64,000 nt of DNA. Origin: Umbilicaria muhlenbergii. Lineage: Eukaryota > Ascomycota > Lecanoromycetes > Umbilicariales > Umbilicariaceae. The DNA lies in the NCBI GenBank assembly GCA_000611775.1, contig KK106985.1, positions 2,394,527 to 2,458,526 on the forward strand, read 5' to 3'. The notes under the pieces were generated by a model. The model had not been told where the DNA came from. It made no database searches and was given only the letters and a program-made list of their open reading frames with translations. Positions 1 to 64,000 of the stretch are shown here, one piece after another (positions within the stretch are counted from its first letter, which is position 1; every line of letters starts with the position of its first letter). Both the position numbers and the translations under genes were made by a program.

Positions 1-1048
1 AGAAGAACATCCCCAATACACCTAGCGATTCGGTGCAGCAGGAAGGAGAAGAAGACGACACGGGGAACGACTGGGACGGAAAGGTGCCTGGAGAGTTACT
101 TGACGATGCTGCCAGAAGAGAGGGATGGTACGAAGCTGGTGAAGGTAGTACTCATGATCACGGGGGTGACCGACATAGCCCACATACGGAGAAGTTGCCT
201 GTTCCTACAGACACCGTCGAGGGTGAGGAGCTTGTGGATGATCTCCATGTACGCTCATTTCATGAAGGCCTGCGAAAACGGACAAGAGGTGGTCGAAGTG
301 ATGCGCCGGCCGTTCTCGTGGTCGTCGATAAAGGCCACGGCATCATTGACGCATTCTGGTTCTACTTTTACAGCTTCAACCTAGGCAACGTCGTTTTCAA
401 TGTACGTTTTGGCAACCATGTTGGCGACTGGGAACACTCCCTTGTTAGATTCCAGCATGGCAAACCTAAAGCTGTCTTTTTCAGTGAGCACAATTTTGGC
501 GAAGCTTACAGCTATGATGCGGTAGAGAAGATCGGAAAAAGGGTTAGTCCGCGTTTCTTCTAGTGATTTTATGGTGCTGACAGTATCTCTACTAGCCTGT
601 CATATATTCTGCCACTGGGACGCACGCCATGTATGCTACGGCTGGTACGCACCCATACGTCTTGCCTTGGGGTATCTTGCACGATGAGACGGACCGTGGT
701 CCACTCTGGGATCCGCTTCTCAATTCCCATACCTATACATATAACTATAAAACGGACATGCTTCGTTCATCAAATGTCACTCCGCATGCGCCTACCGAGT
801 GGTTCTACTTCGCCGGGCATTGGGGCGACAAGTTTTACCCCTTGGAAGACTCGAGGCAGTACAGATTTGCAGGTCAATATCACTACGTCAATGGGCCGCT
901 GGGTCCTAGATTCAAGAATTTGGGCAGAAAGAAGGTCTGTCAGGGACGGTCCACTGATCCCTGCGTCATTAAAAACTGGATTGGGGGCTTACAGATGGCG
1001 AAGAGATGGGTAGGGGTGGGAGAAGGAGAGGGTGAAGCGCCAGAGTAA
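1..1048 (+). CDS. VPS62: VPS62-family (vacuolar protein sorting-associated) protein, 3' part
   Basis: This is a partial gene that begins upstream of the window; the reading frame is open from base 3. Exon 1 runs to 542, an intron of 53 nt lies at 543-595 (donor GTTAGT, branch-like GCTGAC, acceptor CTAG), and the last exon ends with TAA at 1046-1048. The translation carries family blocks around VVVDKGHGIIDAFWF, GNHVGDWEHSLVRFQHGKP and FFSEHNFGEAYSYDAVEKIGKR, then TGTHAMYAT after the splice. These are characteristic of the Vps62 family, which in yeast is implicated in cytosol-to-vacuole trafficking; the biochemical role is not settled. An acidic and basic linker (roughly bases 33-290) sits before the first conserved block. 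The splice restores the conserved KR-PVIYSATG junction, so the model is firm. The N-terminus cannot be judged. Confidence 0.9.
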
Positions 1049-1499
1049 GCTAAAGGGGATGCTATTGTGGAGGACGTCGTTACTGCCAATGACTTTTGAT
1101 GACTGTATGGCATTTGCATTAAGGAGCGCTAGCATTGGATACCCCGAGAAAATTGTGGCGTTGCTTATGCGGGTTTGGGTATATAAATTATTCAGTCCTC
1201 ATTATCATTAGATTCAACCTGATCCCCGATTTCCACCCTGAGATTAATAGGTAATGGAAAGTAGGAACTTGGGTTAGCTTATAGCACTCCCTAACTCGTC
1301 AATAAATGTTATTGAAATATTCTATGTGGATATACTAGAGATATGTGTTTAGTACTTGTAATAGTGGCTTTTATATAAGTGACTCAAAAATTGAGGATCA
1401 TATTATTTTGCCCTGACGGCAAATCCCGCTACAGTCAACCTCAAAAACTATCGACCTTAACCAATACAAATCCATTTTTAGATCGAGGAAGAATATACG
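1049..1499 (+). promoter_or_regulatory. Intergenic region and likely promoter/5' UTR of the helicase gene
   Basis: This 451-nt tandem spacer contains no ORF of note. It is more AT-rich than its neighbours. A TATA-like TATATAAG lies at 1372-1379, about 120 nt before the helicase ATG. Assigning it as the functional TATA box is inference. Confidence 0.35.
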
Positions 1500-4400
1500 A
1501 TGGGTGACCTTCGGACTTGGGTCTCAGACAACTTGATCAAGGTGCCTCCCATCCTAAACACCCAATTTGTTGTCCCTACTGACATCTCTTTCCAGCTCAC
1601 AGGCGCATCTGACTCCACCGTAGTTGACTTTGTCCTCGCAACCGCGTCATCTGCCAAATCGTCGTCCGCTCTCCAGGACAAACTTTATGGGTTCTTGGAA
1701 GGCTCGGAAAACGAAGTCCAAGCTTTCTCCAAGGATTTGTACCACCGCTTGCCCAAAGGCGGCGCACATGGCGCAAACGGTGCAAGGGCAGCGGAGAAGA
1801 GGGAAGCGAAGGAGCACGGCAACAAGGAGATAAAAAAGAAGTACAGACTATTGGAGATGGAGGATGAGGCCTTAGAATTGGGACCAGTCGCGGCCCCGAG
1901 GGTCGAAAGGGAAGAGAAGAAGAGTAGGCGGTCGAAGGTGGATAGGAATGGCGACGAGCGTGACAGTCAGAAAAGAAGAGAACGAAGTCGAGAGAGAGAC
2001 GGGGACCGTCATCGGTCTAAGAAATTGAGGATCAAAGCGGATGTCAACGACTTCGAGGATCGCTGGGGTGACGAGGAGTTTATGGAGGAAGAGGAAGAAT
2101 TCGCGCAGTCGCCAAGCAAGCGTGTACGGCTGAACGACGGGTCGGCTTCGCCGCGAGAACCTGAGTCGGAGGTTGATGAGGAGACCAGGGCAGAAAGGGA
2201 AAGAGAAAGGGATTTGGCTGAGCGTGATGAGTTTGCCAAAAGGTTGAATAAGAAGGATGCGGAGAAAACAAAGAAGCTGGTAGAGGACCGGTCGTCGACG
2301 AAGGAAGGAAAAGAGGCTGCCTCGCGACGAGCGTTGGCGGAGGATGCGGCGGCAAGGCAAGCAGCTATGCCAGACTTGAGAGAAAGGTCGAGGCAGGAAT
2401 ACCTGAAGAAGAGAGAGGCAGAAAGGCTAGCGCTGCTGAGGAAACAGGTCGCAGAGGAAGCGGAAGAGCTCAGAAGCAATCCAGATCTCACGCGGAGAGA
2501 GAAGGAGGAATTTGCGAAAAATAGGGAGGTTCTCAGGATAGCAGAAGAGAGACTGAGAGTCGACGATCATAGGGATGGCTACATGTTGCCAGAAGATTAT
2601 ATCACAGAGAAGGGTAAAATTGACAGGAAGAGGAAAGAGGAAGCGCTTTACAAGCGCTACGTTGATCGAGACGAGCATGGCCAGGAGCGATTTGTGTCGG
2701 AACAAGAGGAGTGGGAGAACGAGCAAACAGCCAAAGCCAAGGCGCAAATAGCTAGTCACGAGAGGGTGGACGAGGGAGAATACGAGTATGTCTTCGACGA
2801 TGCACAAAGGATCAATTTCATCATGGACTCGAGGTTAGAAGGAGACGGCAAGGCATTGACCAAAGAGCAGCGCTTCCTCCAAGAGCAGCTGAAGGCCGCG
2901 GAGAGAAAGGCCGCCTCTATTGAAGATACCAGAAAAAGTCTGCCCATTTACACCTTCAGAGAACAGCTACTAGCGGCGGTAGCAGAGTACCAAGTCCTTA
3001 TTATCGTTGGAGAAACTGGAAGTGGTAAAACAACACAGATACCTCAATACCTTCATGAAGCTGGCTATACCAAAGATGGTCTCAAAGTTGGATGCACTCA
3101 ACCAAGACGAGTTGCCGCCATGAGTGTAGCAGCGCGAGTGGCAGAAGAAATGGGTGTCAAGGTCGGCAACGAAGTGGGATATGCCATTCGATTTGAGGAT
3201 GCCACGAGTGACAAAACGATTCTCAAATACATGACTGATGGCATGCTGCTACGAGAGTTCTTGACTGAACCAGATCTGGGCGGCTACTCTGCCCTGATGA
3301 TTGACGAGGCACACGAGAGAACTTTACACACGGACATCCTATTCGGTCTGGTTAAAGACATTGCCAGATTCCGTCCCGAACTCAAGCTTCTAATCTCATC
3401 AGCTACCATGGATGCGCAGAAGTTCGCAAAGTATTTCGATGACGCCCCGATCTTCAACATTCCTGGCCGACGGTACCCAGTTGACATCCACTATACACCT
3501 CAACCAGAGGCGAACTACTTGGCCGCCGCTGTGACCACCATTTTTCAGATCCACATTACCCAGGGGAAAGGAGATATTCTTGTCTTTCTGACTGGGCAGG
3601 AGGAAATTGAAGCTGCTGAGCAGAATCTTCAGGAGACCGCAAGGAAATTGGGGTCCAAGGTTCCTGAAATGGTAATATGTCCTATCTATGCAAACCTGCC
3701 GTCAGAACTTCAGAGCAAAATCTTCGAACCCACACCACCAAACGCAAGGAAGGTCGTACTAGCCACGAATATCGCCGAGACTTCTCTTACGATCGATGGG
3801 ATTGTTTATGTGATCGACCCGGGCTTCGTGAAGGAAAACGTTTACAACGCCCGCACAGGTATGGAGAGCTTGGTCGTCACACCATGCTCTCGCGCGTCTG
3901 CCAATCAGCGAAGTGGACGAGCGGGACGTGTAGGTCCCGGAAAATGCTTTCGATTGTACACGAAATGGGCCTTCTTCAACGAGCTGGAAGCGAACACCAC
4001 TCCCGAAATCCAACGTACAAATCTCAACAGCGTCGTGCTACTCCTCAAATCCCTGGGCATCAACGACCTCATCGAGTTTGACTTCATGGACCCCCCTCCA
4101 GCAGAGACGCTCATCCGGGCCCTCGAACAACTCTACGCTCTTGGCGCACTTAACGACCGTGGCGAACTTACCAAAATAGGCCGTCAAATGGCCGAGTTCC
4201 CCACAGACCCTATGCTTGCGAAATCCATTCTCGCAGCCGACAAACACGGCTGCGTAGAAGAAGTCCTCTCCATAATCGCCATGCTGGGCGAAGCCTCCGC
4301 ACTCTTCTACCGTCCCAAAGACAAGAAAATCCACGCCGACTCGGCCCGCGCCCGCTTCACCATCAAAGAAGGCGGCGACCACTTCTCGCTCCTCAACATC

Positions 4401-4889
4401 TGGAACCAGTGGGTCGACTCCGACTTCAGCTACGTCTGGGCGCGCGAAAACTTCCTCCAACAGCGCAGCCTGACGCGCGCCCGCGACGTGCGCGACCAGC
4501 TGGCCAAACTGTGCGACCGCGTCGAAGTCACCGTCTCCACCGTCGGCGCCAACGACCTCGTCCCCGTGCAGAAGGCCATCACCGCCGGCTTCTTCCCCAA
4601 CGCGGCGCGCCTGCAGCGCGGCGGGGATAGTTACCGCACGGTGAAGAACGGCATGACGGTCTATCTGCACCCGAGCAGTACGCTGTTCGAGGTCAATCCC
4701 AAGTGGGTGCTCTTTTATGAGTTGGTGCTTACGAGTAAGGAGTACATGCGCAGTAATATGCCGTTGCAGCCGGAGTGGCTGGTCGAGGCCGCGCCGCATT
4801 ATCACAAGAAGAAGGATTTGGAGACGTTGGGGACGGATAAGAAGATGCCGAAGGCGGTGGGGGCGGCGGGGGAAAAGAGTAAGATTTGA
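1500..4889 (+). CDS. PRP2: DEAH-box pre-mRNA splicing ATP-dependent RNA helicase (Prp2/Cdc28/DHX16 type)
   Basis: This intronless ORF encodes 1,129 residues. The N-terminal 450 residues are charged, rich in Arg/Glu/Lys and low in complexity, as in Prp2-like spliceosomal helicases. The helicase core follows: Walker [10 protein letters not shown] near residue 504, DEAH (MIDEAHERT) near 601, SAT motif ([11 protein letters not shown]) near 634, motif [21 protein letters not shown], and motif [14 protein letters not shown] near 802. HA2 and OB-fold regions occupy about 830-1100, and the tail is basic. Family knowledge: Prp2 remodels the activated spliceosome before the first catalytic step, in the nucleus. 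The closest match by memory is the Prp2/Cdc28 branch rather than Prp16, Prp22 or Prp43, because of the [10 protein letters not shown] segment at about 104 and the total length. The start is the first ATG in frame. Confidence 0.93.
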
Positions 4890-7800
4890 GGTGGGGATTG
4901 GGGGAGCGTGAGGGGGCGTGGGGGCGTGGGGATGGGCAGACGGTGACGTGTGATGGTCTGAATAGCAAGAACCTGTACGAGTTGGGGACAAAAGTCTGTG
5001 CCCTCCTCTCGCTTGTGGAGACTGCTATGAACGTGGTGAGAATAGCACAGTTCCATTAGTTTTTGAGCAATCATGGTGCCAATCTGGTAGCTGGACCATC
5101 TTATCTGTTGCAGAATCGATCCTGGATGTTCCAGTGCCCATTAGGTGGTTAACTCTTTGCGGACCCAAAAGCCCAGGGCAGGCCTTTTATAAGGTAAGGG
5201 GGCCACAGAGTTTTGTCCCCCGACTCGTACTTGTCGTCTGGCTTTATGAGGACAGTGGTAGTTGAGGCGAAAGATTGACTCCCGGGGATCTCGGTCCCGT
5301 GAAGATCGCCGCAGCAATGCAACGGTATGAACTTTTAGTCTCAACCAAGATTGTTCTCAGCAAATATCTGCCACCTCCTCTGGTCTTTTCTCGTTCCATA
5401 TTCCCCCATGGATACCTATATAGCTGTGTCCAGCTTCCGTGCATCAGTCCCCTGCCCACTACTCACACCAGTCTCCCCCATTGCGTCGCCCAGAACACTG
5501 GGTGGTGGATGGTCGTCTTTTCTGGAACTGGTAGAGAATGCGTCCCTACTCTGGCGATCTTTACTTTTCAAACGATACACTCGCGGATAGCTGTCTGATG
5601 TGGCCTCACATCTACCTCTGTGATGCCAGCCTTGTCAGGTCCTCTACCCATAACTTGCTAAATATTCTCACTGTCGTTAATGATGCCTTTTGTGATGTTG
5701 TGTGAGTGGACATTGTAATAGTCTGCAACAAAGGGAGGAAGCAGGTCTCCACTTCCGTTTATGGAAGTAAACGGTAGCAAAAAAGGGGAAGAGGAGAGAA
5801 GAGAACAGGGGGAGGAGAAGATGTTAAAAACGGCGGAGATTATCCGGCGTAGGATTCCGCAACCCCTCCTTTCCGTGACATTTCCAACACCGTGGCGTCA
5901 TGCATCGCGGGAGGACTTGGCCTGCATGCATAAGATAGAAAATACTAAAAGGCCCGACGCCGAACGTGAACGCCGATAGCCGCTCCGCCGCTAAAACAGG
6001 TCGGGGGAAATAGATGCAACGGAAGCTTTCTATATTTCCCGATCTCGAGAGGAAGAAAACGGCATGCCGATTTCTTTAGGGGCGGAACCTCTGCTCCTAC
6101 GTGCCGAGCTGGGGTCCCTGATAAGACTCCGCAGGGTATGTTTAACACCCTGTACGTCGCTCGTAAACTCTGGCAGGGCCTTCCTACTGTCAAACATGAA
6201 GCTGAGTACGAGCGGTAGAGTGATGACTCCCGTATTGCCCTTGAGCCCGAGTGCGCAACAAATGAAGACGATGATCATAGACCTAAACAGCCAGTGCCAC
6301 AGTGCTTGTCGTCGCAAAGATAGACGCCGTCGCTCTGGGTGATTGTGTTAGGATAGTCTGAAGCCCGGTATGGGCACCACAATTAAAACGAATCCTGGGT
6401 GTAGTACTCCGTAGAGCCGTTGCCAAAGGACGAAATCTGTCTATTTTCAAGGCTCTGAGAGTCGGCTGCCTTGGATCGTATCGAGGGTGGACTAGTGTCA
6501 AGTTGGAAAGGAGCGTATGCATTGCTCTGGATAATTTGATTAACGCCGGTGTGTGGTATGATTCTGGCATCTCCTTTCACTGTTATGGAGTCGGTAGGGT
6601 GCGAAGTTACTGAATCAAATCTTGGGAACTGTACAGCCAGCACAAAACGACCCGACTGCAGAGATGTTACATCACCATTCAATGAAGAAGGTTACAATGA
6701 AGCTTGATGATGCGACGATGAGCGGATGCTATGTACGCAAATGGAAGGGATATAAACACAATGAACCAGACATCTGTCTGGTTGCCAATAAGAAAATAAG
6801 CAAATCCGGCTGGATGAGCTGTTATCAGACGTAGAGCGGAGAAGCAGAAAGTGTGGCTTGAATATTCCCCGTTATCACCGCCACGAAGTGCCTTGGGGAA
6901 GCAGACCCAGGCAGGCCGTAGAAGCTTGATTTCGAAGGAAGGCGGCCTGCCTGTTTTTCCACCGCTGATCCGCGGCCTGGGGCCTTGCAGCCCGTTCCTT
7001 GCATGAAACATGCGCCGTGCAGCAGATCAGGGACTCGAGGGACGGAACGCTTCTCGTGCATGATTCCCTGAGCACGGAAGACGTTGGGGCAAGAGGAGGA
7101 GAGAGAGAGAAAGCAGAGGGACGAGTTCAGATCGCCGTTGGAATGTTTCGCATTCATTTTTCCTTACGCATGACGGAGTGGGAGTACGAGTACGAGTACA
7201 AGGTATTGCGCAGCTGGGAGGGAAAGTCCAAGGGCTTTGCATTGGTTGGCCTGCGTGACTGCGTCGGCCTCGACGGGTGGCACGAAGCCTTTTCCCACCT
7301 GCAGGGATGCCAGCCTGACCCCAGATCGCTGGCCAACGAGGCACGAGCGTTACAGCAACGCTCCTCAACCTGGCCTGCATGCCTTATTTGCGCCGTGCTG
7401 GTGCTTTAGTCCCCACGCCGCCTGGGAGCTGCTTGGCATCTCGCTCTTCGCACTCGGTGATGAGAGTCCCCTTTGATGACAGCCAGCGGCGTGTTAGCTA
7501 CCTACTCCTAGGCAGACTCCGTTGGTGAGAGCTGAAAGAGATCAGAACCCGGCTAGGTTGCAGCTGCGCAAGAGCTGACAAGCCTTGTCAAATTGGCAGC
7601 TTGTTAAAGCAATAGTCAGATGTGACAGAGGGTCTCACGTCTTTGTTTAGATATTCTCTGTGAAGCAGTGATATAAGTCATATGAACACTACGCACAAGC
7701 GTGTTGAGTCAACCTGAGGCGCCCCTCAGCATGGCGAGAGAAACATGAACGGGAGGCCGCTGGCTATTAGTTTCTGTTAGTCTACACGCCGTTGGCTGCC

Positions 7801-9299
7801 GTACAGACGGCGCCGTGATGAGGAGCTCGAGGAGCCACATGGGGCGTGAAGTGCTTCCCACGCGAGTACCCAGATCCGAAGAGACGGGTAGTATCGTATC
7901 TCTTACCGTGTTAACCAGTTCAACCTTTCAATTTACTCGGACCACACAGAGGTCATGTTTACGAACGTCAAGGTAGCATCAAGGCCGGCTGCTTACCGTG
8001 CTCGCCGTGTTCGTGCAACTTGAGATATGATGAGAAAAGGCCGGCTAGGGCGGCGCGACACTAGTCGGCAGTGACCCTGCACCCCATCCGCTTCCCCCTT
8101 CCCCTTCCCTGGTATGCTAAAAGCGCACGTCGATATCCGATTGTGTCCCTTTGGCCCTCTCCCTCTCCCTCTCCTTGCTGCTCCCGCTCCTCGACTCCCC
8201 CACCGACCCTCACTTTTCCGCCCTCCATCGATGATCTATACCTACCGGATTGATAGCTGTGCTGTCGCCGCTCGCCGACCGACGCCCTGCTCCGAGTCAA
8301 TGCATAGCGTGTAGGGGGTATGCTTTCAGGTCCCCGGTGTAACAACGATAAGCTCGAGGTTTGGCCGTTGCTGATCACTGGATACCACTATCGCCTCAGC
8401 TACGAAGCACACGTTGCAGCGAGTCGCTGCTGTATCCTATTGCGTCCCAGAAAAATCGAGGAAGCTCCCGCCGTCGGCGTAAAGCACCACCAACGGAGTC
8501 AAAATATACGCCTCCTAGTCCGTACGGCTGGCGGAGTATTGCGGCGTGGAGGTCCTCTCGTCAGCACACGTTGCAGTCTTCCTCCCTCCGAGTCTCCTCA
8601 CCACCCCCACGTCTTCCACTCTGGTCCTCAGACGCCATCGGTTGGGACCCTTTCGACCTGCTGAAACCATTGCGCCCCGGCGAGATCATCCTATTTGCGA
8701 CACATTTGGACTGGCCATGTCGAGTTCGACCACGAGCTGTGATACGGATAGGAAAATCTGATGGTGGACATGTTCAGGTGAATGTCAGATACGGACCGCA
8801 AACCGCTCAGCTACCGTGGACGGAAGTTTAATCACCGGGCATCGCATATATAAGCACTACGAAAAGTCTACGGGAGATACAGGCCAGGCGGGTCACTACT
8901 GGTCGAGAACATTGCAAATCTTCAGGAGCACTGCATTTTCGCCGGTACCATACATCGCACAGCCACATAGTCGAAGAGAATACGGAACAAAATAAGCGAA
9001 GGACACAATCCCGGTGGCAGCCTTACTGGTCCTCCGCGATTACGTTTGGATACGAAAACCGAAGTGACCGGGAACAGCAAGGAGGATTGGCCCAAAGTGC
9101 TTGCATGCGAATCAACGGAGCAAGTCCGCTGCCGAATCGGGTCCGCGGCTGGGGGGCTACGCTGAAGCTTACCGCGTTCATGCGCAGGCGTGCATCGCAT
9201 GATCGACGGATTGAGCCATCTGGAAGCCTGCCCGACTTGGCTGCAGAAAGCGACAGGGACTTCAACGCTCTGCACCCTGTAAATTGCGAGTAGCTAGGC
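4890..9299. other. 4.4-kb stretch with no supportable gene
   Basis: I read all six frames and found no ORF with conserved-looking sequence, plausible splice structure or codon-level support. Short ORFs at 5275-5598, 6999-7409 and 8361-8831 look random, with high Arg/Ser/Pro and no motifs. The last 1-1.2 kb probably contains the promoter and a long 5' UTR of the MIT-domain gene; a pyrimidine-rich tract lies at about 8090-8215. No tRNA or snRNA hallmark was seen. Confidence 0.5.
8090..8215 (+). promoter_or_regulatory. Pyrimidine-rich (CT) tract upstream of the MIT-domain gene
   Basis: This run is dominated by CCCTTCC- and CTCTCC-type words on the plus strand, about 1.1 kb before the ATG at 9300. 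CT-rich tracts are common just upstream of transcription starts in filamentous fungi, so a distal transcription start with a long 5' UTR is possible. That is inference. Confidence 0.25.
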
Positions 9300-12200
9300 A
9301 TGGCCTCGACTTTAGCGAAGCCGCTTCCCCACCAACGTCAGCCTTCGAGGTCCAATTCTCTCTCCTCCTCTTCAGTCATAACCGTGCAGCGAGCGGCCTC
9401 CCTGACCCGGATTGGCACCCGACCCCCTCCTGGCTCGACGCTAAGATCACAGAGTCCGATTGAATACGATCTCGGTCCGGCTCCCTTCAGGTCCAACCGT
9501 ACGCTTTCCCCTGATCCCCACCGCCGGTCAAGCGCTATCTATACCCATCCAGATACCGTGGCCGGTATCAGGGAGGGCGTCGGGAACCTGAACCGATGGT
9601 CGCAGTCCACAAGCTCAAGCAAGTCCTCTGCAACCAACAACAGACGGAATAGCCTCTCGAGGAGACTGTCGGGGTCGTTTGGCACGTTCAGTGGTATCGC
9701 CAGCTCACAGTCTCCGCCTCCCCACCGGATCGTCCTTGCCAAGTCAAGGACGCCACCAGTAAGTAGTCCGCGTGGAGCTCTCAAAGCACTTCCACTAGCC
9801 CCGACGACGTTGAGTCCGCCTCCCATCACCACCCTACCCTCGTTATCCAAAGCTGTCGATGCTGCCGAGTCGCCATCAACAGTCGCCACCGCCACGCCTG
9901 CAACGGCTGACTTGCTCACCCCTTCAACCTACCCATCGGGCAGCTCCGATTATTTTGGAGAAAAGTGGAAGGGTAGGTCGCCACCAAACAAGAGAGTGAA
10001 CGTACAGCGACCGACAACAGCGCGTTCCCCGATCGGGCAGTCCTCTCCCTCGAACCGAGATATCTGGACCCGATCCTCCGAGTCCCTGCGGAAAACTACC
10101 TTTTCAGATACAGCGGCATCTTCCAAACCAGTGCAGGCATCATCTCACACTGCACATCGGAAAAGAAATCAAGCCTCCCGTACACGGCACTCTCGCAACC
10201 GTGGAGAAGCTGGGAAAGGCAGTGGGGGGACTGGGGACGAAAGTTCTGCGTCTTCTGCACGAAGTGATCACGATAGGGGGCGTAGGCGTAGGCTACCCTC
10301 GCAGAAAGCTATGCTGTCTAAAGCCTTACAGAAGGCGAACCATGCGGTCTTACTCGATAATGCTCAGAATTTTGAGGGAGCCATGGATGCTTACGGAGAC
10401 GCTTGTGCTTTACTGCAACAAGTGATGATGAGGAGCTCGGGAGACGACGACCGGAGGAAACTTGAGGCCATAGTGAGAGACCCCATCGTTTTTCCCGTGG
10501 CAAGCTTGTCTAACAATTTGGCGTGAATAGCGGAACACCTATACCAACCGAATCGCGGAGCTGCAGGCCATTGACTCATTGTTCCAGACAGCAGACGGTA
10601 AAGCTTTGCCCAAGCGTCCAATAAGCGACAGTTCCAAAGACCAAGAACCTTTTTCGCCCGTAACCGATGATGGGGAAGGCATGCCCGAACCTGGTACGGC
10701 TACCTTGGCGCATACAGCTAACGATCATTCACGGGGTACGGAGGTTACAGAGCCTCCTGTATTGACAGATCCACACCTCTCTCCCCGACGGCAGTCCCCA
10801 CTCCCATCTACTTTTGAAGAAGAAATACATTTTGTTACTGCCTATAACCCATCGCAGCAGCACCTCGAGCAGAACTCTTGGTCGAAACACCATCTACAAA
10901 ATAGAGTTGCCCAGACCACCACAAATCTCGCGCCTCCAATGGTCCCTGAGTGTATGCCTCCGCCTTTGTCCCCTCGGCGTCCTCTGTCGCCGCTGCCTCC
11001 AGATAAAAGCTCGATATCGTCCGGTCCGCCAACGACAAATTCTTCAACGTCAGAGCCTAGCCAGTCCAACCCACATCTTCATGCTCGGCATGACATCGCC
11101 GAATCCACGTCGTGGCTCGATACCATTGATGAGTCTGGTGGCTCTTCGGAATCCTCTGTCCACTCCCGAAGCTCGTCTATTGGCCTTCGAAGAAAGCGTA
11201 TAAGAGCGCCGAGTGGAGCAACGGAGGCGGCATTCGATGCAGCTCTTGACGCCGCTGTGGAAGCAGCCTATGATGATGGGTTCGAGCCTGCAGAAGAGTA
11301 CAACAAGGGCCCGTTATCGCAAGCCAACGTTGGACCTGAGGAAGGGGGTGCCGCATGGAACGTTAAACTCAATGTAGAGCTAGCAAAGCAGCGGGTTCGA
11401 GAGGCTGAACGAGAGGCGGCAATGGCTTCGACTCGGTCGTTTGACAGAATGGGACTGCACGGTATAACAAGGGCAAAGGATAGAATTGAGTTGGAGTATA
11501 GCTTGGATGAGGCAGAAGAGGAGGAGATGACGCGTGATTACATCATGGACGATTCGGAGTATGATCTTCAATCCAAGTCTGCACTACCACGGCAGTCAGA
11601 CTCCAGTGGGTTCTCAGGCAGAACTTGGGGCAGCTCGATTGCCTCCCACCGCACAACGGCTGGGAGATCTTTATCTACAGTCGCTGAAACTACTTCGATG
11701 CCGTCTATGGCCAAACAACTGCAGGCCATAGCGCCACCGCCTCCCCCACATCCTCCGCCATCCGGGGCTCTTCCGCCTCCTCCACCGCCACCAACAACAA
11801 TGCTGCCAAGGCCCCCGAGCCTCAGCACAAGCCCAGGACCGGGTGTTCGAGACCGAAGGCTTTCCGGCCAGAATGCAAAGCAGCTTAAGATCGACACCAA
11901 CACCAAGTCAGTATTGGCAGCACAAAGCCCGAAAGCCCAACCGCTAGCTATGCTTTCTCCAACATTGCCAATTCAAGTCACCAACGAACCGCCTGAGCCT
12001 GCTTCCGCTGTCTCGGAGTCGCAAGAGACCCTGCCGAGTATGAGCTTTCAGCCTGCATCAAGAGCCGCTCAACCCAGTAACCGCCAGGTGTCTTCGCCAT
12101 TGCCCGGGCCTAGTCCAGCGGACAGCTTTAGCGATTATCCTCCCACACCAATACTTACCAAAGTGAGTTCTGTGGATAGCGAAGACGGCCTTGCGCCGAT

Positions 12201-13461
12201 ACAAAGTTCACCAGTACGCGGATTTAATAAGGTCACTGCAGGTGCTGGTACGCTGAGGAAGAACTTCTCATCTTCGAATCTGAGGAGTCGTGGGTTAACT
12301 GCAAGTAACTCTGATGTGTCAGACGGTTCGCCCAATACTCCAATAAGTGCCATCTTCTCAACGACGGTAGCTCAGCGCAACGGACCGGCCGCCGGCATGG
12401 CAGCGACATCAACGCCCATGAGCTCTAGTTTCAACATGAATGCACAGCCTGCGAGCGGAATGTACCTTTTCGACAACGACATTCACTCACCCACAAATCC
12501 TGGCACACCGAACGTGGAAGCTGCGGATGCGCCCCTGGCCCTCGAGGCTTGCCCGGAATCCTTCCTCCTGCGGCCGTTCTGGCTTATGAGGTGTGTCTAT
12601 CAAAGCATCGCTCATCCTCGCGGCGGCTATATTTCGAAGCGCCTTTTCATTCCAAGGGACATATGGCGAGTCAAAAATGTCAAATTGAAAGGTGTCGAAG
12701 AGAAAGTTTCAAATCTTGACTTGTTGACTGCAGCTTTGCTGAAACTTGCAAACGTTGACACGCTCGATGCTGATGCTCTCCTGGAGGAAATGCAATCCTT
12801 TGAAATCGTGCTGGACCAGGTCCAGGCAAACCTCTCGAAAAAGCTCGGCAGTGACGTTGGCGTGCAGGGTTCAGCAGTAATGTTTAAGGGGTCGACTACG
12901 ACAGATGATACGGGATCGACCGAAGCGTTGACATTGAAAACAAACAACACGACGAGCAAGTCCTATCTGTCTTCTTGGCGGAAATTGAGATCGAAGAACT
13001 CTACCGGTCCGGGCTCTACGCTGCCGATCGCGGTCAGTTCAGCAAAAGATGGATTTAGGGAAGGGTTGATCATGAGCTCGCTGCCCATGACTTCACAGCC
13101 GAATTCAAAGTCGGCAAAAAGGGTCCCAAGTCAGGTGCAATGCATAGGACCTAACGCCAATTACATGGGCGCGCTTGCGAGGTTGTGTGATGCCGCGCAA
13201 GTCCTTGGTAAGCAGCCACTTATGAAAGCTCGAGGTTTGGCAAGAGTAGTCAGTCTGACATGAGAAACCATAGATCAAATCGCTCGACAAGTGGAAGATC
13301 CAGGGTTGAAACATTCCTCGCAAACGCACGTTGGGCTCGAACTCAGCACCCGGCATGCGGCAGAGTTCTTTGGGTTTTTTATCTGTCGATTCGTCCTCAG
13401 CGACGTGGGTATGATGCTGGACAAGTTTATCAAGAGGGAGAGCGAGTGGGTTTTGTCTTGA
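9300..13461 (+). CDS. MIT-domain protein, large, mostly disordered
   Basis: The model has three exons, 9300-10472, 10531-13207 and 13274-13461. Introns are 58 nt (GTGAGA...ATAG) and 66 nt (GTAAGC...ATAG). The product is 1,345 residues and all junctions keep frame. Residues 1-330 are Ser/Pro/Arg-rich and look disordered. An MIT (microtubule interacting and transport) helical domain spans about 337-410, from MLSKALQKANHAVLLDNAQN through the first splice into NTYTNRIAELQAIDSLF. A Pro-rich stretch lies near 790-820. The C-terminal 300 residues are more ordered and include CPESFLLRPFWLMRCVYQSI and RPRGGYISKRLFIPRDIW-like blocks near 1060. MIT domains usually bind ESCRT-III tails, so an endosomal role is likely but inferred. 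The two introns are needed: without them the MIT domain and the C-terminus are cut. Confidence 0.88.
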
Positions 13462-14989
13462 GTAGAGACGTTTTGCATTTATAGCGGCGCACCCATTGCC
13501 AGGAGTTTGATCTCGCGCTTGCCGCCGAAGATATCCCATATACTGTGCTATTATGTTTGGGAGGAAGCCATTGTATAGCGTTCGCATTGGGAGAGCCACA
13601 TGGTTTTATCTTTCGCTCATCGTTACTGTCTATATTACTTTCGTACGGAAGGTCGGATCTGTGCCATAGTTTAGCATACCTCCTAACGGAGATGACATCT
13701 GGTTAAATTAACTTTCAGGTTATAGCCAGCAATGCATTTGTTGCTCTTAGAAGAGATTGATCGGTAGTCCCATCTTGGTCGTGACGGTTCCTGCATGGAC
13801 GCTCGTTCCCCTCAATGTTCCTGCTGACAACTTCCGCTGGCAGACGCAGGGTCACAGAAAGTAGTAGCGGTCGGCGGAGGCGCCCCTCGATAACTCGACA
13901 GGAAATAGGGTGTTCAGAGAGCATGCAGAATGAAGACTGCAAGATCTATTGATCTCGGCAATCTTGACGCTTAGGATGTCGGCCATCGCTCTATATTGCT
14001 GAGCTACTGAGGAGACCCACAATCTCAGGACTGCCAAATGCTTCCAGAACGAGCCTGCCTTAGAAAGAAAGGCTTGGGTCTGCCATGGAGTGATGCGCTG
14101 ATGTGATACCAGCATTGATGTTTGCCTCGTAGCAATTTTGGCTTTCAGCTGCGAGTTGCTACGCCCACCCTGAAAATGAGCACGAAAGTAGCCCCATAGG
14201 AGCAATACTTTTAGTAGCCTCAGCCCTACTCGCCAACGTCTCACGAGTCAATATTGGATCGGACAGTGCAGAATATTGGACGACTCGACGACTCGACGAC
14301 TCTATAGAGCCAGGTTGATCTGGTACGGAAACAGCAATGGGTAAGGTAATTTTACTATATCATCATGTACGTGATTCGAAGTAGATACGGGTTCACTTCA
14401 GCCGTGATTGAGTCGCTTACGCTTATCACGCGCCCTGAGGAGCGCCGTCGCCTGACAGCCTGAACGGGCTCATCGATAACCAAATGCAGCTATCAGTGCC
14501 ATGACATGATCCTTCGTCCATCCCAACACCTACCAGCCCCTGCGCACGCCCCTGATCCCCGGTCCAAAACTCGCCACTGCTCCATTGTACCACTCCGAAC
14601 AGCTCGAGATATGGGGCACAGCAATCTGCACCAATGATGCATTCACCATCTCCTCTTCACCTCCGCCCTGCCATCGCTTAAACCCCTTTCATCCTCCTTG
14701 TGCTACCCCCCCTCCATGAATCATCGACTGCTTTCTGCCGTCGCGGCTTAATTCATATGCGGAGTGATAGGATCTCTTCTAATTCAACATACTATACAAC
14801 GCGAATCTCTCGACTACATCACACACTGGATCCTGGCTACCCGGCGTAGACTGACATCATCTTCCCTTGCGTGCGATCAATCCGGCTGAACAGTCTTTGC
14901 GACACCTTCAACGGTCCGCACTCTGACTCTTCCCCGCGACTCTAGCACATACATTGGCTTGAGAAGGTGTCAGCTCTACCGTTCCAGAA
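13462..14989. other. Intergenic region between the MIT gene and the 582-residue gene
   Basis: No gene is supportable in this 1.5-kb stretch. A small direct repeat of CGACGACT-type words sits at about 14279-14302. The last 300 nt before 14990 are pyrimidine-rich and probably include the promoter and 5' UTR of the next gene. Confidence 0.45.
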
Positions 14990-16738
14990 ATGGCCTTCCG
15001 TCAGCCAACACTCGCTCCTCCTCAGCGCCAAGTCTCGATCGCTTCCGAACAGCACCTGCAAACGACCTTATCTCCTTACCAACAGAGGCCACTCGACGAT
15101 TCCCAAGAATGGGTCCTCTTCTCCCCCACACAAGCTCCGTCAACGACGCGAACGCAGACGACCTCCACAGAACGAACACCAAGGACAGCTGGCCTGTCAA
15201 GACTGAGTGACTTCGGCTCATTACCCACTGCTGCGAAATCAAGTCAAGATGAGGAAGAAGCCTCGGAGGAGGCAGATATCGTGCTGGACGATGATGAGGA
15301 CTTGAACAGTCTAGATGATGGGTTACATGCATTCAGGGAGCCTTCTGTCTATCAGAGCTCACGACGCGTTGACCAGAGCGGAGACACCATACTTCCCACC
15401 CACGATGGGCTAGGTTCCTTTCCAGCTTCTAGTCCTCCGGTGCAAGAACAGATATGGCAATTCGAACAGTACAACCCACTAAAGAGGTCAGCGAGCCACC
15501 ATAGGAGGAGATCAAGTGTGCAGAGGAGGTTGGAAGCTATGGAAGACAGCAACGAGGCACAAGTAGAGCGTGATAGGATAGAGAGGATTGAGCAATGGAG
15601 GATGGAGCAGTCGAAGGTGCTATTAGACGAGATCGAGAAGGAGACCAGGCGGAGGAGGATCAGTCGGACACAAGATATGACTGCGAGCATTGCCAGCATG
15701 GCAGAAGATGAGAAGGTAACAACGGATGATGACACTGACGTAAGGCGATCTTCAACAGGGGCAGCATCAGAAAAGCCCGAAGAGAGCGAATCGTTTTGGC
15801 AGCGCATAACCCGCCGCGTCATTCGAGATCTTATAGGTATCGATGAGAGCCTCCTCTCCGTCATCTTTGGCGAAGCTCTTCCGGGCGACGGTGACCCCCC
15901 TCCCGAGTCATCTGTACGTCTGGCAACAGCAGAAGCTAAGCCGCTGGAAGAATCCTCAACCTCAGCATTAGGAAGCAGTTGGGAAGATCGTCTGCTAGAG
16001 CGGCTTGCACGCGAATTAGGTATTCTGGTGCACCAGCTTTCCGAGCATCCTGGTGCCTTCAGCAGCTACCTCAACTCCTCAACGATAGACTATGCTGGCA
16101 TCCCCGTCACCCGCTCATCGACGCCACGGCCACCGGCGGAATCATCAACCACGAAGGAGCCGGAGGACACCACTTCCATGATGGAACCCGATTTCTCCCC
16201 AACGCTACAAGATCGCCCCACTTCCGCATCCACACAAGCCGCCTTATGGGGCATCGAGGAAGAGGACCCCCAAGCCTCGTCTTCTACTCTAGATCCGGAC
16301 TACTGGGAGCGCAGACCCGACATCAAAACCATCTTCCGTTTCCTCCACCAACGCTTCATCTCCCACCGCCGCGCCACCTCGACCACCGCCACCAAACAAC
16401 CCAACATCGCCACCTCCCACACCCCGGACTCCCTCCGCCGCGCCGCCATCATCCGCCAACACCACCCCCTCGTCTCCCGCGCCACCGCCACCTACGACCG
16501 TCCGTCCAATCGTCGAAGCACCGCTCTGCTGCATCACCACCACAGCAGTCCTCTGGTGTCGTCGACGCCGCAGTTCAGACGGCCCGGCAGCAGCTGCGCC
16601 AGTCTGAGTACGCGGAAGAGTAAGAGGGGTGCGGCCGGGAGTGGCAGTTCGAGGAATTATTGGGATTTGGGCGGGAGTGTGGGGAGCGGGAGTGCCGTGG
16701 CTGCCATTGGCGGGATGGGGTCTTGGGGGGAGGTGTGA
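14990..16738 (+). CDS. Conserved fungal protein of unknown function (582 aa)
   Basis: This is a single intronless ORF. I do not recognise a named family. Visible features are a DDSQEWVLFSP segment near residue 35, acidic runs at about 85-110, a charged and probably coiled-coil stretch at about 180-225 (RRLEAMEDSNEAQVERDRIE), and a well-ordered block WQRITRRVIRDLIGIDESLL near residue 268 that looks like the conserved core. A second compact block (WERRPDIKTIFRFLHQRF) lies near 440. The C-terminal 100 residues are Ser/Arg/His-rich and end in a Gly-rich tail. No signal peptide or membrane segment is seen. The ATG at 14990 is preceded by a pyrimidine-rich leader. The coding call rests on length, composition and these ordered blocks; function is unknown. 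Confidence 0.75.
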   Translation: MAFRQPTLAPPQRQVSIASEQHLQTTLSPYQQRPLDDSQEWVLFSPTQAPSTTRTQTTSTERTPRTAGLSRLSDFGSLPTAAKSSQDEEEASEEADIVLDDDEDLNSLDDGLHAFREPSVYQSSRRVDQSGDTILPTHDGLGSFPASSPPVQEQIWQFEQYNPLKRSASHHRRRSSVQRRLEAMEDSNEAQVERDRIERIEQWRMEQSKVLLDEIEKETRRRRISRTQDMTASIASMAEDEKVTTDDDTDVRRSSTGAASEKPEESESFWQRITRRVIRDLIGIDESLLSVIFGEALPGDGDPPPESSVRLATAEAKPLEESSTSALGSSWEDRLLERLARELGILVHQLSEHPGAFSSYLNSSTIDYAGIPVTRSSTPRPPAESSTTKEPEDTTSMMEPDFSPTLQDRPTSASTQAALWGIEEEDPQASSSTLDPDYWERRPDIKTIFRFLHQRFISHRRATSTTATKQPNIATSHTPDSLRRAAIIRQHHPLVSRATATYDRPSNRRSTALLHHHHSSPLVSSTPQFRRPGSSCASLSTRKSKRGAAGSGSSRNYWDLGGSVGSGSAVAAIGGMGSWGEV

Positions 16739-16882
16739 GGGTGGTGGTAGGGATGGCGAGATGTACGGTTGGACGGTGTGGCTAGGCTCGTTGCTTGATG
16801 GGATTGTGGCTGGGTGGAGGCGTCCAGGTGCGGCGGGGTCGCGGTGGGGGATTTTCGTTCGCAATGGTTGGGTGCGGACGGT

Positions 16883-16905
16883 GGGTGGGGGTTCTGGGGG
16901 CGGGG
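16883..16905 (+). other. Predicted G-quadruplex motif
   Basis: Four runs of three or more G with loops of 1, 4 and 1 nt occur within 23 nt (G3-T-G5-TTCT-G5-C-G4). This meets the usual G4 pattern. It lies about 150 nt after the stop codon of the preceding gene, so a role in 3' end formation is conceivable but not shown. Confidence 0.6.
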
Positions 16906-17750
16906 TTTTCACGGCGGGCTGGTACGGTGCGTTTCACGGCTGGCGAATTGAGAGGGGGGTTCTTTTTCTTTGGGTATGAAACTAGGATATTGGGGACCAA
17001 CTGGATTCGCATGGGGGGGGATACTCGGCGTGGGGATTTGGGGGTCGTGGGACTCTTCTCCTCTGATTAGACAAACCTTTTATCCTATGAAATCATGAGC
17101 TAAGATCATTGTCCCGCTCTTCCGTGACACACGATCTGCGTCGTCGGTCCCAGTTGTCTACTGCTTACATTTCCTTGCGCCCGATGCGGCACCGCATCCG
17201 GGGAAAAAATGTCTGCTCGACAACACACGAACGGTGCTGCATTTTCTGCGGGGTCCTTGAAGGGGGTAGTAGGTAAGCCTTGTTCGTTTCGTGGGTGCAT
17301 CCGGATTCTTGCGTGCATACCTACTTCCTCGCTGCGAGTAGGGGGGAACCCACCCGGCGCCGCGATGGAACCTTCGATATCGTGCCGTGCTGGCTGCCGG
17401 GCCGAGCCTCTCCCTCTCCTACTGGGCCACTCGATGCCGACTCGACTGGTGGGTGGGTGGGTGGCCAAGGGGGTGCGATGGGTTTGCACGGGTTCTGCCC
17501 TCGGGTGGGGAAGTGCTCGATTCTTGGGGATGTGGATTGTGGATGTATGCAGTCCGATCTCCACTCCGTCTGCATCCACGTCGATCCCGGGGATTCCGAA
17601 GGGGAGTCCCGAGGCCGCGACGGTTGGTTTGAGAGATCTCTGCACGACGGGTCGTTGCCGGCGCATGCGCGTGGGGGATTGGCTGGTTCGGTGGTGGGGT
17701 TGTGGGTGCGTGGTTCGTGGTGGTTGTGGGTGGCGCGGCGATGTTGGTGG

Positions 17751-17784
17751 GAGGAGGAAGAAGAAGAAGAAGAAGAAGAAGAAG
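17751..17784 (+). repeat. GAA/GGA trinucleotide repeat
   Basis: Two GAG/GGA units are followed by about nine GAA units on the plus strand. This is a purine-only microsatellite inside the G-rich region. Confidence 0.9.
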
Positions 17785-19268
17785 GGGGAGGTGCGGGATT
17801 GTGGGGAATGGGGACGGGCGGATGGCTTTGGGGATTGGGGGAGTGCAGGAGGATTTTTTGGGGGGGGAGGGGAAGGGAGCGGGGTTTGGGACGTTCGGGT
17901 CTTGCTTTGATGGGCGTTGGGTGGGGGGGCGTAGGATGGTGTCGAATTTGGGGCTTTGGTGGTGTTGGTCGATCGGCGCGGTGGTGGTGGGCAGTCGAAG
18001 GGGAAACTGTTCAGAGGGCCGTTGGGGGAAGGGAGGAGGGCGGGGGGTTCTCGACTGACTTACTAGGCCGGGAGTCTGCATTGGTGGTGGGGAATCAGCT
18101 GCTACTGCAAGCGCGGGGACCGCGTTCGAAGGTACCCTTTTGTGATGGGTATTTTCTATGGTCTGCTTCCAGGTGCTGGATCTTTGCCGTGGATTCGTTC
18201 GTTCGTGGATGTGAATTCGATCGTCTACCCTGCTGTCCTCAGTCCCTTGAATGCAGTATCTGTTGACGGCTTGACGCTTTCAGCTCGATCATGCAAGATG
18301 GTGATGAACTGTTCATCTGCAGTTGCCCCCAGCAAGGGAATCTGCAGTGGCTGTCGATCCTGAGGCAGGGTCGCTCTGCTGGGTTGTGAGTAGCGGACAT
18401 GGTTTTGTTTAGGCTTCAGCCAAGAGACCAATTTGCCTGCGCTTTTCCTGGTTGCGGTTTCTGCGATTTTTTCTTCGGTTAAGGCACCTGTTTCGTTTGG
18501 AGCCGTAGTGGATCTAGTCACCTACCCGGCATGGCGGCCGTTGTGGCCGCTCCATGGCGCGCGGCGTGGGAAGACTTTCCTCTGTGTGGTCGTGAGGCTG
18601 GCTGGGAAGGCTGCAAGCTGGCTCGCTGCAAGCGCCAAGGTGGATCATATATGGGGTTCTGCACGCGTGGATCAGTGGCTTCTTGGTATCGATCGTAGAT
18701 GGATCGTTCATCTGCTCAGGGTCTCTGTCTGCAATCGCCCATTCAGCGAGATTGGGTTTGCATGACTTGTTCGACGGTCCCTTATGCAACGTAAACGGTC
18801 CCTGCATAATTATTCCATATGAAATGTTGCAGAATCGTGGCGGCTGCCGGCACATACCCCGTTGACCTTGGCATGCGTTCATGCAGTGCTTGTGTTTGTG
18901 TCACTTGGCGGAAGTTGGTTGGAGCACGAGTGCTGGATCATCATGACCGTGGTGGCTGGTGGCAGGATGTCTTTCTAAGCTTTTGATCACGGGTCAGTAA
19001 AGCAATTGTCGAGAAGGACGCGCGGCTGACGAGGTTTTGGTGGCGTTGGCTATGTGGTGACATGAGATGGCTAAAAGCAGAGAGTTTGAAAATCGTCCTG
19101 CTTTGTCGACTAGGAACAGATAGAATTGTCGAGAATGGATGCACAGCTGACCAGCCGTCAGTAGATTTGGACGCAGCGTGGCTAGAAGAAGGCTGGCGTT
19201 GACGTACGCATGGTGCCGAGGTAGTACTAGGTTAACTGAGAACGCTCGAGGATTTGGAAGAGGTAGTA

Positions 19269-19316
19269 GATGGTGATGGTGATGGTGATGGTGATGGTGA
19301 TGGTGATGGTAATGGT
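19269..19316 (+). repeat. Hexanucleotide repeat (GATGGT)n
   Basis: Eight tandem GATGGT units are present, the last with one substitution. It is a microsatellite 460 nt downstream of the cupin gene (the cupin is on the minus strand). Confidence 0.95.
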
Positions 19317-19778
19317 ATATGACCATGTTCTCGAGGCTTTCGGCCGAATTTGTATTGTATAATAACTCATTTGGCACTGGTGTTGAGTGAAACATAAGAA
19401 ACGTGAGGAGCACAAGAACACAGGAACAGTGACCGGCCCAATAAATCAAGAAATATATTGAGCACAAACACTCGACGGATGTAAGATCCGGAGCCTATCG
19501 AAAAACAGGAGTAAGAAATCCGGTAGTACTGAATTGAAGTGATGTAGCAACTGTAAATAACAAGTACGTTACTAGTTTTGCTCGTCTATCTAGACTTGCT
19601 TTTGGTCATACAAAAATTTCATATTCGAGGCATCCACCGGTCCCACGCATGTATACGCAACTTGCCTGTCCCAAGACGAAAGAAGCGGCGCAGGGAAATT
19701 ATCAAGGGACCTGACCAACTACCCTTCCCATCCAATGAATCATCACTGAACCATAACTCATGCATTTCCCCAATCATC

Positions 19779-20637
19779 TTAGATCATCTTGCCCTGAGCT
19801 TTGCAGCGTGCAAGACAAGCTGCCGTTCCTGAAATGCTACCCGTCCCAACTCCAGGAATTGATTGAGCAGTCTTGTTGACGTCGTCGGTACCGCCCAGGG
19901 CCACATTCACGAGATCGAGGGGCAACCCAAAAAGTCCATTCGCGATGTTGTGAGTACCCGCGTCCTCACTGGAGAGTGCGGAGACGAGTTGGGCGTTGGT
20001 GCAGCCTATGGGCGACACAAGATTAGCGAGTCGTTCCTGCACTCGGTAAACATATGATAGACGAACCAGTGTTGTACATCGTGTGTATACTCGCGGCCGG
20101 GAAGATGGTCATCTTCCCCGGGGTCAATGTTTCGCTGACCACACGAGCACCATTTTCAGCGATGAAGTAGGTGTTTGTGGTACCCTGGACCGCAACGACA
20201 TAATTAGATGCCCCTTGATGGGAATTTTAGCTTGACGTATCACAGCTTCACGTGAAACATTGACCCACTAGGGTGAAAGTGCGGTGGCAGCATGCTGCAC
20301 GGACCAAGGTTGAGCATTGCCATGGTAAGACCGTTGCCTATGACAGCAGGGAAGGTTGCCGCATTGGCATTCACGACGGACCCTGGGGAGAATGTGTAGA
20401 TGTCCTGTGCATTGAAGTCGAAGAGCCAATCGGAGTTATCGGGCAGGAGGGCTAGGCGATCGAGCTGGGTAGCTGCAGCCTTGAGCTGGGCGACGAGCTG
20501 TGGGTCCTGTCTGGGAGTCAGCTTGAGGGCAAGGCGTAGATGCAGCATATATCACGTACTCTTGTCTTGTCAACAGCCAAGACTTGGGTGGTCAGTAGAC
20601 CGCAGAGGGCAAGAACGACGGACTTGAGGGAAGGCAT
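19779..20637 (-). CDS. Secreted germin-like (spherulin-type) cupin
   Basis: Exons on the minus strand are 20637-20560, 20521-20269, 20213-20067 and 20005-19779, giving 234 residues. Introns 2 and 3 are 55 and 61 nt with good sites. Intron 1 as modelled is only 38 nt (donor GTACGT, acceptor CAAG), short for fungi, and is the weak point. Residues 1-21 are a signal peptide (MPSLKSVVLALCGLLTTQVL...). Cupin motif 1 is PPHFHPRASNYVVAVQG: the two His are present, but the usual metal-binding Glu is Asn. Motif 2 is intact (GKMTIFPAASIHTMYN). The family includes extracellular manganese-binding oxalate oxidases/decarboxylases, superoxide dismutase-like germins and spherulins. Activity cannot be predicted with the Glu missing. 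A TATA box lies 60 nt before the ATG. Confidence 0.88.
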
Positions 20638-22542
20638 TATGATTGAGTATTGAGTGCTGAGAGTGGATGCCCAAGAAAGTGGGACATCTGTGACACTTTA
20701 TACAAAAGACTTCACTCCAACACGGTAGGGCCAACACCCCTGCAGCATGAAGAGGCAAGTGGACCAGGTCAGATCGCTGCCGTAGCGGGAAATATCCAAT
20801 AGGCACCTTTGTGAAGCAGGAACAGACGTGTTGGATACAGATCTTGCTTTCCCACCATGCAAGGGATCGCGAGCAAAGCCGAGAATAGCAGGAGTTGTCG
20901 ACATGTTCGGAGCCGAGACCGCTGGAACACGGGGCGATATGGGACTACCTACAACGCCAGTGCGTAAGCTCCATGGGCTGAGCCGGTGATATAAAATTGG
21001 TGTTCGCCCACCCAATGAGATATGCCCCGTGCGGTTGGGACACAGTACCGCATGGCTTTCTGGAAGCCCCACAGCCTGGTATTCACGGTCCACCGGGGGT
21101 AGATTGACATCCACACGTGTGTTGCCACACATTCTTCATCGAAGCTTGTTCAACGTGCAAGGATGGGACCTGTTGCTTCATTTGTCCGTGAGGGTCCCTC
21201 AAAGACTAAACGAGACCGGAGCCTGAAAGTAACATGGATGAGCATTTTGGACAGTGTTAGTTGAAGTCAGCAGGATCGTGGTCGTGCTCCTTCAGGCACC
21301 TGAGATGCATGATTATTGGACCCGGAAGAACTTCGAGGCGCCGCATAGTAGAAAAATCCGACGGACAAACTTGGCAGCAAAACAATAAGCACTATATTTA
21401 TTAATGAAGCAGCTCGTAACGATACAGTTGGACCGGCAAATGCAGGTCTAATGCTCAGAGACGCAGTGTTGCGGCGTGGACGAGCCTACCGCATTGCGCC
21501 ATGGCTGCATTCCTGCCATGTGCTCAGCGTTACACAAGATTCCGAATAGAAAAGCTAAAGGCTGTTGGCATGGCCGAAGCGATGTGCACTACCGTTGTCC
21601 AGGCCAGGCCGTCCGGCTGGCCTGTTGTTCTTTCGATATTCTCATGGCTCATCCCTCGTTCATACCGGACGCAAGCTTGGGGGCCGTGTTGTATGTCGAG
21701 AGCATCGGACGGCTGACGAAGGCCACGTGGATCTGAGTCATCCAGTTGAGGTGCTCGGCTGCACGCGAGGCGACCACTGCTACGTGGCGGCGGGGCACCA
21801 AGCGTCGGCGGAAACAGCCGAATGCCTCAGAATTGCCGAACAGAGAAGAGACGTGAAAGCGGGGTGGAAACATGACACCCGTTGTGCGCTGCCTTCTCTG
21901 CCCTCCCTCTGCCGGTGGCGCGCGGTGAGATCAGCACTACAGCAACCGCGGCCCGGCTCTTTCAACCGAGGGAACTCAGCTGCTTCAGCCTCACGTTGGA
22001 TGCTGAGCATCGTGTGCCATCCGAGTTGGTGGCTTTCATTAGCCATCAGTCACCACGGGGATGATGAGAAGGGTCACATCACGATCACGATGAGTTTAGA
22101 CCTGCGACCTTGTCTTGTCTTGTCTTCCTCTTCCCCTTCCTCTTTCCCCGCCTTGTGCTTGACGTTTGCTTCTCGCTTCGCGGCTGCGGCAACATTAGTG
22201 TAAAGAGACACGTGACGGGCAAATATGTCATCCTCCTTCGACCACCTTACCGTGTGTTCGTACGCAAAAAAGCAATCATAGACACTGCTTCTGCTTTGGA
22301 TAGATGTCTACATCGTTTGACGCTATAGATGTCGTAATTCTCAACTCGCTGGAAGGACAGGACTATTGCTAGTTGTAGCTTTGCTCTTGCAGCAATTCTT
22401 CGGATTCTCTCCACTGCAGTGTTGACGCTAAAGCCCCCTGAATGTGACTCTGTGGTTGCTCATCACATCGGAGGATTCTTATCCTATTTCAAGCTTGTTC
22501 TTTTTTCTCTTCCACACTTTAAGCTCTTCTTCCACTTGCAGG
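20638..22542. other. Divergent intergenic region between cupin and 5-oxoprolinase
   Basis: This 1.9 kb carries the two head-to-head promoters. No additional gene is supportable. The last 100 nt before 22543 are T- and CT-rich, typical of a fungal leader. Confidence 0.45.
20697..20702 (-). promoter_or_regulatory. TATA box of the cupin gene
   Basis: TATAAA is on the minus strand, 60 nt upstream of the ATG at 20637. Position and perfect sequence make it a likely core promoter element. Confidence 0.5.
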
Positions 22543-25500
22543 ATGGGGTCCACCAAGGAACGTGGCATACGCATTGCCATTGATGTAAGCCTGCATGGGA
22601 GGAACGTCCTGCTACGCCTCTTACTAATTGTTTACAGAGGGGTGGCACCTTTACCGACTGTGTTGGCAACCCAGGCACCGGGAAGATGGAAGACGATGTG
22701 ATTATCAAGCTACTTTCCGAGGATCCTTCCAACTACGACGATGCACCCTTGGAGGGTATTCGCCGTCTGTTGTCCAGATTCACGGGCAGAGAAATACCGA
22801 GGGGTGAGCCTCTGGACACCACCAAGATTGAGAGTATCCGCATGGGCACTACTGTGGCGACTAATGCACTTTTGGAAAGGAAGGGGGAGAAGATTGCTAT
22901 GATCGTGACTAAAGGCTTCAAGGACTGTTTAGAGATTGGTAACCAATCAAGACCGAAGATTTTCGATCTCGCAATTCGGAAGCCGGAAGTTTTATATCAA
23001 ACAGTTGTCGAGATTAACGAGAGGGTCACGCTTGAGGATTACGCAGAGGACCCAGAGAGGACCAATACTAAAACCGAGCCACGGGATGACTCGAATAAGG
23101 ATGCCGAAATTGTACGGGGCTTGTCTTCTGAAGCCGTGCGCATTCTGAAGAGACCGTCTGAAGACGAGATCAAGACTCAATTGCAAGACTTGTACGACAA
23201 GGGCATTCGAAGCATCGCTGTTTGCCTTACGCACGGCTATACCTTCCCCGACCATGAAGCGCTCGTGGGACGTTTGGCACATGAGATCGGGTTTGAACAT
23301 GTCAGCTTAAGCCACGAATTGATGCCCATGATCAAACTTGTCCCACGTGCCACGTCTGCATGTGCCGATGCGTATCTTACCCCGGCCATCAAGAAATACA
23401 TTGCAGGTTTCGAAACCGGCTTCGAAGGTGGTCTCGGCACCGAGAGTGTCAAGAAAGAAGGTGGATCCAAAGGCGCACGGTGTGAGTTCATGCAGTCTGA
23501 TGGTGGGCTCGTAGACGTTGCCCAGTTTTCTGGATTACGCGCCATTCTTTCGGGCCCGGCAGGAGGAGTTGTGGGCTATGCTTTGACTTCTTATGATCCA
23601 GAAACCAAAACCCCTGTCATTGGGTTTGATATGGGTGGTACCAGTACTGATGTCAGCCGATATGGCTCTGGAAGATATGAGCATGTTTTCGAGACGACAA
23701 CAGCTGGCGTCACCATTCAATCGCCACAGCTTGATATTAATACCGTCGCAGCTGGCGGAGGCTCCCGCCTCTTCTTCCGTAATGGACTGTTTGTAGTTGG
23801 CCCAGAGTCGGCAGGAGCACATCCTGGTCCCGCATGTTATCGGAAGGGAGGACCGCTTACGGTTACTGATGCGAACTTATTCTTGGGTCGTCTTCTGCCG
23901 GACTTCTTTCCGAAGATTTTTGGGGAGAATGAAGATCAGGGACTCGATGAAAAGGCTAGCGAGAAGCTCTTCGCAGAGCTCACCGAAAAAATCAATAAGG
24001 AGGTATCTAATAACAGAGACGAGAAGAAGATGGCACCGGACGAAGTGGCGTATGGGTTCATCAAGATAGCAAACGAGACAATGACCCGGCCAATCCGGTC
24101 TCTGACTGAAGCAAAAGGCTACGATACGTCGCAGCATCGCCTCGCCACTTTCGGGGGCGCTGGAGGTCAACACGCCGTGGCGATTGCAGAAAGCCTGGGT
24201 ATACGACAAATCCTAGTGCACCGATACTCTTCTGTCTTGTCTGCCTATGGTATGGCATTAGCGGATGTAGTCGACGAGAGTCAAGTGCCTGAATCTAAGA
24301 TCTGGTCCGATGAAGGAGACGTCAAGCAACAGCTAAAGAAGAAGATGGAGGAGTTGAAGGATGCATCAACGAAGAAGCTAATAGACCAGGGGTTTTCGCA
24401 AGACAGCATCGTTTTTGAAGAGTACCTCAACATGAGGTACAGAGGAACTGAGTCAGCGCTGATGATAGTAAAGCCCGAAAAGGAGGAAGTCGAAAAAGAC
24501 TTCAACGGCGATGACTGGGCATTTGGGAAGGCGTTTGTAAAGCAGCACGAGCAAGAATTTGGTTTTACCTTACCAGATAGGGACATCATCGTCGACGACG
24601 TTAGGGCACGAGGCATTGGCAAAAGCTTCGAAGGGTTGGAAAAGACTGTCGACCAACAGCTGAAGGAGATCACACCCAAAGATGTGGGCGATAATAAGAA
24701 ATATGGCACATCTAAGGTCTATTTCGAAGGTGGACGTCGAGAAACACCAATCTACAAGCTCGAAGATTTGGATGTTGGCGACAGGCTGAAAGGTCCTGCC
24801 ATCTGTGCCGATGGTACGCAGACAATTGTTGTGACGCCCGGTGCGACAGCACTAATTATTGACACCCACGTTGTCATCAATCTTGGTGAAGGAGAGGGCG
24901 AGGGTACCAAGATCAATGCTGATGTGGTTGATCCAATTATGCTGAGCATCTTCGCGCATCGGTTCATGGCGATTGCGGAGCAAATGGGCAGAGCACTGCA
25001 GAAGACTAGTGTTAGTACCAACGTCAAAGAGAGACTGGACTATTCTTGTGCTCTGTTTGACTCGACTGGAGGTCTTGTTGCAAATGGTATCAGCCCGAAG
25101 TTCACACGAGAAACTCTCAATATGAGCTGACATAATTACAGCGCCCCATCTTCCAGTCCACCTCGGAAGTATGTCAACTTGCGTTCGAACACAGGCAGAG
25201 ATATGGAAAGGCAAGCTGAAGCGTGGCGATGTTATCGTGTCGAATCATCCCGAGTTTGGTGGGACCCACCTCCCAGATATCACTGTCATTACACCAGCCT
25301 TTAGTGGAGATGATATTATATTCTACGTGGCTTCTCGTGCTCATCATGCAGATATTGGCGGTATCCTGCCTGGCTCAATGCCTCCGCACTCCAGAGAGCT
25401 CTGGCAGGAGGGAGCCGCTATCAAGTCTGAGAAGCTAGTCTCGGAGGGCAAATTCAATGAGAAGCGCATCACCGAACTTCTCTATGACGAGCCCGCGCAA

Positions 25501-26815
25501 TATCCTGAATGCAGCGGTACCAGATGCCTTGCAGATAACCTCAATGATCTAAAAGCACAGATAGCTGCTAATCAAAAGGGAATCAACTTGATTACCACCT
25601 TAATAGAAGACTATGGCGAGGAGGTGGTACAATTTTACATGCGAAATATCCAGGATAACGCCGAATCAAGTGTCAGGAACTTATTAAAAGACGTTAGCAG
25701 GAGATTCGAAGGGCAAAACCTCAGTGCCGTCGATTATATGGACGACGGGAGCCCGATCAATCTCAAGATCACCATCGACGCCGAGAAAGGCGAAGCTGTC
25801 TTTGACTTTGACGGAACCGGACCGGAAGTATACGGTCAGGGTCATTGCTAACCTTGTATTTCATCAGAGCTGATTGACTACAGGCAACACGAACGCACCC
25901 CAAGCCGTTACATACTCAGCCATCATTTACTGCCTCCGCTGCCTGATCTCCGAAGACATTCCCCTAAACCAAGGCTGCCTAAAACCAATTACCGTCCGCA
26001 TCCCTCCCAAATCATTCCTATCCCCGTCCGATAAAGCAGCCGTAGTCGGCGGCAACGTCCTTACCGTAAGTCCCCTGTCCCTCCCCTAAGGACCACAACC
26101 ATCACTAAGCCCTCCTTTAAAACAGTCCCAACGGGTCACAGACGTAATCTTCAAATGCTTCCAAGCCTGTGCCGCCTCCCAAGGCGACTGCAACAACCTA
26201 ACCTTCGGCTTCGGCGGCAACCTCTCCTCCTCCTCCTCCCCAACCAAAGGCTTCGGCTACTACGAAACCATCGCCGGCGGCTCCGGTGCGGGACCAACCT
26301 GGGACGGCACGTCAGGCGTGCATACGCATATGACGAATACGCGGATCACGGACGCCGAGGTCTTCGAACGCCGCTATCCGGTTTTGCTAAGGGAGTTTAG
26401 CCTTAGAGAGGGCAGTAGTGGAAAAGGACAACATCGAGGTGGAGAAGGCGTAGTACGAGACATTGAATTCCGCATCCCGGTCCAGGTGAGTATATTGAGC
26501 GAGAGGCGGGTCTATCACCCCTACGGGCTCGAGGGCGGCGAGGACGCGGCATGCGGGATCAATTACTGGGTGCGAAAGGTGCAGAAGGGGGGCAGGGGGG
26601 AGGATAAAGACGAATGGGAAGATCGGTGGATCAATCTGGGCGGGAAGAATACGGCGAGTATGCAGAAGGGGGAGAGGATTGTGGTTGTGACGCCCGGCGG
26701 GGGCGGGTGGGGCAAGGTTGGGGGAGAGAGGAAGGTTAAGAGGGAGAAGGATCCGCAGGAGAGTTGGAGGAAGGGCAGTTTGGCGAGTAGGGCGGAAACG
26801 CAGGAGACGAATTGA
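22543..26815 (+). CDS. OXP1: 5-oxoprolinase (ATP-hydrolysing)
   Basis: Five exons: 22543-22584, 22638-25086, 25142-25834, 25884-26065 and 26126-26815. Introns are 53, 55, 49 and 60 nt, and the product has 1,351 residues, slightly longer than yeast and human enzymes (about 1,290). It converts 5-oxo-L-proline to glutamate with ATP hydrolysis in the cytosol, in the glutathione/gamma-glutamyl cycle. The N-terminal hydantoinase-A half has [10 protein letters not shown] right after the first splice, [14 protein letters not shown] near 60, and the phosphate-binding [15 protein letters not shown] near 345. The hydantoinase-B half starts near 780 ([20 protein letters not shown]), with [28 protein letters not shown] and the terminal [10 protein letters not shown]. 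The first intron separates a 14-residue exon and is required to rebuild IAIDRGGTFTD. The second is needed to join GGLVAN to [10 protein letters not shown]. Confidence 0.95.
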
Positions 26816-27122
26816 AAATGAGAGGAGTGGTGGGGTTGGAGATAGGCTAGATGGCCGAAATTGGATCTGAATACTGTTGTATGCGCAGGCGTGATGCTGT
26901 TGCTGCCTTGAAGCGATTACGATGCCGGAATCAATGCTTCGATGCAAGTGGATCAACGGTGCGCTAATCGTCCTGACACCACCCCAAGAGAACCCGATCT
27001 CTGGGCTCAGCTCCCGGTATCCCCACCGCAAAGTCCAGGCAGCAATGCTAGAATCAAACAGCATCCTGCCCCGAACCCCCCACAACCGCCTATCCCATCC
27101 CATCCCATCCCCATCCACTCCC
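26816..27122. other. Convergent spacer between 5-oxoprolinase and rhomboid genes
   Basis: This 307-nt tail-to-tail intergenic region should hold both 3' UTRs and terminators. No other feature is seen. Confidence 0.4.
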
Positions 27123-28151
27123 CTACCTCCACCTCCCCCACCCCCTAAACCGCCTCCTCAACCCCCCCACCCACGCCAACACCCCGACCCCCATCCCGCT
27201 CAAATGCGCCAAATGCCCCCACTCCGGCACCCAGCCATACCGCAACGCGGCCGCACTCAAGACGGCGAACCCGCCCAGCGCCACCGCCGCCGGCACCGCC
27301 ACCGGCACCGGGAAAATCATCATGCCCTCCCACGGCGCGAAGCAGGTCTGCGCGGTGATGAGGCCAAGAGTGGCTGCGGAGGCGCCCACGGCGCCGTGGT
27401 AGTGGATTATCGCTGGCGCGTTGGCAGCGGGTGCGGACGAAGACGGGGAGGGGGAAGCAGAGGGGCGGCGGAACTGATCCCACAGCGAGGAGGAGGCAGA
27501 GGCAGGGCTACTCAGCGCACGCCGCCGTTCCTGATACACTTCCCACGCAATCGGCACTGCGCCCCCCACGATCCCGGCACCCAGCCACAGCGCGACGGCC
27601 GCCGCGGGGCCAAAAATGGCAACCGCGCCCTGCCCGAAGGACCACAATGCCACCATGTTCACCAGCAGGTGGATGGGCGAGACGTGCGTGACGGTGTGCG
27701 TGAGGAGGGTCCAGTAGCGGCCCGCGCGCAGGTTGTCGAGGCTGAGGACGAAGTTTTCGCCGAGCAGGGTGCGCGGGCCGGCGTTGTGGTGTTGGGTCTG
27801 CTGCTGGGTTGCGTGCAGGGAGAAGATGAAGATGCTGGTGCAGATGCCGATGAGGAGGCCGGGGATGAGGCGGGTGGCGGGACGGTCGCCGTAGAAGGGG
27901 GAGGAGGGGGTGGTGTAGGTGCGGTGCCGGGGGCGGGGGGGCAGGAGGGGGGTTGTGCGGGAAGGGGGGGGAACTGGTTCGTGGGGTTAGTGTTGGGGGA
28001 GTCATTGGGGGGGTGGGAAGTTGGGACGTACCTTGAATTGGCCGCGTGGTGGTGATGGCCGAACCAGGCTGTGGATGGATTGGAATTGGCGGTGTTGCAG
28101 CCGGAATGGAGATGCTTTGGGACAGCGAAATAGGGTCGCTACCCGTAGCAT
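27123..28151 (-). CDS. Rhomboid-family intramembrane serine protease, probably mitochondrial
   Basis: The main exon 27973-27123 encodes GRYWTLLTHTVTHVSPIHLL followed by VNMVALWSFG, the catalytic-serine loop HGAVGASAATLG, and the histidine helix GHLAHLSGMGVG. Together with six hydrophobic segments this identifies an intramembrane rhomboid with its Ser-His dyad. An intron lies at 28031-27974 (58 nt, GTACGT...CCAG). Upstream, an ATG at 28151 opens a 40-codon exon (MLRVATLFRCPKASPFRLQH...) that looks like a mitochondrial presequence, but its phase is one base off the main exon. The exon starts with a run of eight C; nine would restore frame. The alternative frame across the donor joins cleanly (TTTRPIQ then VPPPSR) but has no ATG. 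So the protease domain is certain and the N-terminus is not. Confidence 0.8.
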
Positions 28152-28655
28152 TTGGGATGATGGATTGGCCATGCTTGAGATGCTCAGGTATACAAGCGCG
28201 ACCAGCTGTTGAGCCAGGAAGTGAGGTGGAGCTTGGCGATTGGAGATCGGATCCGGATGGTGGCTGTGGCTTCGAATGGTATAGCGGTAGTATAGCGGTG
28301 GCTTGGGCGGGCCGAGCCGGGAGTTTAAACGCCCGAAGATTCCTGATTCTAAGAATTCTTATAGCTCTTAGAGCTCTAGATGTAAGAAGGTTACTTGCTT
28401 TCGAAAAGGCTTCAACTCTTTTCACGAGCACAAGGATCCGCGGTCTTTCAAACTCAGAGGGTAGCCTATAATATATTGTGTAATATATTGTTCGATCATC
28501 CGATCATCCGATCATCCGATCATCTACAACTAACCACTGTGCCCCTTGCAGCGGCTGAGATATGCACGGCCAATCCACTCATAGAAACCGGGCGATAACG
28601 ACCCTTAGATCAATCCACATATAGAGATCTATCAAATGACCGTACAAAAAAACTC
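28152..28655. other. Intergenic region upstream of rhomboid, downstream of the ligase
   Basis: No gene is seen in this 504-nt stretch. It contains an 8-bp tandem repeat (listed separately) and AT-rich palindromic words such as the TCTAAGAATTCTTA area near 28350-28363. Confidence 0.4.
28493..28524 (+). repeat. 8-bp tandem repeat (CGATCATC) x4
   Basis: Four perfect units of CGATCATC are present in 32 nt. Confidence 0.95.
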
Positions 28656-30502
28656 CTACAACCGCGCCCTTTCCCCACCCAGCTCCTTCTTCGCCAACTC
28701 CCTCAGTAGCCTTTTCAAAATCTTCCCACTCGCATTCCTTGGAATGGCATCCACAAATGACACCCCACCGTCGAGGCGTTTGTACTTTGCCAGTTTCCCC
28801 GCACAATAACTCTTCACGATCTCTTCGGTCAGCTCTTTTGCTGCCGCGCTCTCCGGTCTCCGCACAACATATGCTCGAGGTAATTCAGCACCGTCGATGA
28901 CAACGCCGATGACGGCTGCGTCGACGATATCAGGGTGCATGAGGAGCACAGCTTCTAACTCGGGAGGCGCGACTTGGAAGCCTCGCACCTTGATGAGTTC
29001 CTAAACCACAGGCATGAGCGACTGGTACTGGGACAAGAAATGGAAGGGCGCCAAAGTACCTTTTTGCGGTCAATGATGAACCACTTCTTCGTTTTCCCAT
29101 CACAGTATGCGATATCGCCGCTTTTGAACCAGCCATCCTCATCAAAGGCGGCCTTGTTAGCTTCAGGGTCAAGGTATCCGCTGAAGACAATGGCACCGCG
29201 GACGCATAGCTCGCCTCGAACGCCATAATCGGTAATGTCTTTCCCGTTGTCATCGATCAGCCTTTGGCAGTAGTGTCAGCTCCTGAGGCCGTAAAACATA
29301 CATGTGATCCATAGATAGCTTACTTCATCTCCAGGTTGGCAATCGGCCTCCCGACGCTCCCCTCGTCATCATGCTCACCAGGAAAGAATATCGTTGCAAC
29401 ACAAGTCGTCTCCGTCATCCCCCACAGCTGCGTAAAAGTCGCATCCGGAGCGAGAAGAGCCTGGAACCTACTCTGCGGTCCTTTCTCCAGAGGCGCTGCT
29501 CCACAATATGCGCTTCTGACCGACTTCATCGAGTATTTGTTCCGGAGGGGCGACATGATTATTGCGAGTGTGAGAGGTGGTACGACCAGGACATCGGTGA
29601 TCTGGTATTTTTCTATATTTCTCAGGAAGGGCTCCAGCTCAAAACGTCGCATGATATATGTTACATGACCGGAGCGGAGTGGCGTTGTGTGGCCAACGGG
29701 GACACATCCGACATGAAACATGGGAAGGCAGACTATACGGCGAACGTCCCACGGCCGCGGAAAGTCCTCGAAAACACCTTGATGCTGCGCTACGAGGTTG
29801 TAATGCGAGACGTTGGCGGCCTTCGGAAGCCCTGTCGTCCCACTGCTATACAGTCTAGCAGCTGTCGTTTTCTTCGATGTTTCCTCATCATCGAACCTGA
29901 CCCAGTCCTGCTCACCGTGTTCCAACAAAGCCGTCCAAGACTCAAATCCAGACCGCGGTGGTTGATGTATGTCGAACATAAAGATGTTCCTTTCTGGGAT
30001 GTTACATTCCTTTGCCGCCTTTAATATAGGGCCGAGTAGCTCCGGTTCGACGATCAGGAGTGTTGTATGTGATGTCCTGAGATGATGTACAAGTTCATGT
30101 GTTGTGTATCCAGGGTTCGTCCCTGCAAAGATCCCACCGGCAGCGATAATGGCAAGAACTAGCAGACAGTAGTATATCTGTAACCGTCAATCCAGAGTCG
30201 TCTAATATTTCAAGAATCGTACATCATTCAAAGATTGCAAGCAAACAACATCCCCCTCCTTCAGCCCCGCATGACGGAAGCCTGCTACCAGCTTCCGTAT
30301 TAGTGTTCTGGCTTGTCGAGCGGAGATTGACCGCGATGGGTTTGCAGCATCAATGTATATCTAGCAAAGCTATCAGCCACGTCTATTGTTATGGCCGAGG
30401 GGTACATGCCGGCTGCTCTTGATCGTAGGGCAGATCATCGAATATCCAAGAGATTATGTCCTTTGTAGGGATATTTGTCGTTCTTGCGGCTTTGAAGCCC
30501 AT
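28656..30502 (-). CDS. 4-coumarate:CoA ligase-like acyl-CoA synthetase, peroxisomal signal
   Basis: Exons on the minus strand are 30502-30410, 30360-30223, 30177-29324, 29261-29060 and 29000-28656, giving 543 residues, the usual length for the ANL adenylation family. Introns are 49, 45, 62 and 59 nt. The first uses a GC donor (GCATGT). Motifs: P-loop YSSGTTGLPKAANVSH near 187, WGMTET near 328, GELCVRG, DGWFKSGDIAY, IIDRKKELIKVRGFQVAP, and the C-terminal catalytic Lys in PRNASGKILKR near 522. It ends in ARL, a valid type 1 peroxisomal targeting tripeptide. The enzyme forms an acyl-adenylate and then the CoA thioester. The true substrate (hydroxycinnamate, fatty acid or another) cannot be told from this sequence. 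It is the last intact gene before the repeat block. Confidence 0.92.
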
Positions 30503-31662
30503 CTTGGAAAGCACACGAGCAACGACGTTGAAGTGAGACGGCGAGACGGCGAGAGAAAGCAATGTTTAAATTGATCAGACTTGTGATATGTTCTCCTGCA
30601 ATGGAAGGGGAAAATGCAGGGAATCATGGTGGGTAACATGTTCCCACTATGATTCCCTCCGACGCCGAGGATCCTCATCCTGTGGTAAGCTGACCACAAA
30701 GATGCGGGGATCATCGAGTCTGATAAGACTAGGTCTTGACACACCTCACACCTTTGTTGTTCCTGTCAACTCGCAGAGAAGGAAGAGCCTATCAATTTCT
30801 TGGATCTAGACCTCATAAGCATCGCTCTTTTGATCTGTAATCAGCAAGCAGCAATTTCCTCCTTGGAGTGGTGTGGTAGTGGAATGCTATTAATCCTGTT
30901 CCTTTCGACTTCTCATTGGTCGATATTACGGGCTTACTGTAAGCAACTCACGCAGCCATCCGTCAGTCGAACCTGGCCGCAGACATTTTGCAACCGACGG
31001 GTTCTTCAGAATTGGCCATTCTCGTTCAATGAATGGAACTCCGAGCTCCTGTGCATGCATTATTGCAGAGAGGCTATCGACTTTATTCTGATGAAAGTCT
31101 CTTGTCTTCCTTAACCGCACCTAACAGTCGTCAATTGAGCGCAACAAGCAATCGCAGTGGTCTGAAATAACTCGGCAGGTGACTTACTTTATCCGGTAAG
31201 CGTGCCATATCAGGCTAGTCTCAGCCCGCCGCCCTGGGTGGACGGGTACGAGGACGACCGGTATCCCTGAGTACTGTCCGTCTCTAGTACGGTCTACAGA
31301 TAACAAACACCAATATACATTCTTTGCCAGTAGATCATTTTCAGCACTCTCTCAACTCAACTCCCGAGTGTTTTCTAAGCATGACTTCCAAGTCTTCGCC
31401 CACCCGCAAGAAGCGTCACGTTGCCCGGACGAAGCCTACCTGTGGCTTATCTTTCATGCACGTCGGATGAGAGCAACTCATACCAAAGCGACCCAACTGT
31501 CAGAGGTTTTGATCAGAGCGGTTCCGATCCAGGAAGTATTGGGAAAGCATCTAGCAGAAGATGGAGAACGCATATATTATTCTATGTAAAGGCTATCTAA
31601 CGAGCAATATATAGCAAATAGATAGCAACAGAAGACGTAATGCAATTTCCCATTAGATGACG
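30503..31662. other. Upstream region of the ligase gene and edge of the repeat block
   Basis: This 1.16 kb holds the ligase promoter, including a large inverted repeat, and no convincing gene. A 29-codon ORF at 31381-31470 (Arg/Lys-rich, starting MTSKSSPTRKKRH) is too short to call. Composition is normal up to 31662, where the Copia LTR begins. Confidence 0.4.
30618..30658. promoter_or_regulatory. Large inverted repeat in the ligase promoter
   Basis: A 16-nt arm AGGGAATCATGGTGGG (30618-30633) is repeated in inverted form at 30643-30658 with one mismatch, around a 9-nt spacer. It lies 116-156 nt upstream of the ligase ATG. It could be a binding site for a dimeric regulator or a hairpin; no regulator is known from the sequence. 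Confidence 0.5.
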
Positions 31663-31795
31663 TGTTATATTGCTGATTCAGTAGCTGACAAATAGGCACT
31701 CCCTGTCGTATACGTAGCTGGCGTCATAACCCATGTCGTCGCCTATATAGTAGCCTCATATGGTAGACCCATGATGCTTGTACCAACAATCAACA
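31663..31795 (-). repeat. Copia-type LTR (133 bp)
   Basis: Read on the minus strand it starts TGTTGATTG and ends TATAACA. It is preceded by a purine-rich GAGTGAAAG, as a polypurine tract before a 3' LTR should be. Its sequence still has CpG and GG/CC words, unlike the pol remnant next to it. The other LTR is not in the window, so the limits rest on the TG...CA ends only. Confidence 0.55.
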
Positions 31796-32814
31796 CTTTC
31801 ACTCAGGTATTATGTGACTGCTCCTCTCAAGTGAGCTCTGCCTCACTGTTGTTGACCTCACTGTCACTCTCACTATTTCCCTATTGGAAATAGCCTCATA
31901 CGGGGTAGAACAGGTTTGAATTTCATTCATCTGAGTGATTTGATGAGACAGTTAGCTAGCATATCTCTTGTTTCCTTATATATCAGCTTCAGTGTATCAT
32001 TTTTGATGAGTTTCTGAGTGTAGTGATATTTGATGACAATGTGCTTCATATGATGATGATTCTCTGAATTGTTGACAAGTCTAATAGCCCCCTGATTATC
32101 AGCAAATAAGATAATAATAAAACTCTTTAAGTGTTCTTTTAAGTTTGTTATTAAACCTTTAAGTCACACAATCTCACTGCTGATGTCAGATTAACTCATG
32201 TACTCTGCTTCACAAGTGAATTTAATGATGATGAGTTGCTTCTGTGAGCATCAATTAACAGTAACTTCATAAAGCTGCATAAAGTATTTAAAGGTTGACT
32301 TGACATCATTGAGATCACATGCTCAGTTGAAGTTTATTTAATTTAACAGTTCTCTCTGCTCCTGCCTCTTTTGATACATTAATCTTAAGTCTTTTGTACC
32401 CTTTAGGTAATAAAGGACTCATTTCAGCGCTTAATAATGCTGTTCAATAAGATTGCTGCTGAATTAATTGAGTTTGACAATGATGTACACAATATCAGGA
32501 TGCATCTGAAGCATGATGTACATATTAATACGCTGCACCATGGGTTGGGTTTGGGTTGGGCTTTTTTTTGGGTTGGGTCACACTGGGTTGGGTTTTTTTG
32601 GGTTTGGGTTGGGTTTTTCACTGGGTTAACCCAGTTCAAGTTCACGTATATGACTCATACAAACAGCTTTCAAAGCAGCTTCCAAAACGGCCTCAACGAC
32701 GGCCTTGAAAAACGGCCTGAAAAACGGCCTCGAAAAAACGCTTTCAAAACGGCTTCCAAAACGGCTTCGATGACGGCCTCAAAAAAACGGCTTCGATGAC
32801 GGCCTCGAAAAACA

Positions 32815-33010
32815 GCTTCCAAAACGGCTTCCAAAACGGCTTCCAAAACGGCTTCCAAAACGGCTTCCAAAACGGCTTCCAAAACGGCTTCCAAAACGGC
32901 TTCCAAAACGGCTTCCAAAACGGCTTCCAAAACGGCTTCCAAAACGGCTTCCAAAACGGCTTCCAAAACGGCTTCCAAAACGGCTTCCAAAACGGCTTCC
33001 AAAACGGCTT
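32815..33010. repeat. 12-bp minisatellite (CTTCCAAAACGG), about 16 units
   Basis: About sixteen nearly identical 12-bp units lie in tandem, flanked by diverged units (CTTCGATGACGG, CCTTGAAAAACGG types). Because the unit is a multiple of three without stop words, several frames stay open and give artificial repeats such as FQNG on the plus strand and EAVL on the minus strand. Confidence 0.95.
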
Positions 33011-33319
33011 CCCCGACGGCCTTGAAAAACGGCCTCGAAAAACGGCTTCCAAAACGGCTTCGATGACGGCCTCAAAAAGCGGCTTCCAAAACGGCCTTGA
33101 AAAACAGCTTTCAAAACAGCTTCCAAAATGGCTTTGATGACGGCCTCAAAAAATGACCTTGAAAATGACTTGAGAAGGCGCTTTTTGAACTGACTTTTTT
33201 GACTACCATAAAGACTACCATAACTATTTGTATGTACTGGGTTAACCCAGAATTTTCTGGGTTTGGGTTAAATGGGTTGGGTTTTTTCTGGGTTGGGTTT
33301 CAACATGTATAACCCACCT

Positions 33320-33368
33320 CAAAACCCAACCCAAACCCAACCCAAACCCAACCCAAACCCAAACCCAC
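33320..33368 (+). repeat. AACCC/AAACCC array in the right arm of the TIR element
   Basis: A run of alternating AACCC and AAACCC words is mirrored by TTGGG/TTTGGG words in the left arm at 32542-32620. It resembles telomeric DNA in style but not the TTAGGG repeat usual in fungi. Confidence 0.8.
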
Positions 33369-33806
33369 TGGGTAAAACTCAACCCATGGTGCAGCGTACT
33401 TGAATTCATCAACTGATAAGAACTTTCAGTGAGTTTGATTTGCTTTTTTGAGCTTCACTCATTGTCTGATAAGCTGTCAGGGCCACCATATATAGTATGA
33501 CAATACAACAGTACAACAGTATGACAATATAACAGTACATTACTATAATTTAAATATGATGACTCAGCGCCTAACGCCTTGACATCAAGTGAAAACTCTT
33601 CACAAGGAGGTTCAGAAACCTGCTTCCTCAGTGATCAGTTTTTGTCACCTAATAGAAGACACATATACCACTGCATTAACCTTATCATGACTATATTGCT
33701 TATGACACTTCATTCAACATCTATATGACCTCACGTCAGAGATCAGCCTTTTACATACTGATCACTCAGTACTTTCAGGTGAATGATCATGTCAGAAGTA
33801 TAAGAC

Positions 33807-34515
33807 ATGATAACATCAACACTTCAATCTCATCAGGTCAGTGAAACAGCTGATAATTATACTGAGGCAGGCCCTTCAATTAGCAGGTTTACATTATCAG
33901 TCATTAATACTTCTACCTATGATAACAACAAATGTATCAATCAAGGTGACTCTCATGACATTATTAAAGACCTTGAAGTAATCACTGCTCACAATCAAGA
34001 AGTTATCAAGCGTCAGTGACTACAACTATGACATGTATAATAAGAAATTGAGTTTGAGGACAATAAAAGAAAGCTTCAGAAGCTTAATCAACATCTGTAA
34101 AAAAGTTCTTCAATTATAACAAACTCAGAGAATGACACAGGTTTATCATGTAAATTATAATGTTAAGTTACAACAGACATCACATCTCCTTCTTTTCAAC
34201 AGCTTCTCATTTGAGACTGCTGATAATCAAGACTTTCACATCATGTCTTAACTGAACTATGATGTTGAGATCTGACGCAGGTTGCAAGACAGTCAATGAA
34301 GGAAATCTCAGCACATCTTGATGTTATCATTAATCATAAATTATTCTGAAGCCGCTCAGACACTAAAAAGGACCGCTAAAACAAGATTGACAATATAAAC
34401 AAAAGTATGACATGAATGTCATATTATGACAGAAAAGAATCTCTCACTGAACAATAAACAACTTGCACTCAATTCACTCATCACTTCAACTGTAAAAGAA
34501 AAAACAATTCATGAG
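33807..34515 (+). pseudogene. Gypsy-D gag-region remnant (5' part, before the Gypsy-A insertion)
   Basis: The frame from 33807 gives a hydrophilic gag-like protein (MITSTLQSHQ..., DIIKDLEVITAHNQEVIKRQ), broken by TGA/TAA stops. The frame reads straight through the Gypsy-A target site: KEKTIHEVS just before it continues as TEEVMIKVEIQITYQS after 62772. That continuity shows both flanks were one element. No named domain is seen in this part. Confidence 0.55.
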
Positions 34516-34520
34516 GTTTC

Positions 34521-34691
34521 TGTTAAAAGCATGATAAGATTAAGTAATTTACATTAACTTCTGATTGAGCCTAGCGCGTTCAGTTAATTCTGCAACACTC
34601 ACATATGTAGTTTTGCTCATCACTTAATGACTCTTTAGAATTAATCTCTTGATCATCATATCTGTATGATGAGCTCTGCATGATCCTGATA
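34521..34691 (+). repeat. Gypsy-A 5' LTR (171 bp)
   Basis: Starts TGTTAAAAGC, ends CCTGATA. It matches the split 3' LTR along its whole length with about nine differences, all transitions. The terminal CA is TA in both copies. Confidence 0.9.
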
Positions 34692-34699
34692 TTAAATTA

Positions 34700-37600
34700 A
34701 TTCTCATTCTCTTAATGTTCATGAGACAGTTGAACTGAAATAACCTGTTCAGGAAGACATTGAGTTGTGTGTATTAATGACACTGAAAAACACTGATAAC
34801 ATCACTCTCTGCAACTACACCTCCTAAGTCATACAGAAGTGTATCAGTTTACTTAAGTCATATAAAAACCTGAAAGCTCATAAAGCAGTTGAGTCAAAAG
34901 AACTTGTTACAATAAGTGTGCAGCTGCCGTCATCACTGAACACTCATGAAGCAGTTGAGTTGAATTTAAATAACCTGCATTCACCTTGCTCTTGTGGAAG
35001 AGCTGAATCAAAAGAAATCACTGAGTTGAATACCTCATAAAGACCTCAAAGAGGACGGCACCTCAAATTGAAAGAAATCATTGAATCATTCAGACAACAC
35101 ACTGAACTGAACATCAAACAGAGGTCAAGAAAAGCATCAAATGCAGAATGCTGTGAGACAGACATCTTCAACACTGAATCATCAACACATTATCATCAAC
35201 ATAGCACATGAGAGCACGGTTTCACTGAGTTAAGCTCAAAAAGGAAAGGCTGCTGAGGCAAGCTCATCTCATCAATATGAGCAGAGAGATGAAGAAAAAG
35301 TTCTTCTTAATGTGAAGGTGATTTACCTCAAACTGAATGCAGCTCTCAGAAAACTCAAGAAGAGCAGAAAGGTGAGAAAGTACTTTATCTCAACTGCATG
35401 ACATCATGAACAAATCAGTGAAGATGATGTTAAAACCCCTTATGACATCATCAACATGAAACAACTTCAATGTTGAGCAGAGGTGAAACTGAAGCAGTTT
35501 TTAAAAACACTCAACACTCTCTGAGAGCAGAAGGACTTGAGCATGACAGTTAATAAAAATGTTCATGACTTACTGATTAAAAAGAATGATCTTATGAACA
35601 TCATCATTAAACAGCAAGATCATGTGACCTCTCTGAAAATCAATTTCTTTGCTTTCAACATCAAATATCAGCTTTTGAAGGAACGCTGATGAATGAATCA
35701 AGAAAGCACTTATTCTTTAAATATTTCAAACAGTTTAAATGTTTTAAACAGTGATAAATGTTCACAGAAGCTTCCTGATCCTTCTTTTTTAAATGACAGT
35801 TTCAAACCTACATGAGAGGATTGAGTAAGCAAGATGAAGGTTAAATTAAGCATCAATGAAGATCATTACCTGACTGAGATTACTCATATGAGGTACATGT
35901 TGTCTTGATTGAGTGAGAAGATCACTCAACACACTGAATTCTGTTCATCATATGAATTCTCAGTCACTGATCTTTATCATAACATGAATGAGATCTTGAA
36001 GGACTTGAGGGAGATTTATGAAGACTTAAATAAGCAGAGGAATTATCATCAAGCATATATTGAGTTTATTTAGAGATCAAAGTGGTTTTCAGACTTCTAC
36101 ATTAAGTTTCACCGCCTTTCCACCTTCCTTGAGTATGGTGAGACTCAATGTATGAATAATCTCAGAGACAAGATCTCTTTCTGTCTTTAAGCTTCTCTGT
36201 CATCTCAAATGATTCAGCTTAATTCATTATTAATCATGAAGATCTACCTCATATGCTTAAACAATAAACAATGTGCTGCTTGAGCAGTCAAGGATTAAAA
36301 AGACATCATAATCACTTCTATCAAGAAGGTTAAAACTTATAAACAAGTCACATTTAAGGTGCCTGTCACTCAGCTCATGGTTCAAACAGTCACTCTGAAT
36401 AGTTTAAACAATTTAAACAATTAAAGGACCTCAATTAATTCACAACATTTAATTAATGAGAAGAATGAGAACTGTTATATTTATCACTGCCTTGAGTATC
36501 TTATCAGTGAATGCTTTTAACATGTTCAACAACTGTCTTCTTCCTTCTGACGTGACAGGTCTGTGAGTGAACTTCATGTGAACATTAATCAAAAGAACTT
36601 CAGTTCTGAGTTAAAAAATGAATGACCTTTATCAAAGTTACAATTAAGGGTGAATTAGTTTTCCTGTGCAGCATGAACCCTTTGTTGAACCTCAATGAAC
36701 ATTATTCAAACAGTCTGAACATTCTGAACAACAGTCTGAACAGTTTAAATGATGACCCTGAGCTCTTCACATTATGATCATTCATTACAGTTTGCTTTCT
36801 TTACTTTTAAGGCTTTCTCATATTCTTTCACGCTCTTGTAGACACTGACTGTACAGCATATGTGCTCATTCATACTTGACTGATTCTCATGATCTGTGAC
36901 AGGCTCAGGCTGAAGCCAGTTTCTTTATTTAAACTGAAGAATGTACATGAGTTTGATGAAAATGTTGTGAGAAGGCAAATCACTCATGTCATTTACTCAA
37001 GTCTGCTTATGAAAAAAAAGCATAAGGAGACTACTGTCCTTATGCTGATAACTGATTTGAGGCAACATGACATCATTTTGAGAAAATCATGAATGAACTG
37101 AAATCAGCTCCTTCTAAACCTGAAGGATGACTTCATTGTCTTCAGAGAAGATTTCCCTTCCTCAACTACAGAAAAGGCAGAGGTAAAAGTAAAATGTTTA
37201 TCTTCTGTTGAATATTTTACTTCTTCATCTCTGCTTTTCACTTCACCTTCCTGAACAGTTTCTTGAACTGTTCAGATAATTCTTAAAATCCTGCCTCAAC
37301 CTGCTTTTACTGCAGATGACAACTCTTTTCATGTGTGCAGTGTTGAAGCAGCACCTTATGTCATGCTGACTCATCAAGAGAAGGTACAAATATTCATTAT
37401 GTTAATGAAGAACATAGACAGACAACTGATCTTAAATTAAGAATATCATTCAGAGGAGATAAGTCTTAAGATGAACATGTCTGAACACCTTGAGAAGGTA
37501 CATCAAAAGCTGCTCTCAGAATATCATGAGTACCTTGATGTCTTTGATCACTCTGAGGTCAGCAAGCTCCTGCCTCATCACTTTTATAATCACAAAATTG

Positions 37601-40600
37601 AGCTGATGAGTGACATCACTTCACCTTAAAGTCAAGCTTATCATATGTCACTCTACAAACTTCAGAAGGTTAAGGAATATCTTAATGAAAACCTCTTTAA
37701 AGATTTTATTACTTTCAGCAGAACAGCATATTCCTCATCAGTGCTGTTCACTTTAAAAGTGAATGAAGATCTCAGGTTCTGCATGAATTATTGAAAGCTT
37801 AATACTTTTACAAAGTGAAATCATTATTCCTTATCACTCATTGAAGAGGTGATCAAAAAGATTTTAAGATGTAAACATTTTATTAAGCTTGACATTATCA
37901 CTGCCTTCAATAAGTTATATATGCACCTGAATAGTGAGGATCTTATAACCTTTATCATGACTCTGAGTTTCTACAAATACTGAGTTCTATCATTCAAATT
38001 AACCAACAGGCTGAGTACTTTTCAGCAGTACATTAATGATACCTTATGAGATTTTCTTAATGACTTTTGTTAAGCTTATCTGAATGACATCCTCATCTAC
38101 AGCAAGACTTGAAAGAAGCATAATCATCATGTTAAGCAGGTTCTTCATCATCTCTGTGAGATTAACTTACAAGTCAACATTAAAAAGTGTGAGTTTAATG
38201 TCTTTGAGATCATCTTTCTAGGAGTCATCATATCAGGAAAAGAGTTATGTATGAATCCTCAGAAGATTAAAGCAGTCATAAACTGAGTTAAATCAATCAA
38301 CCTAAAAGAGGTTCAAGGCTTCATAAGTTTTATTAACTTTTATCATCAGTTCATACAGGACTTCTTCAAAATCATTAAATCTCTCATTAAACTTATTAAG
38401 AAAGAGGTTTCATTCACATGAACTGAGGACTGCTTCAAGGTGTTTTAGAACTTTAAAAAAATCATGACAGAAGCCTCAGTATTGAAGCATTTCAATTTTA
38501 ATCATCAGGTCATATTGAAGATGAATGTCTTTAATCTTGTGACAGGTGAAATCCTCTCTTAATATGATGATGAAGGAGTTCTTCACCTGATGATGTTCTA
38601 CAACAAAAGCATGATATCAGTGAAATGTAATTATCACATCTATGATAAGAAACTTCTGATTATAATTCATTGTTTCAAACATTGACATCCTGAACTCAAA
38701 TACACTGACTTGCTCAACATTCACAATTTGGCAGCCTGCTCAAAAATAAGGTTTTAGTTAATAGTACTTTATGCGCTCAGAGCACTCTCTGAGCAGTAAA
38801 TGAGCTCATACAAATCTTACACTTTAAATAACTATTATACCTTCATGAATAATAAGAAACTTTTTATTGAAAAGTTTTAGTTCTCTTTATTCTGTACACT
38901 TTACAAACTAAAGATTTCTTCATAAGTTTTAATTTGCAATAGTTATGAATTAAAAAACTTTTAACTAATTATAAATATATTAGCATATTGAATAACTATT
39001 GCGCTTTTATACTTATAATATAACTTTCAGTTTATAAGTTGTAGAGAATAAGCTGTTTAAGAGTTTTCTTATTCAAGTTTTCTTTTTTTGTGTTGTTGTT
39101 GTTGAGTTATTCAAAAAGTCATTAAAAGTCTGTTTATTAATGTTGTGATTTTCATCACTGAAAGTTTGAAATCAATGTAACTTTTTAACAACAACAGTTA
39201 TAAGAAAACTTTAAGTTATAAAACTGTTTAATAGCTTCTTCTCTACAACTTATAAACTGAAAGTTATATCATAAGTATAAAAGCGTAATAGTTATTCAAA
39301 GTATGTGACTTTTTTTGAAAGATTTTTCACTATTGAAAACTTGAATTAAATATAACTTAACAACAACAGCAGTTATGAAGAAACTTTTAATTTAACATTA
39401 ATAAAAAATACTATTCTTTATAACTTATGCATTGAAAGTTTCTTCATATCTGTTGAGGTGCAAAAGTTATTAAAGTGTGTAGATTTTTAAGTGGTGAAAA
39501 TCTTGAAGTTCTTTAAATATTCAGAACTCAACACTTATACAGTGCTTTCAGACTCAACAAATCATGATTTTTTATTGCAGAAAAGTGAATTTTAGCAAAA
39601 GTTTACTTATTATAAGTTTTACTGTTATTATAACACTGTGTGTGTACTTGTTTAAACAATTGTTTTAATAACTGTTTTTTTATCACAAAATTTTAATGTT
39701 CTGCTCAAGATTTAAGGTTGAGCTCAAAGCGCTCAGAGGGTGCTAAGAGCGGCTGTTAGCTGAGACATGAGATCAGAAGCTCAGAGCACTCAAAGTGTTA
39801 AAAATTAACTCAAAGTTAACTTGTTAAATTGCTGATGCATACAAGTCTTCATTAATCATCAGGCCTTGAAGATCTTTATGAAGAACAAGAAGCTGACATG
39901 TTAATAAGTCAAGTATTTAAACATTCTGTTAAAGTTCAACTTTCAGGTGATCTTCTGATCAAGCAAGATTAATGACAAAGCTGACACTCTTACTTGAATG
40001 TTCAACTCTGAGGACAAGAACCTGACTTATCAGATCATTCTTACTCTAAACTGTGTGAAAATTTAAGTCAGAGAAGTGAAAGAAGGCCTTTTTAAACATG
40101 TGCATGCAGTTAATAAAGCAGATGAGCTATGCAGTGAATATCATTCAATCATAATCAAGAATGTCATTAAGCTACATGACATTCACCTTCATGAATGTCA
40201 GATAGTGAATGACACTTTATTTAAAAACAACCTTTTATGAGTACTTGAGTCTCTACATACTGAGCTTCTTCAGAAAATACATGATCAGTCATCTTCTGAA
40301 CATTCAGGCATAAATTGAACAGTGAAACTTGTTCACTGACACTACTACTGACCTGATCATGTGAGCACTGTCAAGCAATATATTCAGAACTGTCATCATT
40401 GTCAACACAGTAAATCTTCACATGATGTTTTTAATGAACTGTTAATTCCTCTGCCTATTTCACAGCAACACTGACAGAACATTGTCATGAACTTTATAAT
40501 TAAATTGTTAATATCAAAGGGTTATAACATCATCTGCACCCTTATTGATAAGTTATTTAAGAAAAGGCATTATGTTCTCTGTCATTCAGGAGATGAGGGA

Positions 40601-41234
40601 ACTTCAATTAAAAAGTTAATGTGATTTATATTATGAAACATTTATCATCTACATGACCTGCTCAGCTTTATTACTTCAGACTGAGGCCCTCAGTTTATCT
40701 CAAATCTATGACAGAGTATGTGTAAACATCTGAAAATCAAAACTAACCTATCAACTGCTTATCACTCAGAGACTGACGGCCAAACTGAACAGGTTAATCA
40801 GGATGTTGAATGAGACCTCTGAACATATTACAACTACATGCAAGATGACTGAGTGAAGTGACTGCTTATGATTGAGTTTAGTGATAATAACAACTGCTTC
40901 TCAGCAACCTCACTCTCACCTTTTTACCTTAACAAAGACTTTCACTCATGCATGAATTTCAGCCCTGACACTACTATCTATGAATTCACCCGTGAATGAC
41001 TTCAGTCAGGGCAAAGGTGGAGGACATAACAATTCACATGCAGGAAATCCTTAATTTCAGTAAACAGCAGTTGAAGAAGAGCAGGGAATTTATGAAAGCA
41101 CAAGCAGATAAACATCAGAAAAATGTCAACTATAAAGTTAAAGACTGAGTATGACTATTAAGTTGAAATATCAAGACAACAAGGTTTAGTTGAGACTTAA
41201 AGAACAAGCAGCTGAGGTCATTTTAAGTCATTCA
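34700..41234 (+). pseudogene. Gypsy-A gag-pol remnant
   Basis: Domains in order on the plus strand: gag with a CCHC-type knuckle near 36470-36515 (one Cys changed to Tyr); aspartic protease (VDTDCTAYV, from VDTG) near 36838; reverse transcriptase at about 37510-38330 with YHEYLDVFDHSEVSKLLPHH and the active site changed from YLDD to YLND near 38080; RNase H to about 38715 and resuming at about 39840 after an insertion; integrase at about 40240-41230 with ETDGQTEQVNQ near 40770. Stops are mostly TGA at Trp or Arg positions, with Gly-to-Lys and Pro-to-Ser/Leu changes, all explained by C:G to T:A. The C-terminal part continues after Gypsy-B at 55497. Confidence 0.88.
38716..39838. mobile_element. 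1.1-kb foldback-type insertion in the Gypsy-A RNase H region
   Basis: RNase H coding stops after ELKYTDLL (about 38715) and resumes with IQVFINHQALKIF (about 39840). Between them is non-coding AT-rich DNA with two inverted arms of about 70 nt (38982-39052 and 39236-39307; arm word CTTTCAGTTTATAAGTTGTA). The outer ends share a weak CACAATTT/CAGCAATTT inverted match. I could not identify a target duplication. It is probably a non-autonomous DNA element; the exact ends are uncertain. Confidence 0.6.
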
Positions 41235-41659
41235 TGTAAATGTACTATCATGAGGTAATATCTTAACTAAGGAATTATGAAGCTATGTGACAATAATGAC
41301 TTAAGCTTATAGTTGATGATTCACAATAGTATAGTATTGCTAGTAGGTAGAGAATTATTGTTAAGAAAGAAAGTGAGACATGCTTTAACCTCATAATATA
41401 TCTCTTCTGAAGTTAGCCTGCCTGAGGAAGATCTCATGAAGCAGTCACCTCAGTGAAGCTGTCTTCATAAGGTGTCATCAATGATGTCAACTTCTTTAAT
41501 CATTTTCATGAAGTGTCAGAAGTGATGTTTATCAACTGAGCTTCCTCATGAGATTAATTCATTAATGAAAGTTACCTTCACAAGGTTGTGCTGTTGTTAA
41601 GCATAATTTTTCTTATTCTGAACTAGCACCTGATGAGTTTCATACACTGAATGCTCACA
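41235..41659 (-). repeat. Gypsy-B 3' LTR (425 bp)
   Basis: Plus-strand ends are TGTAAATGTACT and GCTCACA. It aligns with 55037-55491; the differences are transitions apart from one indel. Confidence 0.92.
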
Positions 41660-42441
41660 TTGCCCCCCCCCTTCAAAGGCTCATGCCCTCATGAGTATGA
41701 TGATGTTCACAATTGCAAGCCTTCACTGAGAAGCGCTTCACAATGCATCAATAACAGTTAAAAAAAATGACCCTGTAAGTCAGAAAAAAAAATTAAAATC
41801 ATAAAAAAAAATATGTTGTGAAGCTCATTAAAACTCAGTGGGAAAAAAAGTCTCCCTTCACAAGATGTTTGTGAAGTTATGATTGATTTATACACTGACT
41901 CAGTGTTCATGATGATTGTTGCTCATTTGTGAGCCTGTTCAGCTGTTCATGAGATCATTTAAATTCATTTTATCAAGTCTTGTGAATGACCTGTGCAGAT
42001 CATAAGATCAGAGTTTTCACTGTCAACAATCTTCACAACTTCAATCTTTCACCCTTCATCAGGTAAGTTCATGATCATGATTCTTATGATGTTTTTTATG
42101 ATGTTTTGTCCTCATGATGCTTGTCTTCATGATGCTTGCCTTCATGATGCCTTTTCATTAACAGTGATACAGCTCATCATGCTTCACATCAGTCACATCA
42201 TTAATGTTCTCAGGTAAATCATCTGTGATTTTCATTTGTTTCCTCTGTTCATGCAGGCCTCTGACTCAGCCCCTTATAATTAAACCTTTCATGAGGTAGC
42301 TCTTCATGAGGAGGCTCAGCTTCATGATTGCATCATCTCACAGCAGCTTGTTCAACTCACTGATTATGAGCAAGATCATGAGATGATCTGTAAATGATCT
42401 TTATGATCACTTTTCATGAGAACACTTCATGACTGATCTTC

Positions 42442-42855
42442 ATGATAATAATTATGAAGACTGAGAACATTTCTCCTCAGATTTGTGAGCTGTGTGTTGC
42501 TGTCACTGCAGGTCATGATCTCAATCATTTTAAAAATTATTTCCTCTTCCCTCATGTCATCAAGTGCATGAAATGTCATCAGCACATTAACAAGGCCTGC
42601 ATCTTCCTCTGTATGACTTTATGATATGTTTTCATGAAGTGCTTTTGTTAACTGTTCACAGCTTCATTTCTGTCACCTTTGACCTCATCATCTTCCTCAC
42701 AGGAACTGAGTCTGCCTTTACTCTCATCTCTGCTCTCAGTCAACCCTGACCCTGAGGGTCACAAGGAGGCGCGCAAGGCGTGCAAGCAGAAGAAACATTA
42801 AATGAGTAAGACTTACAAAGCTGCTGTGACTGCTGTCTAAACTTAAGGTGACCGC
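42442..42855 (+). pseudogene. Cys-rich ORF antisense to Gypsy-B pol (5' part, cut by hAT)
   Basis: Between the polypurine tract of Gypsy-B and its pol 3' end, the plus strand encodes ISPQICELCVAV, VIKCMKCHQHINKACIF and then a Lys-rich NPDPEGHKEARKACK stretch. Two CxxC pairs and a further Cys suggest a zinc-binding segment, as in the better preserved antisense ORF of Gypsy-C. The hAT interrupts it, and a plausible continuation with a CxxC-free C-terminus lies just after 49922. Exact exon limits are uncertain. Confidence 0.5.
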
Positions 42856-43108
42856 CAGGACGGGAGTCTCAGTTCAGGATGAAGGAATGAGATGAGATGA
42901 AATGAGATACAGAATCAAGCAGTAGTCTTGTCTCCTGAGATTAAGATGAGAGTTTCATCTCATCCTGTTCCTTGATCCTAGCAGAATCCTGATCACATGA
43001 CTTCTTATATATGGCTGTCAGTGGTTTTGAGACACGGGGAAAGGTTAATTCAGACACAGGGAAATTAATACATTGTAATGATTCATTATAATGATTTAGA
43101 CTATCAAT

Positions 43109-46100
43109 TTATCTTAATGACTTTAATCTTGACTGTTTTTTTTGCAGCTGTCTCTTGTTACTCAAGACATATCCTAGTCTTGCCCTTGAGCTGATTGATG
43201 TTTTCATGAGTACAGAACTTAAGCTTAATGATTTATCATGCTGACCTGATAGAATTGATAACTCATTTAAGTCTTCAGTTACATCAGTAACATCCTGTAG
43301 CTTTGCAGGTGACCTCATATGATTAACATTAAATGATAATGCTTGAGGCTCATCATCATTCAGCTCATTCACATCATAATCCTCATTCATTAACTCCTCA
43401 GTATCACTGCTTCTTATTAGACAGACAACAATATATTACATTAAGTAACATATCTGAATACTTCAATGACTCATTGTTTTCCTCTCTTATGTGCTGACAT
43501 ATATCCTACTTCACCTTTATGTCTGACATTTGATGCATCACCTTCATCATATGATAAAGAAATGTGAGTAAGACTCTCAGCATCATTCATATTCACTCAC
43601 TGTGTTTCACATTCTTGATCATTAGAGGTGAGTTCATCTGCAGGAGGAGATTAATCATTTTAAATATGTTGTTATATACCTTCCTCATGTGCCACCATAT
43701 CATGAATGTGAGTAGTGTTGCATTTTTTGATTATCATGATGTCAGATATAATGTCTGAGTTGAAGTGACTTCAATGATAAGTAACAACATTTCATGTCAT
43801 GAAAAAAAGGCGCTTCACACCTACATTAATTACTGATATAGCAAGAATGTCCTTTGTCATTTGTGATAAGACAGGCTTACTGATCTTCAACTGTTTTCAT
43901 AAAAGAAGAATGTTGTCATGCTTTAATTTCATTTCATTAAAGTATCATGAGGCTTCACTCCCTTGATAATTTTTCATCTCTCTTGATCTCTGAAGCGTGG
44001 AACTTCTTAAAGTTAGAAGAACACTCTTCAGGGATTTCTTCATCATGTTAAAAGGTGTGAGTTATCATGACTGATACTGAACAGTCTCCTGTTCTTGATA
44101 ATTCACTTCATAATAATCAAGGAACTCTTGTTGATACTGTGCATAATCCTCAGAGTCTCATTCAGCGCCCTGCAGTAGTGATTAGAATATAAAGTTTAAA
44201 ATCATTACAATAAATCATTAGAAATGTTGACTGCTTACCTTGAACAAATCAAGCTTTGAAGAAGAATCAAGGCAGGCACTTACTGCAAACAACACTCCTC
44301 ACTCATCATACATTCACTCATAGTATGCTGAAAGTTTATTCTTTGCCGCTGCAATAGCTTCCTGCAGACTAGAAGATTATTTGAGTTTAAACTTTTAAAC
44401 TTCTTGACGCTGTCACTCTAAATGATTGAAAAGTTCATTATAAGTGATTTAAGTGCAAAAAATGTTTAATTGATCTGTTGCTCTCAGCGCATCTGTAAAG
44501 CTTTAAAATGATTATAATAAACTGATGAGATACCTGACCTGCTCTCATTCAGTGTCATTGAGTATTAAGACTCATCATATAAACTTCTCCTCTTCTATTC
44601 ATTCTCTGCTGAACTCACGCATCTCATATGCTCATTCAAGCATGAAGAAAGAACTGTTTCATCTTATCACAACATCTTCAATTAAGCCCTTCTGCAAATG
44701 AGGGAGTGTATTGATCTGAGTGACTTTATATCTCTCAAGTCATTGTGATGATGAGTTGACTGCAATGAATAATGCAAGAACATGAACGCAAAGTTAATTG
44801 ATCATTATAATATATTATTAGAAAGACTAAAACCTTTCAAAATGTAAAATCAAAGTCTTTATCCTTCTCATGCACCTCTTTTAATTGACTCAGTGTTTTG
44901 ACATCTCACTTTTTTGTAGGATTGTCATTGTTTGCTGACACTTTAAATGAGTGTAGTAGTGCGTTGATGAATAGTTGAAAGACATGTGTCATGCAGTTGA
45001 CAGTATTCATGTCTTCATTTCAATGAATCTTTTATTTTCATAGCAGTGATGTCAGCTTCATGTGCAGTGTTTCATTGTTCAAGGCATTGTCAGCTGTGAT
45101 AACAAGGAGCTTATTCAGGAGCTCATAATTATCAAGCACATTCATTATCACCTTTGTCATATTCTTCTCTGTATGCTTGTCATGAAGAGGGGAGAACTCA
45201 AGAAGAACCTCATGATAATCTCAGTTATCATCTATGAAGTAATCAGTGATGCCAAGAAATGCAAGGTTATTTAAACTTGTTCAATAGTCAAGTGTTAAAG
45301 AAACTTTCATCCTTGATCTTAATTTTATTAACACAGTTTGTTTAAGTTCCTTTGCTCACTTCTTGACAAGGTGAGAGAACTTGATTCAATGAGAAACCTC
45401 AACATCAAGTTAAAGAAAATCAAGCAAGCGTAAAAATGAGGGATGTTCAACTGAGCAGAAAGACATGTTGAGGTTAAGGATTATTTAAACAAGTTGATCC
45501 TCAAAGGCTTCTTGTGTAAATCTGCTAGACGCGGGCTTAGTGAGTACAGAGTTAATGAACTGAAGTCATATCATTAAAATAGATCATTATAACAGGGGTT
45601 TAAAGAAATCAGCACCTTTTGTAATAATTGAGGAAGAGTCATCTGCCCTGTTTAATTCACTTTACAATTTTTGATGCTGATATGCTTTGTCATATCATTG
45701 CTCCCTGCATCATTAAGATTAAGATGTTTCAGAACTTTCTCACAAAGTTTGCAGATAACAGCAGGCTTCTCAGTTTTAATTTCAGCAACCTCATGATATG
45801 ATGCTCACAGCAGAGCCTTTCACTTTGTATTATCTCAGAGAACAAGCTTGTGTCTTGTCACCTTCTTGAGTGTATCCTGACCTCATTTCATTCTCTCTCA
45901 CCACTCTTTGAATTCATCATGAAACTCAAGGATTCAAAGAACATAATCACTCTTTCTGTTTCATAAAAGACATGCTGATGATGATTCAGTGATAAATAAG
46001 AAATCAGCAGAAGTTGACTGTGAAGCTGAAGCTCAATCATCTTCAGAAGTAAGAGTAAATTATGAAGAAGTCATGCTGTCTTAAGATGAATAATGATGTT

Positions 46101-48580
46101 AAAGGGTATGAGAATACAGAAAGCCCTTTGAATTAAACAGTTTATTTGAGTGAAGCTTGAATTTTAATCACTTAATTAAGAAAGTACATACATGCATTGA
46201 ACTAAAGACTAGACTATTCTGAAAAAGAAATTTTAATGCATGATTATGATGATCAATGTCACCTGATGAATCACACAGTCTGATTGATGAAATTAACATT
46301 TGTTGAACAGTCAACATCCTTGAAAATGTCTGATCATGTCAGATAATGCTTATTTACTTCATTGAGATTCAGACTCTGATTCATTCATTTACTCATCATC
46401 TGCATCATCTGCATCATCTGCATTTGCATCATCTGCATTTGCATCACCTGCATTTGCATCACCTGTATTTGCATCATTCATGTTTTCATCCTTAGCCTTT
46501 TCCTCCTCATATCCTGTAGTTACCTCACTCTCTATGAGAATATTATTGTCATCAGAGGCAAAAACAGCTTCAAGATGCTGAATGAAGTCATTAAAGCTCA
46601 TAGTAATTGAGGGAAGATCAGCATCATCCTCATTATCATCTCCTCTAAGAATTTCAGATGACTCTTTGATTATGAAATCAAACATTCAATCATCCTCATT
46701 AAAGTATGCCTCAGATGACTCTGTATGAACTGTCTTAATCTGTGAGTCAGTAATCATGATAGCGTCCTTCTTCAGAACCTGTTGTCTCAGAGCAGAGTAC
46801 AGATAATTAAACAGTTTTAAATAAGTATCATTATAATGAAACATTAAAATGTAAAAGATCTGCACTGACTGCTCTTCTGAATCTTTAATATGATCTGAGT
46901 TCATAATCTGCTTACAGAACTTTCTCATGATGTCAGCTGAGTCAGGATCTTCAGCATCAATTAAGTCTTGAAGATCATTAATTCAGGTGATTCATTCATA
47001 ACACTTCACAGAGACAGCAAGTCTGATGATGACAACTCTCTGATATTCATCATCTTTTGAATCCTGTATAGTCATAAGCATGCGTGATCATTACAAGAGA
47101 TCATTATAATATTATCATAGAGACAAACAGCTCAGATGCAGATTCAAGGTCTTCTCTTAATGTTCTCATTGTGTTGAGAGCTTCTGCACACTCTCATTCC
47201 TCTTTCTGTTGCACTTAATATGCTGCATGACGCAGCTGTTGCTCATGTTGCACTTGAAAGAATTCAGTTATCATTTATGAGTTGATTCTTGAATTGAAAT
47301 GTAGAAAGAAAAACACATATCACTTTCATCAGTATTGAAATGATCTGTTAAAACATTTAATTAATATTTTTCTTTCATAGCCTTTTGATCTGCTGAGTTG
47401 ACGGCTTTTCATGCATCAGTAAGCCTTAGCTTTTTCCTAGCTTGAAAGACAGCAGCTCAATCATGATCATCAGCTTTCAGTAACACTGCTTCATCAGAAT
47501 CCTGCATTCTCTCATGATGAAGTTCACATGCCTCAATCACCTTCTGAGATGTTGTGAAGTATGAGTCAACAGTCTTTTTCAGGCTGAAATCTGTGAAGTT
47601 TTTCATAAGTGCTTCAACAGTCCTGTTTGCTGTCTTGACAGTCACTTTTGCTTGAACCTTTTTCACTATGAACATTTCTTCTTCACCTTCAACATAAATC
47701 AAAGGTTTTGTATATTTATTAAGCGTTTTGAGCGCTAAGAATGCATGATTAGTGATTTCATTACAATAGATCATTAGAATACCTACTGATCTTTGTTTGA
47801 AAACTGTTAATATCACTATCCACTTCAGTCTTTATTCACTTTGTGCGCGGCTTATGAGGGGTAGTAAGAACAGGGGGTGTTGAAGAGTTTAAAATTTGCT
47901 CAGTTTGCACATTCTCATCATCAGATTGCACTGTATGAGCGTGTTTTTTCATTGATGATGTCATCACGGAGGACTCACTCACTTGCATTGATGATGAAGA
48001 GCATTCAGCAAGGCCTGTCATGTATAATCAGTCAATAAATCATTATAACATCTTGTTATAATAAGAAATGTTAAAACTCACTAATGAAGACTTCTGCAAC
48101 AGGTATGACATATGAGTTGCTCACATGAGTTGATGATGAGGAGAGTTCTACAAGACTTATCATGTATAATCAGTTAATAAATCATTATAACATCTTGTTA
48201 GAATAAAAAATGTTAAAACTCATTAATGAAGGCTTCTGCAACAGAGGTAGCTTGAGAATCACTTTCTTGAACTGATGATGATGAGAGTTCTACAAGGCCT
48301 GTCATGTATAATTAGTCAACAGATCATTATATCATCTTTTTTAATAAGAGAAGTTAAAACTCATTAATGAAGCCTTCTTCAACAGGGGTAACACTCATCC
48401 TTAGTAGAGCAGACTGAGCTGACTGATCATAAGGGCTAAAACATGCATCATGAGAGTTATGAGGCTCACCACAAAGGCCAGGACGTGAAATACCATGAGT
48501 AGAAGATGTGCATTCAATGACTGATGAGAAGACTGCTTGCAGGTCAAGAGATAAACAGTTTATAAAAATGTGAATGATTA
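43109..48580 (-). pseudogene. hAT transposase, multi-exon, decayed
   Basis: Read leftward on the minus strand. The Ser-rich N-terminus comes from partly duplicated exons at 48.4-47.9 kb. Unassigned helical/charged exons follow at 47.8-46.4 kb. A BED-type zinc finger (ICKLCEKVLK...MTKHISIKNC) lies near 45770-45655. The catalytic region includes SLTLDY-TSLNNLAFLGITDYFIDDN near 45305-45230 and LLVITADNALNNETLH near 45110-45060, followed by AYYE-MYDE-GVLFAVSACLDSS near 44330-44240. The C-terminal dimerisation block is MTKDILAISVINVGVKRLF near 43870-43805. Trp positions are TGA throughout. Intron signals (GTGAGT...TGACAG, with ATCATTATAA words) recur between exons. No intact reading frame survives. 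Confidence 0.85.
48015..48395 (-). repeat. Three tandem exon-intron units (about 142 bp) in the hAT transposase gene
   Basis: Each unit holds an intron (GTGAGTTTTAAC or its ATGAGT mutant at the start, TACATGACAG at the end) and a short exon encoding a variant of LVELSSSS...AFIN. The units begin near 48015, 48156 and 48297. Only transitions separate most positions. Confidence 0.8.
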
Positions 48581-48838
48581 AGATGAGGGGTGACAGGAAT
48601 TTGAGGTGAGGATGATGTCAACATGATTTTATTAATGCACACTTTAAGCTTAATGTAAAAGCACATGACATTGAAATAACATCATGACCTTCACTCACTT
48701 TATGATCTCAACATCATTCACAATCACATTCACTCACTTTATTATGATCTCAACATCATTCATTATCACAATAAATCATCAGTTCATAACATGTAGGTTC
48801 TGTATTCTCAACATAATGATCATTTCTAACATTTCAGA

Positions 48839-49581
48839 ATGACATGAATGAAACAAATAATGATCAAAGCACCCTGAAAAGCCTCAGTAACTGATGAAAA
48901 GACTGCAGCAAAAGCAAAAGCAAAAGCTGATTCAGCTCATGCTGCGCATGTCAAGGTCAAGGCCAAGGTCAATTCTAGGAAGAAGAAAATCAACACATAA
49001 GTCATCACTGTCATCATCATCATCCTCATCATCAATTATCAACAGCGCCTGGCACAGTATTGTATTGATATTCATGCATGAAGAACAGCTGATGCTGCTG
49101 CAAGAGCAGCAGGAACTTCACATTTAGCTGAAAAGTTTATAATGCTTAAACCTGCTGCATGACCTGATGGTAAGTTATATCAGCATAGTAACAATCAATT
49201 CTAATGATCTATCTCAATGATTGTACAGTTCAAGTGCTGCATGAAATCAAATGATATCAAAAGTCAACAGATCTCCTCATTTTAAAAGCCTCATTCAGTA
49301 GAATTGTTCATGAGATCATGGCTGAAATGATGCTTACTGAGGACATGAGCTTTCAGATACAGCATATCATGTTGAAGGCACTGCAAGAAGTGATGAAAGG
49401 GTACATGATATTCTTCTTTAAAAGTGAGAGTTCTAACCTCCTATTTTTAATGTTATACTAATTCAACTTTTATCTAAACACTCAACTTGCTGTCATTCAC
49501 AGCAAGTGTATCACAATACAGTCAAAGGATTTGACACTTGTGAAGTGATATATGAGTGAATTTGGTGCTTTGGTTCAGTAG
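48839..49581 (+). pseudogene. Histone H3-like gene (CenH3-like features), decayed, inside the hAT
   Basis: Three exons, 48839-49169, 49229-49423 and 49478-49581, total 630 nt and stay in phase (209 codons plus stop). Exon 2 begins with VQVLHEIK then, after a TGA, YQKSTDLLILKASFSRIVHE, matching the H3 alpha-N and alpha-1 region (LREIRRYQKSTELLI...). ALQEVMKGYMIFFFK follows, and exon 3 gives NTQLAVIHSKCITIQSKDLT, the H3 NLCAIHAKRVTIMPKDI block. The alpha-1 to alpha-2 linker is about four residues longer than canonical H3, and the N-terminal tail is about 100 residues and Lys/Ala-rich; both are seen in centromeric H3 variants. The first codons (MT-stop-MKQIMIKAP) could derive from an ARTKQT-like tail. 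Intron 1 is GT...CAG; the acceptor of intron 2 is AA, an expected G-to-A change. Stops are TGA/TAA from C:G to T:A. Confidence 0.82.
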
Positions 49582-49921
49582 ATACAGTTAATCATGCGCA
49601 AATTATATTAAGACTCAATTCAACAGTTCTAACAATCAAATGTAATGATTTATTATGAAATGTAAACTGATGACTCCTTAAATGATGTCTATCTTAATGT
49701 AATATTGTATCAAGCCTCTTTAGGTTAAGCCTAAGTTACTGTCATCATGATGTATTAATGATGCAGGAACAACAGGACTATTTCTGTCTCATTTCATTAA
49801 CAAAATTGAGATGAAACTGAAAAATCATCACTGAGATGAAATGAGATTGAGATGAGACAGAGACTAGAAATTTGATTCTGTCTCATCTCAATGATCATCA
49901 TACCTAGACTCAACACCCCTG

Positions 49922-50200
49922 TGAAGATGAAGACTCACAGGCTTCACTGAAGGAAAATATCACTGTGATAAATTAATGATGATTAAGATGTTTAAGTTCT
50001 TCTGAAGATAAATACTGACTCCTGTGAAGATTTATCCCTTGCAGGACTTTAACTCTGAGTCAGATTTCTTCATGATGCTAAAGATTAATAAGTCTTGACA
50101 GGCTGAAGTCAGCATGACTCATTTCTTCATGAGCCTTCAAGTTTCATGAAGTGATTTCACTTTCAGTCCTTCAGTAGCTTAATGCTTTAATGAGCAGAAG
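49922..50200 (+). pseudogene. Probable continuation of the Gypsy-B antisense ORF after the hAT
   Basis: Plus-strand frames give DFNSESDFFMMLKINKS and QAEVSMTHFFMSLQVS, reminiscent in style of the acidic C-terminus of the Gypsy-C antisense ORF (DFLTPEAFSLSDADW). A GTGAAG...TTGCAG intron may precede it at about 50030-50045. Weak evidence. Confidence 0.3.
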
Positions 50201-50249
50201 AGATCTTAACTCTTTGTTTAATTTCCTCATGAACATGTACTGACATTGA

Positions 50250-53200
50250 TTATGACTCATGAAGTCTCAAGAAAGTCTTCATGAAACTTCTTAATTAATT
50301 TCTTAAAGTTGTGAGTGTTATCTGCAGACTCTTAAGTAATCTCTGAGGATTTCTTTCACACAATGTAATATTATAAAACAGGTTTATTCTCAGAGCTGAT
50401 CACAATTCATGAAGCTGTTATAACCTCAATCTTTCACTCTCTTTCAGCTGAGTTTTTTGTGAGGTGAAGTGATTTAAACTTTAATGTATCCTCACCTGCC
50501 TGCAGTTTATGATCATAAAGCAGGTTAACATGAAACACATCATGAATATGAAGTTCCTCTGATAGTTTCAGTTGATAAGCAACATTCTCAATCTTCTTTA
50601 TAATCTGAAAGGGTTCATAATGCTGTCAATTCAGCTTTCATGAGGATCACTTCAGAGTTATGTTTTTAATCTTTAATCAGATCAACTGTTCAACTCTATA
50701 AATCATGTCAAGATGAGACTGATTATAATGCTTAACTTGATACTCTTGAAACTTCACAAGAGCTCTGCAGACTTCTATTCAAGTTTTATGAAGATGCTTC
50801 ACAAGCTGCTCAGCTTCAGTGATAATTTCCTTAACTGCAAAGTACTTCATGAGTTCCTCTGCAGTGAGCATATCTGATTTAGATATGAAGTCATAAATGA
50901 CCTCAAATGATGCCTTTTCAGTAGAAGAGTGTAGGCTCACATTGTACATAAACTCAGTTAATATTAAAAGTGAGGCTCAATTGTCCTGTTGATAATTAAC
51001 ATAACTTCACAGGTACTGTTTCAGCATGTTATTTTATTATTCAATCTGCTCATCAGTTTGCAGATGAAAGGCAGTGCTCAATTAATAATTAATCTTCAAT
51101 GTGAACATCAGGTTAACTCAGAGTCATGAGGTAAAAACAGATTTATGATCTGAAATTAAAGCTTGAGTGACTTCATGTAGTTTAATAATCTCTTTAACAA
51201 AGGTCTTCATGAGTTGATCAGCAGTTCAATCCTTTCTGACTGAAATATAATGTGTCATTTTTGAGAATTTGCACATCATCATCAGTATGACATCATACAC
51301 ACCCTCATAAGCATGGCTCTCTGAAAGATCAGTTATGAAGTTTAAGGTGAGTACCTCTCAGGGTCTCTTCAGGATAAGTATGAATTATAATAATTCAAGT
51401 TGCCTTTCATGAATGACTCTGACTCTCTGACAGACAAGACAAGAATTGCAGTATTTCTGAATTTGCTTTCACATGTTCAGTCAGTAATACTTTGCATGTA
51501 TTAAAGTAAAGATTTTCTCTGTCATGAGGTGACTTGCAAGTAACTCATCATGATGCTTCTTAATAATCTCAAGTTGTAATGACTCCACATGAGGTATATA
51601 AAGCACTGAGTTAAAGTATAGAAGGTCATTTCTTCATGATCAGAGTGAGTGAAAACCTGACATTCTTGAATTAACTTCATGAGCAGTGATCTGTTTCAGC
51701 ATATGCTTCATGAGGAGATCAATCTGCAAGAACTCAAGTAACATTTTAATGAGAGAGGTGCTGATCTCCTCATAAAGTTCTTCATTCAAAACAGCCTCAG
51801 AAGCCTGTTTTCATTGATTTCACTGTCAAGAACTTGTTGTGCCTGCAATTAATACCTCATGAAGATGTACCTCCTGAGTTAATAAATCATCTTTAAGCTC
51901 AACTGAAATCAGAATTACTGTCAGGAACAGCATTTGTTGCAATATTAAAGTATTCTCAGTCTGATCCTCTTGTTCTGCTTCATGTTGATGATCAGGTCTT
52001 CATGAAGGGTTGTTAACAGAATTCAGATTTCCCTTCTAATAAGTGATAACAAAATCATAAATTGATAAAGTCAACACTCATTAAACCTGTCTTCATGAGA
52101 GCTTATAAGTAATTATAAAGCTTCACAAGCTCAAATGATCTGATAACACCTCAACTGAATGAGTGAATCCTTTTAAATAGTGCTGTCAATGATGAAAACT
52201 TTTAACTATCATGAGCAGTTCTTCATCATGAGTTTCATACTTTCATTTCACAGGTATCATCTTTCATGAGAAATAAACTGTAACTCTTCACTCATCAGAG
52301 TGCTTTTGTGAGAGAATGCTTGAGATCACATACCCTGAGGCATTCATTTCAAGCTGTATTGATAATGTGATGTTGAAATGCTGCAGGAATGAAGCAGTAG
52401 TGAAAGTCTGCACAAGAATTTTAAAGGCAGTCTGTGTCTTCAAAGACAGAAAGTCTGCCCTTCATGAGATCAACTTCTTGTTTAATTTTGCATTAAACCC
52501 TTTAATGATCTCTGTGAGAGGTGCAGTGATATATGAGAAGCCCTGTATGAACCTTCAGTAGAAATTCATGAAGCTCAGAAATGTTTACACTTCATGCACA
52601 CTTTTTGACTCTGATCAGTTGATAATGATGAATATGTGATTCATCTTCATTTCAACCTTCATATCTGTGATAACATATCTCAAGAAGGGCACACGCTTCA
52701 CATTAAATAAACATTTAAAAAGCTTTGCAAACAACTTTGCTGTGAGTAGAGTTTTCAAGATAATCTGAACATGCTGTTCATGCTGACTCTCTTTCATTAA
52801 GTAAATCAGTATATCATTTAAGAATACAATCATGAAGATGTTTAGATGTTCATGAAGGACTTCATGAATATAAGACTGAAAACTCACAGAAGCATTGATA
52901 AGCTCAAAAAACATAATTAAGTATTCATACAACTCATACTTAGTATGAAAGGCTGTCTTTCACTCATCACCCTCAAATATGAAAATGTGATAATAAATGT
53001 TTTTAACATCAATCTTCATAAAGATCTGAGCATCACAGACATGATTTATGATCTCATCAATTAATGATAAAGAGTACTGATTCTTTTAAGTAATAACATT
53101 TAACCTCTGATAATTCATGCAGAGCTGCAAGCCTTCATCATTTTTAAATGCAAAAAGCACTGATGCTCTCACTGAAGATCATGACGGCTGAATAAACTCA

Positions 53201-54998
53201 TTCATGAAATTGATATTTAAATACTTCTGTAGTACAGTCAACTCCTTCATGAAAAAATTGTACATAAAGTTAAAAGATGATATTGTCTTCTTCAGCAAGT
53301 TAATTGAGTGATCTCTCTTATGATGAGGAGACAGAGTTTCTGCTTGAGTTTCTGAAAAAACCTTCATGAGGCTCTTGTAAGCTTCAGGAATCAGATTCAC
53401 AGAGTTTTTTAATTCATTAAAATTTATCACCTGTAATCTCTGCATCATGTAGTTCATCTTAAAATCTCTGAGTTTTCTTGTGAGGCCTTTTATGATGATC
53501 TTTTTCAGCAGTGAAGTTGTTAAGAAGTCTCTTGCATCTGATCTTCACTGTACTGTAAGATTAATGAAGTCAACCTTCAGATTATTTCATCATAATCATG
53601 ATAATTCTAAGATTACTGACATCTTTAAGTCAGCAGAGGTAAAAGGTTCATAAATTTATTTTTAAACTCTGAAAGAGTCCTGAACCTTTACTACTTCATG
53701 ATAAATAAAATAAGTCTGCAAGGTATCTCCTTCAGCATGATGAAGCAATAACATTTTAAAGATTGAAGATAAACTCTTCATAATATTCTTGCAAAGGAGA
53801 TTGAGGTCATTAACATTGTTAAGAACAGTTGAAAGTGATTTTTCTGTAAAATGTACTGCAAGTCATAATCATGTCTTCATCTTAAATGATGCACTCTTCT
53901 CTGATCTTAACTTCACAGTGATCTTCATGATAACCTCAGAGGCTGCTGCAACATGATTACTGCTGTTAACTGAACTGATTGACAGAGTTCTGTTCACAGT
54001 GTTATTTGACTTCTTCTTAAGACAGTTTAGTTCTTTATGTCTGCACTTATCACAGTAGTTGCAGTCTTCATTAAAGAACACTCTTCATGAGGGTTTCAGA
54101 TTGTGTGATGTAATGATGATGAATATTATAAGTTTATGATCCTTCTGCTTCATGATGTTCACAGAGATGCTTTCACTGAAGTCACTGTTCATAATTATTA
54201 CTCATGAGTGAGTTTCAATCCTGATGCTGAGATGAAGTTTCTTCATGAGTGTAATCAAATCTTCATGAGAGTTTGAAAACACAGAGTGTTCATGAATCTT
54301 CTGCTTCATGACATGATTCAAGCCCTTGAAGAAGATCATTAACTGAATTTAATGATAATTCTTCATCTCATTTCTTATTTATATCAGAAGTTCATCTGAC
54401 CTGTGAAGATACTCATCATCAGATTCACTGCTCAGCTTGTGACAATTCATTCAATTCATTCATGTGTTATACATTTGATTATCATGATTTTTTAAAAGAG
54501 ACTTTAAAAAGTCCTTCTGACTTTCTCAGGTATTTTTTAAGCTCTTTTCTTCATGATATGCAACTCATCACTCTGTAATCTTGTAGTTCAGATATTAATT
54601 TAACTCTTCAAGGTGAAGCTCTGCAGGAAGGTGCTTAATTTAATGTACATACTGCTGAAAGTGAGAATAATCCTTCATATGATAAAGGTCTTCATCTTTG
54701 ACTCACTTTTTGTAGCAGGCATGTTTCAGAGTTGAAGATAAATCTGATGTAAATTATTTATGAGTTTTAAGCTTAACCTGCCTAGTATGTTCCTTCTCAC
54801 TCATGAGTTGAATCTTCACAAGTTGAATTTTAATATTCATCATGATGAACTCCTCAGAGAATGTAGAAGTGACATGTCATGACTGAGAATTAAAAATAAT
54901 AAAATCATCATTAACTGTTGCTTGTGAAGTTTCTGAAGCAGTTTGTGAAACTGTTGCAGAGGTTGATTAAGGAGCTCATGAGTTTTCAGTCATTCTTG
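50250..54998 (-). pseudogene. Gypsy-B gag-pol remnant
   Basis: Read leftward: gag from an ATG near 54998 (MTENS), a CCHC knuckle (CNYCDKCRHKELNC) near 54060-54020, protease region about 53.8-53.5 kb, reverse transcriptase about 53.4-52.6 kb with the active site changed to FLND (FLNDILIYL) near 52830, RNase H about 52.5-52.0 kb, integrase about 51.8-50.7 kb, and a GPF/chromodomain tail (QHYEPFQIIKKIENVAYQLK, ELHIHDVFHVNLL, then IVISSENKPVL) at about 50.66-50.26 kb. Trp and Arg codons are frequently TGA. Confidence 0.85.
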
Positions 54999-55036
54999 TC
55001 AGACAGCATTCTTACAATGAATTAAAATAATAAAAC

Positions 55037-55491
55037 TGTAAGTGTACTATCATGAGGTAATATCTTAACTAAGGAATTATGAAGTTATGTGACAATAATG
55101 ACTTAAACTTATAGTTGGTGGTTCACAATAGTATGATATTACTAGTAGGTAGAGAATTATTGTTAAGAAAGAAAGTGAGACATGTTTTAACCTCATAATA
55201 TATCTCTTCTGAAGTTAGCCTGCCTGAGGAAGATCTCATGAAGCAGTCACCTCAGTGAAACTGCCTTCATGAGGTGTTCATTGCTGAATCACACCTTCAT
55301 GAGGTGTCATCAATGATGTTAACTTCTTTAATCACTTTCATGAAGTGTTGAGAGTGATGTTTATCAGCTGAGCTCCCTCATGAGATTAATTCATTAGTGA
55401 AAGTTACCTTTGCAAGGCTGTGCTGTTGTTAAATATAATTTTTTTTATTTTAAACTAGCACCTGATGAGTTCTGTACATCAGATGCTCACA
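55037..55491 (-). repeat. Gypsy-B 5' LTR (455 bp)
   Basis: Plus-strand ends are TGTAAGTGTACT and GCTCACA. It is 30 bp longer than the other copy because of a short tandem duplication of the CCTTCATGAGGTGT area near 55265-55305. Confidence 0.92.
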
Positions 55492-55496
55492 ATTCA

Positions 55497-55830
55497 ACAT
55501 GTTAAGACCTCTTATTAATTAAAGCTCTCTGTTACAATGTGAATTCACAATGTTTTCAGTTCAAAGCTGCTTCATTCAGCTGCTAATGACTCACTGTCAG
55601 GTCAGCAGGCACCCTCACTGACTCTCATTATAATAAAAAATGAGGAGGAGCATTGAGAAGTTGATGACATTTTTAACTCAAGATGATATCACAGCAGGCT
55701 TTAATACAAGGTTAAATGACATGAAATTGATCACAACAATGAGTGATATTATGCAGACAAAGGTGAGTTTAATGACTCAATAAAAGTGCTGAAGAAATTT
55801 CATCACAGATACCTCAACAAGTCATGTTAA
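55497..55830 (+). pseudogene. Gypsy-A integrase tail and chromodomain (after Gypsy-B)
   Basis: The frame broken at 41234 (KNKQLRSF-VI) continues as QHVKTSY-LKLSVTM-IHNVF, the GPF module, then EEEH-EVDDIFNSR-YHSRL and NNE-YYADKGEFNDSIKVLK. The latter is a chromodomain with its Trp codons read as TGA. Up to the 3' LTR at 55993 only non-coding sequence and the polypurine tract remain. Confidence 0.85.
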
Positions 55831-55992
55831 GTTTAAACTGTTCAAGAACTGTTCAAATCAACTGTTTAAACTATTCAAGAACTGTTCAGAGTGACTGTTT
55901 CAACTGTTCAAAGCAGCTGAGCAAGAATATCACATTTTAATATTATTTTTACAGCAGCATCACAGATGACGCTTTTTCAGAGAGAGGAGTAA

Positions 55993-56021
55993 TGTTAAGA
56001 GCATGATAAGATTAAGTAATT
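55993..56021 (+). repeat. Gypsy-A 3' LTR, first 29 bp (to the Gypsy-C insertion)
   Basis: TGTTAAGAGCATGATAAG... matches the start of the 5' LTR. Gypsy-C follows directly after the TAATT target (56017-56021). Confidence 0.9.
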
Positions 56022-56455
56022 TGTAACAGGTGGTGTCATAGTGATGAAGATAATACAATTGTTCAATGAACTATATCAACATTCATCTAATCACAGCGCT
56101 TGATTCAATGAACTACTGATCACATGTAGACTTGAATAAGCTAGAAGGTAGTAGACTTATGAGATTGCATTCAATACATGAGTTGAGCATGAGCTCCTAA
56201 CTATGAATCTACCTGTGATTATATAATACTTTAAAAGACTCATGTGTGACTGTACTGCTTTATGTGTGTAATTTTACTGCTCATGAGTGCTCATGCCCTG
56301 AGCATCATGAGTGATCAGGTGCTCAAGGTGCTCATGTCTTAAGCATCATGAACAGTTGAGTGCTCAAGGTGCTTATATCCTGAGCATCATGAGCAGTACC
56401 ACATGTACACCTGCTACACATACCATTCAGGTATCATTTAGTGAGAGGTGTAACA
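56022..56455 (-). repeat. Gypsy-C 3' LTR (434 bp)
   Basis: Plus-strand ends TGTAACAGGTG and GGTGTAACA. It contains three imperfect tandem copies of a roughly 40-bp unit (GTGCTCA...GAGCATCATGA) at about 56288-56400. Confidence 0.93.
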
Positions 56456-56502
56456 TTAACTCCTTTCTCAACATTTTCATCCTTGAAAACTCAACCTCCC
56501 TC

Positions 56503-57042
56503 ATGCCTTCATCTGATATCAGAAAGAAGAAGTCATCTACTTCTCATCATTCTCACCTGACTGATTTGATTGTCAAGAATGAGAGGATTGTCATGTGAAC
56601 ATGTAATCACTGTTTAACTGATGGCAAGGAGTGCAAGATGTCAAATGATTACAATAAGTGTGACATCTGCATTCAGCTGAGTGTCTCCTGTGACTTGTTC
56701 ATATCTCCAGAGGAGATCAACAGGGTGAGTGCAGAGATTCATCATCTGAAAAAGGAAAAGAATGCCATTGCGGCACAAAAGTGAGAGATGAGGGTGAAGA
56801 AAGAGAGACTTCACAAATAAATCACTTTCCTGAGAAAGAAACAGTCAGATTTAATCTGTACTGAACTTCAGAACATCAAGGAACTGAAGGCAGATGAGCA
56901 TGCAACTATTATGACTGCTGATTCTTCTAACAAGCCTCTTCTTGATTTCCTCACGCCTGAGGCTTTCAGCCTCAGTGATGCAGACTGGCTTTCAGCAGGT
57001 TTCTTTGACAGAACTGATGCAGTTTTGCTGCACAATGAGTAA
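56503..57042 (+). pseudogene. Zn(II)2Cys6-type ORF antisense to Gypsy-C pol
   Basis: The frame from ATG 56503 to TAA 57042 covers 179 residues with only three internal stops, all TGA. Residues about 35-64 read CNHCLTDGKECK...KCDICIQLSVSC, spacing C-x2-C-x6-C-x8-C-x2-C-x6-C, the fungal binuclear zinc cluster of Gal4-type DNA-binding proteins. A long charged helix follows (INRVSAEIHHLKKEKNAIAA ... LRKKQSDLICTELQNIKEL), probably a coiled coil. An acidic C-terminus (LDFLTPEAFSLSDADWLSAG) could be an activation-like tail. It lies between the polypurine tract and the 3' end of pol, on the opposite strand. I know no named family for it; the role in the element is unknown. Confidence 0.75.
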
Positions 57043-57249
57043 GATTTTCTTCTGATTCTCATGTGTTTCCTTCACTATCATATCCCTTTCATTTGATCAG
57101 ATAGTGTGACTCATCATTTATGTTTTGCTGATTTAAAATTTCCTCTACCTTGAACTCAGCGTCTTGACTCTTCAGGTTGATCTCTGGTGGATTTTCTTGT
57201 ACTGACATTTTCAGGTCTGCTGGTTCAAGTAGTGATACATGAAATACTG

Positions 57250-60200
57250 AGTGTATTCACATAGTGGGTGAAAGTTCAAGCTCATAGTTGACGCTTCTCT
57301 TAGTTTTTGCAATTTGAAAAGGTCTCAACTTCATGTGGTTCAATTTATTGCTAAGTCGTTTAATCTTGATATTGTGATGTAGAAGGTATACTTTATCCTT
57401 CTTTTTGAGAGTAGGTCCCTTATCTCTCTTTTTATTATAATATATCACTGATCTTTCTGAGGCAAATTTGATGTTCCTTTGTAGCATTTCATGCAGGTCC
57501 TTGAGGTGATTCACTTATACTCTTGCTCTCTGTGCTATCATTACTAGTCCCCTGGCCTCATTCATAGCCGGGTTGAAACTGTAGTTGATGTAAAATGATG
57601 ATACTTTAGTTGTCTCTGTTGCTGCTGAGTTGTAAGTTAACTGAGCTATTGATAAGAGTTCTACTCAATTAGTTTGCTGATAATTAACATAACACTGTAG
57701 GTACTGTTTCATAGTTTGATTTAATCATTCTGTTTGCCCGTCCATTTGAGGATGATATGATGTTGATAACTTGTGATGTATTCCCAGCTGGTTCACTAAT
57801 GATTTTCAGAACTTGAAGGTAAAGAGTTTATTCTTATCAGAGATTATCTCCTCTGGCAGTTCATGATTGACTGTTATAACTTTTAAGAACATATATGCAA
57901 GTTCTTCTGCTGATGATGCTTCATTATAAGGTATGAAGTATTCATACTTCATGAGTCTATCAGTGATAATTAATATTGAATCATAAACTGCTTTCATCAG
58001 GGGTTCTTTCAACTTTGATAGCTTAATCACAAAGTTTAATGTGATGCTTGCTCATGGTCTTGATGATGTCCTTGATGACTTGAGTAAACTGTATGACTTA
58101 TGTTGATCTGCTTTGCTTCTTCAGCAGATGTCACATTTTTAAATGATTTCCTCAATCTTCTTCCTCATGTGTGGGAAGTAGTATGTCCTTGTGAGTCATT
58201 TTATCATCTTGTCAATTCCTTGGTGACTGTGTGTCTTGTTGAAATGACTTTCTTCCATTAGTTTTCATTGAAGACTAACAGGAACATAGATCAAGCCTTA
58301 AAAAAGTAGTAAGTTTTTCTCCTTTTTGAAGCTTTCATGATCTTTAATATTCTGAAAAACCTGCTGTGCTAGCTTATCATTCTTCAATGCTTTTTGAATC
58401 TCATTTTCAAAAACATCATCTTTTACCTGTATGATGAGGTTGAACTGTCTGTTGAAAGACATGTTCCCTTGCTTATCCTCCTGAAGAATAACATGACTGA
58501 TGACTGACTTATCTTGTAAGTAATCAGCTCATTAACTGAGAGTGTCTGCTTTGACATTCTCTGATCCTTTTTGATAATGAATTCTGAAATTGTACTGTGA
58601 CAATTCTTCTGACCAACATACCTGTCTTCAATTTAAGACTTTCATTGTCATGAAATACAACAGATTTTTATGATCTGAGTATACCTGAACCTCATGTTTA
58701 GGTCCTTTCAAATACACATGTCATTGCTTGAATGTGTCAACAATAGTTAACAGCTCCTTGTCATGTATTTCATAGCTCATTTCAGCACTTGAGAACTTTC
58801 TCAAATAGAAAGCTACTGGCTGTAGATGTCTCTTATCATCTGACTGATTGATGCATGCTTTTATAGCTTCATCTGACGCGTTCATCTTGAGTGTAATAGG
58901 TTTCTCAGGGTTGAAACTCATGAGAATCAGTTGAGAAGTGAATCTCTTCTTCAACTCATCAAAGACTTTCTGTGCTTCAGGTGATCACTTGAATTTCTGA
59001 TCTTTCTTGATCAACTCTGTTAGAGGTGATGTGATCTTCAAATACTTTTTAATAAACTTCTTATAGAAGTTTGTGAACTCAAGGAAGAACTGTACTTCCT
59101 TGATGTTCTTTAATACTGATCATTCAATCACAGATCATATCTTCTCAGAGTTCATTCATAACCCTTCTGATGTTACAATGAAACCTAGGAAGTGTACTTC
59201 TTTGAAATGAAAAAGACTTTTCTCAGGCTTTACCTGTAGTCCTGCATCTTGAAGCGCCTGTAAGATCTTACAGACATGCTGAACATGCTGCTCCTTCAAC
59301 TTGAAGTAGATCAGTATGTCGTCAAGGTAAATGACTACAAACTGATTTAAATATTCTCACAGCATGTTATTAATAAAAGCCTGAAAAGTTACTGGCGTGT
59401 TTGTCAATCTGAAAGGCATTATCAGATACTCATAGAGTCTGAACCTTGTTCAGAATGCAGTTTTTCATTCATCTCCTTCTTTGATATGAATCTGGTTGAA
59501 GGCTCCTGAAATATTGAATTTAATGAATCATTACACTCTCTGAAATTGATCCTGCAATTCTGAAATGAGCAGCAAAGGGTAACTGTTCTTGATGATAATG
59601 TTGTTCAATGCTCAATAGTTGACACACAATCTGAGTGAATCATCTGATTTTGGTATGAACAGTATTGAATATTCAGCTGAAGATTATGATTCTCATATGA
59701 ATCCTTTTTGCAAATTCTCCTCTAAGTATTCTCATAAAGCGTTTAACTTCTGAGGTGACAATGAGTAGATAGATTGCTTCATTGATGTGCAACCTTTCAT
59801 AATCTTTATTTCATGATCTCATTCTTGATGTTTAAGCAAGGCGTCCTGATCCTTTACAGCTGTAAACAATTCCTTGAAGTCTTTGTATTCTTTAGAGATA
59901 GATAGCTTGATAACAGAGTCTCAGTCATCATCAACTCACCTGCTTCATAATATCTTCATGTCAAGATTCCTCAGTTCCTCATGTGTTTCTTCTGCTGACA
60001 TAATGAAGATCTTCACACCTTCAGGTGAGTTCAGGACTGAATATAACTTATTAAGATTATCACCCTTAACAAAGTATATCTCATTTTCAGCTCAATCAAT
60101 CATTGAATTGATCACTCAGAGTCATGATATCCTCAGGACTATATCACTCCCTGATTGCTCTATTATGTTGAATTGAATCTTCTCTCAATGTTGACCTAAA

Positions 60201-62121
60201 TGCATGAGTGTAGGAACCGTTTCTCAGTTTACTCATTCATCATTATGTTTCATAAAGGTCTCATTGAACCCTTGAAGTTTAAAGAGGTTTTGCTTCACCT
60301 GTGTCTGAATTACATGTTTTGCAGCAAATTTTGAGTTCATGAAGTTCCCTGTGCAGCTGCTGTCTATTAGCAGTCAGGCTGACTGATCATTGACTTTGAC
60401 TTAAACACAAAAGTTGCTCATGTCTTCTTGTGTTGCAGCAGTGAACTCTTGCCGTCATTCACTGCTTGAAGGCTTTGAAGTAGATGTCTCTGAGGACCTC
60501 TGACCTGAAGGGCCTTCTAGTTTTTTGAATTAAAAGGGGAGAAACTTAAGTTCTTCTCTACATACTTAAAGTCTTTCAGATCCACCCTCTGAGCTGAATG
60601 TTTGCTCAGATCTCTCTTGAAGTATTCACTTCAGAGTTCTCATACTTTCATATGAAGTTCTCATGAGATGTGTGCTTCATCAGAGGTGACATATTCCCCT
60701 CTGATGATGAATTGAAAACCTTTCAGAGGTGTCTTCTTGATTATATCTTAATAATTGATGTCCTCATGGTTCTGGTTCTGCATAAATGCATCTCAAATAA
60801 TGTAAAGGATTTAATTCTTTACTTTCATTACTCACTCTGCATACTTCTCTTTTTTGCTGAGGGCGTCAAGTATTTCAGTATATATTCAAATCCACCTTTC
60901 TTCATGAATAGTTAATCATTCATTATTGTCTTCTTTCATGAGTTCTCTTGAACCTTCAGAAGATGTTACTTCCACAAAGTCTTCCTCCTCACTGAATGAG
61001 GGTAACATGTCATCACTGTTAATATAATCATCTTTCTGACTGAATTCCTTTCACCTGACTTGGTGTTTTTCCGCGTCTGCAACAGGATCTCAGTGAGAGG
61101 TTGCAGTGTATTCTTTTGCTTTCTTTAATTGATGTGAAAACCATCTGAAGCTGTTTTTGTCACTATGATGAACTGTGCAGCTGTTGTCATAACAAGCTGT
61201 TTAAGACATAATGTTGTGCTGAACTGATTATTTCAGTGCTGACTTCTTTAACACAGCGGCATATGTCTTCTTCTTTAATGAAAAGGCTTTCATTGAGACT
61301 CAACAATTGCGTGTGAAATGTCCTGACTTTTCACAGTTATAACAATTTCCTTTGCTCCTGATATTCTTTGATAACTGCTTGATTCCTCTCTGAAATTGAT
61401 TCTTCCGGAAAGCTGCATCAATTTCCATTGACTGAGGGCTGTAATAAGGTTGATTGTTATACTGAGTGCTTTCATGAGGCTTGTTCACCTTTGATGATAT
61501 GTAATTCTTCTGGCTTTTTTCCATAGATCTTTCATATGCGCGGTTGTCAATGATGACTGACTTTTCAATCATCTTGACTAAGGTGCTTGATCACTCTGAT
61601 CAGAAGATCTCATCTTTGATGAAGTCCTTTAAACCCTTGTAGTACTGCGCAGTTAAGGCAGTGTCATCTCAATTCATATACATGGCGTGTCTCTGAAAGT
61701 TGATTGTGTACATCACGGCAGCTCTTTTCTGCACAATATTGCAGATTTCTCACTTCACAGTTCTTTCCTGATTAATGATTTCAAACACAATCCTTATCTG
61801 TTTCTTGAACTCCTCTAAACTGAAGAAGATTTCATTCATTTCATAGTCATGATTCTTCTTCTCATTTTCCATATAGTCTTGAAGGGTCAGCTTAAATCAA
61901 TTGAGGACATCAGACCTCAGGTAAGAAGATGCATACAACATCTTGTCAACTTTCTTCTTGAACATAATGTGGTTGAGGTGAATGTAAGTATCAAGCTGAG
62001 TGAGGAATGAACTCAACATCCTTCACTCCTTTAAGAACTTGTTTGATGATGAGATCTTGATCTTCATCTCTGCTGACACTGAACTCTCAACAACTGATGA
62101 GTCATGACTGAAGGTTGTCAT
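57250..62121 (-). pseudogene. Gypsy-C gag-pol remnant
   Basis: Read leftward: gag from an ATG near 62121 (MTTFSHD), a perfect CCHC knuckle CYNCEKSGHFTRNC near 61342-61300, protease about 60.3 kb, reverse transcriptase about 59.9-59.0 kb with intact YLDD (VIYLDDILIY) near 59320, RNase H (NPEKPITLKMNASDEAIKAC, YEIHDKELLTIVDTFKQ) at 58930-58720, integrase core (YDSILIITDRLMKYEYFIPY, ELPEEIISDKNKLF) at 58030-57806, and the GPF module (KLNHMKLRPFQIAKTK) at 57514-57257. No chromodomain is seen. Longer open stretches than in Gypsy-A or B indicate less decay. Confidence 0.88.
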
Positions 62122-62186
62122 TTTCTTGAGGGACTCATGAGTCACAGTTCATTTCATGACTGATATCCTGATGATGATGCTCAAAG

Positions 62187-62620
62187 TGTAACAGGTGATG
62201 TCATAGTGATGAGGATAATACAATTGTTCAATGAACTATATCAACATTCATCTAATCACGGCGCTTGATTCAATGAACTACTGATCACATGTAGACTTGA
62301 ATAAGCTAAAAGGTAGTAGATCTATGAGATTGCATTTGATACATGAGTTGAGCATGAGCTCCTAACTATGAATCTACCTGTGATTATATAGTACTTTAGA
62401 AGACTCATGTGTGACTGTATTACTCTACATGTGTAATCTTACTGCTCATGAGTGCTCATGCCTTGAGCATCATGAGTGGTCAGGTGCTTGAGGTGCTCAT
62501 GCTCTGAGCATCATGAGCAGTTGAGTGCTCAAGGTGCTCATACCCTGAGCATCATGAGCAGTACCACATGTACACCTGCTACATGTACCATTCAGGTATC
62601 ATTTAGTGAGAGATGTAACA
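62187..62620 (-). repeat. Gypsy-C 5' LTR (434 bp)
   Basis: Same length and ends as the 56-kb copy. Hand alignment shows about 30 differences, all transitions. Confidence 0.93.
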
Positions 62621-62625
62621 TAATT

Positions 62626-62767
62626 TACATTAACTTCTGATTGAGCTTAGCGCGTTCAGTTAATTCTGCAACACTCACATATGTAGTTTTGCTCATCACT
62701 TAATGACTCTTTAGAATTAATCTTTTGATTATCATATCTGCATGATGAGTTTTACATGATCCTGATA
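62626..62767 (+). repeat. Gypsy-A 3' LTR, remaining 142 bp
   Basis: It continues the LTR after the second TAATT copy, from TACATTAACTTC to CCTGATA. With 55993-56021 it makes 171 bp, exactly the length of the 5' LTR. Confidence 0.92.
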
Positions 62768-62772
62768 GTTTC

Positions 62773-64000
62773 TACTGAGGAAGTCATGATCAAAGTTGAA
62801 ATTCAAATCACATATCAGTCACTGAGAGAGTGACTATGACAACAACACAGATGTTCACAGGACTCATATGCTGACATGAAGACTTTATTTCAAAGAATGA
62901 ATTAAATGCATAAAAGGCAGCAGGCCTCTGCATTAAGTGTGAAGTTATTAATCATTGAGCAAATAATTGTATGACAGAATGATTTATGACTGTCTTCACT
63001 GCAGTTAATTTAAACAAATGACTTACAAATCACCTTCAGTTTGCTTCATTATTTATTATTGATGATATCTCACGCCTGATATCAAGGCAACTAAAGGTGA
63101 AACCTCACAGAACAACAATGAAGGATATGACAGAAAAATCCTCATGATATTCATATATTATCAACAATAGCAGCCAGGGCAATATGATCACACAAGATGT
63201 TATCAATAAGCTGTCTCAGCTGACAGAATCTTATAAAGCTCAAGGTAATGCTTAAAGCAATGTAATTGAGTTATCAGAGTTCATTGTATTGACAGTTACA
63301 GCATATGACATTGACAGTTAACTTTACTGTTACAACAATTGCTTCTTTGTCACATGAGACAGTGCATCACTGCATCAGCATCTTTTGTTCTCAGTCTACC
63401 TTTCTAATTCATGTGAACCCAAATCATTACTATGATACAGGTAAATTTCTATGAAGAAAAGCAAAATATATTATCACATGCTGTATATTCATCATCAGTG
63501 AAAAAAAGGCGTTGAAGAATGTTCTACATATAAACAACTCTTTCATTATTGAATGCTTCATAAGGCTAACAGATTTAGTGACTGATATGAAAAAATATAC
63601 TCTACAAATGAACTCATTGTGATATGACAAAGGGTATAATAATGTCTATGACAGTTTACCTCCTGAGTATCATGACTTTACAGATATATTTTAAATGACT
63701 GAAAAACAGTCTCTGCTTGAGAGAAATTTACATGATCATGTCATTGACTTGAAATCAGAGCAGCAATCTTCATTTAAAAAGTTATACTTAATGTCCTTGA
63801 TTAAGCTTAATTTACTGAAAGTATATCTAGATGATGTTATGAAAATAAACATAATTTATAAATTAATATCACCTGCAGCTTCACTTGTTATGTGTGTATT
63901 AAAATCAGACAGCAGCTTATGACTAATCATTAATTATAAGCACTTAAATGATATTACTATTAAAATCATTACTCATTATCACTTATATCAGATATGTTGA
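62773..64000 (+). pseudogene. Gypsy-D gag/protease/reverse transcriptase remnant (runs off the window)
   Basis: It continues the frame from 34515. A protease-like stretch (INNSSQGNMITQDVINKLSQ) lies near 63170-63235. The reverse transcriptase start is clear at about 63656: LPPEYHDFTDIF, then LLERNLHDHVIDLKSEQQ and YKHLNDITIKIITHYHL at the window end. It is the outermost host element of the nest. Its LTRs cannot be identified here. Confidence 0.75.

Follow-up and report, generated by a model that had tools for sequence, protein, structure and literature searches.

Why does a DNA transposon of Umbilicaria muhlenbergii carry a gene for a histone of the H3 type, and is that gene accidental baggage or a working part of the element? 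The locus lies in a window of 64,000 bp, the whole stretch of DNA analysed (C5:2394527-2458526; contig KK106985.1 of assembly GCA_000611775.1), within a genome of 34.8 Mb in 7 contigs; positions given below without a contig are those of the window. The first 32 kb of the window have a G+C content of 0.53 and an observed/expected CpG ratio of 0.90. This gene-like half, with a CpG ratio of about 0.9, gives way between 32000 and 36000 to a mutated half rich in repeats (0.03-0.16), in which the element at 42844-49902 has a G+C content of 0.35 and a CpG ratio of 0.14, with adjoining blocks down to 0.03. The CpG-depleted half also holds, beside the element, Gypsy-like pol pieces on the minus strand at 52615-52959 (PF00078, E 5.2e-9) and 58721-59356 (by eye from open reading frames), and one AT-rich, LTR-like sequence lies at both flanks of the region (about 41240-41650 and 55040-55480, by eye).

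The H3-like gene, here called H3L, occupies 48839-49581 on the plus strand and consists of three exons in phase totalling 630 nt, as the preliminary description of this locus had it. Exon 1 (48839-49169) holds the start codon and a long tail rich in lysine and alanine, exon 2 (49229-49423) holds alpha-N, alpha-1, loop 1 and alpha-2, and exon 3 (49478-49581) holds the IHxK..TIQSKD block and the stop codon TAG (49579-49581). The H3 histone fold claimed for it is borne out by profile searches: the middle exon alone falls just short of the cut-off for PF00125 (E 9.3e-6, 26.3 bits vs 26.4), the six-frame search of the genome places a match at C5:2443760-2443945 above the cut-off (E 2.2e-6), and a sister copy with fewer mutations, L022, shows a complete H3-type histone fold once spliced (E 1.3e-19). 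Against the PDB, the middle exon matches Cse4 and H3 chains, with Cse4 best (E 3.4e-6), and the L022 fold matches H3 and Cse4 with E 1.9e-19 and 4.1e-19, respectively. The window copy is dead, with seven in-frame stops (six TGA and one TAA) and one lost splice acceptor, the last (49476-49477), which reads AA in this copy vs AG in most others.

Comparison with other copies set the ends of the surrounding hAT element at 42844 and 49902 (7,059 bp). Its 8-bp target-site duplications, TCTAAACT at 42836-42843 and CCTAGACT at 49903-49910, are identical at 6/8 positions, both mismatches being transitions; among six other copies the duplications are 8/8 identical in five and 6/8 in the sixth. The left terminal inverted repeat (42844-42873, plus strand) begins TAAGGTGACCGCC and reads TAGGGTGACCGCC in copy L032, and the right one (49873-49902, minus strand) begins TATGGTGGCTGTT in copy L021; the repeats are imperfect, and differences between L032 and L021, like those between the window's left repeat and the right end of L021, are mostly transitions. 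On the minus strand lie the hAT dimerisation domain of the transposase (PF05699, 43726-43950; E 3.7e-4, above the curated cut-off, with four TGA codons within), a transposase core (44924-45307) and a BED-zinc-finger-like transposase start (45655-45762, the end coordinate approximate; PF02892 E 0.044, below the cut-off). PF05699 scores above its cut-off in six copies of this family, the window copy included, and in one copy of a second family described below. That the window holds such an element, with these ends and a gene with a histone fold, is demonstrated, and an H3 gene lying within hAT termini is what the preliminary description had proposed.

That description had also put the transposase start about 260 nt from H3L and divergent from it. 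The divergent layout holds, and the distance probably does not: the core and the BED-like start near 45762 lie farther off, and the start at about 260 nt probably belongs to a central gene. This acidic gene (46389-47831, minus strand; open pieces at 46389-46685, 46686-46982 and 47457-47831) appears to be separate from the transposase, and a Pfam search of the central region gave no match above a cut-off. A 142-bp tandem repeat of 2.9 copies (47975-48386) may, when read on the minus strand, represent repeated short exons of the central gene with their introns.

The gene travels with the element. In this family, A, 18 of the 41 rows matched by the H3 segment are 400 bp or longer, and they represent 17 loci; the 531-bp left end gives 37 rows, of which 18 are long, at 18 loci. 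For 16 of these 18 left ends an H3 segment lies on the side where it is expected, no more than about 17 kb away, and in two of the 16 it is partial. In one exception (C2:2695075) the transposase segment is interrupted and broken up, and in the other (C2:3319336) the expected side passes beyond the sequence covered. H3L is accordingly integral to the element, and hAT copies lacking the H3 segment, with that segment flanked by a duplication of its own, were not seen among the 18 left-end elements. At least 16 short elements on C1 and other contigs have both A ends (paired by eye) without the genes, as non-autonomous derivatives do.

All 16 family A gene rows aligned carry in-frame stops (15 elements, L028 giving two rows; L037 and L042 fail to align over exon 1, L025 is without the last exon and L019 has N at its start), so the A copies examined are not expected to work today. 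Against L022, 14 of 15 rows have no transversion (13 over 801 sites, L025 over 606), and L021 has four. Among the copies, C/T or G/A differences make up 216 of the 220 variable columns. The damage is not simply CpG-directed repeat-induced point mutation (RIP): a G/A column comes directly after 30 of the 104 C/T columns, vs about 14 expected, so most are not of the CpG type. Stops in every row, and copies that differ almost only by transitions, as after a recent burst followed by RIP, are what would be seen if a host H3 gene had been captured by chance and amplified as useless cargo. Such passive transduplication is the published view of similar elements, as described for Pyrenophora (Manning et al., 2013) and Pseudocercospora (Dhillon et al., 2019), and the wider genome bears on it.

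The gene had been called CenH3-like, and its protein was suggested perhaps to mark the transposon's chromatin or to steer insertion. In family A, loop 1 is indeed four residues longer than in host H3, as claimed, and equal in length to that of host CenH3 in the alignment; the first exon encodes a long, divergent tail of about 110 codons, and among PDB chains the middle exon matches Cse4 best. Each of the six H3L types compared, from families A, B and D and a remnant, C, is nevertheless nearer to host H3 than to host CenH3: identities to the two are 48 and 43% for A, 45 and 34% for C, 44 and 36% for D, 51 and 47% for B1a, 54 and 47% for B2, and 55 and 49% for B3. Loop 1 is longer in A, B1, C and D and of H3 length in B2 and B3. 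On these identities and loop lengths the reading of H3L as a CenH3 is rejected, and they indicate that the H3Ls are H3-derived variants, the loop length of A probably being convergent. A CenH3 mimic that directs insertion to centromeres is very improbable, the D copies also lying at several places per chromosome (by eye, from positions alone).

The tails of A, B2 and B3 give no clear sign of H3 ancestry. The sequence ARTKQTARKS is absent from the A rows aligned. An apparent KQ...KAPxK correspondence between the A tail and the H3 tail was refuted by shuffling, since for two A tails 4,343 and 2,082 of 5,000 shuffles scored as well; for the B3 and B2 tails, 1,191 and 482 of 5,000 shuffles, respectively, were as good. 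The tails of A, B2 and B3 are not recognisable as H3 tails.

Two further families of the same genome carry H3L. A family B element of 11.2 kb at about C2:6621257-6632492 (L011 and L029) is bounded by terminal repeats that match each other (by eye). PF05699 lies on its plus strand, and the minus strand, opposite the transposase, carries four H3-like genes: two copies of B1 and one each of B2 and B3, making three kinds. A second B locus, from C3:3464138, also has four H3-like genes, and four more B loci are truncated or interrupted. Target duplications of B, compared by eye, gave no match. The first 148 bp of the B element also occur in short elements elsewhere (35 of 40 rows among the matches listed).

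A search with the A transposase core returned 61 rows: 16 belong to A, 5 to B and 31 to a third group, D, and the remaining 9 to none of these. The D cores include ones about 4 kb from H3-like matches at C2:2376263 and C1:3988019, and the D histone segment, used as a query, gave at least 43 rows, with 40 of 85 candidates scored. Pairing of cores with 37 D-H3L rows placed an H3L within 8 kb of 20 of the 31 D cores, all 20 divergent and 13 at 3.8-4.1 kb, and within 20 kb of 27, of which 23 are divergent. As a control, which takes no account of repeat clustering, 2,000 random placements yielded on average 0.15 divergent pairs within 8 kb and never more than 3. The other 11 D cores have no D-H3L match within 8 kb among the candidates scored (40 of 85). 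Remnant C (L045, C1:2171830-2172003), an AT-rich, H3-like sequence near family A but assigned to no family, sits about 9 kb from one of the six PF05699 loci outside the H3L-bearing clade. These six loci have no PF00125 match within 8 kb, an absence of little weight because this profile caught only two D copies.

The three families have homologous, diverged transposase cores. Identity is 39% over 135 aa between A and B (E 1e-29), 37-46% between A and D rows and 28-38% between B and D rows, and the H3L folds differ between families to a similar degree (35-48% identity). H3L is present in A, B and D, in each divergent from the transposase. The A, B and D genes are not intronless: judged by eye from the splice sites, one intron lies near KPG and another where alpha-2 ends. 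The latter is a phase-1 intron at the same codon in A, B1, B2, B3 and D, namely the codon after F-x (F-E, F-S, F-N or F-K), before the x-L-x-x-I-H block. Neither host H3 nor host CenH3 (L001 and L002) has a break at this site, their introns lying after RVTI and SRLV, respectively. In a protein tree of the short folds, 7 of 10 inner branches stayed open and H3L was not resolved as a single clade, so a single origin rests on the layout, the intron and the kinship of the transposases.

These features also bear on a second possibility, that related hATs captured one H3-variant source gene several times and took the intron from it. The shared intron and the similar folds fit several captures as well as one, the tree is unresolved, and within one element B1 is only 50-51% identical to B2 and B3. 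The same divergent position beside the transposase in A, B and D, and the lack of that intron in both host H3-type genes read, speak against it, and we regard repeated capture as quite unlikely. We infer instead a single acquisition of H3L, predating the split of A, B and D, and its later maintenance by selection. That three hAT families carry it suggests an old working part rather than accidental baggage.

RIP makes only transitions. Transversions, which it cannot produce, were therefore counted in ten pairs among the A, B1a, B1b, B2 and B3 genes, with D left out. They amount to 0.03-0.26 per site at codon positions 1 and 2 and 0.07-0.50 at fourfold sites, and are rarer at the former in all ten pairs (ratio 0.34-0.65), with P<0.05 in five (A-B3, B1a-B2, B1b-B2, B1b-B3 and B2-B3). 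Because the ten pairs overlap and are not independent, and the site numbers are small, the result is support rather than proof, and it suggests purifying selection between the A and B genes. Counting of this kind could be used to search for past selection in genes mutated by RIP. The hint of constraint, the retention of four H3L genes in one family, and the same layout and same-codon intron in three families with cores 28-46% identical all weigh against useless cargo, which we consider unlikely. The window element is probably a dead copy of an old hAT clade in which H3L was a standing component, acquired once and retained by selection as helpful.

The preliminary description knew of no hAT element with an H3 gene; two papers, as far as their accounts go, describe such elements, and hAT elements with H3-like genes are known already from Pyrenophora (2013) and from Pseudocercospora and relatives (2019). 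In Pyrenophora tritici-repentis, a 5.6-kb hAT is described with a transposase, a central ORF and a gene named H3L, in 10 long copies of about 5.6 kb and 16 copies of a 2.3-kb recombinant that are near-identical, mostly intact and represented by ESTs (Manning et al., 2013; PMC3538342). Its H3L is reported to match neither H3 nor CenH3, and the authors speak of transduplication and propose drift of the gene (PMC3538342). Likened by that description, the elements here are larger (7.1 kb in A and about 11.2 kb in B), fall into at least three diverged families, and are known from DNA alone as copies broken in a RIP-like manner.

In Pseudocercospora fijiensis, 784 RIP-killed H3-like copies lie, within AT-rich blocks, in hAT elements of about 9.5 kb with 20-bp inverted repeats, 8-bp target duplications and one or two H3-like genes each, the RIP being of the CpA type; similar events are given for five further genomes of Pseudocercospora, Cercospora and Sphaerulina (Dhillon et al., 2019; PMC6710886). 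The same account derives the intronless H3L from a captured spliced transcript, independent of the Pyrenophora case (PMC6710886), and the P. fijiensis case is mentioned again in PMC13041039. By description, the hAT ends, 8-bp duplications, H3-like genes, RIP-killed state and AT-rich setting agree with the elements here, whereas ours have introns in H3L, strong CpG depletion and four H3Ls in one element. With the published elements family A shares, as far as these are described, an H3-like gene that lies between hAT ends and was amplified with the element.

An H3-bearing hAT of the same kind had probably been met before these, as repeat R25 of Stagonospora nodorum. The paper concerned, by Hane and Oliver, dates from 2010. 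It describes R25 as RIP-degraded, with weak similarity to DNA transposons and histone H3, and files it as an endogenous gene region (PMC3017866).

Beyond what PMC3538342 and PMC6710886 describe, and within a literature search whose scope excluded preprints and most subscription journals, four points are new, and they argue for an old, retained gene: the coexistence of several families, an element with four H3-like genes, an intron common to the families, and the pattern of transversions. Both papers, by their accounts, take H3 genes in hATs as independent captures (Manning et al., 2013; Dhillon et al., 2019); one old retained acquisition fits the present families better.

How the protein might have served can be put only conditionally. 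An H3-derived H3L would have been taken up once by a hAT ancestor before A, B and D split, and would have been kept by selection because it helped the element, standing beside the transposase as a regular component together with, at least in A, the central gene. H3 pairs with H4. From its recognisable fold and the kept IHxK block, H3L most likely paired with host H4, and it may have replaced H3 in nucleosomes on the element or on target DNA. Such chromatin might escape the usual marking and silencing, so that the transposase could act; our best guess is that H3L nucleosomes favour transposition or resist silencing. A defence against silencing is plausible because the genome holds DNA-methyltransferase-type genes (PF00145, four matches).

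A more specific form of the idea, which we put forward as a doubtful one, is that this hAT clade encodes its own nucleosome component, an H3 variant whose tail (in A, B2 and B3) is without ARTKQTARKS and which acts as an anti-silencing histone. If so, H3L chromatin would withstand silencing through H3K9 together with the associated RIP and DNA methylation, and a mobile element would have kept an anti-silencing histone throughout the divergence of its transposase, with four paralogues in one family. More broadly, if three diverged families co-inherited H3L under constraint, a histone variant would be a working transposon part, which would make it possible to ask directly what a transposon does with nucleosomes and whether evading silencing is the purpose.
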